Shown here one piece after another: positions 1 to 50,542 of a stretch of DNA of 50,542 bases. A program made the position numbers and the translations under genes. The DNA comes from Nitrososphaerota archaeon (GTDB taxonomy: Archaea > Thermoproteota > Nitrososphaeria > Nitrososphaerales > Nitrosopumilaceae). The stretch spans positions 1 through 50,542 of the forward strand of contig JAJPKL010000024.1 in NCBI GenBank assembly GCA_021323705.1. Reading direction: 5' to 3'. Below the pieces are notes generated by a model. That model did no database searches, was not told the DNA's origin, and worked only from the letters and a program-made list of their open reading frames with translations. Position 1 is the stretch's first letter; each line of letters starts with the position of its first letter.

Positions 1-561
1 CATCTCCAACAACACCATTCCTTTGTTGTATAATGCAGGTTCATGTCTTGGACTGATATGCAGTATTTCATCAAAACACGCTATAGCTTCCTCTCGTCTT
101 GTCATCTTTGCAAGTATGATACACTTCCTTTGTAGCGTCTCAACATTTGAACGATCAAAATTTAATATTTTCTCACATGATTTTATTGCATGTTCTAATC
201 TACCGCAAGAATCTTCAATTGTAATTTTGCATAAAATTGCTTTCTTGTTATGAGGTTGTAATTTTATGATGTCTTCCAATAATTCAATTGCATTATCAAA
301 ATCTTTGATATTATAAAAAAAGTTACACAAGCCAAATTTTGTATCTGCGGATAGTCTACCGAGTTTAATTTTTGATGCACTGTTTAGTGTTAATTTTTTA
401 TAAAGTGTAAGTAGCGATTCCATTTTCTTTCGTTCTTCAAAATTAATTTCCGTCTTAACAAGATCAAAATTTGTAACTAATAACATTTCTTTTAGAGTAC
501 GACTGATGATTCCTGAGACCAATGATAGTTGTAATTGAGATTTTTCTATATCGGAGTACAT
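1..561 (-). CDS. TPR-repeat protein, N-terminal part (cut by the left edge)
   Basis: The open frame starts at an ATG at 559-561 and runs through base 1 without a stop, giving the first 187 residues. From about residue 85 on, helix-turn-helix units with spaced Ala, Leu, Tyr and Phe look like tetratricopeptide repeats, for example DNAIELLEDIIKLQPHNKKA and REEAIACFDEILHISPRHEP. The unit length is about 34 residues. TPR proteins are protein-protein interaction scaffolds. There is no signal peptide or membrane segment in the visible part, so it is probably cytoplasmic. Any C-terminal domain lies outside the window, so no specific function can be given. Confidence 0.75.
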   Translation of the reverse strand, partial: MYSDIEKSQLQLSLVSGIISRTLKEMLLVTNFDLVKTEINFEERKKMESLLTLYKKLTLNSASKIKLGRLSADTKFGLCNFFYNIKDFDNAIELLEDIIKLQPHNKKAILCKITIEDSCGRLEHAIKSCEKILNFDRSNVETLQRKCIILAKMTRREEAIACFDEILHISPRHEPALYNKGMVLLEM

Positions 562-712
562 TTTATCACATCATTGCAGTGAACAAAATAATTCATATTT
601 TGTCTCAACAGCTTATGTAATGTGTTAGAAATTATAGTTTAAAAGTAATTGATCGGTCGAATCAGATAAGCTACATGAACTTCATACATTGGGCAATGCC
701 ATAAAATTAAGC

Positions 713-2326
713 CTATTCGTTAATTCTGCAGTTTGATAAAGGTATTGAAAAGTTTTCAAAGAATTTTCCAAGATCTGTTTTTTTAATTGTACAGGTAACA
801 TATAGCAAGTTTAGACTTGAATCATTTTCTTGGGTTGAGTTGTTTGTTTGATTTGCAAATTTGTTAAGTGATGCAGTAAGATTTTCCAGATCACCTTTTG
901 AGAACAAAAGATCTGCATTGACACTCAAGGTGGAATTTTTATACAATGCATTTTCAAGCTCTTGCGGGGTTATATCCAATGTTGAATTCCCCCCCAAAAG
1001 TTTCTGTAACTGGTCTGGAGTCATATTCATAGTGGTATTTGCACCTATCAATTCCTGTAGCTCTTGCGGGGTCAGACTTATTGTATTATTTCCAGTGGAA
1101 AGTCCTTCAAGAGATGTTTCATTGATAGATGAAGACCCCAAAAGTTTCTGTAACTGGTCTGGAGTCATATTCATAGTGGTATTTGCACCTATCAATTCCT
1201 GTAGCTCTTGCGGGGTCATATCCAACGTTGCGTTTCCTCCAATGATCTGTTGTAATTGCTCAGGCGTAATGTGTACAGTTGTAGAATTACCTGTAGATAT
1301 TACAGGATATGAGATTGTTGCTTGGTTTGCAGGTGATGAATTTGTAACTGTTGAATTAGAAAGTGGTATAGACACCACATTACCTGAGAAAAGGTTGGAG
1401 ACGTATAGTTTGTTAGTAAGTGGATTCATAACTATATTTCTTGCAGATATTTCTGAATTGATCTCATCTAATATTTTATTAGAGTTTCCATCTATCTCAA
1501 ATATAGTTCCCGTTTGTTCATTGGCTTCATAGATTCTATTAGTTATTGGATTAATTGCTATGGAGGAAGAACCTGACATTGTTGGTATGGTGGTTATTAG
1601 ATTATTTGTAGTTCCATTTATGACTGATACTGATCCATAGTTCCAACAAGTTACATAAATCAAATTGCTGATTGGATTGACTGCAACATCCCATGGACCC
1701 CCATCTATTGGAATAGTAGAAATTATTTTATTTGTATTTCCATCTATTACAGTAAGAGAATTTGAAATGCTATTTGGGACGTAAACCTTGTTGGTAAAAG
1801 GATTTACTGCTACGCCCCATGGTCCACTTCCTACTGGTATGGTAGTCACTATGGCATTGTTAGAACCATTAAGCACTGATACTGAGTTGGATATCAAATT
1901 TGTAACATAAACACGATTTGTGGAAGGATTCACTGCTACGCCCCATGGATTACTTTGCACATGGATGTTTGCCACAACATTATTTGTCTCGAGGTTAATC
2001 GCTGAAACTTCATTTGAAAATCTGTTTGTGACATACGCCGTATTTGTAAGTGGATTTATATCTATATGTGCAGGTCCTGAACCAATAAGAAATTTACTCT
2101 GCTCAAGCGGAATGTTGGTTATCACTTTGTCTGTCATGCCATCTATGACAGTAACAAATCCGAATACATAGCTAGTTACATAAATTCTATTGTTTGATGG
2201 GTCTGCTGCCATTCCGCTACTTCCCCATCCAACATCTATGTTGGTCATAGCACCTGCAGCATATTGCATCCAAATAATGCTAGCCATAGCTACAACTAAT
2301 ACTAAGGCGTACAGGCCTTTCCTCAT
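713..2326 (-). CDS. Secreted YVTN-type beta-propeller protein with TPxQLQ repeats
   Basis: 537 residues with an ATG start. An N-terminal signal or anchor segment (about 5-25) is followed by YVTN/NHL-like blades up to about residue 325; each carries a motif such as AVNPSTNRVYVTN, NKVYVPN or NLIYVTC, as in archaeal surface-layer propellers. Then comes a Ser/Thr/Asn-rich linker (about 325-355) and six units of about 17 residues built on TPQELQELIG / TPDQLQKLLG with N-x-T/S sequons between them. The C-terminus carries two cysteines that could form a disulfide. It is probably extracellular and possibly a surface or adhesion protein; no enzymatic motif is seen. The unit region contains an 83-base perfect DNA duplication (992-1074 and 1136-1218), so the repeats are still expanding or being homogenised. 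Confidence 0.85.
   Translation of the reverse strand: MRKGLYALVLVVAMASIIWMQYAAGAMTNIDVGWGSSGMAADPSNNRIYVTSYVFGFVTVIDGMTDKVITNIPLEQSKFLIGSGPAHIDINPLTNTAYVTNRFSNEVSAINLETNNVVANIHVQSNPWGVAVNPSTNRVYVTNLISNSVSVLNGSNNAIVTTIPVGSGPWGVAVNPFTNKVYVPNSISNSLTVIDGNTNKIISTIPIDGGPWDVAVNPISNLIYVTCWNYGSVSVINGTTNNLITTIPTMSGSSSIAINPITNRIYEANEQTGTIFEIDGNSNKILDEINSEISARNIVMNPLTNKLYVSNLFSGNVVSIPLSNSTVTNSSPANQATISYPVISTGNSTTVHITPEQLQQIIGGNATLDMTPQELQELIGANTTMNMTPDQLQKLLGSSSINETSLEGLSTGNNTISLTPQELQELIGANTTMNMTPDQLQKLLGGNSTLDITPQELENALYKNSTLSVNADLLFSKGDLENLTASLNKFANQTNNSTQENDSSLNLLYVTCTIKKTDLGKFFENFSIPLSNCRINE
992..1074. repeat. 83-bp exact direct repeat, copy 1
   Basis: Bases 992-1074 are identical to 1136-1218 (offset 144 bases, a multiple of three). 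The repeat lies inside the C-terminal repeat region of the YVTN protein and encodes two of its TPxQLQ units. The flanking bases differ at once (991 is C, 1135 is A; 1075 is G, 1219 is T), so the copy is exactly delimited. Confidence 0.95.
1136..1218. repeat. 83-bp exact direct repeat, copy 2
   Basis: Second copy of the 992-1074 repeat, in the same orientation and reading frame. The identity includes third codon positions, which points to recent duplication or gene conversion rather than protein-level selection alone. Confidence 0.95.
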
Positions 2327-2413
2327 ATGATACAGTATGAACGGAGAAGATATTAACTGAATTGGAAATCATGAATGAAAAACAGTGCCAATCTGGTCTT
2401 ATGGATAAAAAAC

Positions 2414-2458
2414 AAGGACTGGGAACAGGGTTGGGAATGATAGAAGTTCCCAGTTCTT
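2414..2458. other. 13-bp inverted repeat (hairpin) in a divergent intergenic region
   Basis: Bases 2414-2426 pair with 2446-2458: thirteen consecutive pairs with one G-T wobble around a 19-base loop. The core is ACTGGGAAC / GTTCCCAGT. A second TGGGAA inside the loop (2432-2437) could compete for the same 3' arm. It lies between the divergent YVTN gene (start 2326) and response regulator gene (start 2556), so it could be an operator or an RNA hairpin. No T-run follows, which argues against a simple terminator. Confidence 0.7.
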
Positions 2459-2523
2459 AATGATGATGACCATGGCATATAGATTAATGTCTGTTTGTAC
2501 AAAACGTACAAACGTCCGCAAAT

Positions 2524-2532
2524 AAGATATAC
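2524..2532 (+). promoter_or_regulatory. TATA box of the response-regulator gene
   Basis: AAGATATAC is centred about 28 bases before the ATG at 2556, the spacing expected for a leaderless archaeal transcript. No Shine-Dalgarno sequence precedes the ATG. Confidence 0.5.
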
Positions 2533-2555
2533 AGTATACAATATTTGAATCAAAT

Positions 2556-3065
2556 ATGGAAGTGCTGATAGCTGATGATGAATCTGATCTACTCGATCAG
2601 TACAAATTTACACTTGAAGCCAAAGGTCATAACGTCATAACTTGCAAAGATGGAGAACAATGTCTCAAAGTATACGTGATAGAATCAGAACAACACAATG
2701 GCAATGATTCAACTACTCCATTTGATGCGGTAATTTTAGATTATCAAATGCCACAAAAAAATGGCATTGAAGTGGCAAAAGAAATTCTGGCAATAAATCC
2801 ACACCAGAGAATCATCTTTGCATCGGGATACATTCAAGAGACTTTTCTTGATTCAATTAAACAATTAGGCCAGATCACTGAAATAATGCAGAAACCTTTT
2901 TCGTTACAAGCATTAGTTGATACGATCGAGGATAAAGAGATCTATGCCCAATTGGAAAAACTTAACGTCGATGTTGCGGCAATTAAAGAATTAAACCCCT
3001 CGCATGCACAAATCAAGGCATACTTTGATGTTCTCTGCAGATTACAGAAAGGACGAACCTTTTAG
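2556..3065 (+). CDS. Response regulator receiver-domain protein
   Basis: 169 residues. Residues 1-120 form a CheY-like receiver domain: acidic pocket D8/D9 (IADDES), phospho-acceptor Asp62 in VILDYQMPQKNG, switch Ser90 in IIFASGY and the conserved Lys113 in MQKPF. The remaining 50 residues are helical (QLEKLNVDVAAIKELNP) and contain no recognisable DNA-binding domain, so output is probably through protein contact. No histidine kinase is adjacent. The gene is monocistronic and convergent with the protease gene at 3108. The start is set by a TATA box 28 bases upstream. Confidence 0.9.
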   Translation: MEVLIADDESDLLDQYKFTLEAKGHNVITCKDGEQCLKVYVIESEQHNGNDSTTPFDAVILDYQMPQKNGIEVAKEILAINPHQRIIFASGYIQETFLDSIKQLGQITEIMQKPFSLQALVDTIEDKEIYAQLEKLNVDVAAIKELNPSHAQIKAYFDVLCRLQKGRTF

Positions 3066-3107
3066 ACAAATTCAGATTTAAGGATTTCATTCATTGAATA
3101 GATATCA

Positions 3108-4097
3108 TTATTGTACATTACAACTATTGTTAGTAGGATTTCCATCATACAATGATTCTATTGCGTTAACATCGCATTTTGAGATATATGGATACCCTGT
3201 TTGAATTACGGCATGCATTAGATCCTGCGGATCGCTTGAGTGTGGAAGGCCCAACGCGTGACCAAACTCATGTCTTACGATTGTCGCAAGTTGATTGTCT
3301 GAAAGTTTGTCAGCATCATATATCGTAATGAAAGACTTTAAGATCTGCGAGTTATCCACTACAGATCTGGTATACCCGGAGTATCCGTCTGGGTCTTCAA
3401 GATGTGATAAAGTTATGACTATTTGACCAGGTCCATTATTAGATTCTACAATATTGAATTGGTTTGGAATTGAGAATTCTGTATTATGCACTGTACTGAG
3501 TGCACCTTCCCAACCCTTGAAGTATTCCGACTTTCCATCTGGCGGCGATTTATCAAGTAGTGAATTATTAATGTATATTGACTCCGTTGAAAGTATGGCC
3601 TGTTTTATAACATTGATTTTTCCCTCGTTTAGATGATCAGGATTTACTATGCTTACGGTAAGCGGAGCGCCTTTGGCTATATTCCAATACTTATGGGTAC
3701 TTCCTGTTTCCCCTTGAAGATTTTCTATCAAATATCGAGTTTTTATATGGTCTGATATATTGCCAGTATTTACCTGGTATTGGCTGCTTATTCCATAAAA
3801 TAGCAAAACTGCTAATATTGGTAGCACTACCAATTCCACTTTCAATATTGTTTTTGCACTAAGCTTTTGTATTCTTTTTTTCACTGTAATAATTTCATGT
3901 GAAATCTTGTTCTGTTTTCTGATTAGCTCGCCTATTTGTTCCGGTGGCATTTCGTCTGATAACTGACTAGGATCTGCATGAATCTCTAACAGCTGCAATT
4001 GTTCTGTAGTTTTATTTAGCTCCTTTGTAAGCGCTTGTAACTGTAATCGTAGTTGTTTTATTGATTTTTCTTTTTCAGCCGACTGACTTAATTGCAT
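3108..4097 (-). CDS. Membrane-anchored matrixin-like zinc metalloprotease
   Basis: About 329 residues from the ATG at 4095-4097. The order is a charged coiled coil (residues 4-80, rich in K, E, L and Q), one membrane segment (about 85-103, VELVVLPILAVLLFYG) and an extracellular domain with the metzincin zinc site HEFGHALGLPH (about 276-286), followed by a methionine in DLMHAV that could be the Met-turn. The family is matrixin-like peptidase M10; the substrate is unknown. A GTG at 4134-4136 directly after the upstream stop is an alternative start, but it would put a Cys/Arg-rich 13-residue leader in front and would absorb the AAAAGGAG Shine-Dalgarno-like motif (4111-4118) that precedes the ATG. 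It is probably co-transcribed with the CBS gene upstream. Confidence 0.82.
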   Translation of the reverse strand: MQLSQSAEKEKSIKQLRLQLQALTKELNKTTEQLQLLEIHADPSQLSDEMPPEQIGELIRKQNKISHEIITVKKRIQKLSAKTILKVELVVLPILAVLLFYGISSQYQVNTGNISDHIKTRYLIENLQGETGSTHKYWNIAKGAPLTVSIVNPDHLNEGKINVIKQAILSTESIYINNSLLDKSPPDGKSEYFKGWEGALSTVHNTEFSIPNQFNIVESNNGPGQIVITLSHLEDPDGYSGYTRSVVDNSQILKSFITIYDADKLSDNQLATIVRHEFGHALGLPHSSDPQDLMHAVIQTGYPYISKCDVNAIESLYDGNPTNNSCNVQ

Positions 4098-4136
4098 TTT
4101 ATAAAAACATCTCCTTTTGTCTAAACATATTCTCAC

Positions 4137-5030
4137 CTAACTAAGAGATAGGATCAGATCCCATGGAGTCAATACATTGTTTAATGTCATAACAAAAGAA
4201 TGTTTCATAGTTAACATGGCTTTACACATTTCAGGAATTGTTGTATTTTCAGAAATTATTTTACCATTTTTTAGATTAAGTGAGGTAACTTTCAAATCAA
4301 GAAAGTTATCTATTCCTTCAAGATAGTTCAATTCTACAATTTTCTCAAATATTATTTGCGGATTAACAAATCGTGGAGTGTTTTCAAGTATTAAAATTTC
4401 TGTATTGTTTTGAATCATCTGTGTGATGATCGTACCAATGGTATCCTCTCGATTAAAAGTAAGAATAGATTTTGTAGGTATATCAGAAACTTTCATTTGC
4501 GTGTCACATAGAGTCCCAACTTCCAATAAGCGCCTTGCTGAAATGGTCGAGTAGTCTCCATCTTGATTTTGTATCAATGCAAAGTCTCGTTGTATGTGTT
4601 TCATTTTCCTAAGCAGATCGTTGACTTTGGTATTTGGAGATGCTATGTAGAGGTCTTTATTCATCACCTGATGTACAGTATGGTCTGAAAAGAAAGAATA
4701 GGTAGGATGTTTTAAAAATTCTCCGATAACTTCTTGACTACCAAGCATACCTACAGGGATGTCGTTTTCCATTACAACTAGATTGTTTGTGAATGTCTCA
4801 AGGAATCTGGCAAGCATTGAAGTAGCAATCCATATCTTCTCCTTACTTCCTATGGTGGCCATTGATGAATATACCAACAGATGTGGAAGAATATCTTCAA
4901 TCGTGCATTCGTTCAGATACAAATTACGACTGTCATCAGGCGATGAGAATAATACCCCATTTCGGCTATCTTTTGGTTTGCCACTCTTATGCAGTTTATT
5001 CCTCAAGTTAAATACAAATTTGCTGTTCAT
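4137..5030 (-). CDS. CBS-domain protein
   Basis: 297 residues, ATG start, no membrane segment. Residues about 50-170 read as a CBS pair (LVVMENDIPVGMLGSQEVIGEF, then VHQVMNKDLYIASPNTKVNDLLRKM and DFALIQNQDGDYSTISARRLLEVG). A second, more diverged pair follows (MKVSDIPTKSILTFNREDTIGTIITQM ...). CBS pairs bind adenosyl ligands and regulate partners; no attached catalytic domain is present, so this is a stand-alone sensor. Its stop codon abuts the next gene's alternative GTG, so it is likely in one operon with the protease at 3108-4097. Confidence 0.7.
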   Translation of the reverse strand: MNSKFVFNLRNKLHKSGKPKDSRNGVLFSSPDDSRNLYLNECTIEDILPHLLVYSSMATIGSKEKIWIATSMLARFLETFTNNLVVMENDIPVGMLGSQEVIGEFLKHPTYSFFSDHTVHQVMNKDLYIASPNTKVNDLLRKMKHIQRDFALIQNQDGDYSTISARRLLEVGTLCDTQMKVSDIPTKSILTFNREDTIGTIITQMIQNNTEILILENTPRFVNPQIIFEKIVELNYLEGIDNFLDLKVTSLNLKNGKIISENTTIPEMCKAMLTMKHSFVMTLNNVLTPWDLILSLS

Positions 5031-5223
5031 TTCAAACTCAGACCTTGAGAATCTATAACATCAATAATTGTAGAGATTGGACGAAACATGTTTTCTGTTG
5101 CAATATTGAAATGATATTTTTTAGTATGTTCACATTGAACAGACTTGTGTCTTGTTTAATTGTACTAACAACCAAATTGTTTCAAATGTGATTTGTTTCT
5201 TATTTGTGGTAAACTGCCAGATT

Positions 5224-7647
5224 TTATTTCTTGTTGTTTGTACTGACTGAGTTTTTTTTAAACAAATTCATATTCTTCTTTTTGACTAGCACTCCACCAA
5301 CAGCTATGGATCCAATAATAGCAAAAGGTAATGGATCTACACCATTTATCTTAAATGACTTGAGATTAGCTGTCGTTGATGAGGTTGAGTTAGTATTGGT
5401 ACCGTTGGAGGCAGTTTGAGTTGAATTTATTTTGATAATGTCTTTGAGAGTCAGGGGTTGAAATCCTTGACCGGATACTGTGGGATTAATACTAATCACA
5501 CCATCAGCGCTTGATGTGAGAGCTATGCTTGCAATACCATCTTTATTTGTGGTTTTGTCTGAACTTTGTATGTTTGCCCCAAACACTTTCCAATCAACAT
5601 TCATGTTTTGAAGCGGTTTGCTATATCTTTCCGCTTTTATAGTAGCAAAGAATGATTCGTTAGGTAGGACAGTTGTTGATGAATTAATAGTTACACTAGG
5701 TAGCATGTCTTCAACTTTTACTTTATAGGTTGCAAGTGGTAAATTGTCACCAAGAACCGAAATTGTAGCGCTTCCAGGTAGTTTTGGGTTCACCTCAAAA
5801 GTGGAATAATAGTTATCTTTGGAAATTGTGATATTTGATGGAAATTGAATTATCGAGTCGTTACTTGAGACTAGTCTTATGTTTGTCTCCTTATCTGGGA
5901 ATCTTGGGTTGGATTTTAAATCTAGTACTTGAATTCCCATAAAATTACTATAATTAGCAAGTAATGTTGTAGGATAATCCAAATCTATGCTCGATGGTAC
6001 AGGACTGGCGGAGGTCAACGATATAGTGGCAGGGTAATTGCCGGCAATTATGTTCATGGCAGAAGAACCATCCTTTAACGCGTGGGTATTGAACAAATCT
6101 ACAGAGTCACCACTAGATATTTTTTGTAGATCTACATGAAAATAGTCGTTTGATAGGACGGTTGGGGTATAGTCTGCTGGAAAATAGGTGACTGCGCCAG
6201 AGGAATCTATCAAATATAACACAAGAGGAAAGTCTGTCTGACTCATGATGTTTGGAATAAGTGAGTCAGCGACTAGTTTGAATGAATTTGTAGACAATGA
6301 ATTGATTGTAGTATTCAAGTTTGTATCATTATAAGTAATCACATGTAATGATAAGGGGGAAGGAGTAGCTATATCGCCTACTTTCCCAAAGACAGGTACT
6401 GCCCCTACGCCACGACTTATGTTAACAGGATCAATTGAAAGATATTTTGGATCTGAAGAGTCAACTTCAATTTGCAGATTTTTATTTGCTATGATTGGAT
6501 TGCCATTGCTATCTTCCAAATGCATTATTCCGATAAGTTCTGTATTTCCCGTTGCTGACATTGGTAACAAGTCAAGCCTTGCGGATTTATCGTCAAGAAG
6601 TTGAGAGATAACTGTTTTTAATTGTATCAATCCACCAGTGGAGTTGAGGTTTGATACAGTGTAACCATTTGGTGCAGATAGTCGTATATTGAATGTGCCA
6701 TTCAGACCTGCGCGTACTTGTATTGGCGTGTACCCAACATAATCGCCCTTCTTTATTACGATGGGTGAACTGGAACTAAATAATTGTTCTTGTGGGCTGG
6801 TATTCACTAAACCTGTAGAAGTTGAATTTGTTATTGTCACGGAGATAGGGGTATCGTTATTTGCCAACATGAGATTACCTGTACTGTCTTTTAGAACAGC
6901 TACGACATAAGCGATAGATGATGCAAAATCGTTAATTTTTGTAGGATACACATAAGCTTGAATGGTGGGAGTAGTTGTCGATTTTGATGTAATTGTCGTG
7001 CTTACTGATTGGAATGATGGTGAAGACGCAAATATTTTTGCAGAACCAGGCTGGTTGATTTCAAATTTTCCTATTGCGTAATACTGACCACTTTTTATGG
7101 TGATTTGCGATGTGTCTAACCTAAGGGTTTTGCCATCGGTTGTAGCAACAGTAATTGGAATATCCGTTGTTGCATACACTGGTAAGCCATTACTGTTTGT
7201 CAATTCTATAGAGAAATAGCCTATTTTTGGACCATTAGAAGAAAATGTTGAGGGCGCAGCTTTAATTACTAAATTTGTGGGTGAGTTTTTGTCATCATAT
7301 ACGGTTACTGGAAATTCTTGTGAAGAAAAACCAGGTGCTGCAAGCACTATTTTTGCAGTTCCAGGATTATTTGCCCTGATTTTTATGTGTGTCATAAAAC
7401 CTGAATAGTTGCTATCAAGACCTACTGTCTGTACAACTGTTGAATTGGTAGAAGAAAATGCTACTTGTTCAATTTTAGTAGGAAAGATATGACCTCCATG
7501 TAATGCGTATACTTCTATGATGCCGTCAGAATTTTCAATTATCTTGTCTGGTATCAACCTGACTCCAAGAGTAGTCGTGTCATCAGCATAAGTTTTGACT
7601 ATGACAAGACTTGCCATGAGAATTATTATTAGCACTAGTCCTCTCAA
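5224..7647 (-). CDS. Large secreted Ig-like-repeat protein with C-terminal membrane anchor
   Basis: 807 residues, ATG start. An N-terminal signal peptide (about 1-20, LVLIIILMASLVIVKTYA) is followed by repeated beta-rich modules of roughly 100-110 residues. Their recurring phrases (GNPIIANKNLQIEV, GSAKIFASSPSF, SGSATISVLGDN, GTAKIVLAAPGF) resemble bacterial Ig-like (Big/invasin) folds. A C-terminal hydrophobic segment (about 770-787) followed by a Lys-rich tail anchors it. It is probably a cell-surface structural or adhesion protein. Cysteines appear to be absent. It lacks the PEFG-type tail seen on two other secreted proteins in the window. The exact ligand or role cannot be told from sequence. 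Confidence 0.8.
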   Translation of the reverse strand: MRGLVLIIILMASLVIVKTYADDTTTLGVRLIPDKIIENSDGIIEVYALHGGHIFPTKIEQVAFSSTNSTVVQTVGLDSNYSGFMTHIKIRANNPGTAKIVLAAPGFSSQEFPVTVYDDKNSPTNLVIKAAPSTFSSNGPKIGYFSIELTNSNGLPVYATTDIPITVATTDGKTLRLDTSQITIKSGQYYAIGKFEINQPGSAKIFASSPSFQSVSTTITSKSTTTPTIQAYVYPTKINDFASSIAYVVAVLKDSTGNLMLANNDTPISVTITNSTSTGLVNTSPQEQLFSSSSPIVIKKGDYVGYTPIQVRAGLNGTFNIRLSAPNGYTVSNLNSTGGLIQLKTVISQLLDDKSARLDLLPMSATGNTELIGIMHLEDSNGNPIIANKNLQIEVDSSDPKYLSIDPVNISRGVGAVPVFGKVGDIATPSPLSLHVITYNDTNLNTTINSLSTNSFKLVADSLIPNIMSQTDFPLVLYLIDSSGAVTYFPADYTPTVLSNDYFHVDLQKISSGDSVDLFNTHALKDGSSAMNIIAGNYPATISLTSASPVPSSIDLDYPTTLLANYSNFMGIQVLDLKSNPRFPDKETNIRLVSSNDSIIQFPSNITISKDNYYSTFEVNPKLPGSATISVLGDNLPLATYKVKVEDMLPSVTINSSTTVLPNESFFATIKAERYSKPLQNMNVDWKVFGANIQSSDKTTNKDGIASIALTSSADGVISINPTVSGQGFQPLTLKDIIKINSTQTASNGTNTNSTSSTTANLKSFKINGVDPLPFAIIGSIAVGGVLVKKKNMNLFKKNSVSTNNKK

Positions 7648-7757
7648 TACACATTTTGATGGTGAAAATTCTCATATAAGACCGTGTATGATTTTTTCGA
7701 ACGAATTTAGATACACGTTGTAGCGCCATAAAATAATTACACAACAATGTAATGCGT

Positions 7758-8570
7758 TTAGGCTGATTGGTATATTACTTCCAGAGGCTTTGATTTTTTC
7801 CACAAATGGGAACAGAGACTGAAAATATTGTTAACTATTTCAATCGAATTGGTATGAACGATAGAATCTGTATCATCATTTAGATCCATAGAACCTTTCA
7901 TTGAGCCTGACATTATAATCTGCTTATCTTTTTCACCAACAATTCGTCCTTTTGATGGCAGTTTTCCTAATCTTACTTCGCTTGCGCCCAATCTGTTAAC
8001 AAGTTGAATTGATTGTTTATTTTCAATCTCTGTCACTATTCTTACCTCCCCTCCATTTTTGATATGCTCTTTTATTTTTTCAGGTATGGCAGTGTGATAC
8101 ATGCGCATAATGTCTTCTACCGTAGTTACAATGTACACCACATCGTTAGCTTCAGTTATCATTTTACCTATACGCGAATAGATATTTGAACGCCCTTGAA
8201 TTATGGAAAAAGATGATACTTCGGTTGATGGGGTGGGTCGTTTTAATTCATCTAGATTAGCTACCAATTGTTTTGAAAGCTTCTCCATAGTTGTAATTTC
8301 ATCTTGTTTTTTCTGAATTATGTTCTTTAATGCTTCTTGTGGGTCTACCGCTTTGCATATAGTTGGGTTGGATAGTGTTGTTGTGATTAATCCGAAATTT
8401 CTTAATTTGTTGAGTGCTCTGTATGTCTTCCCCCTATCCACATCCAATTTTGCAGATAAACTGCCTACAGTTACTTCTCCTGTGCGCAACAGCCCGAGAT
8501 AGATCTTTGCATCATCTCCTTCTAATCCAAAATACTTCAATGCCGAAATAAGATCCTCTTCAGTATTCAA
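7758..8570 (-). CDS. TrmB-family transcriptional regulator
   Basis: 270 residues from a TTG start. Residues 1-80 are a winged helix of TrmB type (ALKYFGLEGDDAKIYLGLLRTGEVTVGSLSAKLDVDRGKTYRALNKLRNFGLI), followed by a coiled linker (about 85-115) and a C-terminal effector region with phospholipase-D-like fold hints (FSIIQGRSNIYSRIGKMITEAN). The family usually binds sugars or other metabolites and DNA near promoters. The TTG start overlaps the stop of a short upstream frame by four bases (TTGA), so translation may be coupled. Two 8-base direct repeats flank the likely upstream promoter at 8736-8744, so autoregulation is possible. Confidence 0.85.
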   Translation of the reverse strand: MNTEEDLISALKYFGLEGDDAKIYLGLLRTGEVTVGSLSAKLDVDRGKTYRALNKLRNFGLITTTLSNPTICKAVDPQEALKNIIQKKQDEITTMEKLSKQLVANLDELKRPTPSTEVSSFSIIQGRSNIYSRIGKMITEANDVVYIVTTVEDIMRMYHTAIPEKIKEHIKNGGEVRIVTEIENKQSIQLVNRLGASEVRLGKLPSKGRIVGEKDKQIIMSGSMKGSMDLNDDTDSIVHTNSIEIVNNIFSLCSHLWKKSKPLEVIYQSA

Positions 8571-8701
8571 GTTTTGATTGCTCCTACAGTTTCAAATACA
8601 TTACATAGATCGACACATGTTTGATGCATCACGTCTGTATTGCAAGTAAGAAAATCAGGCATCAAATCTGTAACCTGATATGTAAATTGTTTATTGTTCA
8701 T
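8567..8701 (-). CDS. Possible 44-residue protein upstream of the TrmB gene
   Basis: ATG at 8699-8701; it ends with a TGA that overlaps the TrmB TTG start in a TTGA arrangement. The product carries three cysteines (TCNTDVMHQTCVDLCNVF) and no membrane segment. A TATA-like CTTATATAC on the minus strand lies about 40 bases before the ATG. The frame stays open further upstream to 9037, but that extension has the composition of untranslated DNA. Overlap and promoter support translation; no family is recognised. Confidence 0.4.
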   Translation of the reverse strand: MNNKQFTYQVTDLMPDFLTCNTDVMHQTCVDLCNVFETVGAIKT

Positions 8702-8724
8702 GCAGATCGACGAGGATCCGATCT

Positions 8725-8754
8725 GATCGCTCTGAGTATATAAGAAGATCGCTC
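8725..8754. promoter_or_regulatory. Likely trmB-operon promoter with flanking direct repeats
   Basis: GATCGCTC occurs at 8725-8732 and again at 8747-8754, 22 bases apart (about two helical turns), on either side of the TATA-like sequence GTATATAAG at 8736-8744. Read on the minus strand the box is CTTATATAC, upstream of the small ORF and the TrmB gene. Identical sites two turns apart around a TATA box are what a dimeric repressor operator would look like. The box could also fire on the plus strand, but no gene follows there for 700 bases. Confidence 0.45.
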
Positions 8755-9460
8755 CAGATGTATCGCTGTACTGTCTATTTCTTTTGACTTCTTGGGAGCA
8801 GCCATCCCGACTATTAGTATATGAGAGCATGTTCATCTCATTAATGTACAAACGTAGAGGGATATGAGAAGATGTTTGTGCAAAATAAACAAACGTTAGC
8901 TCTCGATTACAACATAAAAACCAGTAGAATCCATCAATTGAAGTGTAAATTGAAACTATTTTCGTTGTAATGTAACTATGAGAATAATGATTTGTAGTGT
9001 TTTGAAACGAGAAAACGAAAACCGTTAACACATACAAAATACAGCAGAAAGTGTTGTTTCAATTTATGATCAGTGTGTTCATCTGTAAAACACATACACT
9101 ATCTAATAGGTTTATTTAGCTAATAAATGCCGAATTGGCGAGGAAATAATTCTAATGCAGATCCATATAGAATCCTCCCAATTCATAAGTATAGATTAGT
9201 TACATTCTCAAATACCACACAGTATGTTTTTGTTGCAAAAATTTTCTTATAAAAAGTTTCAAAGTAAGTCAGATTCAGACAAGCCAAAGATATTAAATTG
9301 GAGATCACGTGTGTCAGAATGAAAAATTGAACTTTTATCCACTTCGAGTAACTCTGCGTAGATGCCATGAGGCGAATTTAACTTCAAATATTTCAGGCAT
9401 ATCAGTAAATAATTTTGAGATCACTTGATTTATTGATGATTTCATGAACTAATTGTATTG
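8755..9460. other. Gene-poor intergenic stretch
   Basis: About 700 bases with no convincing coding frame on either strand: the open frames here have random-looking composition and lack promoters and start signals. The only clear structure is the hairpin at 9132-9184. No tRNA, CRISPR or insertion-sequence signature is visible. Confidence 0.6.
9132..9184. other. Long imperfect hairpin, possible structured RNA
   Basis: Nested pairing: GAATTGG (9132-9138) with CCAATTC (9178-9184); GAGG (9140-9143) with CCTC (9174-9177); ATTCTA (9149-9154) with TAGAAT (9168-9173); ATG (9155-9157) with CAT (9164-9166); a 6-base loop. In total 20 pairs are interrupted by one single-base and one five-base bulge on the 5' side and a one-base bulge on the 3' side. 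It lies in an otherwise empty region about 280 bases before the prepilin peptidase gene. It may be a non-coding RNA, an RNA-processing site or a small palindromic element. Confidence 0.6.
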
Positions 9461-10156
9461 ATGTTAGAGAGCAATATTGATACAGTGAGGGTTATTCTGT
9501 CTCTGTCTATGCTTGGATGTGCTACTTACTGGGACCTGAAGAGCAGAGAAATTAATGACTTTTTATGGATTGTATTTGGTGGGTTGGCAGTTGTCTTGAT
9601 CTTTTTTACTCCCAATATAACGAACACAATCATAAGTATAGGAATATCGATGATCATAGCTCCAATAGCCATTATACTGTGGCGGCTAGGCCTTTTTGGG
9701 GGTGCAGATGCATTTGGATTGATTGTTCTTGCAGCGATTGCTCCCGAATTCTCACTTTCGTCCGGGTTGGTAACCCCGCTCACTACCTTGACTAATGCTG
9801 CAATACTATCTGCAGCTCCAATACTTTTGAATATCTCAAGAAATTTGATAGCTCTGGCAAAAAAGGAGAATATCTTTGAAGGATTTGAAAACGAAACTAA
9901 ACGCAATAGAATACTTGCATTGTTTCTTGGATATAGGACAAAAAACCCAAAATTTAGTTTTTCGATAGAGAAACGTGACGGTTCAACTAAAAAACTTGAT
10001 TTTTCATTGAAACATGCCGATGATGCCGAATTTTGTTCATCTCATGATACATGGGTAACGCCCGGAATACCATATATGATCTACATTACCTCTGGATTTG
10101 TTGTCCAGATTGTATACGGAGATGTCATTTTCAATTTTTTCAAGTCCATCCATTAG
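9461..10156 (+). CDS. Archaeal prepilin/preflagellin peptidase (A24 family)
   Basis: 231 residues. This is a polytopic membrane protein with the two aspartates of the type IV prepilin peptidase family: Asp25 in CATYWDLKSREIND and Asp83 in FGGADAF (the GxGD-like motif). Such aspartyl proteases cut class III signal peptides of pilins and archaellins at the membrane. About five to six hydrophobic segments are seen, with a cytoplasmic loop around 130-180. The ATG at 9461 is preferred over the adjoining in-frame TTG at 9458. No pilin genes lie beside it, so substrates are probably encoded elsewhere. Confidence 0.85.
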   Translation: MLESNIDTVRVILSLSMLGCATYWDLKSREINDFLWIVFGGLAVVLIFFTPNITNTIISIGISMIIAPIAIILWRLGLFGGADAFGLIVLAAIAPEFSLSSGLVTPLTTLTNAAILSAAPILLNISRNLIALAKKENIFEGFENETKRNRILALFLGYRTKNPKFSFSIEKRDGSTKKLDFSLKHADDAEFCSSHDTWVTPGIPYMIYITSGFVVQIVYGDVIFNFFKSIH

Positions 10157-10188
10157 TAAGTTTCTTTTTTAATTGACAAAACTTGAAA

Positions 10189-10198
10189 GTTTATTACC
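10189..10198 (+). promoter_or_regulatory. TATA box before the 136-residue membrane protein gene
   Basis: GTTTATTACC is centred about 26 bases upstream of the ATG at 10219, consistent with a leaderless mRNA. Confidence 0.45.
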
Positions 10199-10218
10199 TA
10201 TTCAAATTTAGCTAGTTT

Positions 10219-10629
10219 ATGGCTCTGAAAGCGGCAATTATAATGTCAGTGATATCAATAGTGATGTTAGCAGTTTACGGTGCCGATGTGATTGCAGCCG
10301 GTCCGCAAGCAGATCAAAGTGGTAAAACTGGCTTTCTTCCGATGGATGCGTCCACTAGAGGCTCGGTATTTGGAATAATCCCATCTGCAATGTTGATAGC
10401 ATCATTTTTCATTACAAGAAAAGAGCCATCGAATATTCTAGGAATATTGATAGTTATAGGCGGAGGGATGATAATAGTAGGTACTGGCGTGATCTTGGCC
10501 ATGCAAGGAAACCAGTCTCAAGATGCCAGAGCTGTGCGTGAGTTTGGAGCCGTGTTAGGAATAGGTATCGTAATTGTGTTTCTCGGAGGGCTTAAAATCA
10601 AACGATCGCGAAAGGCCACGGTATCATAA
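10219..10629 (+). CDS. Small four-helix membrane protein, function unknown
   Basis: 136 residues with four predicted membrane segments (about 4-26, 48-65, 72-92 and 108-126) and a basic C-terminus (KIKRSRKATVS), which suggests a cytoplasmic tail. The first extracellular loop (GPQADQSGKTGFLP) is polar. No family is recognised. It has its own TATA box and follows the prepilin peptidase gene by 62 bases on the same strand. Confidence 0.7.
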   Translation: MALKAAIIMSVISIVMLAVYGADVIAAGPQADQSGKTGFLPMDASTRGSVFGIIPSAMLIASFFITRKEPSNILGILIVIGGGMIIVGTGVILAMQGNQSQDARAVREFGAVLGIGIVIVFLGGLKIKRSRKATVS

Positions 10630-10682
10630 TATCTATATCCATAAACCAAATCTTCAAACTCTAGTTATACCCACAACAAACT

Positions 10683-10829
10683 ATGCAAACCTGTAAAAAG
10701 TGCGGTCAAGAGTCTAAAAAATTGTATGATTGCGAGCACACAAATGATCAGGAATTCTGTGTTGAGTGTTACACTGAATTGCATTATTATCTAACTGAAA
10801 GCCCACAAAAGTACAAAACAGATACTTGA
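10683..10829 (+). CDS. 48-residue zinc-binding protein
   Basis: ATG at 10683, TGA at 10827-10829. The product begins MQTCKKCGQESKKLYDCEHTN and continues FCVECYTELHYYL: two CxxC pairs spaced about 20 residues apart with a Cys and a His between them, a compact zinc ribbon. Such minimal ribbons bind nucleic acid or protein partners. It is too short for routine length cut-offs, but codon use and the paired cysteines support it. Confidence 0.65.
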   Translation: MQTCKKCGQESKKLYDCEHTNDQEFCVECYTELHYYLTESPQKYKTDT

Positions 10830-10893
10830 ATTGTTAAAATTAATTTGTAGTTATACAACGTATGTTTGCACCATTGAATTTTGTTTTGTAAAT

Positions 10894-10995
10894 ATGCCGT
10901 ATCAAGAAATCAAAATTGATAATATGTTGGTAAGATGTTACTCACCCGTGATTTCCAAATCTTTTAATTCCAACTCTCAGGGTATTTTGATGTGA
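10894..10995 (+). CDS. Possible 33-residue leader ORF
   Basis: ATG at 10894; the frame ends ATGTGA, so its TGA (10993-10995) overlaps the GTG start (10992-10994) of the nucleotidyltransferase gene. The product has no recognisable motif. The overlap suggests translational coupling, but the ORF could also be chance. Confidence 0.25.
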   Translation: MPYQEIKIDNMLVRCYSPVISKSFNSNSQGILM

Positions 10996-11678
10996 AAGCA
11001 GTAATTCTATCTGGCGGAATGGGAAAAAGATTGAGGCCTTTAACCGATTATCTTCCAAAACCACTTGTACCAGTATGCGATGCGCCAATTATTGAATGGC
11101 AAATACGATATTTTAAGAAATTTGGAGTAGATGAGTTTGTCATATGTGCAGGTTATCGTGCTGAACAACTAGTTAATTTTTTAGAAGATAAGGATTTTGA
11201 TGCTAAAGTAATTTTTTCCATTGAAAAGTCATCACTTGGAACTGGCGGCGCAATCCGTAACGCCAGCAAACATATTGGCAATGATGACTTTTTTGTGATA
11301 AACGGCGATGTAATAACTAATTTAGATTTAAACAAACTTAAAAAACAGCCTAACTCAATTGCTGTAATTCCACTAAGAACAAATTTTGGCGTAGTTCACC
11401 TTGATGGAAACAATGTGGAGAAGTTTGAAGAGAAACCAGAGTTGTCCAACTATTGGATGAATGCGGGCATTTATTATCTTGAAAATACCATTCTAAAGAT
11501 TCTGCCAAAAATTGGAAATATTGAACATACTGCCTTTCCAAGATTAGCCAAGTCAGGAAATCTTCACGCCGTCAAATACGATAAAGCTTTTTGGTACTCG
11601 ATTGATTCTCACAAGGACATGGATGAGTGCACACGCCAAATGCAATCCATAAAATATGATGACTTTCTTTTGACCTAG
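10992..11678 (+). CDS. Sugar-1-phosphate nucleotidyltransferase
   Basis: 228 residues, GTG start. The N-terminal signature AVILSGGMGKRLRPLTDYLPKPLVPV is the nucleotide-binding loop of the NTP_transferase family; ASKHIGNDDFFVINGDVI holds the metal-binding Asp, and FEEKPE and MNAGIYYLE are typical sugar-site motifs. It would couple a sugar-1-phosphate to an NTP to make an NDP-sugar for glycan or lipid decoration. It lacks the left-handed beta-helix tail of bifunctional homologues. Substrate identity (glucose or mannose; UTP, dTTP or GTP) cannot be read. It is first in a four-gene unit running to 14093. Confidence 0.88.
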   Translation: MKAVILSGGMGKRLRPLTDYLPKPLVPVCDAPIIEWQIRYFKKFGVDEFVICAGYRAEQLVNFLEDKDFDAKVIFSIEKSSLGTGGAIRNASKHIGNDDFFVINGDVITNLDLNKLKKQPNSIAVIPLRTNFGVVHLDGNNVEKFEEKPELSNYWMNAGIYYLENTILKILPKIGNIEHTAFPRLAKSGNLHAVKYDKAFWYSIDSHKDMDECTRQMQSIKYDDFLLT

Positions 11679-11687
11679 TGATTTACT

Positions 11688-12656
11688 TTGAGGATAGGTT
11701 TCAGTCTTGGATCATTACTATCGGTACAAGAAATATTGGACTGTACCAAAATTTTGGCAAATCATAATCCAGATTCAATATGGATTCCAGAAACATGGGG
11801 AATGGAATGTGGCTCAATGCTCTCTGCGGTATCCCAGATAGCTAAAAAACCAAAAATTGGCTCTTCGATTATCAACATCTATTCTAGAACCCCATCGCTT
11901 ATAGCTATGAATGCAGCAACAATTGATGCACTATCCAACGGAAGATTGATTTTAGGTCTTGGAACTAGTAGCAAAGCAATTGTTGAAGAATGGCACGGTT
12001 TGGAATTTGACCAACCTTTGCAAAGAATGTCTGAATATATTGCTATAATTAGGCAAATCATATCTGGAAATAAAGTCAATTACAACGGAAATTTTTTCCA
12101 CCTCCGTAATTTTGGCCTATTGATAAAACCTGTTCGAAAAGAGATTCCCATCTATATTGCCGCTATTAACCAGAAGATGACTGATTTGACATGGAGTGTT
12201 GGAGATGGAGTGATATTCTATCTAAGACCCGTGGAAGAAATGCAATATACCATTTCAAGAATGCAGAAAAAACGTAAAATCGACGTCGCATGCCAACTGA
12301 TAACATGTGTTTCAGATGACGCAGAAGAGGCAATCACAAGAGCGAAAAAAACAATATCGTTTTATGTGTCTGTAGGAAAAATCTACAGAGAATTCTTGGC
12401 AAAGAACGGCTATGAAAAAGAAACAGGTGAGATATTTGGCGAATATAAAAAATCTGGATTGGGTGGAACCCACCATTTTGTCTCGGATGCGATGGCAAAC
12501 TCTTTGTCAATATATGGAACTCCTAATGAAATACCAAAAAAAATCAAACAGTTTGTTAAAACAGGCATAGACTTGCCAATACTACAATTTAATCCGATAG
12601 GAGACGTCTCTGAATCCTTCAAATTACTTGTTTCTGCATTGGAAGGGGAGATGTAA
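11688..12656 (+). CDS. Luciferase-like (LLM) F420/flavin-dependent oxidoreductase
   Basis: 322 residues, TTG start; no in-frame ATG fits the conserved N-terminus MRIGFSLGSLLSVQEI. The TIM-barrel luciferase-like pattern is visible: DSIWIPETWGMECGSMLSAV near the N-terminus, GLGTSSKAIVEEWHG in the middle, and IPIYIAAINQKMTDLTWSVGDGV. The closest well-known archaeal members are F420-dependent methylene-H4MPT reductase-like enzymes. Thaumarchaea make F420, so that cofactor is likely. It lies 9 bases after the nucleotidyltransferase and 1 base before the thiolase, so it is in one operon. Confidence 0.85.
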   Translation: MRIGFSLGSLLSVQEILDCTKILANHNPDSIWIPETWGMECGSMLSAVSQIAKKPKIGSSIINIYSRTPSLIAMNAATIDALSNGRLILGLGTSSKAIVEEWHGLEFDQPLQRMSEYIAIIRQIISGNKVNYNGNFFHLRNFGLLIKPVRKEIPIYIAAINQKMTDLTWSVGDGVIFYLRPVEEMQYTISRMQKKRKIDVACQLITCVSDDAEEAITRAKKTISFYVSVGKIYREFLAKNGYEKETGEIFGEYKKSGLGGTHHFVSDAMANSLSIYGTPNEIPKKIKQFVKTGIDLPILQFNPIGDVSESFKLLVSALEGEM

Positions 12657-12657
12657 C

Positions 12658-13767
12658 TTGAGAAAAGTTGGAATTGCAGCATCTGGTTTGACCAAATTCA
12701 CAAAAGAAGACATTTCAATAGAATCGCTCATGATCTCGTCTATCAAACCAATTTTTGACAATACCAAGAATTTAACACAGAAGGATATTGATGTTGTTCT
12801 GACCTCTACAAATTCTAATGAAAAATATCTGGCAAACATAATCTCTGAATTGGCGGGGATTTCACCAAAAACAGCCCATTCCGTCGAAAGCCTTTGCAAC
12901 TCTGGAACAAACTGCATCGTTTCAGCATTTTCGTACATCTCATCAGGACTTGCCGATGTAGCATTGGTAGTAGGAGCAGAAAAAAGCGACAGTCCTGGCC
13001 TTGTATTGGATTGGGATAAATCCCGCGGGCAATACAAGCATCCCATATACTGGTCATCTCTTTTCACAAGCTCACACATGAGAAAGTATGGCACTACAAT
13101 GGAAGACCTTGCCTATGTTTCAACTAAAAATCATAAGAACGCATTAGATAACCCGTATTCTTGTTTTGATCGTTCATATTCTTTGGAAGAAGTAATGAGT
13201 TCAAAAAACCTAACTGACAACATACGGCTGCTAGATTGTTCGATGCCTTGCAATGGTTCTGCCTCCATTTTGCTTGCTTCAGAAGAAGTAATCCGAAATT
13301 TTACCGATGAACCAATCTGGTTAAGTGGAATAGGGCAGAAATCAATCTCTGCTGGTTTTACAAAGAATAGTGAACTCTCATCCATGCAAAGCACGTCGTC
13401 AGCAGCTTCTGATGCTTATCTGATGTCACATACTTTGCCATCAGATATAGACATGGCAGAAGTGCATGATGCCTTCAGCATATGTGAGATCATGGCATTG
13501 GAAAGTTTAAAACTTGTCAAGCCAGGAGGCGGCGCGGTTTTTGTTAAGGAACTTTATGAAACAAACAATAAGAAAATCAATCCAAGGGGCGGCCTTATTG
13601 GCACTGGACATCCACTAGGAGCCACTGGCATTGCTCAAACTATAGAAACATACCAACAGCTTCAAGGAGAAGCAGGCAAACGCCAAGTTGAGAAAGCTAA
13701 AACTGCCCTAGTTCATAACATGTCAGCTGCTGCAACATCTTCTACCGTATTGATATTGAAATCATGA
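12658..13767 (+). CDS. Thiolase-family protein (SCP2-like), C-terminal motif altered
   Basis: 369 residues from the TTG at 12658, which has a strong GGGGAG Shine-Dalgarno seven bases before it; the frame extends ten codons upstream but would lose that signal. Acyl-acceptor Cys80 sits in SLCNSGTNC, His270 in EVHDAF and His318 in GTGHPLGATG. The usual C-terminal Gly-rich loop (NxGGxG or CxGGG) is replaced by HNMSAAATSST, so activity may differ. It may be an acetoacetyl-CoA or other acyl-CoA thiolase. The next gene, a DUF35 protein, overlaps by four bases (ATGA), as in archaeal thiolase-DUF35 pairs. Confidence 0.85.
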   Translation: MRKVGIAASGLTKFTKEDISIESLMISSIKPIFDNTKNLTQKDIDVVLTSTNSNEKYLANIISELAGISPKTAHSVESLCNSGTNCIVSAFSYISSGLADVALVVGAEKSDSPGLVLDWDKSRGQYKHPIYWSSLFTSSHMRKYGTTMEDLAYVSTKNHKNALDNPYSCFDRSYSLEEVMSSKNLTDNIRLLDCSMPCNGSASILLASEEVIRNFTDEPIWLSGIGQKSISAGFTKNSELSSMQSTSSAASDAYLMSHTLPSDIDMAEVHDAFSICEIMALESLKLVKPGGGAVFVKELYETNNKKINPRGGLIGTGHPLGATGIAQTIETYQQLQGEAGKRQVEKAKTALVHNMSAAATSSTVLILKS

Positions 13768-14093
13768 ACAGATTTGAACAAGAATTAAAAAATAATAATC
13801 TCGTTTGTAGCGAATGCTTAAAGTGTAACAAAATTGTTTGGCCTCCAAGTGACTATTGCAACAAATGTTTTGGCGATGTAACGTGGCGCAAAATATCAAG
13901 AAATGCCACCCTGGTGGAATATTCTTGTAAAAACGGCGATTGTTTCTGCATAGCCGAATTGGAAGGTCAAATAAGGGTCATAGGAACTATTCAAGACAAA
14001 TCGGATCTGAAAATAGGACAGAGTTTGATTTTAGAAAGATGTGACTATGATGGTAATGAGAAATTCATCTTCAGGGCAAAGAGAAACGATTGA
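13764..14093 (+). CDS. DUF35 zinc-ribbon/OB-fold acyl-CoA-binding protein
   Basis: 109 residues. The N-terminal rubredoxin-like zinc ribbon has four cysteines (CSECLKCNKIVWPPSDYCNKC), followed by an OB-fold region (TLVEYSCK ... CFCIAELEGQIRVIGTI). DUF35 proteins form a channelling bridge between archaeal thiolase and HMG-CoA synthase or partner other thiolases. The start overlaps the stop of the thiolase gene (ATGA), so a complex is likely. HMG-CoA synthase is not adjacent here (it lies at 22897), so this pair may serve another acyl-CoA reaction. Confidence 0.88.
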   Translation: MNRFEQELKNNNLVCSECLKCNKIVWPPSDYCNKCFGDVTWRKISRNATLVEYSCKNGDCFCIAELEGQIRVIGTIQDKSDLKIGQSLILERCDYDGNEKFIFRAKRND

Positions 14094-14119
14094 GGTCTTC
14101 TGTATACCTGCTTTGATTT

Positions 14120-14506
14120 TTATGGGAAGTTGAGAGTAACTTTCTCTAATTCAAGTATGGGTATGTAGAGAGACATACTGTCGCTACCAATTTTTTCCAC
14201 AAAAGCAAAATCGCCTGTAAGGCGCTTTAGCTCGATGAACTTCTTTTTTGGCTTTTCAGGTATGATTAGGTAATGAACTATTATGCCTCCAATTGTACCA
14301 GTTTGAATAAAAATTATGTTCTGGTTGTTTTGATGGATGTGATAAATGAGAGGTATCGCACCCAGCATAGATTGAGATGAATATAGAATTACTTTGAGAA
14401 GATCATCATAGCCCTTGTATTTCAGATAGGTAAATGAGTCTTGAGATGACACGCAAACTCTAATTTTATTACAACATATTAATCCTAAGGTTTGTAATTT
14501 CCACAT
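14120..14506 (-). CDS. Conserved-looking protein of unknown function
   Basis: Up to 128 residues, with no signal peptide and no recognised domain. The central segment (IIFIQTGTIGGIIVHYLIIPEKPKKKFIELKRL) is mixed beta/hydrophobic with a basic patch. A TATA-like TTATAAATG (14507-14515, minus strand) abuts the ATG at 14506, so transcription probably starts further in. An in-frame GTG at 14450-14452 (giving MSSQDSFTYLKYKG) would be a better start and yields about 110 residues. Confidence 0.55.
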   Translation of the reverse strand: MWKLQTLGLICCNKIRVCVSSQDSFTYLKYKGYDDLLKVILYSSQSMLGAIPLIYHIHQNNQNIIFIQTGTIGGIIVHYLIIPEKPKKKFIELKRLTGDFAFVEKIGSDSMSLYIPILELEKVTLNFP

Positions 14507-14617
14507 TTATAATGCATGAAACAGTTAGCAAATTAGTAAAAATAGCCAACTTGGTATTATTAGAATTACCACCAAGTCTATTACCATATCACCGTTCTTG
14601 TAATATTGGAGTGCAAA

Positions 14618-15181
14618 ATGGAACAATTGAGAAATCAAGTAATTGATCATACCAACAAAATAAACAGATTGAGAAGGACAATCAAGTCTGCAAATCAAAA
14701 AGTGGCAAGAACTCGAAGGCAGCGCGGATATAACTGGGAAGATACTTTGGTCAAGAGATTTAACTCTGTAGAAGGCTGGAAGGCCTTCAGGCTGGGTTCG
14801 CCTAGTGTTGGATTGCCAGATATACTTGCAGTAAGTACAAAAGAAAATACAATTTACACAATTGAGGCCAAATCTGGAACAAATACTACATTACATGTTC
14901 CATATGATCAAATTTTACGATGTCTAAAGTGGATTCATACATTTGAGCTTTACAAAACAAGAAAAATGATAATTGCGTTCAAATTTTTATCCAAAAAGAG
15001 AATAGGAAAAGGAGAATACGAACATCGAGAACTACGAGAATACTACAAGATCTGGGATGAATCAAATCCTGTAACTAACTTTGTTTGTACATATGATGGT
15101 GCGACATATTCCCTAGTTGATGGAAAGCGCGCGCGACTACAACTGGAGGATTGTTTCATGCCTTTTCATGCAGTAAAATGA
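14618..15181 (+). CDS. Hjc-like Holliday-junction resolvase / nuclease
   Basis: 187 residues. A basic N-terminal helix (residues 4-40, many R and K) precedes a PD-(D/E)xK nuclease core: Glu in GYNWEDTLVKRF, GSPSVGLPDILAV and the paired Glu/Lys in YTIEAKSGTNT. This order (E...PD...ExK) matches archaeal Hjc resolvases, which cut four-way DNA junctions during recombination. It is longer than classical Hjc (about 120-140 residues) at both ends. The ATG at 14618 has GGAG six bases upstream; the in-frame TTG at 14606 is less likely. Confidence 0.8.
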   Translation: MEQLRNQVIDHTNKINRLRRTIKSANQKVARTRRQRGYNWEDTLVKRFNSVEGWKAFRLGSPSVGLPDILAVSTKENTIYTIEAKSGTNTTLHVPYDQILRCLKWIHTFELYKTRKMIIAFKFLSKKRIGKGEYEHRELREYYKIWDESNPVTNFVCTYDGATYSLVDGKRARLQLEDCFMPFHAVK

Positions 15182-15252
15182 AACCCAAGCTGTTCAAAAC
15201 AAGGTGTCAAAGTTCCAATAACTTCTTTAATGGCTACAGATCATAGTAAATC

Positions 15253-15612
15253 ATGAGCTTTGAAGATTTTGTGGATGAACGAAGTCTTGTAAGCCATGAC
15301 GCTTTAGGAACAAAAGAGATCAAGCTGAAACTTTTAGAGGTTCAGGATGATACCTCTGACCACGTATGGCGATTTGGTGTACGAGTCAAGGTAAAGAAGA
15401 TACTTGTTACGATAAAACACATCAAAACTCAGCAGGTTGAAGAAGGGGAATTTGATCTGCAAGAAATTGAAAAAGAGATGAAAGAAAAACGCCACTATAG
15501 TTCTACAAACAGATGGGTACAGACAACTGATATTAAAAATGGCTACATCCTCAGCACTAGGCACGCTTCACTGCTTGGCGACGCAGTAGCATTAGACTAC
15601 ATCGTCATCTAA
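15253..15612 (+). CDS. Conserved unknown protein, 119 residues
   Basis: Soluble and highly charged, with an alternating beta pattern (IKLKLLEVQDDTSDHVWRFGVRVKVKKILVTIKHI) and an acidic/basic helix (FDLQEIEKEMKEKRH). No signal peptide, metal site or known catalytic motif is visible. It follows the Hjc-like gene by 71 bases on the same strand, and its end overlaps the convergent flavin reductase gene by 8 bases. Confidence 0.65.
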   Translation: MSFEDFVDERSLVSHDALGTKEIKLKLLEVQDDTSDHVWRFGVRVKVKKILVTIKHIKTQQVEEGEFDLQEIEKEMKEKRHYSSTNRWVQTTDIKNGYILSTRHASLLGDAVALDYIVI

Positions 15613-16501
15613 TTAGAGATTGTAAAAAAGAATTCGATTTGGTTACTTTCCACATGTGCGATTCAGATTCATTTTTTAATACTCCATCAAAAAGTATGAA
15701 ATTAATTCTTTGACTGTTATTTTTGTTTTTTATGACTAGTCGTTTTATTGTTGGTTCTTCTTTTAGTAATATTTTCAATTTCTTGTTTTGTAAATAATTT
15801 TCCAACTCTTTCTTGTTGTCTTTACCTTTTCTAGGTTGAATGCACGGTATGGTATTAGTAGCGCATTGTTTTGCATCATTTAAAACCAAGACTCTGTTTT
15901 TTGATCTTACAAGTGTTCCAACATATTTTAAAATGAAATTGTTTTGTTTTTGAGTGAACGCATCAAGTGTTTTTTTATTAACCTGTACTGTATGTCTTAC
16001 AGGTTCGATTTTTTTACCGATTTTAAAATATCTATTACGATGGTATAAGAGGGGTTTTTTCGTTTCATCATGCATTATAGAAAGTACTTTGCCAACAACC
16101 ATGAAATGATCGCCAATTTTCTTTATCGTGAATAATTCACATTCTGCATTGATTACACATCCATCAATTAGTGGCAATCCCGTCCTTCTAGATTCCGAGA
16201 CGGAAAACAAACGCCGAATCTTTAATTTATTGACCTCTCTTCTCGAGTACCCTCCAGCAACACTGACCAGCATTGCTTGTTTTTCTGATGCTACATTTAC
16301 GCCAAATTGTTTTGTCCTTTTGATGTTAGCTAGCGTACTTGCTCCACCGTGAATGAATACTGCAAGCAGCATTGGTTTGTAGGAAATCTGCATTGTCCAT
16401 TCTGCAGCCATGACGTTTTGGCCTTGTGGCCCATTAGATGTGATCAAACTTACACCGGTTATGAAAAATCTCTGTGCTGACTGCTGTGATTTGATTGTCA
16501 T
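15605..16501 (-). CDS. Flavin reductase-like protein with C-terminal extension
   Basis: 298 residues, ATG start. Residues 1-165 match the FMN-binding split-barrel flavin reductase family (GVSLITSNGPQGQNVMAAEW, FGVNVASEKQA, INAECELFTIKKIGDHFMVVGKVL, PLLYHRNRYFKIG). Family members reduce FMN with NAD(P)H or bind flavin for ring-cleaving oxygenases. The last 130 residues are a Lys/Asn-rich extra domain (RVLVLNDAKQCATNTIPCIQP ...) vaguely like a degenerate NUDIX fold without the NUDIX box. It is monocistronic. Confidence 0.8.
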   Translation of the reverse strand: MTIKSQQSAQRFFITGVSLITSNGPQGQNVMAAEWTMQISYKPMLLAVFIHGGASTLANIKRTKQFGVNVASEKQAMLVSVAGGYSRREVNKLKIRRLFSVSESRRTGLPLIDGCVINAECELFTIKKIGDHFMVVGKVLSIMHDETKKPLLYHRNRYFKIGKKIEPVRHTVQVNKKTLDAFTQKQNNFILKYVGTLVRSKNRVLVLNDAKQCATNTIPCIQPRKGKDNKKELENYLQNKKLKILLKEEPTIKRLVIKNKNNSQRINFILFDGVLKNESESHMWKVTKSNSFLQSLIR

Positions 16502-16665
16502 ATTGTGGTTGTTTTCCTTGCAGATATTAGTTTAGCTACAAAATATACAGTTAACATACACCAGCATATATCAAAAACGTTCAGAATCTACCCGAACTGC
16601 TAAACCACGAGGTTAAAATTAGTATCAAAAATTAAGAAAAGTAGAAACAGAAAAGATGCATCAAG

Positions 16666-17232
16666 ATGGCCAGGAAAACCAAGAAGAAAAGTGAAAAAAT
16701 CGATTATGAAAAAGAACGCCGTAAAGACAAAAACACAATAATTGCCATATCCATCATTGCTGCAATAGTTGCTACACTTGCAGTTGCTTCTTATGAATTA
16801 AACAAAACGCAGACAGATTCAGATAAAGTATCCATGATTGATGACATAAAATGCGATAAATCGCAATCGTCTAATTTTCACATGAACGCACATGTAGATG
16901 TATTTGTAGGTGGTCGTCTGCAGGAAATTCCAGCAGAAATTGGAATAATAAACAATACTTGCAGATATTGGATATATACTCAAGACGCAAGTGGAATAAT
17001 GCACATTGATTCTCCAATTGTCAAGCAATTCACGCTGTCTCAATTTTTTGACGTTTGGAAGGCCACAAGTAGCGTGCCGCCAATTGGAACCCCTGCGATA
17101 TACATCAACGGTCAAGAGACCTCATCTACACTAAATGAGACAGTGATAAAACCACATGATGAAATTGCAATCGTTTATGGAATCAAGCCTGCAGTCATGC
17201 CTTCGTTGTATCAATTCCCCCCATCTCTCTAA
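16666..17232 (+). CDS. Membrane-anchored extracytoplasmic protein, unknown function
   Basis: 188 residues: a very basic cytoplasmic N-terminus (MARKTKKKSEK), a single membrane anchor (about 25-43, TIIAISIIAAIVATLAVAS), then an extracytoplasmic domain with FHMNAHVDVFVGGRLQEIPAEIGI and YWIYTQDASGIMHIDSP. The latter resembles a widespread family with a Y/W-I-H-T-H-D-A-S-G-x-x-H-I-E-S-P motif. The retained histidines could bind metal, but YWIYTQD has lost two of the usual His. Two cysteines (in IKCDK and NNTCRYW) may form a disulfide. Confidence 0.7.
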   Translation: MARKTKKKSEKIDYEKERRKDKNTIIAISIIAAIVATLAVASYELNKTQTDSDKVSMIDDIKCDKSQSSNFHMNAHVDVFVGGRLQEIPAEIGIINNTCRYWIYTQDASGIMHIDSPIVKQFTLSQFFDVWKATSSVPPIGTPAIYINGQETSSTLNETVIKPHDEIAIVYGIKPAVMPSLYQFPPSL

Positions 17233-17270
17233 AACATACTTTTCTTTACAGAAAACTTTATGAAAGTAGG

Positions 17271-17633
17271 ATGAAGAGTCCATGCATGATAAGTCAGGAA
17301 ATCACCCTAAATGGTAAGAAACACCGTTTAATACTGACTGATCAGCTGCTTTCAGATGTAAGGCGACTCAAGGCACTTTATAATGCGGCCTATGAAGATC
17401 CAGAGAGTTTTGAAGAAGTCAGCTCTGCAATATCAGATGCCATAAATCAAATAGCAGGCGCAGTTGAGCCTCCAGTTTCTGACAGTGATCTGGATGCGCT
17501 AATTCAAGCAGTAATGAAAGCAGTGGATGAGAAAAGCAAAGAAACAGAGGAAGCCAGAGCTAAACATGTTGAAGAACGGGCAAGAGCTGAAAAAGGTAAA
17601 ACCACTACAAAACCCAAAAAATCTAAAAAATAG
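17271..17633 (+). CDS. Conserved unknown protein with coiled-coil Lys-rich tail
   Basis: 120 residues. Soluble, helical: an N-terminal beta-like part (ISQEITLNGKKHRLILTDQLLSDVRRLK), an acidic middle and a charged tail of Glu, Ala, Arg and Lys (KETEEARAKHVEERARAEKG, then KKSKK). No enzyme motif is seen. It starts at the ATG at 17271 or the in-frame ATG at 17286; 38 bases separate it from the upstream membrane protein, so the two may be co-transcribed. Confidence 0.6.
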   Translation: MKSPCMISQEITLNGKKHRLILTDQLLSDVRRLKALYNAAYEDPESFEEVSSAISDAINQIAGAVEPPVSDSDLDALIQAVMKAVDEKSKETEEARAKHVEERARAEKGKTTTKPKKSKK

Positions 17634-17702
17634 ATTTGTTTGAGCGTTAAATCAGAAAATAACCCTCATATTGGTCAAATGTTGTAGGTATTCAGAAAAA
17701 AT

Positions 17703-17816
17703 ATGCAAACTCACTGTGAATGTGGAATTTGTGGCCACGTATCAGAAAAAGACTGCATTTTAAAGGAATGTAAGTGCTGTGTAAACTTTCACATGCGTTC
17801 AGGTCCTAAAAGATGA
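17703..17816 (+). CDS. 37-residue cysteine-rich zinc protein
   Basis: ATG at 17703, TGA at 17814-17816. The product has seven cysteines in 37 residues: MQTHCECGICGHVSEKDC, then ECKCCVNFHM, with three histidines. CxCxxC and CxCC pairs suggest one or two bound metals. Convergent with the small membrane protein gene at 17818 with a single-base gap. Too short for standard calling; the composition is far from random. Confidence 0.6.
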   Translation: MQTHCECGICGHVSEKDCILKECKCCVNFHMRSGPKR

Positions 17817-17817
17817 T

Positions 17818-18063
17818 TCACTTGTTTTTTGGTTTTTGTAGCATTCCAAATATCGCAATCGCAACACCAACTATCTCCCCAGCTATTGCGCCAGTTTTTA
17901 CATTAGACAGCATTTGACAGCCAAGAGAATAGTCTTTGGATGTGTACGTGGAAACAATCCCTCCCATAGAATTGCAGTTTTCAATTCCTGGAAGCGCCAA
18001 GTAATGAAATATTGCAGCAATTATCATTATTGCAATTCCGTAGGATAGGGTAGTTATCTTCAA
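17818..18063 (-). CDS. Small two-helix membrane protein
   Basis: 81 residues: a membrane segment at about 4-24 (LSYGIAIMIIAAIFHYLALPG), an external loop with two cysteines (NCNSMGG, LGCQMLS) that could form a disulfide, and a second segment at about 55-74, ending in KPKNK. No family is recognised; the loop cysteines favour an exported loop. Confidence 0.6.
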   Translation of the reverse strand: MKITTLSYGIAIMIIAAIFHYLALPGIENCNSMGGIVSTYTSKDYSLGCQMLSNVKTGAIAGEIVGVAIAIFGMLQKPKNK

Positions 18064-18157
18064 TGATGCTATGTATGAAATATGGCATTTATGTAAATGT
18101 CTGTGGGCCAGTTTCTAGCCGGCCTTGCAGATAGGTGATTTTCTAGTCGTACTGTAA

Positions 18158-18167
18158 CTTTAAATAA
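18158..18167 (+). promoter_or_regulatory. TATA box of thrC
   Basis: CTTTAAATAA is centred 26 bases before the ATG at 18189, so the thrC transcript is leaderless. Confidence 0.6.
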
Positions 18168-18188
18168 GTACCACCTAAATTTTTCATA

Positions 18189-19520
18189 ATGCACTCTGAA
18201 GCGTTTCAGAAATGTATCGATCCAGCCTGTGGCCTAGAATATCCAATTACCGACATACGCATAGAATGCGAACGAGGGCATCTACTAGACATAAAATACA
18301 AGTCAAAACCCCCTACTTCATTAAAAGAAGTCTTTTACAAACGAAGAAACCATGCAAATAACATATTCAACGAGAGCGGGGTTTGGCGATTTCGAGAGCT
18401 GTTAAACTTTTGCCAAATTGATACTGAAAACATGGAGGAATGTTCAAAATATCTAGTATCGCTTGACGGTGCTGAAGGCAGGCTGTCAAAGCCATACCAC
18501 ATGTCCAAGGTATCAGATTACGTTGGAATAGAAAACATGAGGCTTCAGCCAGAAGGATACAATCCAAGCGGTTCGTTTAAGGATAATGGGATGACCACGG
18601 CTGTGACGCATGCAAAGCTTGTCAAGATCAAGAAGATAATTTGCGCCTCTACTGGCAACACATCTGCATCTGCTGCCATGTATGCGGCAAACGAGAATAT
18701 GGAGTGCGATGTATACATACCGGCAGGAGAGGTAGCTCCTGGAAAACTAGGACAAGCTTTTCAATTTGGAGCTCAGGTAATAGAAATAAAAGGAAATTTT
18801 GATGATGCATTATCTACATCTCTCAAACGGGCAGGAGAGGTGGGGGGATATACTGTCAATTCTGTAAATCCCTTCAGAATCGAAGGCCAAAAAACAATCG
18901 TATTTAGGGCATTAGAATCCCTGGATTGGAGTGCGCCAGACTGGATCGTCTATCCCGGTGGGGCGCTGGGCAATACATCAAGTTGTGGCAAGAGTTTGAT
19001 GGAATTGTACGAATGGGGATGGATTAAGAAAATTCCTCGTATTGCTGTTGTTAATTCTGAAGGGGCAAATACCCTTTACACATTATACAATGGAAGATTT
19101 GAAGGAAAAGAATTGCGCTGGAACAAAGGAAAACCTGATACAGAGTTGATAAAAAACTATTATACATTTATGGACACAAAAGGCATAAAACCAAAGACAA
19201 AGGCAACAGCAATTCAAATTGCAAAACCTGCCAACATTTTGAAAGGATTGAGGGCGTTAGAATTCACCAATGGTGTAGTAACTCAAGTATCAGACAACGA
19301 GATGCTCGACGGCATGGCCTTGGTTGGCCTCAACGGGTTTGACTGCGAAATGGCTTCAGGTGCAGTACCAGCTGGAATTAAAAAATTATTGCAGGAAGGC
19401 ATCATCAAAAAGGACGATGTTGTTATAGGAATTCTTACTGGGAGACAAAAAGATTCTACCATTCCAGTAGATTATCACAAAAACAGTCAAAACAGATTTG
19501 CTAATCCACCCAGGACCTAG
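18189..19520 (+). CDS. thrC: Threonine synthase
   Basis: 443 residues, leaderless ATG. A PLP-dependent fold-type II enzyme that converts O-phosphohomoserine to threonine. PLP-lysine Lys131 lies in NPSGSFKDNGMTTAV; the phosphate-binding region (CASTGNTSASAAMYA) and the C-terminal region (GLNGFDCEMASGAVPAG) are intact. The N-terminus (DPACGLEYPITDIRIEC) retains the small Cys-containing extension of archaeal threonine synthases. Convergent with the CorC-like gene, overlapping by 4 bases. It is the only threonine-pathway gene in the window. Confidence 0.93.
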   Translation: MHSEAFQKCIDPACGLEYPITDIRIECERGHLLDIKYKSKPPTSLKEVFYKRRNHANNIFNESGVWRFRELLNFCQIDTENMEECSKYLVSLDGAEGRLSKPYHMSKVSDYVGIENMRLQPEGYNPSGSFKDNGMTTAVTHAKLVKIKKIICASTGNTSASAAMYAANENMECDVYIPAGEVAPGKLGQAFQFGAQVIEIKGNFDDALSTSLKRAGEVGGYTVNSVNPFRIEGQKTIVFRALESLDWSAPDWIVYPGGALGNTSSCGKSLMELYEWGWIKKIPRIAVVNSEGANTLYTLYNGRFEGKELRWNKGKPDTELIKNYYTFMDTKGIKPKTKATAIQIAKPANILKGLRALEFTNGVVTQVSDNEMLDGMALVGLNGFDCEMASGAVPAGIKKLLQEGIIKKDDVVIGILTGRQKDSTIPVDYHKNSQNRFANPPRT

Positions 19521-20770
19521 GCGCTAATCTTCTCTATTCTTATTTTGTTAGCCTGGTTGTTCATCACCTCTTCTACCATTATCTTCACAGAATCTAACTG
19601 TATACTGTCCCCTACCTTCGGGATGTCTTCAAGTTTGTCATGTAGCAGACCATTAAGGGTGGAATAATCCTCCCCCTGAGATATGTTGGATTTCAGTATG
19701 TCGTTTACCGTGTCAATCTCAACATCACCCCTTGCCACCATTGTGTTCTTATCGATGATCTTGAAGTTTAACTCAATCTTGTCCGTCTCATCCATTATTT
19801 CTCCAACAATCTCTTCTAGGAGGTCTTCCAACGTAACACATCCCTCGACTCCTCCAAACTCGTCTACTACAATTGCCATATGGGTCTGGCGTCCTTGCAT
19901 TTCCTTGAGAAGTTTGCTTATTCTTTGTTCCTGCGAAACAAAGATCGGCTTTCGTGCAAATGATTCTAGGTTAAGCATTCTTTCTTCTCGTTCCAACTTC
20001 TTTAGAAGGTCCCTTACATGGAGAATTCCTACTATCTGATCGGTCGTCTCACCATAAATCGGGATACGAGAATATCCGCTTCGATTTATCAGGGGGAGTG
20101 CATCAAAAAGAAGCATCTTGGCAGGAAGCATGAACATCTTTGTTCTTGGAGTCATAACTGCGCGAATTATTGTATCGTCAAACTTGAGTGCCCCGTGAAC
20201 TAGCTCTCTCTCATGTTTTTGTAAAGCCTTATCCTCTAAACCCTGTTCTATTACGCTGTAAATTTCTTGTTCAGTAATGGGTGGCGGATGGCCTTCGCTT
20301 CCTGCCGCCCTGAGTATCGAATTCGTAATCTTCTCAAATAGCAATATGAAAGGATAAAAAAGGTAGGTAAAAGTCAACAGGATTCCACTCACTCTTAATG
20401 CAATCTTGGTGGCATTGGCATTGCAGTAAGCCTTTGGCGTTATCTCACCAAAGACTAGAAGTAGGAACGTCATGATGCCTATTGCTACGGCAAGACCATT
20501 GTCTCCAAACAGCTCAATGGCAGTCTGGGTTGCAAGTGCCGATGAGCCAACGTTTACAAGGTTTGTACCTAGGTTGATGGATGCCAGCATCCGGCTTGGG
20601 TTGGATTTGAGTTTCTTGAGTGAGTTGGCACCTCTTGCCCTGTCTTTTACTAGTTGGTTCACCTTTGCCTTGCTTATTCCTATTAGGGCAATCTCTGATC
20701 CGCTAAAGAACCCAGAAAGTCCGATTAGTATTGCAAGCACTACAATATCGGTAACAAGTGATGTCTGCAC
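19517..20770 (-). CDS. CNNM/CorC-family transporter (DUF21-CBS-CorC)
   Basis: 417 residues, GTG start. Residues 5-180 form a DUF21/CNNM membrane domain (ALIGISKAKVNQL, NLGTNLVNVGSSALATQ, FGEITPKAYCNANA), about 205-330 a CBS pair (VMTPRTKMFMLP, MAIVVDEFGGVEGCVTLEDLLEEIVGEI) and about 340-415 the CorC_HlyC domain (MVARGDVEIDTVNDIL). The family handles Mg2+ or other divalent cation efflux, gated by nucleotides at the CBS pair. It lies 186 bases downstream of the GAPDH gene on the same strand. Confidence 0.92.
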   Translation of the reverse strand: MQTSLVTDIVVLAILIGLSGFFSGSEIALIGISKAKVNQLVKDRARGANSLKKLKSNPSRMLASINLGTNLVNVGSSALATQTAIELFGDNGLAVAIGIMTFLLLVFGEITPKAYCNANATKIALRVSGILLTFTYLFYPFILLFEKITNSILRAAGSEGHPPPITEQEIYSVIEQGLEDKALQKHERELVHGALKFDDTIIRAVMTPRTKMFMLPAKMLLFDALPLINRSGYSRIPIYGETTDQIVGILHVRDLLKKLEREERMLNLESFARKPIFVSQEQRISKLLKEMQGRQTHMAIVVDEFGGVEGCVTLEDLLEEIVGEIMDETDKIELNFKIIDKNTMVARGDVEIDTVNDILKSNISQGEDYSTLNGLLHDKLEDIPKVGDSIQLDSVKIMVEEVMNNQANKIRIEKISA

Positions 20771-20891
20771 TACCGCTCACCATGTCTGCGTATCTTGTTA
20801 GATGTACGACTCGACTCGAACTTGTTAATCAACAAATCTGATGACCATATTGGGAACAATTATCGTGTATATATTATAGCATCTCATCTCT

Positions 20892-20901
20892 TTTATAAGT
20901 T
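20892..20901 (-). promoter_or_regulatory. Possible promoter of the CorC-like gene
   Basis: Minus-strand TTATAAAAG-like box between the GAPDH and CorC-like genes. If used it gives a leader of about 95 bases before the GTG, unusual in this window, where most genes look leaderless. Confidence 0.35.
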
Positions 20902-20956
20902 CGCGTAAGCGACTACAAGAACAGATTCTGTCCAAAACGCAATTGCCTGAAAACGG

Positions 20957-22003
20957 TTAGTTTCTGAAATGATTCTCAAGAGCCCTCTTTTTTTCTTCCA
21001 TATGGAAGAGTTCCTCAGTATGCCTGAACGCATCGTCTCGTGGCCTTTTGAAAAGCATTGCTTGCATTAGGAGATGATTTTCTGGCACCACTATGCCTGT
21101 TTGATCATCAGAATAGGTTATTTTTACTACGTCGTCCTGTACTTCAGTTAGATCAGCATGTATGTGAATCATATTAGTATCCTTGAAACTAAACTTGATT
21201 GATTCAGCATAGTCTCTGATATCTTTTGTTCCCTTTACTCCATATAAGGTGGCCACACCATATTCGTTTTTGTAAAGATCAGTTATCTCAGATACACTTG
21301 GTGCAGGCCCATCAAATCGTATGTCCATCAAGTGCACATGCATCTGCCTTGTAGGAACTTTGAAAACTCGTATAAATAGAGGTGTATCTGCTCCCATGTA
21401 GCTTTTCACGTCATCATCATGGTGCGGCTTGCGGGTCCACTCTATGGAGTCTTTTATTTCAGTTTTCGAGTCTTCCAAGTCTGCCCATCTTCGAAGCAGT
21501 GTAGCATCTAACCGCTTTATCCTTTTACCATATTTTTCCTTCAGAGGTTGAATTATTCTTCCCATCCCAGTTACGTTACAACTTCCCTGCATTATGAATT
21601 GTTTATCAAACGCTTTTTCATAATTTACTCTTGAATTGAAAATGAATTGTGCCACTGACTTTTCTCCTGTGATCTTTTCTCCGCCTTGGAAGATGGCTCG
21701 CGCGTTGGCAGGTTCATAGAGTGTTTTTTTATTTGTATATCCTACTCCGCCTGGAGATGCGTCTATCACAAGATCACAATTTGAGATAGCGTCTTCAATA
21801 CTTCCAGCAACTCTAAAGTTTTTGAAATTGTCCATCTTATTTTTTGGCACGTATACTTTGAAACCTCGTGATATGGCATCTGCCACCTTATCATCCGGAG
21901 AGTATTTTCCTACTCCTACCACTTCTATGTCCTTGTCATCTGCCAGAAATTGTGCTATTCTGCTACCTATTGACCCATAACCATTTACAAAAACCCGCTT
22001 CAC
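20957..22003 (-). CDS. gap: Glyceraldehyde-3-phosphate dehydrogenase, archaeal type
   Basis: 348 residues. N-terminal Rossmann motif VNGYGSIGSRIAQ, catalytic Cys142 in QGSCNVTGMGRI, and the archaeal-class pattern HVHLMDIRFDGPAPS. It interconverts glyceraldehyde-3-phosphate and 1,3-bisphosphoglycerate with NAD(P); in autotrophic thaumarchaea it works in the gluconeogenic direction, together with the FBP aldolase/phosphatase at 27180. Length is normal for the archaeal class. Divergent from the DsbA-like gene, with 77 bases between. Confidence 0.93.
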   Translation of the reverse strand: MKRVFVNGYGSIGSRIAQFLADDKDIEVVGVGKYSPDDKVADAISRGFKVYVPKNKMDNFKNFRVAGSIEDAISNCDLVIDASPGGVGYTNKKTLYEPANARAIFQGGEKITGEKSVAQFIFNSRVNYEKAFDKQFIMQGSCNVTGMGRIIQPLKEKYGKRIKRLDATLLRRWADLEDSKTEIKDSIEWTRKPHHDDDVKSYMGADTPLFIRVFKVPTRQMHVHLMDIRFDGPAPSVSEITDLYKNEYGVATLYGVKGTKDIRDYAESIKFSFKDTNMIHIHADLTEVQDDVVKITYSDDQTGIVVPENHLLMQAMLFKRPRDDAFRHTEELFHMEEKKRALENHFRN

Positions 22004-22080
22004 ATTTTTGCCAAAGCGAGTCCCTCTTATTTAGATACCCCTCAACAAGAACTAAATAGACTTTGGAGTCCACCTGAACT

Positions 22081-22791
22081 GTGAAGATTCATCTCCCCTC
22101 ACTTGGAATTGGAGTCGGAGTTGTCATATCTGCTGTTGTAATACTAATGTTGGTTTACGGGCAAGGATCTTTAATGAGGACATCTCCTACAGAAACCAGC
22201 ACAACACAAAGTGAACAAACCACAAGTCAAAAAGTGGGTTTAGATCTAATAACGGGCAATGCATCACCAGTACTAGGTTCGGAGAATGCTCCCATCACCA
22301 TGGTAGAGTTTGGGGACTACCAGTGCTATTACTGCAACAACTTTTTTCATAACACAGAATCTGATATCGTAAAGAACTATATCGATATGGGCAAGGTCAA
22401 GATGTACTTTAAGGACTTTACCATAATAGGTCAAGATTCTGTCTCGGCTGCAAATGCTGCCCATTGTGCTCAAGAACAAGGAAAGTTCTGGGAATATCAC
22501 GATATCTTGTATACTAACTGGTCAGGTGAGAATACCGGTTGGGCGTCTACCACAAACCTTTTGCAATTTGCAAAACAACTAGGCCTAAATCAAGACAAGT
22601 TCAACCAATGTATGACTCTGTCAAAATATCTTCCCACTGTTCGCGGTAGTGTCTCTGACGCTAACAATCTAGGCCTTACTGGAACCCCGGACTTTTTCAT
22701 TATAGGCCAAGACAACTCGGTCACAAAGGTTGTTGGGGCTCAACCATATGCAGTATTTGATGAAATTTTCAAGTCTAAGTTGCAATCTTGA
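22081..22791 (+). CDS. DsbA-family thioredoxin-like protein, membrane-anchored
   Basis: 236 residues, GTG start. Signal or anchor at residues 6-27, a Ser/Thr/Gln-rich linker (about 33-50), then a thioredoxin fold with helical insertion. Active site CYYC (Cys82, Cys85) lies in MVEFGDYQCYYC, and the cis-Pro in GLTGTPDFFIIG. It acts outside the membrane as a disulfide oxidase or isomerase (DsbA/DsbG-like). Several secreted proteins in the window carry Cys pairs that it could oxidise. Confidence 0.9.
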   Translation: MKIHLPSLGIGVGVVISAVVILMLVYGQGSLMRTSPTETSTTQSEQTTSQKVGLDLITGNASPVLGSENAPITMVEFGDYQCYYCNNFFHNTESDIVKNYIDMGKVKMYFKDFTIIGQDSVSAANAAHCAQEQGKFWEYHDILYTNWSGENTGWASTTNLLQFAKQLGLNQDKFNQCMTLSKYLPTVRGSVSDANNLGLTGTPDFFIIGQDNSVTKVVGAQPYAVFDEIFKSKLQS

Positions 22792-22866
22792 GATATTTTT
22801 CAACAGTAGAGCGTAAAAGTGAATAAAAACTATGGTTATGGGAGATCAAATTTGACCCTCAAAATG

Positions 22867-22875
22867 CTTATATTT
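22867..22875 (+). promoter_or_regulatory. TATA box of the HMG-CoA synthase gene
   Basis: CTTATATTT is centred 26 bases before the TTG at 22897. This spacing supports the TTG start and a leaderless mRNA. Confidence 0.6.
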
Positions 22876-22896
22876 GTTGCAACAAAGTTTTAGCTG

Positions 22897-24291
22897 TTGG
22901 CTGCAGGCATAGACGACATAGCCATCTACGTTCCAAGATTATTTGTCGATGCACGAGATTTTGCTAAAGCTCGTGGTATGGACCCAGATAAACTTCAACG
23001 TGGATTGGGGGTATCTAAGATGGCTATTGTTGATACTAATCAAGATCCAGCATGCATGGCAGCCAATGCTTGTTTGAGAATAATGGAGAGGAATAACCTG
23101 TCACCAAAAGACATTGGTCGACTCTACGTTGCTACCGAATCCTCGCTTGATGAATCAAAAGCAATGAATTCTTACGTCATAGGTATGTTGGAGCAAGTGT
23201 ACGGCGAAGACTCGTTTGAGCATTGTGGAGGGATAGAATGCAAGTTTGCGTGCGTTAGCGGGTCATATGCATTGTACGATAATTCAAACTGGATAAGGGC
23301 AGGAGAAGCAGAGGGAAAGAATGCAATTGTAGTTGTTTCAGACATTGCCAAGTATGACCTTGGATCTAGTGGTGAGTACACCCAGGGGGCAGGAGCTGTT
23401 GCAATGCTGCTAAATGACACACCAAGAATAATGACTTTTGATCCAAAAGTAACCTCGACCTCGATTAAAAACGAATACGACTTTTACAGACCGTTTGGCA
23501 AAGAAACACCAATTGTTAACGGCCAATATTCGAATCTTCTATACATGATACAAGTAAAGAAAGCATTAATGTCATACAAAGAAAAGGCGCTTTCCACAGG
23601 CCTCATAAAACTAAAGGAAGGAGAGACAATCTTGGATTATATTGATTTCATAAACATGCATCTTCCATATAGCAACATGGGTAAAAAAGCACTAGCATAT
23701 CTATTGAGACACGAATGGAGAAACATGCCCTATTGGAAAAAGATAATTGAAAAGATGGGGATGGAAGAGCCGGCTCCAAAAGATCCACGAGGGACGATAG
23801 AATCAGTTCTTGCAGACGAGGAATTCATGGCAAAAGATCACGAGTTTACAAAGAGGTTTACTCAGACAGACGAATTCCAAGAGGTATATGATGCAAAGCT
23901 AGCAAGCTCTTTGATTGCATCACGAATTGTTGGAAATCTGTATACTGCATCACTATACATGGGCTTTAGAAGTTGCCTAGAATTTGAGTTTCAGAAAGGA
24001 ACAGACCTAGAAGAAAAGAGGTTTGGTTTTGGCTCATATGGAAGCGGTAGCAGTGCGATGGTTTTTAGCGGCGTCATAATGCCTACCTATAAAGAAATTG
24101 TGAAAAACATGAATCTCGAGTCAGAGATAGGCAACAGAATAAAGGTCTCACTTGAGGAATACGAGGAGATTCACGAAAACAAGCGAGGACTAAACGAAAA
24201 TCTTCTAGACAGCAAGAAAGAGTTTGTCCTGGTAGGAGTAGAAAAAACACCTGAGATGCGTGGTCAACGCAAATACGTTTTCAAAGAATAA
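22897..24291 (+). CDS. Hydroxymethylglutaryl-CoA synthase
   Basis: 464 residues from a leaderless TTG. It condenses acetyl-CoA with acetoacetyl-CoA in the mevalonate pathway for isoprenoid lipids. The catalytic triad is visible: Glu81 in ATESSLDESKA, Cys119 in CKFACVSGS and His255 in MHLPYSNMGKKAL. Motifs EYTQGAGAVAM and FGSYGSGSSAMVF complete the thiolase fold. The length and the FYRP and MGKKAL motifs are closer to bacterial/eukaryotic HMGS than to the roughly 350-residue archaeal type, and no DUF35 or thiolase gene is adjacent. Monocistronic. Confidence 0.92.
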   Translation: MAAGIDDIAIYVPRLFVDARDFAKARGMDPDKLQRGLGVSKMAIVDTNQDPACMAANACLRIMERNNLSPKDIGRLYVATESSLDESKAMNSYVIGMLEQVYGEDSFEHCGGIECKFACVSGSYALYDNSNWIRAGEAEGKNAIVVVSDIAKYDLGSSGEYTQGAGAVAMLLNDTPRIMTFDPKVTSTSIKNEYDFYRPFGKETPIVNGQYSNLLYMIQVKKALMSYKEKALSTGLIKLKEGETILDYIDFINMHLPYSNMGKKALAYLLRHEWRNMPYWKKIIEKMGMEEPAPKDPRGTIESVLADEEFMAKDHEFTKRFTQTDEFQEVYDAKLASSLIASRIVGNLYTASLYMGFRSCLEFEFQKGTDLEEKRFGFGSYGSGSSAMVFSGVIMPTYKEIVKNMNLESEIGNRIKVSLEEYEEIHENKRGLNENLLDSKKEFVLVGVEKTPEMRGQRKYVFKE

Positions 24292-24328
24292 GATATCAAA
24301 AAACGATCATTTGGCAATCAACAAAAAA

Positions 24329-24338
24329 GATATTAAAT
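24329..24338 (+). promoter_or_regulatory. TATA box of the 41-residue ribbon-helix-helix gene
   Basis: GATATTAAAT is centred about 25 bases before the ATG at 24359. Confidence 0.5.
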
Positions 24339-24358
24339 CATAAGACTCTAGGAAAAAT

Positions 24359-24484
24359 ATGAAAGATCGTTCAATGCCAATTTGCTTCACTACAGAACAG
24401 TATGGCAAAATTGAGCAAATTGCAAAACAAAAAGGCATGCTCAATGCAAGCCAGCTTATTGAAGAAGCCCTAGGCGAAGTATAA
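24359..24484 (+). CDS. 41-residue ribbon-helix-helix (CopG-like) protein
   Basis: ATG at 24359, TAA at 24482-24484. The product has a beta strand (MPICFTTEQ) then two helices (YGKIEQIAKQKGM and ASQLIEEALGEV): the minimal MetJ/Arc/CopG fold, which dimerises and binds DNA through the strand. A TATA box lies 25 bases upstream. No toxin gene is adjacent; it sits in front of the zinc-protein cluster. Probably a small transcription factor. Confidence 0.7.
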   Translation: MKDRSMPICFTTEQYGKIEQIAKQKGMLNASQLIEEALGEV

Positions 24485-24560
24485 AAACGCCAAAACAAGT
24501 GTTTCTTTTTTACTATTTCTTTTGCATCATCTTTTTTAATGGTTTTATCCACTTTATAAC

Positions 24561-24971
24561 ATGGGCCTCTTTGGGAAAAAAACAGCTTTTTGCGCCATTT
24601 GCAAGAAAGAAATAACTCACAAACATAAGCCAAAAGCAGAGTGGCAGGTGGCAGGCCCTCTATGCGGAGATTGTCATGTAACCCAAATGCAACGATTCTA
24701 TGAGCAAAGTCTGCGGCAAAAATGTGTGATTTGCAATGTTGAAAAAGATGTACCAGACATGTGGGAGCCAAGATACCAGTGGGAGATGAAAGGGCTGTTG
24801 TGTAAAGCATGTTTTGACAAAAAAGACGAAGAATACAAGAACTTGAAAGAATTCTGCAAGATCTGCGGCAAAAAGCTTGGCACTATAAGATACAATCCAA
24901 AAAACAAATGGTCCATCGACGGACAGTTATGTAGAGAATGTTGGGATACCCAAAAGGCAAGACTGGGATAG
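24561..24971 (+). CDS. Protein of three tandem zinc-ribbon repeats
   Basis: 136 residues, nearly all made of three units of about 45 residues. Each has CxxC, a conserved Trp about 18 residues later and a second CxxC: CAICKKEI...EWQVAGPLCGDC, CVICNVEKD...QWEMKGLLCKAC and CKICGKKL...KWSIDGQLCREC. It would hold three zinc ions. No membrane segment or enzyme motif; nucleic-acid or protein binding is plausible. It precedes the C2H2 gene by 4 bases, so the two form an operon. Confidence 0.75.
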   Translation: MGLFGKKTAFCAICKKEITHKHKPKAEWQVAGPLCGDCHVTQMQRFYEQSLRQKCVICNVEKDVPDMWEPRYQWEMKGLLCKACFDKKDEEYKNLKEFCKICGKKLGTIRYNPKNKWSIDGQLCRECWDTQKARLG

Positions 24972-24975
24972 GCAT

Positions 24976-25179
24976 ATGCACTTTTTGAAGAGACACAAAT
25001 GCCAAAAATGTGGCAGAAAATTTGGGCAAGAAGAAGAATTGATGCATCACGAATTAATTGCTCACAGTGATACAATGTATGATTGCAAGGCATGCAATCT
25101 ATACTTTTCAAGCATGGAAGAGATGAGAACGCATTTGCAACGAAAACATCAGTATAAAGGAAAAACGGATTCTCAGTAA
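24976..25179 (+). CDS. Archaeal C2H2 zinc-finger protein, two fingers
   Basis: 67 residues: basic N-terminus, finger 1 CQKCGRKFGQEEELMHHELIAH and finger 2 CKACNLYFSSMEEMRTHLQRKH, each C-x2-C-x(11-12)-H-x(4-5)-H with the classical Phe and Leu/Met core positions. Such short two-finger proteins are candidate DNA- or RNA-binding regulators in archaea. It follows the three-ribbon gene by 4 bases and overlaps the convergent rpoP gene by 7 bases. Confidence 0.8.
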   Translation: MHFLKRHKCQKCGRKFGQEEELMHHELIAHSDTMYDCKACNLYFSSMEEMRTHLQRKHQYKGKTDSQ

Positions 25180-25370
25180 GCTTTTATTGTCTTGACTACT
25201 GGCGGTCTGACTTTGGTAAAAACCCTGAACCCACAAATACACTTTATTTCTGGAAGTCGAGTTAGTTCAGATTGGCTTACCTTAGTACCGCACCGCATGC
25301 AAGAATAGAACACGCTAAAACTAGTTTGCTTTTCTTCTTGTGTATTGTTCTCTTGCACTGGCTCTGACAT
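25173..25370 (-). CDS. rpoP: RNA polymerase subunit P (Rpb12-like)
   Basis: 65 residues. The zinc ribbon SCMRCG...IKCICGFRVFTKVRPP is the Rpb12/RpoP pattern, with the first CxxC at Cys24/Cys27. The second pair reads CIC (Cys44, Cys46), one residue shorter than the usual CxxC. A polar N-terminal extension of about 18 residues precedes the ribbon. Last gene in the EF-1A, rpsJ, rpoP unit on the minus strand. Confidence 0.85.
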   Translation of the reverse strand: MSEPVQENNTQEEKQTSFSVFYSCMRCGTKVSQSELTRLPEIKCICGFRVFTKVRPPVVKTIKAY

Positions 25371-25410
25371 AAGTAATCAAAAAATTATCTGTAATTTAAG
25401 GCTAACAAAT

Positions 25411-25719
25411 TTACTTGAGTGTGAGTTCGATGTACACGTCGTTTGGGATTTTTATTCTCATAAGTTGTCGGATTGCCCTATCGTCTGCGCTCAAATCTAT
25501 TACTCGGCGATGTATTCTCATTTCCCACTTTTCATATGTGTTAGTACCCTGTCCACACGGAGACTTGCGCGTTACTACATTGAGTTTTTTTACAGGTAGA
25601 GGGGTTGGGCCTTTGACTTTGACACCTGTCTTTTCGCCTATGCCTTTTATCTCACTGCATACTCCATCCAGCCTTTGTAAACTCGTGCTTGTTAATTTTA
25701 TTCTGGCTGTCTGGGTCAT
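25411..25719 (-). CDS. rpsJ: Ribosomal protein S10
   Basis: 102 residues, ATG start. Typical S10/uS10: ARIKLTSTSLQRLDGVCSEIKGIGEKTGVKVKGPTPLPVKKL, then SPCGQGTNTYEKWEMRIHRRVIDL. Part of the small ribosomal subunit head. It follows the EF-1A gene by 8 bases, the standard archaeal tuf-rpsJ arrangement, and shares its transcription. Confidence 0.96.
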   Translation of the reverse strand: MTQTARIKLTSTSLQRLDGVCSEIKGIGEKTGVKVKGPTPLPVKKLNVVTRKSPCGQGTNTYEKWEMRIHRRVIDLSADDRAIRQLMRIKIPNDVYIELTLK

Positions 25720-25727
25720 TTAGATCG

Positions 25728-27035
25728 CTATTTTGTGAATTTTTCAGTGATCTCTTTTACGATACCTGCAGCAATTGTTGCGCCCATGTCTCTGAGAGCA
25801 AATCTTCCAAGCTCTGGAAAGTCTTGGAATGTTTCAATCGGCAAAGGTCTAACTGGCTTGATCCTTACAATTGCGGAATCTCCCGCCTTCAAGAATTTTG
25901 GATCCTTTTCTTCAATTGCGCCAGATTGTGGATTTATCTTGGCTTCAAATGCAACTATGGTAGCTGCAACTTGAGCTGTGTGTGCATGCATTACTGGAGT
26001 GTATCCAGGTGCAATAGCGGTTGGATGATGTATGACTATGATTTGCGCTCTAAACTCTTTTGCAACATTTGGTGGGTTATCCGGACTTCCAATTACGTCA
26101 CCTCTCTTGATATCTTTCTTCTCTATGCCTCTGAGGTTAAAACCGATATTGTCACCAGGTTCTGCAGATTCCATTTGGGTGTGGTGAGTTTCAATGCTCT
26201 TGATTTCTCCAGCAGCTCCGGATGGCATTACAACTATTTTCATGTTGGGTTTGGCAACTCCAGTTTCTACACGACCTACTGGAACAGTTCCTACACCAGT
26301 GATTGTATATACATCTTGAACTGGAATTCTTAACGGCTTGTTAGTCGGCTTGTCGGGAAGTTTAAAGTCATCAAATGCTTCGTATAGTGTTTTCCCTGTC
26401 CACCACGCCATGTTTGTTGATTTTTTCACCAAGTTGTCTCCTTTCCAGCCTGAAACTGGAATGATTGGAACTTGTTCAAGTTTGTAGCCTACTGATTTTA
26501 ATAATTTTTCAGCTTTTTCTTTTGCCACTTTGTAAGCTTGCTCAGAATAATTACTGTCATCCATCTTGTTAATGGCCACTACTAATTGGCCTACTCCAAG
26601 TGTCCTTAGGAGGAAGGCGTGTTCTCTTGCCTGACCTCCGGGTGCAATTGCTGTATCGGTTTCGCCCTCCTTTGCAGATAGGACCAGCACAGCACAGTCG
26701 GCTTCAGAAGCACCAGTGATCATGTTTTTGATGAAGTCTCTGTGTCCTGGAGCGTCAATTAATGTGAAGAAATACTTTGGCGATTCAAATTTTTGAAATG
26801 CCAAGTCAATTGTGATGCCTCTCTCTCTTTCATCTTTAATGTTATCCATAACCCATGCATACTTGAATGTGTCTCCCTTACCAGTCTTTTCAGATTCGGC
26901 AGCGTGAGCAGCAATTGTTCTTTCATCTACTAGGCCCAAGTCCATAAGAAAGTGTCCCATAGTGGTGGACTTGCCATTATCGATGTGACCTACAACGATC
27001 ATGTTTAAGTGTGGTTTTTTGCTTGCGGCGCTCAT
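25728..27035 (-). CDS. tuf: Translation elongation factor 1-alpha
   Basis: 435 residues. GTPase motifs: GHIDNGKST (16-24; the canonical second His of GHVDHGKS is Asn), the switch-II motif DAPGHRDF, and NKMD. Domains 2 and 3 are complete (GRVETGVAKPNMKIVVMP; FALRDMGATIAAGIVKEI). It delivers aminoacyl-tRNA to the ribosome. First gene of the tuf-rpsJ-rpoP unit, divergent from the FBP aldolase/phosphatase. Confidence 0.97.
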   Translation of the reverse strand: MSAASKKPHLNMIVVGHIDNGKSTTMGHFLMDLGLVDERTIAAHAAESEKTGKGDTFKYAWVMDNIKDERERGITIDLAFQKFESPKYFFTLIDAPGHRDFIKNMITGASEADCAVLVLSAKEGETDTAIAPGGQAREHAFLLRTLGVGQLVVAINKMDDSNYSEQAYKVAKEKAEKLLKSVGYKLEQVPIIPVSGWKGDNLVKKSTNMAWWTGKTLYEAFDDFKLPDKPTNKPLRIPVQDVYTITGVGTVPVGRVETGVAKPNMKIVVMPSGAAGEIKSIETHHTQMESAEPGDNIGFNLRGIEKKDIKRGDVIGSPDNPPNVAKEFRAQIIVIHHPTAIAPGYTPVMHAHTAQVAATIVAFEAKINPQSGAIEEKDPKFLKAGDSAIVRIKPVRPLPIETFQDFPELGRFALRDMGATIAAGIVKEITEKFTK

Positions 27036-27147
27036 ACCGAACCCTTGAAGACTTGGGCTTTATTACCATTTCGATTTTTTAAAATTGTTTTAGACAAATT
27101 TTCAATAATTTACGGTTTGGCTTTTCGCTTCACTGATTTTTCACATA

Positions 27148-27155
27148 CTATAAAT
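27148..27155 (+). promoter_or_regulatory. TATA box of the fbp gene
   Basis: CTATAAAT is centred 28 bases before the ATG at 27180, in the region divergent from EF-1A. Confidence 0.6.
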
Positions 27156-27179
27156 CGAGGAATTGTTTGACCACTCACA

Positions 27180-28490
27180 ATGAAAATCACTGTAACTGTA
27201 ATCAAAGCTGACGTGGGCGGAATTGGTGGACATACAAGACCAAGTGATGGCCTACTAAATGCTGTTAAGAATGTAGTCAGATCTCAGATGATCCGAAACG
27301 GAAAAGGACTCTTGATTGACTCGTATATTGGATATTGTGGTGATGACATTCACATCGTTATGACCCATACACGAGGTGTTGACAATAAAGAGATTCACCA
27401 GCTAGCATGGAAAGCCTTTGAAGCTGCAACGAGGGTAGCAAAGAACGAGGGTCTTTATGGTGCCGGTCAAGATCTTCTAAAAGATTCTTTCTCAGGAAAT
27501 GTAAAGGGTATGGGACCTGGCGTGGCTGAAATGACATTTGAAGAAAGACCAAATGAGGCCTTTACAATCTATGCTGCGGACAAGACTGAACCAGGTGCTT
27601 TCAACTATCCGTTTTATCGAATGTTTGTTGATACTCTAAGCAATACCGGACTTATTGTTAACAAGAATCTAGCAAGCGGTGTGAAGATAAATGTCATGGA
27701 TGTAGAAAAGGGAAAAGTAGCTCAACTCATGATGTGGCAGGACAAACCCACATTAGAAGCAGCCTTGATGTATCCTGGCAGATATGTTGTTTCAAGTGTA
27801 TATACAAGAGATAATCAGCCAATCCTTGCAGCCTCAACAGATAGACTGCACAACATTGCAGGAAAATATGTCGGTAAGGATGATCCAATTTGCATCATCA
27901 GAACTCAAAAAGACTTTCCTGCAACGGAGGAGGTAGGCTCTGCGTTTAGCAATCCTCACCTTGTGGCCGGAAATACTAGAGGCAGTCACCATGTACCGTT
28001 GATGCCAGTAAAACTGAATTCTCCAGCAAGTATCAATTACGCAATGCCAATAGTTTCTGCGCTGGTCTTTAGCATGCATAATGGAAAACTTGTAGGACCT
28101 GTAGACGGATTTGCGTCAGCTGACTGGGACTACATAAGACAAATAGCTGTAGAAAGAACAATAGCAATCAGAAGCCAGGGATTTGTCCACCCTGCAACTC
28201 TCGTACCAGACGAACTAGAGTATGCAGAAGGATACAGAGCACGCATGAATGTATTGTGGAGTAAGATGAGACCAATACTTGGTCCAAAGATTCAGCAACC
28301 GCACATGCAGAAGCAACAACCACAGATGCAAAAACAACAGAAACCACAACAGGTAAAAGCCCAACCATCAGCTCCAAAAACTGCTCAAAAACCTCAACAA
28401 ACTCAAACAACAAAGGCAATTAAAAAAATAAAGAAACCTCGACAGGTAAAAGCACCTGCACCAAAAACAGAAGAGAAAAAGCCCCAATAA
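27180..28490 (+). CDS. fbp: Bifunctional fructose-1,6-bisphosphate aldolase/phosphatase with Gln/Lys-rich tail
   Basis: 436 residues. The archaeal FBPA/P type (class V): KADVGGIGGHTRPSDG at the N-terminus, GPGVAEMTFEERPNEAF, EPGAFNYPFYRMF, and a region with the Schiff-base Lys and Tyr (KYVGKDDPICIIRTQKD). It makes fructose-6-phosphate from triose phosphates, a gluconeogenic anchor step. The last 60 residues or so are a repetitive tail (HMQKQQPQMQKQQKPQQ ... KIKKPRQVKAPAPK) beyond the usual length of about 370. No adjacent operon partner. Confidence 0.95.
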   Translation: MKITVTVIKADVGGIGGHTRPSDGLLNAVKNVVRSQMIRNGKGLLIDSYIGYCGDDIHIVMTHTRGVDNKEIHQLAWKAFEAATRVAKNEGLYGAGQDLLKDSFSGNVKGMGPGVAEMTFEERPNEAFTIYAADKTEPGAFNYPFYRMFVDTLSNTGLIVNKNLASGVKINVMDVEKGKVAQLMMWQDKPTLEAALMYPGRYVVSSVYTRDNQPILAASTDRLHNIAGKYVGKDDPICIIRTQKDFPATEEVGSAFSNPHLVAGNTRGSHHVPLMPVKLNSPASINYAMPIVSALVFSMHNGKLVGPVDGFASADWDYIRQIAVERTIAIRSQGFVHPATLVPDELEYAEGYRARMNVLWSKMRPILGPKIQQPHMQKQQPQMQKQQKPQQVKAQPSAPKTAQKPQQTQTTKAIKKIKKPRQVKAPAPKTEEKKPQ

Positions 28491-28521
28491 ATAAAATAAA
28501 TTTTTCAATCCAATTACAATT

Positions 28522-28530
28522 TTTATTATA
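28522..28530 (+). promoter_or_regulatory. TATA box of the TIGR00725-like gene
   Basis: TTTATTATA is centred about 26-29 bases before the TTG-GTG start pair at 28552-28557. Confidence 0.45.
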
Positions 28531-28551
28531 GAATATTTCAGTAACAAACCA

Positions 28552-29064
28552 TTGGTGAAAAAGCCTCAAATTCTCATCATAGGGAATAATGAAAATGGGT
28601 GCACCCCCGAACTTGAACACATCTCGTATGAAACAGGAAGGGAAGTAGCAAGATCAGGGGCAGTCCTAATCACAGGAGGTCTTGGAGGCGTAATGAAAGC
28701 CGCGTCGCATGGAGCAAAAGACGCAAATGGGCTGGTGGTTGGAATTATACCACAAAACGACGCCTCTTTTGCAAATGAATACTGCGATATTGTAATTCCA
28801 ACTGGCATTGGACTTGCAAGAGATTTTTTAACTGCGCTTGCAGGGGATGGAGTCATAATTATTGGTGGCGGTGCCGGAACTCTCTCAGAAACATGTGCGG
28901 CATATATGCACAAGAGGCCCATAGTTGCAATCAAAAATACTGGTGGAATAGCGGACAAGTATGCGGATCAATACATAGATCACAGACAACAAATAAAAGT
29001 AATTGGTGTGTCCTCTCCAAAAGAAGCAGTAAAGATGATTTTAGATAAAATCAATTCTGCATAG
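28552..29064 (+). CDS. LOG/TIGR00725-like nucleotide-binding protein
   Basis: 170 residues; start TTG (28552) or the next codon GTG (28555). Rossmann fold with the lysine-decarboxylase-like glycine motif (VLITGGLGGVMKAASHGAKDA) and a second one (GDGVIIIGGGAGTLSETCAAY). The family binds nucleotides; homologues include cytokinin-activating LOG enzymes and molybdenum-cofactor carrier proteins, but the PGGxGTxxE signature is altered to GGGAGTLSE, so the reaction is unclear. Its end overlaps the convergent 3-hydroxyacyl-CoA dehydrogenase gene by 14 bases. Confidence 0.8.
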   Translation: MVKKPQILIIGNNENGCTPELEHISYETGREVARSGAVLITGGLGGVMKAASHGAKDANGLVVGIIPQNDASFANEYCDIVIPTGIGLARDFLTALAGDGVIIIGGGAGTLSETCAAYMHKRPIVAIKNTGGIADKYADQYIDHRQQIKVIGVSSPKEAVKMILDKINSA

Positions 29065-30193
29065 ACAAAAGATACGGATCAGGCTCATAAAATTTACCAT
29101 ATATTTTGGAAAGTGTCTGTAATTCTTTTATGATGTTTTTTACTCCAAACTCTTTTGCTGTTTCAAATAATGGCTTTTTCAGTCCCATTCCTAAATTTAG
29201 AGCTTTTTCTATCTCTGCAACGTCACTTACTTGATTTGTTACAAGCCACGATGCATTATTTAGCATCGTTCCAAGCAACTGGGTGGGATCAAAATTTTTC
29301 GCCAGGTCTTCAGTCAAATTAATGCGTTCATATTTTTCTCCAGTATAATCGTAGAAACCACCACCAGTCTTTTGTCCAAGTCTTTTTTGCTCAAACAGTT
29401 TTTGGATTAAGGGGTGAGGATTAATCACCTGCTTATCTCTTGAATGCATCTCAATTGTTGCTTTATGAATGACATCAAGGCCGGTAAAGTCTGCAAGCTC
29501 AAATATTCCCATCGGGAGATTTAACCTGAATTTTACTGCAGAATCTATCTCCAGCATTGATGCCTTCGTCCTATCCATAGCCCAAGCGGCTTCGTGGACA
29601 AGAGGTATGAACACCCTGTTTACAATGAATCCTACCACATCCTTTTTGCATAGAACCGGTTCTTTTGATACTGATTTTACAAAATTCACTGTCAAGTCAA
29701 TGAGGTCCTTTGTAGTCTTTTGTCCCGGTATGACTTCGACTAGTTTCATTAATTGTGGAGGATTGAAAAAGTGAATTCCTATGAATTTTTCAGGTCTGCT
29801 AGTGATATTAGCAATTTCTGTAATGGGCAGCGTACTTGTATTTGATGCATAGATGGTATTTTTATCAGCAACAGAATCTACTTCAGCATATACCTTTTTC
29901 TTCAAGTCCATGATTTCTGGAACTGCTTCAATCATAAGATCACAATTTTTCATTGCGTCTTTCAGGTTTACTGTAGGGGTTATTCGCGACAAAATTTCTT
30001 GCGCCTTGGCTTCTGAGATTTTTTGTTTTGAAACAAGTTTATCAAGACTCCATTTGATTTTTTCCATGGCTTTATCCAAAAACTGCTGTTCTACATCGCG
30101 CAATATTACATTATATCCAGACATGGCAGATACTTGAGCTATACCGTGTCCCATTATGCCAGAACCCAAAACGGTGATGTTTTTAATTTCCAT
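29051..30193 (-). CDS. 3-hydroxyacyl-CoA dehydrogenase (probably 3-hydroxybutyryl-CoA dehydrogenase)
   Basis: 380 residues from the ATG at 30191-30193 (a frame extension to 30253 would overlap the upstream gene). NAD-binding motif GSGIMGHG at residues 10-17, catalytic HFFNPPQLMKLVEVI, the helical domain (DVVGFIVNRVFIPLVHEAAW, LPMGIFELADFTGLDV), and a second C-terminal 3HCDH-like domain. In thaumarchaea, such an enzyme oxidises 3-hydroxybutyryl-CoA to acetoacetyl-CoA in the 3HP/4HB CO2-fixation cycle. Probably co-transcribed with the 84-residue gene 46 bases upstream. Confidence 0.9.
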   Translation of the reverse strand: MEIKNITVLGSGIMGHGIAQVSAMSGYNVILRDVEQQFLDKAMEKIKWSLDKLVSKQKISEAKAQEILSRITPTVNLKDAMKNCDLMIEAVPEIMDLKKKVYAEVDSVADKNTIYASNTSTLPITEIANITSRPEKFIGIHFFNPPQLMKLVEVIPGQKTTKDLIDLTVNFVKSVSKEPVLCKKDVVGFIVNRVFIPLVHEAAWAMDRTKASMLEIDSAVKFRLNLPMGIFELADFTGLDVIHKATIEMHSRDKQVINPHPLIQKLFEQKRLGQKTGGGFYDYTGEKYERINLTEDLAKNFDPTQLLGTMLNNASWLVTNQVSDVAEIEKALNLGMGLKKPLFETAKEFGVKNIIKELQTLSKIYGKFYEPDPYLLSMQN

Positions 30194-30239
30194 GATTGAT
30201 TTTGGTAAAAGTATCCCTTTGTAAGTTATTCGGTCAGGA

Positions 30240-30494
30240 TCACAGACTGTCAATAATTGGTTTTAGATGGGATGGTAAGTCTGGAAGTTCGCCTATGTGA
30301 CTTATGTTGTTTTGAAGAGTGTCAGGACCTATTCTCCTCACTTGTTGTGTAGCAATAAGTGTAGCAATTCCCCGGTCTATGTCCTTTTGTTGCAGTATCG
30401 TCTTGAGTTTTTCTATTAACGTGTTTTCGTTTTCATATTTGCTTATGGCATATTGTAACAACATCAATTTATCATTGCTTGAGAGGTTTTCCAT
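30240..30494 (-). CDS. Small helical protein, unknown
   Basis: 84 residues: acidic/polar helices (NDKLMLLQYAISKYENENTLIEKLKTILQQKD), then a short C-terminal part (QQVRRIGPDTLQNNISHIGELPDLPSHL). It could bind nucleic acid or protein but has no known motif. It lies 46 bases upstream of the 3-hydroxyacyl-CoA dehydrogenase on the same strand. Confidence 0.5.
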   Translation of the reverse strand: MENLSSNDKLMLLQYAISKYENENTLIEKLKTILQQKDIDRGIATLIATQQVRRIGPDTLQNNISHIGELPDLPSHLKPIIDSL

Positions 30495-30606
30495 GTTTGA
30501 CTTTTGCTACATCTTGATAAAAAATGTTTTTAAAACTTGTCCAAACTGACCAATGTCAGTGTACCCATATTCTTAAAACCTAGCAATAGTTCAACACTAT
30601 TGAGTT

Positions 30607-31266
30607 TTGGATATTGAAAAATTCACTGACGATGTGTATACTGTAGCTGAAAAATTAACACATGATAAAACTCCTGAAATGAAATCAAGAATAAATTTTG
30701 TTCGTGAAAGACTGATAGAGCTATATCAAAAAAATCTTGTTAAAATCAACCACTCTGTGCTAGAAATGATCTGCGCTTCGAACCTCATCACTCAGGGTTA
30801 TTCCGTAGATATAGAAAAACATCTTTCGGACATTCTTGTTTGTGATGTATTTGCAACAAAGGGAGATGGTACTTTTATCATGGAAATTGAAACCGGCTTT
30901 ACGCCTCCAGACCATGCACTTGATACAATAGATTACTATACTGCAAGAATAGCAAGCAAGATTGCAAGGTATAGTCAGTTTTGCTCCAAGTTTGCACTGG
31001 CTACACCCGTGGTAGGCATACTTCCGATCCCAAGAATCTTTCTCAAACCTCCAAGTAAAAGAACAAAAGATGAAATTCTGAAGATGAAAGAACTATGTGA
31101 CAGGTTTTACAAAAATCCACCGATTGAGCCAGGTGACATATTAAATGCAAGACTACATTCAGTATATCTGATTAACATTGACAAATGTTTTGCAAAGCAA
31201 CTTGACCCGTACACATATTTAGAACTTATTGGAAAACTCCAAGAAGCAAGCGAATTAGATTTGTAG
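30607..31266 (+). CDS. Conserved unknown protein, possible nuclease-like fold
   Basis: 219 residues, TTG start. Helical N-terminus (VYTVAEKLTHDKTPEMKSRINFVRERLIELYQ), then a core reading HLSDILVCDVFATKGDGTFIMEIETGF: an Asp, then Glu-x-Glu at a spacing reminiscent of PD-(D/E)xK nucleases, although the usual Lys is absent. The C-terminal half is Lys/Pro-rich. No membrane segments. The function is unknown; the fold suggestion is tentative. Confidence 0.55.
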   Translation: MDIEKFTDDVYTVAEKLTHDKTPEMKSRINFVRERLIELYQKNLVKINHSVLEMICASNLITQGYSVDIEKHLSDILVCDVFATKGDGTFIMEIETGFTPPDHALDTIDYYTARIASKIARYSQFCSKFALATPVVGILPIPRIFLKPPSKRTKDEILKMKELCDRFYKNPPIEPGDILNARLHSVYLINIDKCFAKQLDPYTYLELIGKLQEASELDL

Positions 31267-31710
31267 GTCTTTTTGTAGGGTTTCAATAGTTGCTTTTTTT
31301 CTGAATTCAAAAATTTCATCAAGTTTATCCATTGTATAATTTTCAAGTAATTTTCCTACAACTCCAAATGGTAGATGAAAATCAATCAGATCTATTATCT
31401 CTGTTCTGTTATTTGATATCTCATTGAATTTATGGAGGTGTTTCCAAATCTTGAATCTGCCGTTGATCATTTCGTCGACATACTCATATGGTTTCAAATA
31501 GGTTATTTTGGATTTCCATTTTGTGTTTATGATTAGTCTAGCTTTCAGTCTCCATTCGGTGCCCTCTTCAAGAATATCATTTCCTTGGGGCAGAATTTCA
31601 AGCCTCATGTTTTTTGGAGTAATTATTTTTAGATGATTGATGTTTGTGTAGAATTTCCATACATCATCAATGTTTGAATCCACTACAAAGAAGTGTTTGA
31701 ACCTCTTCAT
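31255..31710 (-). CDS. SRPBCC/START-like ligand-binding protein
   Basis: 151 residues. An SRPBCC superfamily pattern: N-terminal VDSNIDDVWKFYTNINHLKIITP, beta strands with TEWRLKARLI and WKSKITYLKPYEYVDEMI, and the C-terminal helix DKLDEIFEFRKKATIETLQKD. These proteins carry hydrophobic ligands (lipids, polyketides, sterols). Its ATG overlaps the stop of the 49-residue zinc protein gene (ATGA), so translation is coupled. Convergent with the 219-residue gene, overlapping by 12 bases. Confidence 0.8.
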   Translation of the reverse strand: MKRFKHFFVVDSNIDDVWKFYTNINHLKIITPKNMRLEILPQGNDILEEGTEWRLKARLIINTKWKSKITYLKPYEYVDEMINGRFKIWKHLHKFNEISNNRTEIIDLIDFHLPFGVVGKLLENYTMDKLDEIFEFRKKATIETLQKDLQI

Positions 31711-31856
31711 GTATTCTCATGTAATTTAGAGTTTAGGATTGCTTGCCTGCGTTCATCGGAACATTTTTTCATTTCCTCAGATGTATGAAGTTTTATTGGT
31801 TTGCCGCATATGGCACATGTTGGATTTGGTTCTATTGGTTTATGTTCAAATTTCAA
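31707..31856 (-). CDS. 49-residue zinc-binding protein
   Basis: TTG start at 31854-31856, preceded by another in-frame TTG at 31857-31859; TGA at 31707-31709. The product ends the coupling chain between the 114-residue gene and the SRPBCC gene. It reads KFEHKPIEPNPTCAICGKPIKL, then EMKKCSDERRQAIL: one CxxC, a later Cys and several His. This is a half zinc ribbon or dimerising zinc module. It overlaps the SRPBCC start by four bases (ATGA). Confidence 0.6.
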   Translation of the reverse strand: MKFEHKPIEPNPTCAICGKPIKLHTSEEMKKCSDERRQAILNSKLHENT

Positions 31857-31900
31857 CAAATTAACAAAATTTGTTTCAAAATATATTCTCTTAAAATATC

Positions 31901-32245
31901 TCAGGCATGCTGTTCCAAAGCATTTTCAAGTTGTATTATAGAGCGTAAAATCAAACCTGACAGACCAAGATGTGATGTCAAAAAGGCAGCGGCTTCTTCA
32001 AGTGCATTTTCTCCCCTATACCCCTCATCATATGTCATCTCAATATCTCCTTTGTCAGTCTCAACATATACAGTAAGCAAAGAATAGACACCAAGTTTTG
32101 GATGCTTTTTTTGAAGATAAAGATTAAGATGTATGTTTTTAACTTTGTACCCCCGTTCTGGAAAATTTCCTGAAGACATTAAGACTATAGTTTTGTCCGG
32201 TGCCTTGGCTACTCTTTTAGGGTCTGCCACATCAACTATCTTCAA
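31901..32245 (-). CDS. Conserved unknown protein, 114 residues
   Basis: ATG start. Soluble, mixed: MKIVDVADPKRVAKAPDKTIVLMSS, then beta strands (NIHLNLYLQKKHPKLGVYSLLTVYVETDKG), and a C-terminal helix (ENALEEAAAFLTSHLG). No known family. First gene of a three-gene minus-strand unit with the 49-residue zinc protein and the SRPBCC protein. Confidence 0.6.
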   Translation of the reverse strand: MKIVDVADPKRVAKAPDKTIVLMSSGNFPERGYKVKNIHLNLYLQKKHPKLGVYSLLTVYVETDKGDIEMTYDEGYRGENALEEAAAFLTSHLGLSGLILRSIIQLENALEQHA

Positions 32246-32413
32246 TAGATATGATAACGTATCTCTTTCTAAATAATCTTCTTGTCATAAATGACTGGAG
32301 ATATTCTCTGAATTTGTATAATTTGTAATCTTGTCCAACTTATCTTAAAAATGCTGTATAAGACAATAAGATGAAAACCAACAAGCATAGTTTTCTGAAT
32401 ACCGTGCCAAGAT

Positions 32414-32665
32414 TTATTCTTCGTCTATAGTTCCGCCTTGGCCATAAATTACCGGCATGGTAACTGTACTTGTCACATGAGATATATTTCGCACTTTGGA
32501 TATGGCGGCATCTACTTTTAGAGGATCTTTTGCTTCAACCTTTACAAACACATCATATCTGCCCATGACTCCGTTGACCTCAGTTACATCTGGCAGAGAC
32601 TTTATCTTTGCAATTACTTCTTTCTCGTTTCCTGGAATACATGTTGCCAAGATGTATGCAATCAT
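32414..32665 (-). CDS. Stand-alone Lrp/AsnC ligand-binding (RAM) domain protein
   Basis: 83 residues covering only the RAM domain (MIAYILATCIPGNEKEVIAKIKSLPDVTEVNGVMGRYDVFVKVEA) without the helix-turn-helix of Lrp. Such proteins form decamer-like rings and sense amino acids, or assemble with Lrp partners. Monocistronic, directly downstream of the PEFG protein gene (start 32665, 32 bases from 32697). Confidence 0.85.
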   Translation of the reverse strand: MIAYILATCIPGNEKEVIAKIKSLPDVTEVNGVMGRYDVFVKVEAKDPLKVDAAISKVRNISHVTSTVTMPVIYGQGGTIDEE

Positions 32666-32696
32666 GTTGTTTCGAAATTGGATGTTGTTAAATAAC

Positions 32697-33479
32697 CTAT
32701 CTAAACTTGAAAAGCGGTCTCTTTTGCGACAAAGCTATTATGACCACAACACCCATTGCCAGAATACTTGTCGTAATAGTTCCAAATTCAGGGATAACCG
32801 AGGTTCCTACTACGGTGATCTCCTTTGTTCCTTGTGAAACAGGACAATCAAGAACTCGCTCAACATCAGAATTGGTTTGAGTGCATGAAACGTCATGGCC
32901 GTTTTCCTGCACTATCAATTGTTCACTTGTAGTATCAATTACATGTTTTGGGAGGTGATATTGTTCGGTAACTGAATCATTTTGTATTTTTGATGCATCA
33001 ATCGAAATAGTAATGGAGTTATCCGATGTTGATATCTGGACATTTCCATATTTTATAAGACTAGTATATTTTCCACTAACTCTAATTTCACTATCAAATA
33101 CTGGAATTACCTGTGTTTGACCTGTGATTACTTGAAATTGGATCTGAGCCGTTTCATTGCCTTGCCTCATGTTAACAGTATAGATTCCGCCCTGTGCATC
33201 ATTACTTAATACAAAATCATGAACAAAGATGCTATTCATCAACGTCACTTGGCCCACTTCGTATACATTGCCTATTGGGTTTCTGACTATGATGGTGACA
33301 GGATTTTTGTCAGTGGGTTGTTGCACGTTGCCGGTTATTATGACCTTATCTCCCGGTTCGTAAGATTGTTTATTCGTGCTTGCAGAAAGCTCTGCTGAGG
33401 TTTGTGCGTGTACTAGAGACACAGGTATAAAGATTAAGAGAGCAAGAGAGATTCCTGCAATTAGTTTTCGCAATGGCAA
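32697..33479 (-). CDS. Secreted Ig-like protein with PEFG-type C-terminal sorting signal
   Basis: 260 residues: signal peptide (about 1-25), an Ig-like module with GDKVIITGNV...NPVTIIVRNPIGNVYEVGQVTL, and a C-terminus of PEFG, a hydrophobic helix and a basic tail (RPLFKFR). That is the PEFG-CTERM pattern thought to be processed by archaeosortase in thaumarchaea. Probably a surface protein. Paralogous to the protein at 40776-41570, which has the same module and a PEFS tail. Confidence 0.8.
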   Translation of the reverse strand: MPLRKLIAGISLALLIFIPVSLVHAQTSAELSASTNKQSYEPGDKVIITGNVQQPTDKNPVTIIVRNPIGNVYEVGQVTLMNSIFVHDFVLSNDAQGGIYTVNMRQGNETAQIQFQVITGQTQVIPVFDSEIRVSGKYTSLIKYGNVQISTSDNSITISIDASKIQNDSVTEQYHLPKHVIDTTSEQLIVQENGHDVSCTQTNSDVERVLDCPVSQGTKEITVVGTSVIPEFGTITTSILAMGVVVIIALSQKRPLFKFR

Positions 33480-33611
33480 TTTTGATTATTCCACAGTATT
33501 TAACTGTAGATTTGCATTTTGGAGGGCATTTAGTGATACCTTATCATCGATCTTAACTATAAACGAAATTGTTGTCATGCACATATACGAAATATTTTGG
33601 GGCAACGAAAG

Positions 33612-35123
33612 CTATAGAAAAGCATCAAGGCCGGTTTTTTGCATTGGATCTTGTTCTTTGAGAATCTTTGACATTTTTTCTCCCATCTTCTTTGCAGCAC
33701 TAACTTTTCGTTTTCCAATCCAGTAATAAGTTTCATCGGTAGTATCTTTTGCAATCAGTACAATCAATTTTCCATAATCTTTTCTTCCAGTACGACCTTT
33801 TCTTTGAACATATCTAATTGAGCTTGGCACATTATCAAAGAAGATTACGGTATTTACTTCAGATATGTCAAGACCTTCCTCTCCAACTCTTGTAGCTATC
33901 AGTACTTTATATTGACCATCTCTAAATTTCTGAACTGTTTCCACCTGTCTTTTCTGCTTGAGTCCTGTCTCACCTGCTTTGCCGATGAGGAACCCTGCAG
34001 CAATATTCATTTCAGTCAGCTTTTGGTGTATTACCTCTACAGAATCTCGATAGCTTGTAAATATCAAAACTTTGCCTGAGAGTCCGTTGATTATTTCTTT
34101 TAGTTTTATAATTTTTGAGTGCTCTATGCCTTTTTGTTGTGCCTCTTTGGCTAATCGCACAGCTTTTCCAAAATTTAGGTCATTTTCAAACAGATCCCGT
34201 ATTCCGACACCTTTCTTCTCTTGTGTTCTTTCACAAAACCTAAGAAATGATGTTACCCCGTGTGATTCCAACACGTTAAGTGCATGAATTAGCCTTATTG
34301 CAGTAAAGAGAGGTTTGGCCGCCCGTCGGTTTTGCCGTAAAACAAAATCTCTGACGCGCAGTAACTCAGACAATGATCTTGAATTTGACAAGTTTAGGCC
34401 CAACCTTCTAAGGTCGTGGTATTGTGAATCAATCGACGATTTTATACAAAACTGAATCTGCTTCATCTCAGGCGGTAGTTCAACGCTTATCCATTGAGTG
34501 TCTGTCTGTTGTACGTATGGCTTGACATCTGGGCTTTCTTCAGTTCGTTGCGCTATAGTTGAAATCTTTAATATTCTGAGTATTTCACTTGCTTTTTCTC
34601 TCTCGCTTGGAAGTGTAGCAGTCATCCCCATTATTCGCAGGTTCACTGAAGCAAATCTCTCAGCTATGCCAGCATACGCGTAATCGCCTATTGTTCGATG
34701 TGCTTCATCAAAGATTATCAGTGCAAATTGTGTGGGGTCTACAAGTTGGCGGTCTAGATCATTTTTCACTATTTCAGGAGTAGCGCAGATCACGCTATTT
34801 ATCCACAGTTTCTTGCGTTTGGTTATTGTGTCTTCGCCCGTTATGAGGGCAACATCGTCGATTAGCAGAGTAGATCTCAAAAATTCACAGTGCTGATGGG
34901 CAAGCACCCTTGTTGGTGCCAAAAACAATACTCCTCCAGTTCTTCTTGAAAGTAATTCAGCTATTACTTGAAGGGCCACAGTAGTCTTACCAAGGCCTGT
35001 TGGAAGAACAACAAGACAATTGTATGCAATTGCCTGTTTTGCTAAATTGACTTGATATTCTCTATACTCTATGCTTGATTTTTTGACAAGCGGATGTTCA
35101 ATGTATTGGATGCTCAAATACAC
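33612..35123 (-). CDS. Hef/FANCM-like superfamily 2 helicase, no nuclease domain
   Basis: 503 residues, GTG start (an in-frame TTG at 35117 is an alternative). Walker A LPTGLGKTT (40-48), DEAH at 139-142, motif III MTATLPSE, motif VI QRKGRTGR. The insertion between the two RecA lobes matches Hef, which unwinds stalled forks and junctions. The XPF-type nuclease domain of euryarchaeal Hef is absent; the protein ends in KTGLDAFL, a PIP-box-like peptide. Divergent from the dCMP deaminase. Confidence 0.85.
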   Translation of the reverse strand: MYLSIQYIEHPLVKKSSIEYREYQVNLAKQAIAYNCLVVLPTGLGKTTVALQVIAELLSRRTGGVLFLAPTRVLAHQHCEFLRSTLLIDDVALITGEDTITKRKKLWINSVICATPEIVKNDLDRQLVDPTQFALIIFDEAHRTIGDYAYAGIAERFASVNLRIMGMTATLPSEREKASEILRILKISTIAQRTEESPDVKPYVQQTDTQWISVELPPEMKQIQFCIKSSIDSQYHDLRRLGLNLSNSRSLSELLRVRDFVLRQNRRAAKPLFTAIRLIHALNVLESHGVTSFLRFCERTQEKKGVGIRDLFENDLNFGKAVRLAKEAQQKGIEHSKIIKLKEIINGLSGKVLIFTSYRDSVEVIHQKLTEMNIAAGFLIGKAGETGLKQKRQVETVQKFRDGQYKVLIATRVGEEGLDISEVNTVIFFDNVPSSIRYVQRKGRTGRKDYGKLIVLIAKDTTDETYYWIGKRKVSAAKKMGEKMSKILKEQDPMQKTGLDAFL

Positions 35124-35209
35124 TTAGCTTACTATAGCGAAGTAAAAATGTTCGTTCAAGCTAAATGCTACTTTGAGCTCAGATATTCGCAAACCGTGTC
35201 TTTGTAGAT

Positions 35210-35218
35210 CTTATATTA
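35210..35218 (+). promoter_or_regulatory. TATA box of the dCMP deaminase gene
   Basis: CTTATATTA is centred 25 bases before the GTG at 35239, which selects that GTG over the more upstream TTG at 35173. Confidence 0.6.
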
Positions 35219-35238
35219 GAGCAAGTTACAGTTCTTTT

Positions 35239-35775
35239 GTGAAAAAAGAGTTTGAGCGTCCCACGTGGGATGAATATTTTATGCTTCAAGCTGAACTTGC
35301 AAAATTACGTTCTAACTGCATTACTAGGCAAGTAGGTGCAGTAATAGTAAGGGAACACCGACAGATTGCAACTGGATACAACGGAACCCCTCCTGGAGTG
35401 AAAAACTGCTATGAAGGAGGGTGTAAAAGGTGTCAATTGCGCGCTGAAGGAAAGATTGCATCTGGCGAAGCCTTGGATAGATGCATTTGCAACCATGCGG
35501 AAGCAAACGCCATTATGCATTGTGCCATTCTTGGAGTGGGAGCCGGCACAAAGGACACTACGTTGTATACTACCTTCATAACATGTTTAGAGTGTAGCAA
35601 AATGGCCATAACAACTGGCGTTAAACGGATTGTCTGCCTTGATTCATATCCTGAGACCGACTATCAACTGCTACAGGACGCAGGAATTGAGGTAGTGCGA
35701 CTAGATAAAAACAGAATATCGTATTGGATTAAAGCTTTACTTGAAGAGCCGGCAACCAATTTTATACCAAAGTGA
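35239..35775 (+). CDS. Deoxycytidylate (dCMP) deaminase
   Basis: 178 residues from the GTG at 35239, chosen because a TATA box lies 25 bases upstream and the conserved start RPTWDEYFM follows. Zinc motif His86-Ala-Glu88 in CNHAEANAI and Cys116/Cys119 in TCLECSK. It converts dCMP to dUMP for thymidylate synthesis. An extra CYEGGCKRCQLR loop carries additional cysteines, as in ComEB-type deaminases. PolB follows after 7 bases, so the two form one unit. Confidence 0.9.
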   Translation: MKKEFERPTWDEYFMLQAELAKLRSNCITRQVGAVIVREHRQIATGYNGTPPGVKNCYEGGCKRCQLRAEGKIASGEALDRCICNHAEANAIMHCAILGVGAGTKDTTLYTTFITCLECSKMAITTGVKRIVCLDSYPETDYQLLQDAGIEVVRLDKNRISYWIKALLEEPATNFIPK

Positions 35776-35782
35776 ACTATAC

Positions 35783-38341
35783 ATGCAGCCTTCCAAAGCA
35801 ATAGATGAAGTAACAACTACAATGCCGCCTGCGTTACTGGTCTCAGCTACCTATGACGGACAGAAAAAATTAGCCATCTTGAAATTCTACGAGCCGGTTT
35901 CACAAAAAGTGCTTTTATGGTCCGACAACACTGGACATAAACCATACTGCTATTCCAAGTTACTGCCTGAAGAGCTCACATTTCTTTCAGAACGTAAGGA
36001 TGTGATAAAATTAGAAAAAAACCAGAAACAAGACCTACTAAAAGACAGAGCAATTGACGTAACAAAAATAATAGTCACAGATCCGTTAGCAATAGGCGGT
36101 ACACAGACTGACAAAAGCATACGAAACATAATAGAGACATGGGAATCAGATATCAAATATTATGAAAATTATCTGTATGACAATTCCCTAATAGTTGGTA
36201 GGTATTATACAATAGAAAATGGAAAGCTCAAGGAGTTTTCCTATCAAATCCCAGACGAAGTTCAGATTGCACTGAAGGGACTGTTGTATGACAAGGTAAC
36301 AAGCATAGGAATAATCGATAAGAAAGGATTTCAAGACCACATAACACAGTGGGCCAGCCTACTCAATCAACCAATTCCAAAGATTAGGCGGGTAAGCTTT
36401 GACATTGAAGTAGAGTCTGAGATTGGAAGAATACCTGACGCTAAAATTGCTGACAAGAAAATAACAGCTATAGGGTTTTGCGGCAGCGATGATTTCAAGC
36501 AAGTATTTGTTTTGAAAAGAGCCGGAAAGACAGATGGTACTAATGAGCTTCCACCAGATGTCAAGATATCATTCTATGATGAAGATAAAGAAGCGGATAT
36601 GATACGCGATGCTTTCAGGATTTTGACAAACTATCCCTTTGTGGTTACTTTCAATGGGGATGATTTTGATATGCCGTACATGTACAACCGGGCAGAAAGA
36701 CTTGGAATCGAGATAAAAGACATACCGCTCATAATGATGCGTGACTCGGCCACCTTAAAACAAGGTGTGCATATTGATTTGTACAGGGCATTTTCCAATC
36801 GCTCATTTCAGATCTATGCGTTCAGTCACAAGTACAATGACTTTTCACTTAATAGCGTAGCTGAAGGTCTAATAGATGAATCAAAGATAGAGTACGATGG
36901 AGATCTCAACGACCTTTCGCTTTACGAGTTGGCAAATTACTGTTTTAATGATGCCAGACTCACACAAAAACTCACTAGTTTCAACAACGATTTGTTGATG
37001 AATCTACTTGTAGTCATAACAAGAATTGGTAGGATGCCAATCGATGACATATCCAGGATGGGGGTGTCACAGTGGATTCGCAGTCTGTTCTATTACGAGC
37101 ACAGAAATCACAACTTTTTGATTCCACGTAAAGAAGAACTAGAACAAAAATCAGTTGCGGCATCGACTGAAGCTGTAATTAAAGACAAAAAGTATCGCGG
37201 TGGACTAGTGGTAGAGCCCAAGGAGGGAATACACTTCAATGTCTTTGTAATGGACTTTGCCAGCCTGTATCCCAGTATCATCAAGGTTCGAAACTTGTCA
37301 TATGAAACTGTACGGTGCACCCATGACGAATGCAAGAAGAACATGATACCTGAAACGACCCATTGGGTGTGTACAAAAAAGGACGGTTTGACTGCCATAC
37401 TGATTGGATCGCTGCGCGATTTGCGTGTCAATTACTACAAGAGCCTATCAAAAAACCCAACTCTAAGCGAAGACCAGAAGCAACTCTACGTAGTTGTAAG
37501 CCAAGCGCTCAAAGTCATACTTAATGCAAGCTACGGTGTGATGGGAGCTGAAATATTTCCGCTTTATTGCTTGCCTGTTGCAGAAGCCACTACTGCAGTT
37601 GGGAGGTTTACAATTTTAGAAACTATTGAGAAGTGCAAATCCATAGGAATTGAGGTTCTCTACGGCGATACTGACTCTTTATTTCTCAAGGGTCCAACAA
37701 GAGAGCAGATTCAGACCATAGTAAATTGGGCAAAAGAAGAGTTTGGCGTTGATCTTGATTTAGACAAGGAATACAGATATGTTGTTTTCAGTACACGTAA
37801 GAAAAACTATCTTGGGGTCCAAAAAGACGGAAAGGTGGATGTCAAGGGTCTGACTGGAAAAAAATCACACACGCCTCCCTTTATTCGAAATCTTTTCTAT
37901 GAAATACTTGGAATTTTGTCCAATGTGCAGTCAGAGGGAGAATTTGCACAGTCAAAGCAGAAGATTGGCGACATGATATCGCAATATGCAAAAAGGCTCA
38001 AGGCAAGGCAGATTCCATTAAATGAATTGGCCTTTAACGTAATGATAAGCAAGGCACCATCGGAATATGTCAAAACGGTTCCACAGCACATACGTGCGGC
38101 CAAACTCTTGGAATCCACAAGGGAGATCAAAAAAGGCGACATCATATCATATGTGAAGATAATAAACAAGCCCGGTGTGAAGCCTGTAGAGATGGCAAGG
38201 CCGGATGAGATTGATTCTGCAAAATATGTAGAATTTATGGAAAGTACGTTTGATCAGATATTGTCATCTATGGATCTTGATTTCAATACCTTGATTGGGG
38301 CACCAAAACAAACAGGGCTGGACCAATTTTTCTGGAATTAG
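35783..38341 (+). CDS. polB: Family B DNA polymerase (PolB)
   Basis: About 852 residues from the ATG at 35783, seven bases after the dCMP deaminase stop (the open frame extends 14 codons into that gene). 3'-5' exonuclease motifs: SFDIEVES (about 205-212) and FNGDDFDMPY; polymerase motif A DFASLYPSII (about 491), motif B KVILNASYG (about 577), motif C YGDTDS (about 628). It replicates or repairs chromosomal DNA. The C-terminus QTGLDQFF is a clear PCNA-interacting (PIP) box. Confidence 0.95.
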   Translation: MQPSKAIDEVTTTMPPALLVSATYDGQKKLAILKFYEPVSQKVLLWSDNTGHKPYCYSKLLPEELTFLSERKDVIKLEKNQKQDLLKDRAIDVTKIIVTDPLAIGGTQTDKSIRNIIETWESDIKYYENYLYDNSLIVGRYYTIENGKLKEFSYQIPDEVQIALKGLLYDKVTSIGIIDKKGFQDHITQWASLLNQPIPKIRRVSFDIEVESEIGRIPDAKIADKKITAIGFCGSDDFKQVFVLKRAGKTDGTNELPPDVKISFYDEDKEADMIRDAFRILTNYPFVVTFNGDDFDMPYMYNRAERLGIEIKDIPLIMMRDSATLKQGVHIDLYRAFSNRSFQIYAFSHKYNDFSLNSVAEGLIDESKIEYDGDLNDLSLYELANYCFNDARLTQKLTSFNNDLLMNLLVVITRIGRMPIDDISRMGVSQWIRSLFYYEHRNHNFLIPRKEELEQKSVAASTEAVIKDKKYRGGLVVEPKEGIHFNVFVMDFASLYPSIIKVRNLSYETVRCTHDECKKNMIPETTHWVCTKKDGLTAILIGSLRDLRVNYYKSLSKNPTLSEDQKQLYVVVSQALKVILNASYGVMGAEIFPLYCLPVAEATTAVGRFTILETIEKCKSIGIEVLYGDTDSLFLKGPTREQIQTIVNWAKEEFGVDLDLDKEYRYVVFSTRKKNYLGVQKDGKVDVKGLTGKKSHTPPFIRNLFYEILGILSNVQSEGEFAQSKQKIGDMISQYAKRLKARQIPLNELAFNVMISKAPSEYVKTVPQHIRAAKLLESTREIKKGDIISYVKIINKPGVKPVEMARPDEIDSAKYVEFMESTFDQILSSMDLDFNTLIGAPKQTGLDQFFWN

Positions 38342-38344
38342 AAC

Positions 38345-38467
38345 ATGGATTGTCCAGTATGCGGCTCACCCATGGAAATAATGCATCAAAGCGATACCAA
38401 CTACAAAATAGACGCAGGTAGCAAGAAGAAATATCGGTGTCTTTGCTGTAATCACAGTACAAAATAA
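38345..38467 (+). CDS. 40-residue zinc-ribbon protein after polB
   Basis: ATG at 38345, TAA at 38465-38467. The product MDCPVCGSPMEIMHQ ... KKKYRCLCCNHSTK has two CxxC pairs about 26 residues apart: a minimal zinc ribbon. It starts 3 bases after the polB stop, so it is probably co-transcribed. Too short for routine calling. Confidence 0.6.
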   Translation: MDCPVCGSPMEIMHQSDTNYKIDAGSKKKYRCLCCNHSTK

Positions 38468-38477
38468 CTAGAGCGTG

Positions 38478-39728
38478 CTACATCTTGCCGAATTCGTCTT
38501 CGTCAGAATAGGCACGTTCTGCGTGCTCTTCTATATCAAGTCCAGCTTCTTCCACTTTTGGTGGTACGCGTATACCGATTAGTACATCAAGTACCTTCAG
38601 TATGGCATACGTTCCAAAGAAGCCCATTACGCCTGCAACGCCAACACCTATTGACTGAACAAGTAACTGGTGTGGGTTTCCAAACAACAATCCATTAGGC
38701 CCAGATGCATTGACTGCAGTACTTGCAAATACACCAATGGCCAACGAACCAACAATACCTGCCACACCATGTACCGAACTTACATCTAGTGCATCATCAA
38801 TGTGCAATTTTTCTTTGAAGAAGATGACTCCAAGATATGATACTATACCTATTGCAATTCCTATGACAAAGCTGTGCTCTACACTCACATAACCTGAAGC
38901 AGGGGTAATGCCTGCAAGACCTGCAATCGCACCGTTGATTGCAGCAATAACGCTTGGCTTTCCTGTTTTCATCCATGATAATCCTACCCAAATCAGGGCA
39001 GACACTGAGGATGCGATATGGGTGTTGATGATTGTGTTTCCTGCCAGACTGCCTGATGCCAACGCACTTCCTGCATTGAATCCAAACCATCCTAGCCATA
39101 AAAGCGATGAACCTAAAACAGCAAGCGGAATGCTGTGCGGAATCATAATCGATGGGCCATAGTTTAGTCTCCTGCCCAAAGCCAAGGCGGCAGCCAGTGC
39201 GCCCATGCCAGCGCTAGTGTGGATTACTATACCGCCAGCAAAATCTACCACTCCCATCTGTCCCAGCCATCCTCCACCCCATACCCAGTGAACCAGAGGA
39301 TAGTAAATGAGACCACTCCATGCTACAATGAACAAAACATAAGCGCTAAACTTCATCCTCTCTGCTATCGCACCTGTTAAAAGCAATGGAGTGATAGTAG
39401 CAAACATCATCTGGAATTTTGCAAACAAAACTCCAGGAATTGTAGGTGCGTAGTGCAGTCCGGCATCATAAGGGACGTTTTTGAGGAAGATCCAATCCAT
39501 GTTGCCTACAAGGCCAACACCGGTATCAGGACCAAATGATAAACTAAATCCAAATGTAAACCACATTACGCTAAGAATCGCTAAACCGAAGAAGATTTGC
39601 ATGAAAACAGAAACTGTATTTTTTTTCCTTAAGAGCCCAGCTTCAAATAATCCCAACGCTGGGATCATCAACAATACAAGGCTGGATGCAATAAGCATCC
39701 ACGCAGTGTCTCCTGTGTCGATTGGCAA
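38478..39728 (-). CDS. amt: Ammonium transporter
   Basis: 416 residues, about eleven membrane segments. Amt family: MPIDTGDTAWMLIASSLVLLMIPALGLFEAGLLRKKNT at the N-terminus, DFAGGIVIHTSAGMGALAAAL (with the pore His), and SVHGVAGIVGSLAIGVF (second His). It conducts ammonium across the membrane, the energy substrate of ammonia oxidisers. The C-terminal tail (EEHAERAYSDEDEFGKM) is acidic and could contact PII proteins. Divergent from two PII genes 113 bases away. Confidence 0.95.
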   Translation of the reverse strand: MPIDTGDTAWMLIASSLVLLMIPALGLFEAGLLRKKNTVSVFMQIFFGLAILSVMWFTFGFSLSFGPDTGVGLVGNMDWIFLKNVPYDAGLHYAPTIPGVLFAKFQMMFATITPLLLTGAIAERMKFSAYVLFIVAWSGLIYYPLVHWVWGGGWLGQMGVVDFAGGIVIHTSAGMGALAAALALGRRLNYGPSIMIPHSIPLAVLGSSLLWLGWFGFNAGSALASGSLAGNTIINTHIASSVSALIWVGLSWMKTGKPSVIAAINGAIAGLAGITPASGYVSVEHSFVIGIAIGIVSYLGVIFFKEKLHIDDALDVSSVHGVAGIVGSLAIGVFASTAVNASGPNGLLFGNPHQLLVQSIGVGVAGVMGFFGTYAILKVLDVLIGIRVPPKVEEAGLDIEEHAERAYSDEDEFGKM

Positions 39729-39808
39729 GATTTCTCTATTAAAAAAACAGCACTATAAAAATTAATTGCTTTTTCGCAACTTAGAAAACGTGATAATCTT
39801 ACACAAGA

Positions 39809-39817
39809 TTTTTTAAT
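39809..39817 (+). promoter_or_regulatory. TATA box of the first PII gene
   Basis: TTTTTTAAT is centred about 28 bases before the TTG start at 39842, in the divergent region shared with amt. Confidence 0.5.
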
Positions 39818-39841
39818 CCGTATCAGAATTTTGTTTCAACT

Positions 39842-40171
39842 TTGATTAAGATCGAGATCATACTGCCTGAAAATGATGTAAGACCAATCAGTGATGCATT
39901 AAAGAAATTGTCAGTAGGAGGAATTACTGCATACAGAGGTTGGGGAAGAGGAAAGACTGTCAGTCCAAAACTTCACGCATCGAAGGGAACAGAAATCTTT
40001 ACTCCGGAATTTGGAGAGCGATTCATTATAGAAGTAATAGTTCCAGATGACAAGAAAGATGAGGTCGTAGAGATTGCACGCTCAAAGGCAAAATTGGGCA
40101 AGATATTTGTCACTCCAATTAGTGAGGCTTTTGACATTCAGACCGAGAAAAAAGATGAGCAAGTAATTTAG
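39842..40171 (+). CDS. PII nitrogen-regulatory-family protein (1)
   Basis: 109 residues, leaderless TTG start. PII fold (MIKIEIILPENDVRPISDALKKLSVGGITAYRGWGRG), with a T-loop that lacks the uridylylated Tyr51 (LHASKGTEIFTPEF), and a B-loop (SKAKLGKIFVTP) one residue shorter than the canonical TGKIGDGKIF. It probably reports nitrogen/energy state by controlling Amt. 48 bases separate it from a second PII gene. Confidence 0.92.
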   Translation: MIKIEIILPENDVRPISDALKKLSVGGITAYRGWGRGKTVSPKLHASKGTEIFTPEFGERFIIEVIVPDDKKDEVVEIARSKAKLGKIFVTPISEAFDIQTEKKDEQVI

Positions 40172-40219
40172 AATCAGTTTTTCGTAATCATTAATTAGTG
40201 CAAATAGTGTTTTGTATTT

Positions 40220-40549
40220 ATGATCAGAATAGAGGTAGTAGTCGGGCAGGGAGATATCAAGGCAATTAGTGATGGTTTGAAACAGATTCACGTTGGTGGA
40301 ATTACAGTTATGAAAGTAAGAGGACGTGGAAAGAGCACAAATCCAAAAATTCACGCTGCAAAAGGAACTGAAATGTTTACTCCGGAATTTAATGATAAAT
40401 TTGTTATTCAGATAATTGTTGAAGAAAAAAATGAAAATGAAGTATTGCATATAATCAAAAACAATGCGAAAATCGGCAAAATATTTATCTCACCAATCAT
40501 ACGCGCGATAGATATTGCGTCAGGCGAAGAAAACGAAAAGGCAATTTAA
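40220..40549 (+). CDS. PII nitrogen-regulatory-family protein (2)
   Basis: 109 residues, ATG start. Paralogue of the upstream PII (about half of the residues appear identical). The same short B-loop (NNAKIGKIFISP) and Tyr-less T-loop (IHAAKGTEMFTPEF) are seen. With the first PII and the divergent amt it forms a nitrogen-sensing module; two paralogues allow heterotrimers or separate targets. Confidence 0.92.
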   Translation: MIRIEVVVGQGDIKAISDGLKQIHVGGITVMKVRGRGKSTNPKIHAAKGTEMFTPEFNDKFVIQIIVEEKNENEVLHIIKNNAKIGKIFISPIIRAIDIASGEENEKAI

Positions 40550-40591
40550 GTACGAATATCACCACATTTTGTTTAATACGAAATTCGCACC

Positions 40592-40597
40592 TTTTTT
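40592..40597 (+). terminator. T-run after the PII genes
   Basis: CTTTTTTA about 45 bases after the second PII stop codon is a plausible archaeal U-tract terminator; no hairpin precedes it. Confidence 0.3.
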
Positions 40598-40774
40598 ACG
40601 AAATAGTAATTGTTGATCATTTTAACAACATACATGAAAATAATCTTCGATGTAACCCAGTCTGCCTGTAATACATTCTAACATCATACGCAAAAACAAT
40701 TGTGTGTGAAAACCACTGAAAGTTTTAGCGCGATACCACTAAGGGATGCGACTGTAAAATATTGGATGAAATAC

Positions 40775-40790
40775 ACTATGATATCATAGT
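40775..40790. repeat. 16-bp perfect palindrome at the end of the PEFG-like gene
   Basis: ACTATGATATCATAGT is self-complementary over 16 bases and includes the stop codon of the secreted protein gene (40776-40778). It may be a bidirectional terminator element or a protein site. Confidence 0.6.
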
Positions 40791-41570
40791 TGATTTAAAG
40801 CGGAAATAGAAAATGGTGCTCATCATTGCAATGGCAAGTATCAAGATAGCAAGGGCGCTGAATTCAGGCACTATTTGTGTGCCAATTATAGTTATTTGAT
40901 TAGTTCCAGAGACAAAAGGAATGGCAAGAGTTCGGCCAACTGGGTCCGTTCTTGTTTCATTAAATGTTGTTGATATCCCGTCTTCCTTTACCATGTAATG
41001 GACATCTTGCCCATTATCCTTTGCATCAATTAGTGATCTCGGCAAAGTGATCAATATTGTACCATTGCCTGTAGGTTGTATGCGCATTGTTAAAGATTTC
41101 GATGAGGTATCTGGGATTATTCCCAGCACCTTTCCATTTACTATTTTATAGGTTGCGTTATAGATCTGTCCTTCAATTGTTATGGGTGTGGTCAACGTAG
41201 ATCCGATGAATTGAAACGTGGTTTTGGCGATATTCGTCTTGCTACCGTAGGTCACATCCACCTCATAAGTGCCTACTGCAGTCCACAAATCTCCGCCTGC
41301 AGTGACAGTTGTGGAATAGGCATTATTTGGATTAACAGAAACTTGTCCAATTAGTACTATATTGTTGGATGGATCTCTTACAACTATTGATATTGGAACA
41401 TTCAGTTGGGCACTCACAGTTCCTGATATGACCATTTGATCGCCATCAGAATAGGTTGGTTGATTTGTGGTCACTGTAATTGGTGCACTAGTTTGAGCAA
41501 ATACTCCAGTCATGCCAAGTGAACCTGCCAATACCAGCATCACAATAGTGACATAGGAGCTGATTTTCAA
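40776..41570 (-). CDS. Secreted Ig-like protein with PEF-type C-terminal sorting signal
   Basis: 264 residues: signal peptide (about 1-25), an Ig-like module with GDQMVISGTVSAQLNVPISIVVRDPSNNIVLIGQVSV, and a C-terminal PEFS, a hydrophobic helix (ALAILILAIAMMSTIFYF) and a basic tail. Paralogue of the 260-residue protein at 32697-33479, whose tail reads PEFG. Likely processed and anchored by an archaeosortase. Probably monocistronic. Confidence 0.78.
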   Translation of the reverse strand: MKISSYVTIVMLVLAGSLGMTGVFAQTSAPITVTTNQPTYSDGDQMVISGTVSAQLNVPISIVVRDPSNNIVLIGQVSVNPNNAYSTTVTAGGDLWTAVGTYEVDVTYGSKTNIAKTTFQFIGSTLTTPITIEGQIYNATYKIVNGKVLGIIPDTSSKSLTMRIQPTGNGTILITLPRSLIDAKDNGQDVHYMVKEDGISTTFNETRTDPVGRTLAIPFVSGTNQITIIGTQIVPEFSALAILILAIAMMSTIFYFRFKSTMIS

Positions 41571-41701
41571 TAAATAACCGAAGAATTGTAGTTATTTAAG
41601 ATTCTCGATTAATTTTACTAGTTAATGTGTTGCAATTCATCATTTCTACAATCATGTGTTTAAATTCAATGTCCTACAATACAACAAGAATTTGATAGGG
41701 A

Positions 41702-42466
41702 TCAACCCTCTGAAGAGGACTTTCCTCCATCTACATTTAGGATTACCCCAGAGATCCAACTGGCTTCATCAGAAGCAAGATAAACTGCGGCGTTTGCTAC
41801 ATCAATTGGTTCACCTATCCTGTTCAATGGTTGCCTTTCCTCGAGAACTTTTCTTGCTTCAGGATAGTCAAGGTATGGCTTTATCATACCAGCATTTATT
41901 ATTCCGGGATTTATGCAGTTGCAACGTATATTTTTCCTGGCATACTCAATTGCAATTCCTTTGGTAAACATATTGATGGCAGCTTTTGTGGTGCAGTAAA
42001 CAGTGAGATGTACTTTGGGAATTGCTCTCTCACTTGATATGGAACCAATGTTTATGATTGCGCCGCTTTTATTTTCAAGCATCTTTACAAGTGTAGATTT
42101 TGTTATCTTGAAGGTGCCAAATAGATTGGTGTTTACAAGTGGCAGCCAATCAGATTCTTTCATCTCATGAAAATGGATTGGATCGTTGATTGCTCCTGCA
42201 TTATTAACTAGAATGTCTATTTTGCCATAGTGGTTGTTTACCTGATCAATTGTCTGAATAACTTGAGACTCGTTTGTGATGTCACAGGGAATTGCAACGG
42301 TATTTGATTCGTAATTTTTTATCGAAGACCTTGCTTTTTCCAATTTTTCCCGGTTTCGTCCAATCAAGACTACTTTGGCACCTTCTTCTACAAATCTTTT
42401 TGATATTTCTAGCCCTATCTCGCTTGATGCGCCAGTTACTATTGCCACTTTATCTTTTAGTCTCAT
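41702..42466 (-). CDS. Short-chain dehydrogenase/reductase
   Basis: 254 residues. Classical [11 protein letters not shown] at residues 10-17 (Gly-rich NAD(P) site), NNAG near 88-91, catalytic Ser in NIGSISS, and Tyr/Lys in YCTTK. C-terminal [12 protein letters not shown] is typical. The substrate cannot be told; FabG-type 3-oxoacyl reductases and sugar dehydrogenases share this pattern. Monocistronic. Confidence 0.88.
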
Positions 42467-42552
42467 AGCATACTCTCACACTAGTATCTTAAAAAAGTCA
42501 CCGTCATACCCAAGTGTGAAAATAAACTCATGGGTCATATGTACAGGATTTA

Positions 42553-43785
42553 TCATCTAGTTTTTGTAAGCTTTTGTATCTCTTGCGTGACAAGAGGCAG
42601 GAATGCCCCCACATCTGTTACTATGCCCAGTGCTTGCCACGTTCCTCTATCCATGAGCTTTGTTACTGTAGGTTGGTTGATATCCACAACTACCACTTTC
42701 ACATCCGCAGGCAACATGTTTCCTGTTGCAATAGAATGCAGCATTGTTGCGATCATTATGACCATCTTTGCATCCTTTAGAATTTCTTTGTATTTTCGTT
42801 GTGCCACAGTCATGTCTGTTATGACATCGGGTAGTGGGCCGTCATCACGAAGTGAACCGGCCAAAACAAATGGTACGTCGTTTTTTATGCATTCATACAT
42901 TATGCCTTTTCGTAATACTCCTTTTTCAACCATTTTTGAAATAGATCCTGCCTTGAAGACCGAATTGATTGCCTGCATGTGGTTTCTGTGACCTCGAACA
43001 GCAAGGGTCCCGTCCTTGACATTCATTCCAAGTGATGTTCCCAAGGTTGAATACTCTATATCGTGAACAGCAAGTGCGTTTCCCGCAAGTACCGCGTCGA
43101 CGAATCCAAGTCTGATAAGAGAGGCAACAGAATCAGACGCACCAGTATGAACTATGGCAGGACCTCCAACTAGAACTATTTTTCCTTTTTGTTTTTTTGT
43201 TTTGTAGATATCTTCAGCTACTCTTCTAGCTATGTGTTGAGTTGGCCTCTCACTTGAACTTCCGCTACCCATGAATTGGAACAAGTTAACTCCTTCTCGA
43301 GGCCTCTCTGGTGGTGTGATTCGAATTCCTTGTTCACCTGTAATTATCAGATCTCCTTTCTTAATTTCACGAATAGGAGTACAAAAAGCTCGGTTTCCTT
43401 TCACGACGATGCATTTATCCATCATCATGTTTTCTACTTTGATCCATTTTCCTTTATAAAAAATATCAGTGTGATTGTTTGTTGTGCTGTAAAAATCATC
43501 TGGCATTACCATATCTTTGTGTGCTCCTTCAAGTATCACTTCTTGCTGAATCTTTGACGTAGCACCTTCTCGGTACACTGCCTGCAGAATTTGGTTCAGA
43601 TGCTCTTTTGATCTGCCTTGAATGAGTAGTTTTGCATAGCTTTCATCTTTCTTTTTCTTTCCAACTATGAATTTCTGTACTTGAAACTCTCCTTGTAAAT
43701 CCATGATTACGTCAAAAATTTTAGTAAGTATCATAGAGTCGATAAGATGTCCTCGTACCTCTATTATGTGATGGAATTTGCCCAT
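42553..43785 (-). CDS. Archaeal ornithine cyclodeaminase (TIGR00300/LOR-SDH family)
   Basis: About 410 residues from the ATG at 43783-43785 (an in-frame TTG lies 18 bases upstream). N-terminal [42 protein letters not shown] is the LOR/SDH conserved domain; the C-terminal half has a Rossmann-like nucleotide site ([17 protein letters not shown]). This family makes proline from ornithine in archaea lacking the glutamate route. Monocistronic. Confidence 0.85.
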
Positions 43786-43840
43786 TTTATGAAAAACGAG
43801 CAAGTACTAATTTAACGTTTAAGGTCTAGATTTGATACCA

Positions 43841-45391
43841 TTAAGAATGCGGAGTCTTAACAGCCACACTTTTCTTGAGCCCAAGTACAAACATGAAAAC
43901 CAGCATTCCTAAAAATACCATATTTGCTCCAAATGTAAAGGAATTATCAAGAGATTCTTGCAGTGTACCATAATGGAGGGGGTTGACCCATGTGGTACCA
44001 GGAGAAAAATAGATCTTGTCCCAATACAACAACGATGTCATGGAATGAACAAATATGAAATATGATACAAAAAGAATTTTCATTTTATTGTTCGAGATTC
44101 TATTTGCAAAATTCCAAACGCCATAACCTACAATAAAGAGAATCGATGTTTCAAGTGGAAGAAGGTATCTTTCAAGAGAGAAATCTTTTACAATTACAAG
44201 AGTAAAGACAAATGTGCTCGCAAACCAAATTATGAGTAGCAGTTCGTTTGAAAGCCGGTTTTTTGATTTGACAAGACTATATATGATGTATCCAAAACCA
44301 GCAAAAAAGAACACAGTCATAGGCATGCTTGAATATGTGGGAGGATAAGTCCATCCAAAGTTTCCGTGCAGATCAAATGCAGGGTCCATAATTTGTTTTT
44401 CAATAAAGCTTGGAAAAATTATAAAGTGAAACATCGATACTGCTGATTTTGTTTGAATGTTATTGACTGTCGGATAACCGATATACCAGACATCGCGATT
44501 GTAATTATCCATGTCCGTCTTCATGAGTTTAATTTCATTCATTGGGTTTTGATAAAATCCAGGTTCAACCAAAAATAACCCCAATAATGCCATTAGAAAA
44601 AATGACGAAATCAAAAGACTTGTTTTGCCAATGTTTCTTTTTCCAAAATGGTGTGTTTGTTGTTGCGATAATGTTTTGAATAGTATAACACCGAAGAAAA
44701 GGCCTGAAAAGGCAACAGTAAGCATTTTTGAGTTTAGTGCGATGCCAAACATGATGGCGCTTGTAACAAAATACCAAATTTTTAGGCGTTCAGTCTTGAA
44801 TGCACAGAGTAAAAGATACAACGATAACAATACAAAGAAAATGTAATGCACCTCAACCATTATAGTTCTACTATACCACATCCACAAATCATAAAACAAA
44901 AAGAGAAGCGAAACTACAATCCCTATGCCTCGATTGAAAAGCGTTTTCCCAATCAAAAAAGAGAGTACGATTGCCAATGAACCAAAAAGTGGAGAAAGTA
45001 GACGACCTGCAGTCATCTCCTGAACGGTAGGACCGTCACTGTGATTGTAACAATCCCAGTAACACGACCAGTTGTAGAAATTTCCACTGTCTTGGTTTAC
45101 CAGATGCATTGGGAGACCAATGAAAATATTCCTTATTGGACTATATGTGAGTCCAAACGCCGGGATATGAAATAATTGGTTGCAGTAGTCAAGTGAGCTC
45201 AGGCATGAATTATTCAAATCACCTTTTGCTATCAGATGAAAATAATTTCCTCCCCATCCAAGATATGTAATTTCATCTCCGTGCCAAGGTTGCCCGCTTA
45301 AATTATATCCATATGTGAAAAATGATGCTAAAAACAGTACCGCCAAAATAATACGGTCAGATTTGGAATTTGCAATAGGTATCAGATTCAT
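43841..45391 (-). CDS. Membrane glycosyltransferase (GT39/RgtA-like)
   Basis: 516 residues with about 11-12 membrane segments. The first extracytoplasmic loop carries the acidic motif WHGDE of GT39/PMT-type mannosyltransferases, followed by NYFHLIAKGD. It would transfer a sugar from a polyprenyl-phosphate to protein or glycan outside the membrane. Secreted proteins in the window carry many N-x-T/S sequons or Ser/Thr stretches that could be acceptors. Confidence 0.82.
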   Translation of the reverse strand: MNLIPIANSKSDRIILAVLFLASFFTYGYNLSGQPWHGDEITYLGWGGNYFHLIAKGDLNNSCLSSLDYCNQLFHIPAFGLTYSPIRNIFIGLPMHLVNQDSGNFYNWSCYWDCYNHSDGPTVQEMTAGRLLSPLFGSLAIVLSFLIGKTLFNRGIGIVVSLLFLFYDLWMWYSRTIMVEVHYIFFVLLSLYLLLCAFKTERLKIWYFVTSAIMFGIALNSKMLTVAFSGLFFGVILFKTLSQQQTHHFGKRNIGKTSLLISSFFLMALLGLFLVEPGFYQNPMNEIKLMKTDMDNYNRDVWYIGYPTVNNIQTKSAVSMFHFIIFPSFIEKQIMDPAFDLHGNFGWTYPPTYSSMPMTVFFFAGFGYIIYSLVKSKNRLSNELLLIIWFASTFVFTLVIVKDFSLERYLLPLETSILFIVGYGVWNFANRISNNKMKILFVSYFIFVHSMTSLLYWDKIYFSPGTTWVNPLHYGTLQESLDNSFTFGANMVFLGMLVFMFVLGLKKSVAVKTPHS

Positions 45392-45471
45392 TGATTCATG
45401 CCTCTAGACAATTCCACCTTTGGTATAACTTTAAAGTACGTTTTCCTGTTTTTAATTGAAAATAAATGTAA

Positions 45472-45831
45472 TCATACAGGTATAGATACTTCGCCTTTGT
45501 GTTCTGCAATATTGTCGGATTTGAGTATCCGTACCAAAGCTTCCTTACGCTCCACATCTAATCCTCGCACTATTGCTTTGGATACTCCGTTTTTGTCACA
45601 TAATACAATCATGTAGCCACTCACGTCTGTCAAAACATATCCGCCAGCATCGTTTAAAATCGCGTAAAGATTTTCTTCTCCTACTGGTTCCCACACATTT
45701 GACTTGTTATCCTTGAGTGCAAGTGCGGGCATGGCTTGCCCGTTTGAAATTTTGTTGAGATATTCTCTTGCGGCCTTTACTCGTTTTTCTCCAATTTTTA
45801 ATGCGGCAAAATACTGCACAATACTAATCAA
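45472..45831 (-). CDS. Conserved unknown protein, 119 residues
   Basis: Soluble, two parts: a Lys-rich helical N-terminus (ALKIGEKRVKAAREYLNKI) and a beta-rich rest (YAILNDAGGYVLTDVSGYMIVLCDKNGV). Start is a TTG at 45829-45831 or a GTG four codons later (45817-45819); the TATA-like box at 45844-45850 is centred about 28 bases before the GTG. No family is recognised. It lies 19 bases downstream of the HD gene. Confidence 0.6.
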   Translation of the reverse strand: MISIVQYFAALKIGEKRVKAAREYLNKISNGQAMPALALKDNKSNVWEPVGEENLYAILNDAGGYVLTDVSGYMIVLCDKNGVSKAIVRGLDVERKEALVRILKSDNIAEHKGEVSIPV

Positions 45832-45843
45832 TAAGAACTTTGT

Positions 45844-45850
45844 ATTTATA
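45844..45850 (-). promoter_or_regulatory. TATA box of the 119-residue gene
   Basis: Minus-strand TATAAAT inside the gap and the end of the HD gene; its centre is about 28 bases before the GTG at 45819. Confidence 0.45.
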
Positions 45851-46396
45851 TCATATCGTATCTAAAATAGCCAAGAGTTCTTTTGATTTGATTTCTTTCC
45901 TTGAAGAGTCGATAAATTCTTGGAGTTTTTCTTTTGAGAATCCCTCACCAAAATATTTTGTTGCCTGGATTGCCATCTCAAATTTGTCTATCTCATGCAA
46001 TAGAATCGATTCTCTAGATTTGCTTTCTACATATTCTACCCACAATAGATTGTATTTTTTTGCAAGATCAGGTGGAAGTTTTGATAAGATCTCTTCCATA
46101 GTTTGATTTTCTACAGTTCGTTTATTTTCTTTGGAAATTTCTTCTGGCATAAAATCCCCAGTTACAGATTCAGCAAGGTCATGCAAAAGCGCCATTTTTA
46201 TCATTTTTTCAGTATCTAGATTATAAATATCAGAAAAGATCATTGCCATGAGAGCCACGCTATACGAATGATCAGCGACCGATTCGGGGTTTGATATACT
46301 CACTTTTTCTTTCCAACCCTTTCTTTGTGTTTTTTTTAATTCAGATACAACATAGAAGAACTCGGATAGCATATGTTGTATCGTTAGATACGTCAT
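45851..46396 (-). CDS. HD-domain phosphohydrolase (YfbR-like)
   Basis: 181 residues from the ATG at 46394-46396; the frame is open further upstream to 46708, but that part overlaps the divergent cobalamin adenosyltransferase gene. HD motifs: His43 in VADHSYSVALM, His72-Asp73 in LLHDLAESVTGD, and a later Asp in EIDKFEMA. Family members are 5'-deoxynucleotidases or related phosphohydrolases with divalent metals. Divergent from the adenosyltransferase gene, starts 67 bases apart. Confidence 0.85.
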   Translation of the reverse strand: MTYLTIQHMLSEFFYVVSELKKTQRKGWKEKVSISNPESVADHSYSVALMAMIFSDIYNLDTEKMIKMALLHDLAESVTGDFMPEEISKENKRTVENQTMEEILSKLPPDLAKKYNLLWVEYVESKSRESILLHEIDKFEMAIQATKYFGEGFSKEKLQEFIDSSRKEIKSKELLAILDTI

Positions 46397-46433
46397 TAGT
46401 TTTAGGTTTTTGTTTGTAAGACCATACGAACAA

Positions 46434-46441
46434 GATAAAAA
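46434..46441 (+). promoter_or_regulatory. TATA box of the cobalamin adenosyltransferase gene
   Basis: GATAAAAA is centred 26 bases before the TTG at 46464, which supports that start. Confidence 0.55.
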
Positions 46442-46463
46442 CGACAAGATTGTTCGATGTTTA

Positions 46464-47003
46464 TTGGTAAAAATATACACAAAGACAGGCGATGATGGCA
46501 CTACTGGATTAATAGGTGGAAAACGAGTAAAAAAAACAAACAGTAGAATTATTGCGTATGGTGCAGTAGATGAGATAAACTCTGCAATAGGCATAGTTTT
46601 ATCATCCACCCTAGATCCTGACATCAACGAACTTCTTACAAAGATACAAAATGACCTTTTCATCGTAGGCTCTGACCTTGCAAATCCAGATTTGGAAAAT
46701 TCATCCAATCGAGTTACAGATAAGATGGTAGAATATCTTGAGGGTCAGATAGACAGACTAGAGGGAGAGCTTACTCCAATTACTTATTTCATACTTCCGG
46801 GAGGCAGTCCGCTTGCGGCACAGATACATTTTGCCAGAGCAGTCTGCAGAAGAGCTGAGATAAACATTGTTGAAATTTCAGAAAATGAACAAATTAACAG
46901 ATCCTGTCAGACATACATTAACCGATTATCAGATCTTCTTTTTGTAATAGCCAGAACAATAAACAACCGTAAAAAGATCAAGGACGTAGCTTGGAAAAAA
47001 TAA
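46464..47003 (+). CDS. Cob(I)alamin adenosyltransferase, PduO type
   Basis: 179 residues from the leaderless TTG at 46464 (the frame extends 18 codons upstream, past the TATA box). PduO/ATR signature: KIYTKTGDDGTTGLIGGKRVKK, RIIAYGAVDEINSAIG, and the C-terminal FARAVCRRAEINIVEIS. It makes adenosylcobalamin, needed by methylmalonyl-CoA mutase in the 3HP/4HB cycle; thaumarchaea are known cobamide producers. Monocistronic. Confidence 0.93.
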   Translation: MVKIYTKTGDDGTTGLIGGKRVKKTNSRIIAYGAVDEINSAIGIVLSSTLDPDINELLTKIQNDLFIVGSDLANPDLENSSNRVTDKMVEYLEGQIDRLEGELTPITYFILPGGSPLAAQIHFARAVCRRAEINIVEISENEQINRSCQTYINRLSDLLFVIARTINNRKKIKDVAWKK

Positions 47004-47013
47004 GACAGACACA

Positions 47014-47022
47014 CTTTAATTC
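47014..47022 (+). promoter_or_regulatory. TATA box of the tRNA-Phe gene
   Basis: CTTTAATTC is centred about 29 bases before the tRNA 5' end at 47047. Confidence 0.45.
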
Positions 47023-47046
47023 CCCCACAAGCGGATGATTGGGTGT

Positions 47047-47120
47047 GCCACCGTAGCTCAGCCCGGGAGAGCACTCGGCTGAAGACAGAGCTGTCGCGCG
47101 TTCAAGTCCCGCCGGTGGCA
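47047..47120 (+). tRNA. tRNA-Phe (GAA)
   Basis: A 74-base cloverleaf with discriminator A, no encoded CCA and no intron. The acceptor stem pairs perfectly (GCCACCG with CGGTGGC), the D stem is GCTC/GAGC, and the anticodon loop CTGAAGA gives GAA at 47081-47083. Two stem pairs are mismatched: G47077-A47087 in the anticodon stem and C47099-C47109 in the T stem. Confidence 0.92.
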
Positions 47121-47214
47121 CTCTCGTTTAGTTTAGTATTTTCCATATTGATCCAGACGTCATTTTATAATCTCAATGCATCAAAAGACAATTGTTACTA
47201 ATGTACACCTTTTC

Positions 47215-47262
47215 TGATGAATATCATTTCAAAAAATCATCATAATAAAAAACTATTCATCA
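47215..47262. repeat. 9-bp inverted repeat after tRNA-Phe
   Basis: TGATGAATA (47215-47223) is complementary to TATTCATCA (47254-47262), with a 30-base loop that contains a further TCATCA able to pair with the first arm. Function unknown. Confidence 0.35.
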
Positions 47263-47343
47263 TTATCAAGTTTGATATTGTCTTACAGATTTGTATTGGA
47301 CATCCTAAGAGTGTTGCACCACATTTGAAATTTTACAACATCT

Positions 47344-47353
47344 GTTTATATTA
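47344..47353 (+). promoter_or_regulatory. TATA box of the sensor operon
   Basis: GTTTATATTA is centred 24-25 bases before the ATG at 47373. It is the strongest TATA box in the region, which supports translation of the short first ORF. Confidence 0.6.
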
Positions 47354-47372
47354 GCCGTAATACTTTATCTCT

Positions 47373-47492
47373 ATGAGGAAAAAAACAAAACGAATTCCCA
47401 AAGAAGTGATAAGCATTTCACTTGTTGAGAAATTTGTTTGCAATGCATCAAGCCAATTAAAACCTTCATCGCCAAAGGAGAAGAATCGTTGA
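47373..47492 (+). CDS. 39-residue basic protein at the head of the sensor operon
   Basis: ATG at 47373, TGA at 47490-47492. The product MRKKTKRIPKEVISISLVEK... is basic at the N-terminus with one cysteine and no membrane segment. A TATA box sits 24-25 bases upstream, so the mRNA would begin at this ATG. Its stop overlaps the next gene's ATG by one base (TGATG). It may be a leader peptide or a real small protein. Confidence 0.5.
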   Translation: MRKKTKRIPKEVISISLVEKFVCNASSQLKPSSPKEKNR

Positions 47493-48274
47493 TGCTTAAA
47501 TCAAAATCCCGTACCCCGTTAAAACTTGTAATATCAATTGCGGCAATAACGATTATTTGGGCAGTACCAAATTTTTTAGGTCAAGATATTGCAAAAATAT
47601 CAAGCGATTTAACGTATATTGCCTTAACAGTAATCCTGACGGTAACCGCGTTTTTTCAAGTTTCTCAAACTCACAAAGGGAGTAGAGACAATTTCATTTG
47701 GATCATATTTTCAGTTTTTGCCATGACATATACTGCCGCGCAACACATTTGGGCAGTAAACGAACTCATATTTGATACAAGACCATTTCCATCTTTTGCC
47801 GACGCAGCATTTCTAATAGACACCATATGCCTGATTATATTTTTCATACTATACATAAAATCATTCAAACAAAACATTTCAAGAAAAATTCTAGGCATAG
47901 CCATTCTGCCAAGCTGTGTGGTGGTTGTGATAGCAACTTACTACTACATGTTAAGTAACTCTACAGACAGCATCATGATTCAGATTTTATTATTTTCTTA
48001 TCCTTTTTTGGATGCCATAGCATTAGTGCCTGCAACAATTGGTCTAGTATTGTGGTTCAAAAATAAATTAAATTTTCCTGCATTCGCCATATGTTCTTCT
48101 ATGATTCCACTTGCTATAGGAGATACTTTGTTTCAAATTACCAAACAAAATGAGACATATTATACAGGTTCCATCCCCGATCTTTTTTTCTATATTCAAA
48201 TCGATTTATTGATTTTTGGCGTGTATTTGTTGTCAAACACCATACGAGATATTCTTGAGGAAGAGAAAATTTGA
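47492..48274 (+). CDS. Eight-helix membrane sensor-domain protein without output domain
   Basis: 260 residues from the ATG at 47492, with AAAGGAG about 11 bases upstream. About eight membrane segments fill the protein. The phrases RPFPSFADAAFLIDTICLI and IGDTLFQ...YYTGSIPDLFFYIQIDLLI resemble the repeated P-PS-AD-x-x-YL and GD-x-x-Y...GS-x-x-DL motifs of membrane sensor regions on bacterial histidine kinases and diguanylate cyclases. No kinase or other output domain follows. Its stop overlaps the next gene's TTG start (TTGA). Confidence 0.7.
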   Translation: MLKSKSRTPLKLVISIAAITIIWAVPNFLGQDIAKISSDLTYIALTVILTVTAFFQVSQTHKGSRDNFIWIIFSVFAMTYTAAQHIWAVNELIFDTRPFPSFADAAFLIDTICLIIFFILYIKSFKQNISRKILGIAILPSCVVVVIATYYYMLSNSTDSIMIQILLFSYPFLDAIALVPATIGLVLWFKNKLNFPAFAICSSMIPLAIGDTLFQITKQNETYYTGSIPDLFFYIQIDLLIFGVYLLSNTIRDILEEEKI

Positions 48275-49209
48275 AATTTGCATATTCGATATTACTATTG
48301 GTTTTTTCCGTGATTATTCTATGCGAGGTAGCAGGAACTTACTTTCTTTATGAATTTAAAAAGAATTTGGAAGAACAGATTACAATTGATTCTGAAAAAG
48401 TAGACATCATGATGGTCAATAGGATTGACAGCTATACAATTGAGAGATTGATTGACTTGACCAATCTGGCAAAATCCAGTACATTCGAATCGGCGCTTCA
48501 AGTATCCAACGCCGAGTTTTACAACATGTCCAATCCAGAACAATACATGACCAATATGAACTCAGTGTGGGCGTCCACATCAAAAAATGAAACTACTCCG
48601 TTCATGAAAACATTGATTGATTCTAGGCCTTCAGAACAACTTCGCCAGATACAATATTTTGAGAGCATTTTGTTTGGCGGTAAAATGTATGAGGACATTT
48701 TCATGACAAATTCATACGGCGCAAATGTAATTGAGATGGATAAAACTTCTGCCTATAAACACGATGAGGAAACATGGTGGAAAGAGGCAAAAAATAATGG
48801 CTTGTACATCGGTGGAGTAGAGTTTGATAATAATACAGGTGCATCACACTACCCAATTGCAGTTCAGCTAACTAATGAACATGGTGAGCCCATAGGAGTT
48901 GCAAAATCAGTCGTAAACACACAGCAGATGATCAAAATAATAAAGAGTTTGATGAACTCAACAGACCCAAGTCCAATTGAATACGAATTAATAGGACCTG
49001 CAGGCGCAGTAATCTATTCTACAGATCCTACCGAAAAACCAGGCTCGTTAAATCAGGAATTAGAATATTCTGACAATCTGAAAGAGTCTTCAGGGCATTT
49101 TGTGCAGACTATCAACGGTGAAGACTACCTCGTAACATATTCCCATTCAGTTAATTCGAAATTTTCCCCACTGTTTAATTGGGCGTTTGTTACAAAGTAC
49201 AAGCTATAA
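48271..49209 (+). CDS. Extracellular Cache-type sensor protein, cut by an in-frame TAA
   Basis: 312 residues from a TTG start that overlaps the previous gene by four bases. N-terminal membrane anchor (about 4-24), a helical stalk, then a double-Cache-like domain (MTNSYGANVIEMDKTSAYKHDEETWWKEAKNNG, then HYPIAVQLTNEHGEPIGVAKSVVN). It ends at VTKYKL with a TAA at 49207-49209. The reading frame continues unchanged into the next ORF, which encodes a TM segment and HAMP domain, exactly what normally follows a Cache domain. So this is either a gene disrupted by a nonsense mutation or a split receptor. Confidence 0.75.
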   Translation: MKFAYSILLLVFSVIILCEVAGTYFLYEFKKNLEEQITIDSEKVDIMMVNRIDSYTIERLIDLTNLAKSSTFESALQVSNAEFYNMSNPEQYMTNMNSVWASTSKNETTPFMKTLIDSRPSEQLRQIQYFESILFGGKMYEDIFMTNSYGANVIEMDKTSAYKHDEETWWKEAKNNGLYIGGVEFDNNTGASHYPIAVQLTNEHGEPIGVAKSVVNTQQMIKIIKSLMNSTDPSPIEYELIGPAGAVIYSTDPTEKPGSLNQELEYSDNLKESSGHFVQTINGEDYLVTYSHSVNSKFSPLFNWAFVTKYKL

Positions 49210-49215
49210 GAAATC

Positions 49216-49455
49216 ATGCAGCCAGTATACGAACTATCCAATCTTATTATAATAACAACACTCATACTATTGGTAACTGTCTCTGCTACAGTGTTTGTAT
49301 TGTCAGGTAAACTTGCAAGACCATTAGAGCAAATTCGTCATGGATTAATCTCATTTAACAAAGGAGAGAGGGTCAGAATTGAACCGCATGGAGAAGAAGA
49401 AGTACGCGATTTAATAAAACAGTTCAACCACATGATAGAAACCCACTCCGACTAG
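49216..49455 (+). CDS. TM-HAMP fragment, same frame as the Cache gene
   Basis: 79 residues: a membrane segment (about 9-30, LIIITTLILLVTVSATVFVLSG), then a HAMP domain (KLARPLEQIRHGLISFNKGERVRIEPHGEEEVRDLIKQFNHMI). It starts two sense codons after the in-frame TAA of the Cache gene and has no good Shine-Dalgarno of its own. No kinase or methyl-accepting domain follows; TAG at 49453-49455. Probably the C-terminal part of one disrupted or read-through receptor. Confidence 0.65.
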   Translation: MQPVYELSNLIIITTLILLVTVSATVFVLSGKLARPLEQIRHGLISFNKGERVRIEPHGEEEVRDLIKQFNHMIETHSD

Positions 49456-49588
49456 TGGCTACAAAATATGGAGTCTAAACCAGACATAAATTGAATTTAA
49501 GACGAAGACGTTTTGCTCATGACTATTCAAAGGGATAGTATGAATCACAAACATCATCCTATAGCTACCACCCCAATTAAAAACAATT

Positions 49589-49960
49589 TTAGTTGGTTTT
49601 GCTACTCAGAGTTGGGTGTTTGTACTGTTTGTAAGCAAGATAATTTGTGATCAAAAGTAGGACTTGTAAGACATATCCGCCAGTAATTAGCACTATGGCA
49701 TTATAAAGAGGATGAAACGTGGTCATAATCTCAATATGTTTGTAAAAGGCGCTATTGCCTGCTATGACGATTCCAGATATTATGAAATTTGGAATGTAAA
49801 CGTGTTTGTAGTTTTTTGCAGTCAAGATTGCAAGAACAATAAAACAACCTTCCAAGACAAAAGCCTGCGCAATAAATTTTGGATCACCAAGAGGTATGCC
49901 TAAAGCACCTACAATCGATATTGCGACAAGTACTATTGATACCCTCTTTGTGCTTTCCAC
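49589..49960 (-). CDS. Small four-helix membrane protein, unknown
   Basis: 123 residues with four membrane segments (about 7-25, 32-48, 56-70 and 84-108) and a polar Lys-rich C-terminus (YKQYKHPTLSSKTN). One conserved-looking Cys in segment 2 (VLEGCFIVLA) and His in loops. No family is recognised. Confidence 0.65.
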   Translation of the reverse strand: MESTKRVSIVLVAISIVGALGIPLGDPKFIAQAFVLEGCFIVLAILTAKNYKHVYIPNFIISGIVIAGNSAFYKHIEIMTTFHPLYNAIVLITGGYVLQVLLLITNYLAYKQYKHPTLSSKTN

Positions 49961-50064
49961 ATATTCAGAAATGACACATTGTTAATAAAAATGACCCTGG
50001 TTATCTTGTCAGTAATTATTTTAAATATGAGGCATTCATACGGTACTCCAAACAGTAGATTGAG

Positions 50065-50418
50065 ATGAGCACTACAAACATGAATAACTATTGCAAAAAA
50101 ATACTGGAACTTGATCCTCAGATTAGGTTCGCAGGAAAAATTGTAAATGATCAACTAGTATCGTCTGCAAGAAAGGATGGAGTCATACCGCTCCTTGATA
50201 AGCAGTTAGCGGATCTGGCTCATCATCAAGTGGTAGTAAAAGCCATGATGGACAAGATGTTTACAGACAAGATGGGAAATACGGATTGGATTGTAGAGTC
50301 AAAAGGCAAAGTGAAGCTTTTAACCATTTTTCAACCAGATGGAATATTGATCCTGTCAACAGAGCCTACCTCGGATCATCACGCCATAATTGAAAAAATA
50401 AAGAAGTTAAACGTGTAA
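50065..50418 (+). CDS. Conserved unknown protein, 117 residues
   Basis: ATG start. Soluble: helix NYCKKILELDPQIRFAGKIVNDQLVSSARK, then DKQLADLAHHQVVVKAMMDKMF, and a beta part (WIVESKGKVKLLTIFQPDGILILSTEPTSDHHAIIEKIKKL). The size and beta-alpha alternation recall Roadblock/LC7-like proteins (profilin-like fold), but this is tentative. Confidence 0.65.
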   Translation: MSTTNMNNYCKKILELDPQIRFAGKIVNDQLVSSARKDGVIPLLDKQLADLAHHQVVVKAMMDKMFTDKMGNTDWIVESKGKVKLLTIFQPDGILILSTEPTSDHHAIIEKIKKLNV

Positions 50419-50542
50419 AAAATTTCGAGTTAATAATGCTTTGTCGACTAACTCCACATCTTACTGACATTCTAATCTAATTTCCTACACAGGAGAAGCT
50501 TTGGATCAGACCCTACTGACCAATTCTCATGATTGAGTGGAA

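Follow-up and report, generated by a model that had tools for sequence, protein, structure and literature searches.

A probable 3'-truncated remnant of a Cache sensor kinase cassette behind the tRNA-Phe gene of a Nitrosotalea-group archaeon

Combining orthologue comparison, domain and relic searches, and an analysis of conserved gene neighbourhoods, our work addresses a Cache receptor gene that appears to be split by a single in-frame stop codon near the end of the stretch of DNA analysed here (the window, 50,542 nucleotides, which is the entire contig C24 of a 1.84-Mb genome in 44 contigs). We propose, with a probability of roughly 0.85, that this gene belonged to a lineage-specific sensor cassette behind a tRNA-Phe gene, has lost its 3' part and was inactivated recently, and is hence a dead or dying remnant. 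The reading frame, open in the orthologues, is disrupted here both by a TAA in place of S, T or V and by the loss of about 375 codons from its 3' end.

The 5' part of the gene, coding for TM1 and the dCache sensor, spans 48271-49209 on the plus strand (TTG start, 312 aa) and is cut off by a premature in-frame TAA at 49207-49209, while TM2 and the HAMP domain follow on the same strand at 49210-49455, closed by a TAG at 49453-49455. The first-pass annotation had described a Cache ORF and a TM-HAMP ORF (49216-49455, ATG start, 79 aa, TAG stop) in one frame, with starts 945 bases apart and only TAA GAA ATC in between, and our analysis confirms these coordinates, the frame and the spacing. The dCache_1 match to the first ORF is weak (17.1 bits, under the 45-bit Pfam cut-off) and the HAMP match to the second lies just over its 25-bit Pfam cut-off at 25.5 bits; scanning the genome contigs with the single protein and searching solved structures with a profile both returned no match. 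Across 37 genomes of the genus (the Nitrosotalea group), a close orthologue is present in only four. The orthologues in Candidatus Nitrosotalea sp. sed-bin190 (G026) and in the MAGs REEA26 (G007) and REEA5 (G024), the latter two labelled Thaumarchaeota, are open frames of 784-791 codons (775-778 aa from their starts) with the architecture TM-dCache-TM-HAMP-PAS-HisKA-HATPase, and their Cache parts are about 54-55, 45-46 and 35-36% identical, respectively, to that of the window; the G007 HAMP domain falls under the Pfam threshold, yet aligns. With the G026 protein as query, one tblastn alignment extends over 48268-49479 straight across the TAA (E 1e-121), so that the continuity of Cache and HAMP is more than chance, and alignment to all three orthologues across the stop places the Cache domain between two TM helices with HAMP behind them, the order expected of a dCache kinase. 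The flanks of the stop align gaplessly (KYKL*EIMQPV in the window, KYKYSELLEPV in an orthologue), and the comparison at codon 313, which had been named beforehand as a test, finds the sense codons S, T and V. Because three orthologues of the same genus read straight through the position of the stop, the two ORFs must once have been a single gene, and judging from these alignments they are one gene with an in-frame stop. The ATG at 49216 falls in a column occupied by L in the orthologues and therefore looks like a chance start; no Shine-Dalgarno-like sequence is seen upstream of it, as the annotation had noted, and a scan with a sigma-70-type promoter model, which is not archaeal, gave sites no more numerous than in shuffled sequences. 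Lacking start signals of its own, the TM-HAMP ORF probably yields no protein, or does so only through weak re-initiation.

The same three orthologues reveal the setting from which the remnant likely derives. In each, the kinase gene is immediately preceded by a gene for a 7TM-like membrane protein and has a CheY-like response-regulator gene in its vicinity, and the intact cassettes (7TM gene, dCache kinase and CheY-like regulator) extend over 2448-7189 of locus L053, 3129-10502 of L054 and 1147-4767 of L055. At L053 and L054, a long gene for a LamG-like secreted protein adjoins the cassette and is transcribed away from it. This neighbour, whose family was assigned by reading the sequence, places the intact cassettes of G026 and G007 at another chromosomal site, and the relatives of the LamG-like protein in the window genome lie on other contigs and are 39% identical at best. 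The window copy thus shares with these kinases the N-terminal TM helix, the dCache domain, TM2, HAMP and the upstream 7TM gene, but differs from them in its internal TAA, in lacking PAS, HisKA, HATPase and the response regulator, and in its chromosomal location. Its own 7TM-like gene is intact (47438-48274, plus strand, likely start ATG 47492) and overlaps the start of the Cache ORF by four bases; the protein has no Pfam or NCBIfam match and is 53, 47 and 38% identical to the counterparts encoded just ahead of the kinase in G026, G007 and G024. Since 7TM genes elsewhere in the genus mostly have no Cache-kinase match within 1.5 kb, finding such a gene does not establish that a cassette works. 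The window genome also encodes a Cache-HAMP kinase paralogue (contig C38, about 35229-37088, 615-619 aa) that has the TM-Cache-TM-HAMP front in common with the window copy, with 24% identity in the Cache part, but unlike that copy is intact, with HisKA/HATPase domains and a regulator gene behind it. Further afield, a profile scan of genome contigs recovered the three orthologues together with three bacterial Cache relatives (L167, L168 and L169; 25-31% identity) in MAGs labelled Phycisphaerae, Phycisphaeraceae and Brocadiia, matches that may reflect transfer, contigs assigned to the wrong organism or simply remote homology.

What is missing from the window is the entire output half of the kinase. 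Whereas the orthologues run about 375 codons past HAMP, homology in the window stops at the TAG or at most 24 bases beyond it. Searches for kinase relics after 49455 (tblastn at E 10; HMM searches with filters off in six frames) yielded only a weak in-register 'MESK', which makes 49456-49479 on the plus strand a possible last piece of kinase homology (tblastn reach to 49479; shuffle p about 0.03-0.07). The junction that follows, 49480-49590, carries no kinase homology in any frame. Neither a HisKA phosphoacceptor nor a HATPase domain was found in any frame after 49455-49479, and the 1 kb downstream holds no kinase or regulator homology. No partner response regulator stands beside the remnant, the only regulator match being a distant one at 2553-2927, 46 kb away. 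Nor was the lost half found as an orphan elsewhere in the genome, where the best candidates, on contigs C19 and C1, have front halves of their own; the candidate on C1, a PAS kinase at about 2673-4017, was rejected as a separate gene with its own N-terminal membrane part. With PAS, HisKA, HATPase and regulator all absent, neither a sequencing error at the TAA nor read-through of it would restore a kinase. The annotation had held that a normal receptor layout results once the TAA is taken out, a view not supported here, since the orthologues are full histidine kinases and the window lacks both the kinase half and the response regulator. Its proposal of stop-codon read-through fares no better: the stop does leave the frame preserved, with a conserved HAMP part behind it, but no folded RNA element follows the TAA (z 0.85), the orthologues carry sense codons rather than a conserved stop, and the product, a TM-Cache-TM-HAMP protein of 394 residues, would be without any output domain, so that we regard programmed read-through linking Cache to TM-HAMP as wholly improbable. 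Among the causes listed in that annotation, a recent nonsense mutation holds up best, yet it accounts for one lesion only, since the gene has been truncated as well.

The genomic position of the remnant points to a local gain of DNA. A tRNA-Phe(GAA) gene at 47047-47121 on the plus strand (found by ARAGORN and Rfam, single copy in the genome) forms the left border of a lineage-specific insert of about 2.47 kb (47122-49590, borders approximate), and the right border is a core-genome membrane protein gene at 49589-49960 on the minus strand (29 of 37 genus genomes), next to which stands its conserved neighbour, a core-genome small protein gene at 50065-50418 on the plus strand (37 of 37). The PduO-like gene upstream is conserved as well, as is the tRNA gene. 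Where both borders were resolved, the distance from tRNA-Phe to the right-hand core gene is 26-135 bp in 21 of 22 relatives, as against about 2.47 kb in the window, and the 7TM gene together with what is left of the kinase gene makes up the excess. The one remaining relative, G023, has a different insert of 4.16 kb at the same tRNA-Phe site (L160, contig C34, reverse-oriented 231-4393), with putative ribonucleotide-reductase-like (large) and phosphoribosyltransferase-like frames as read from the translation. Two different inserts in two genomes imply that the site behind tRNA-Phe took up DNA at least twice, making it a possible insertion hotspot. The empty site in relatives and the tRNA border are features of tRNA-associated inserts, but neither an att-like repeat nor an integrase accompanies them here: no repeat of the tRNA end of at least 14 nt occurs in 46900-50542, and apart from the 7TM and Cache/HAMP frames the insert contains no sizeable plus-strand frame.

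Given that the stop rests on a single assembly and that the window ends about 1 kb past the break, at the contig end, we considered whether a sequencing or assembly error made the TAA, and possibly also the missing 3' end, in a genome that in truth has an intact kinase. Two features of the same genome lend some weight to this idea. A conserved PAS histidine kinase gene (L108, contig C1, 2673-3996, minus strand) which many relatives carry as an open frame of about 440-465 codons, appears to be split by a frameshift close to a T run within the HATPase domain. The sole tRNA-Phe gene, 2 kb from the break, has an A at one stem base where 22 of 22 relatives have C (AGACAGAGCT versus AGACCGAGCT), which leaves G opposite A in the anticodon stem and may be either genuine variation or a mistake in the consensus. 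Against an error, about 45 conserved genes or blocks of the window, compared with the syntenic stretches of five relatives, show no convincing internal stop or frameshift, the disruption cases listed in this census looking like upstream extensions or shadow frames. Moreover, the expected core flank resumes after 49590, so the truncation is not an artefact of the contig end, and an error in a base cannot delete about 375 codons and a regulator. We therefore consider this explanation unlikely as a whole; a possible error confined to the TAA would leave the conclusion on the lost kinase half unchanged.

The age of the lesion bears on whether the shortened gene still serves a purpose. Identities in the Cache part are 54, 36 and 41% among the orthologues themselves, and those of the window copy to the orthologues are no lower; the HAMP part is 30, 35 and 31% identical between the window and G026, G007 and G024, and 36, 28 and 35% among the orthologues (28-36% overall). 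Tajima counts for the window against G026, with G024 as outgroup, are 27:27 in Cache and 9:11 in HAMP, no frameshift is found within either part, and segment-wise divergence, used to date the stop, gives no signal of decay in Cache or HAMP. Conserved columns are kept at 0.81 in Cache and 0.86 in HAMP, similar to the orthologues. The absence of accelerated divergence means that the stop is recent compared with the split of the lineages, or that the product is partly still used, and it would count against the remnant reading insofar as coding selection seems to have lasted until recently or may still act. One could thus suppose that the truncated gene works: a Cache protein tethered to the membrane but devoid of a kinase might, whether or not the TM-HAMP peptide takes part, act together with the 7TM protein and serve another kinase, for instance as an accessory sensor or a decoy. 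Such a function would fit the intact 312-codon frame, the orthologue-like retention of conserved columns, the overlap of an intact 7TM gene with the Cache start, which suggests translational coupling, and the occurrence of Cache ORFs of 228-283 aa without an in-frame kinase in other genera of the family. On the other side, the truncated form is found in one genome only, recent loss predicts equal retention of columns, and the coding sequence for TM2 and HAMP persists past the stop, as for a young lesion. We accordingly judge a surviving sensory role very unlikely.

We favour instead the inactivated remnant, for which the following course of events can be outlined. The ancestral cassette would have comprised a 7TM membrane protein, a TM-dCache-TM-HAMP-PAS-HisKA-HATPase kinase and a CheY-like regulator. 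Loss of the 3' half of the kinase gene would have abolished signalling output and, with it, selection on what was left, and the nonsense codon may then have arisen after this loss, an order of lesions that we infer. If translated at all, the remnant would yield a Cache protein tethered to the membrane by a single TM helix, with neither TM2 nor HAMP nor kinase; a ligand could still bind to it, but no path would lead to phosphotransfer.

What had seemed a receptor split by a single stop is thus best read as a kinase gene broken and truncated in an ordinary way. Among archaea, kinases with Cache domains have been described as almost confined to Methanomicrobia, and Thaumarchaeota as dominated by stand-alone REC regulators (PMC5847659). 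The intact thaumarchaeal cassettes, each with an adjacent 7TM gene, modestly extend the Methanomicrobia-centred picture of Cache kinases, and they agree with the predominance of stand-alone REC regulators in Thaumarchaeota. For the ammonia-oxidising archaea of the Nitrosotalea group, the stretch behind tRNA-Phe emerges from our analysis as a site where variable DNA is gained.
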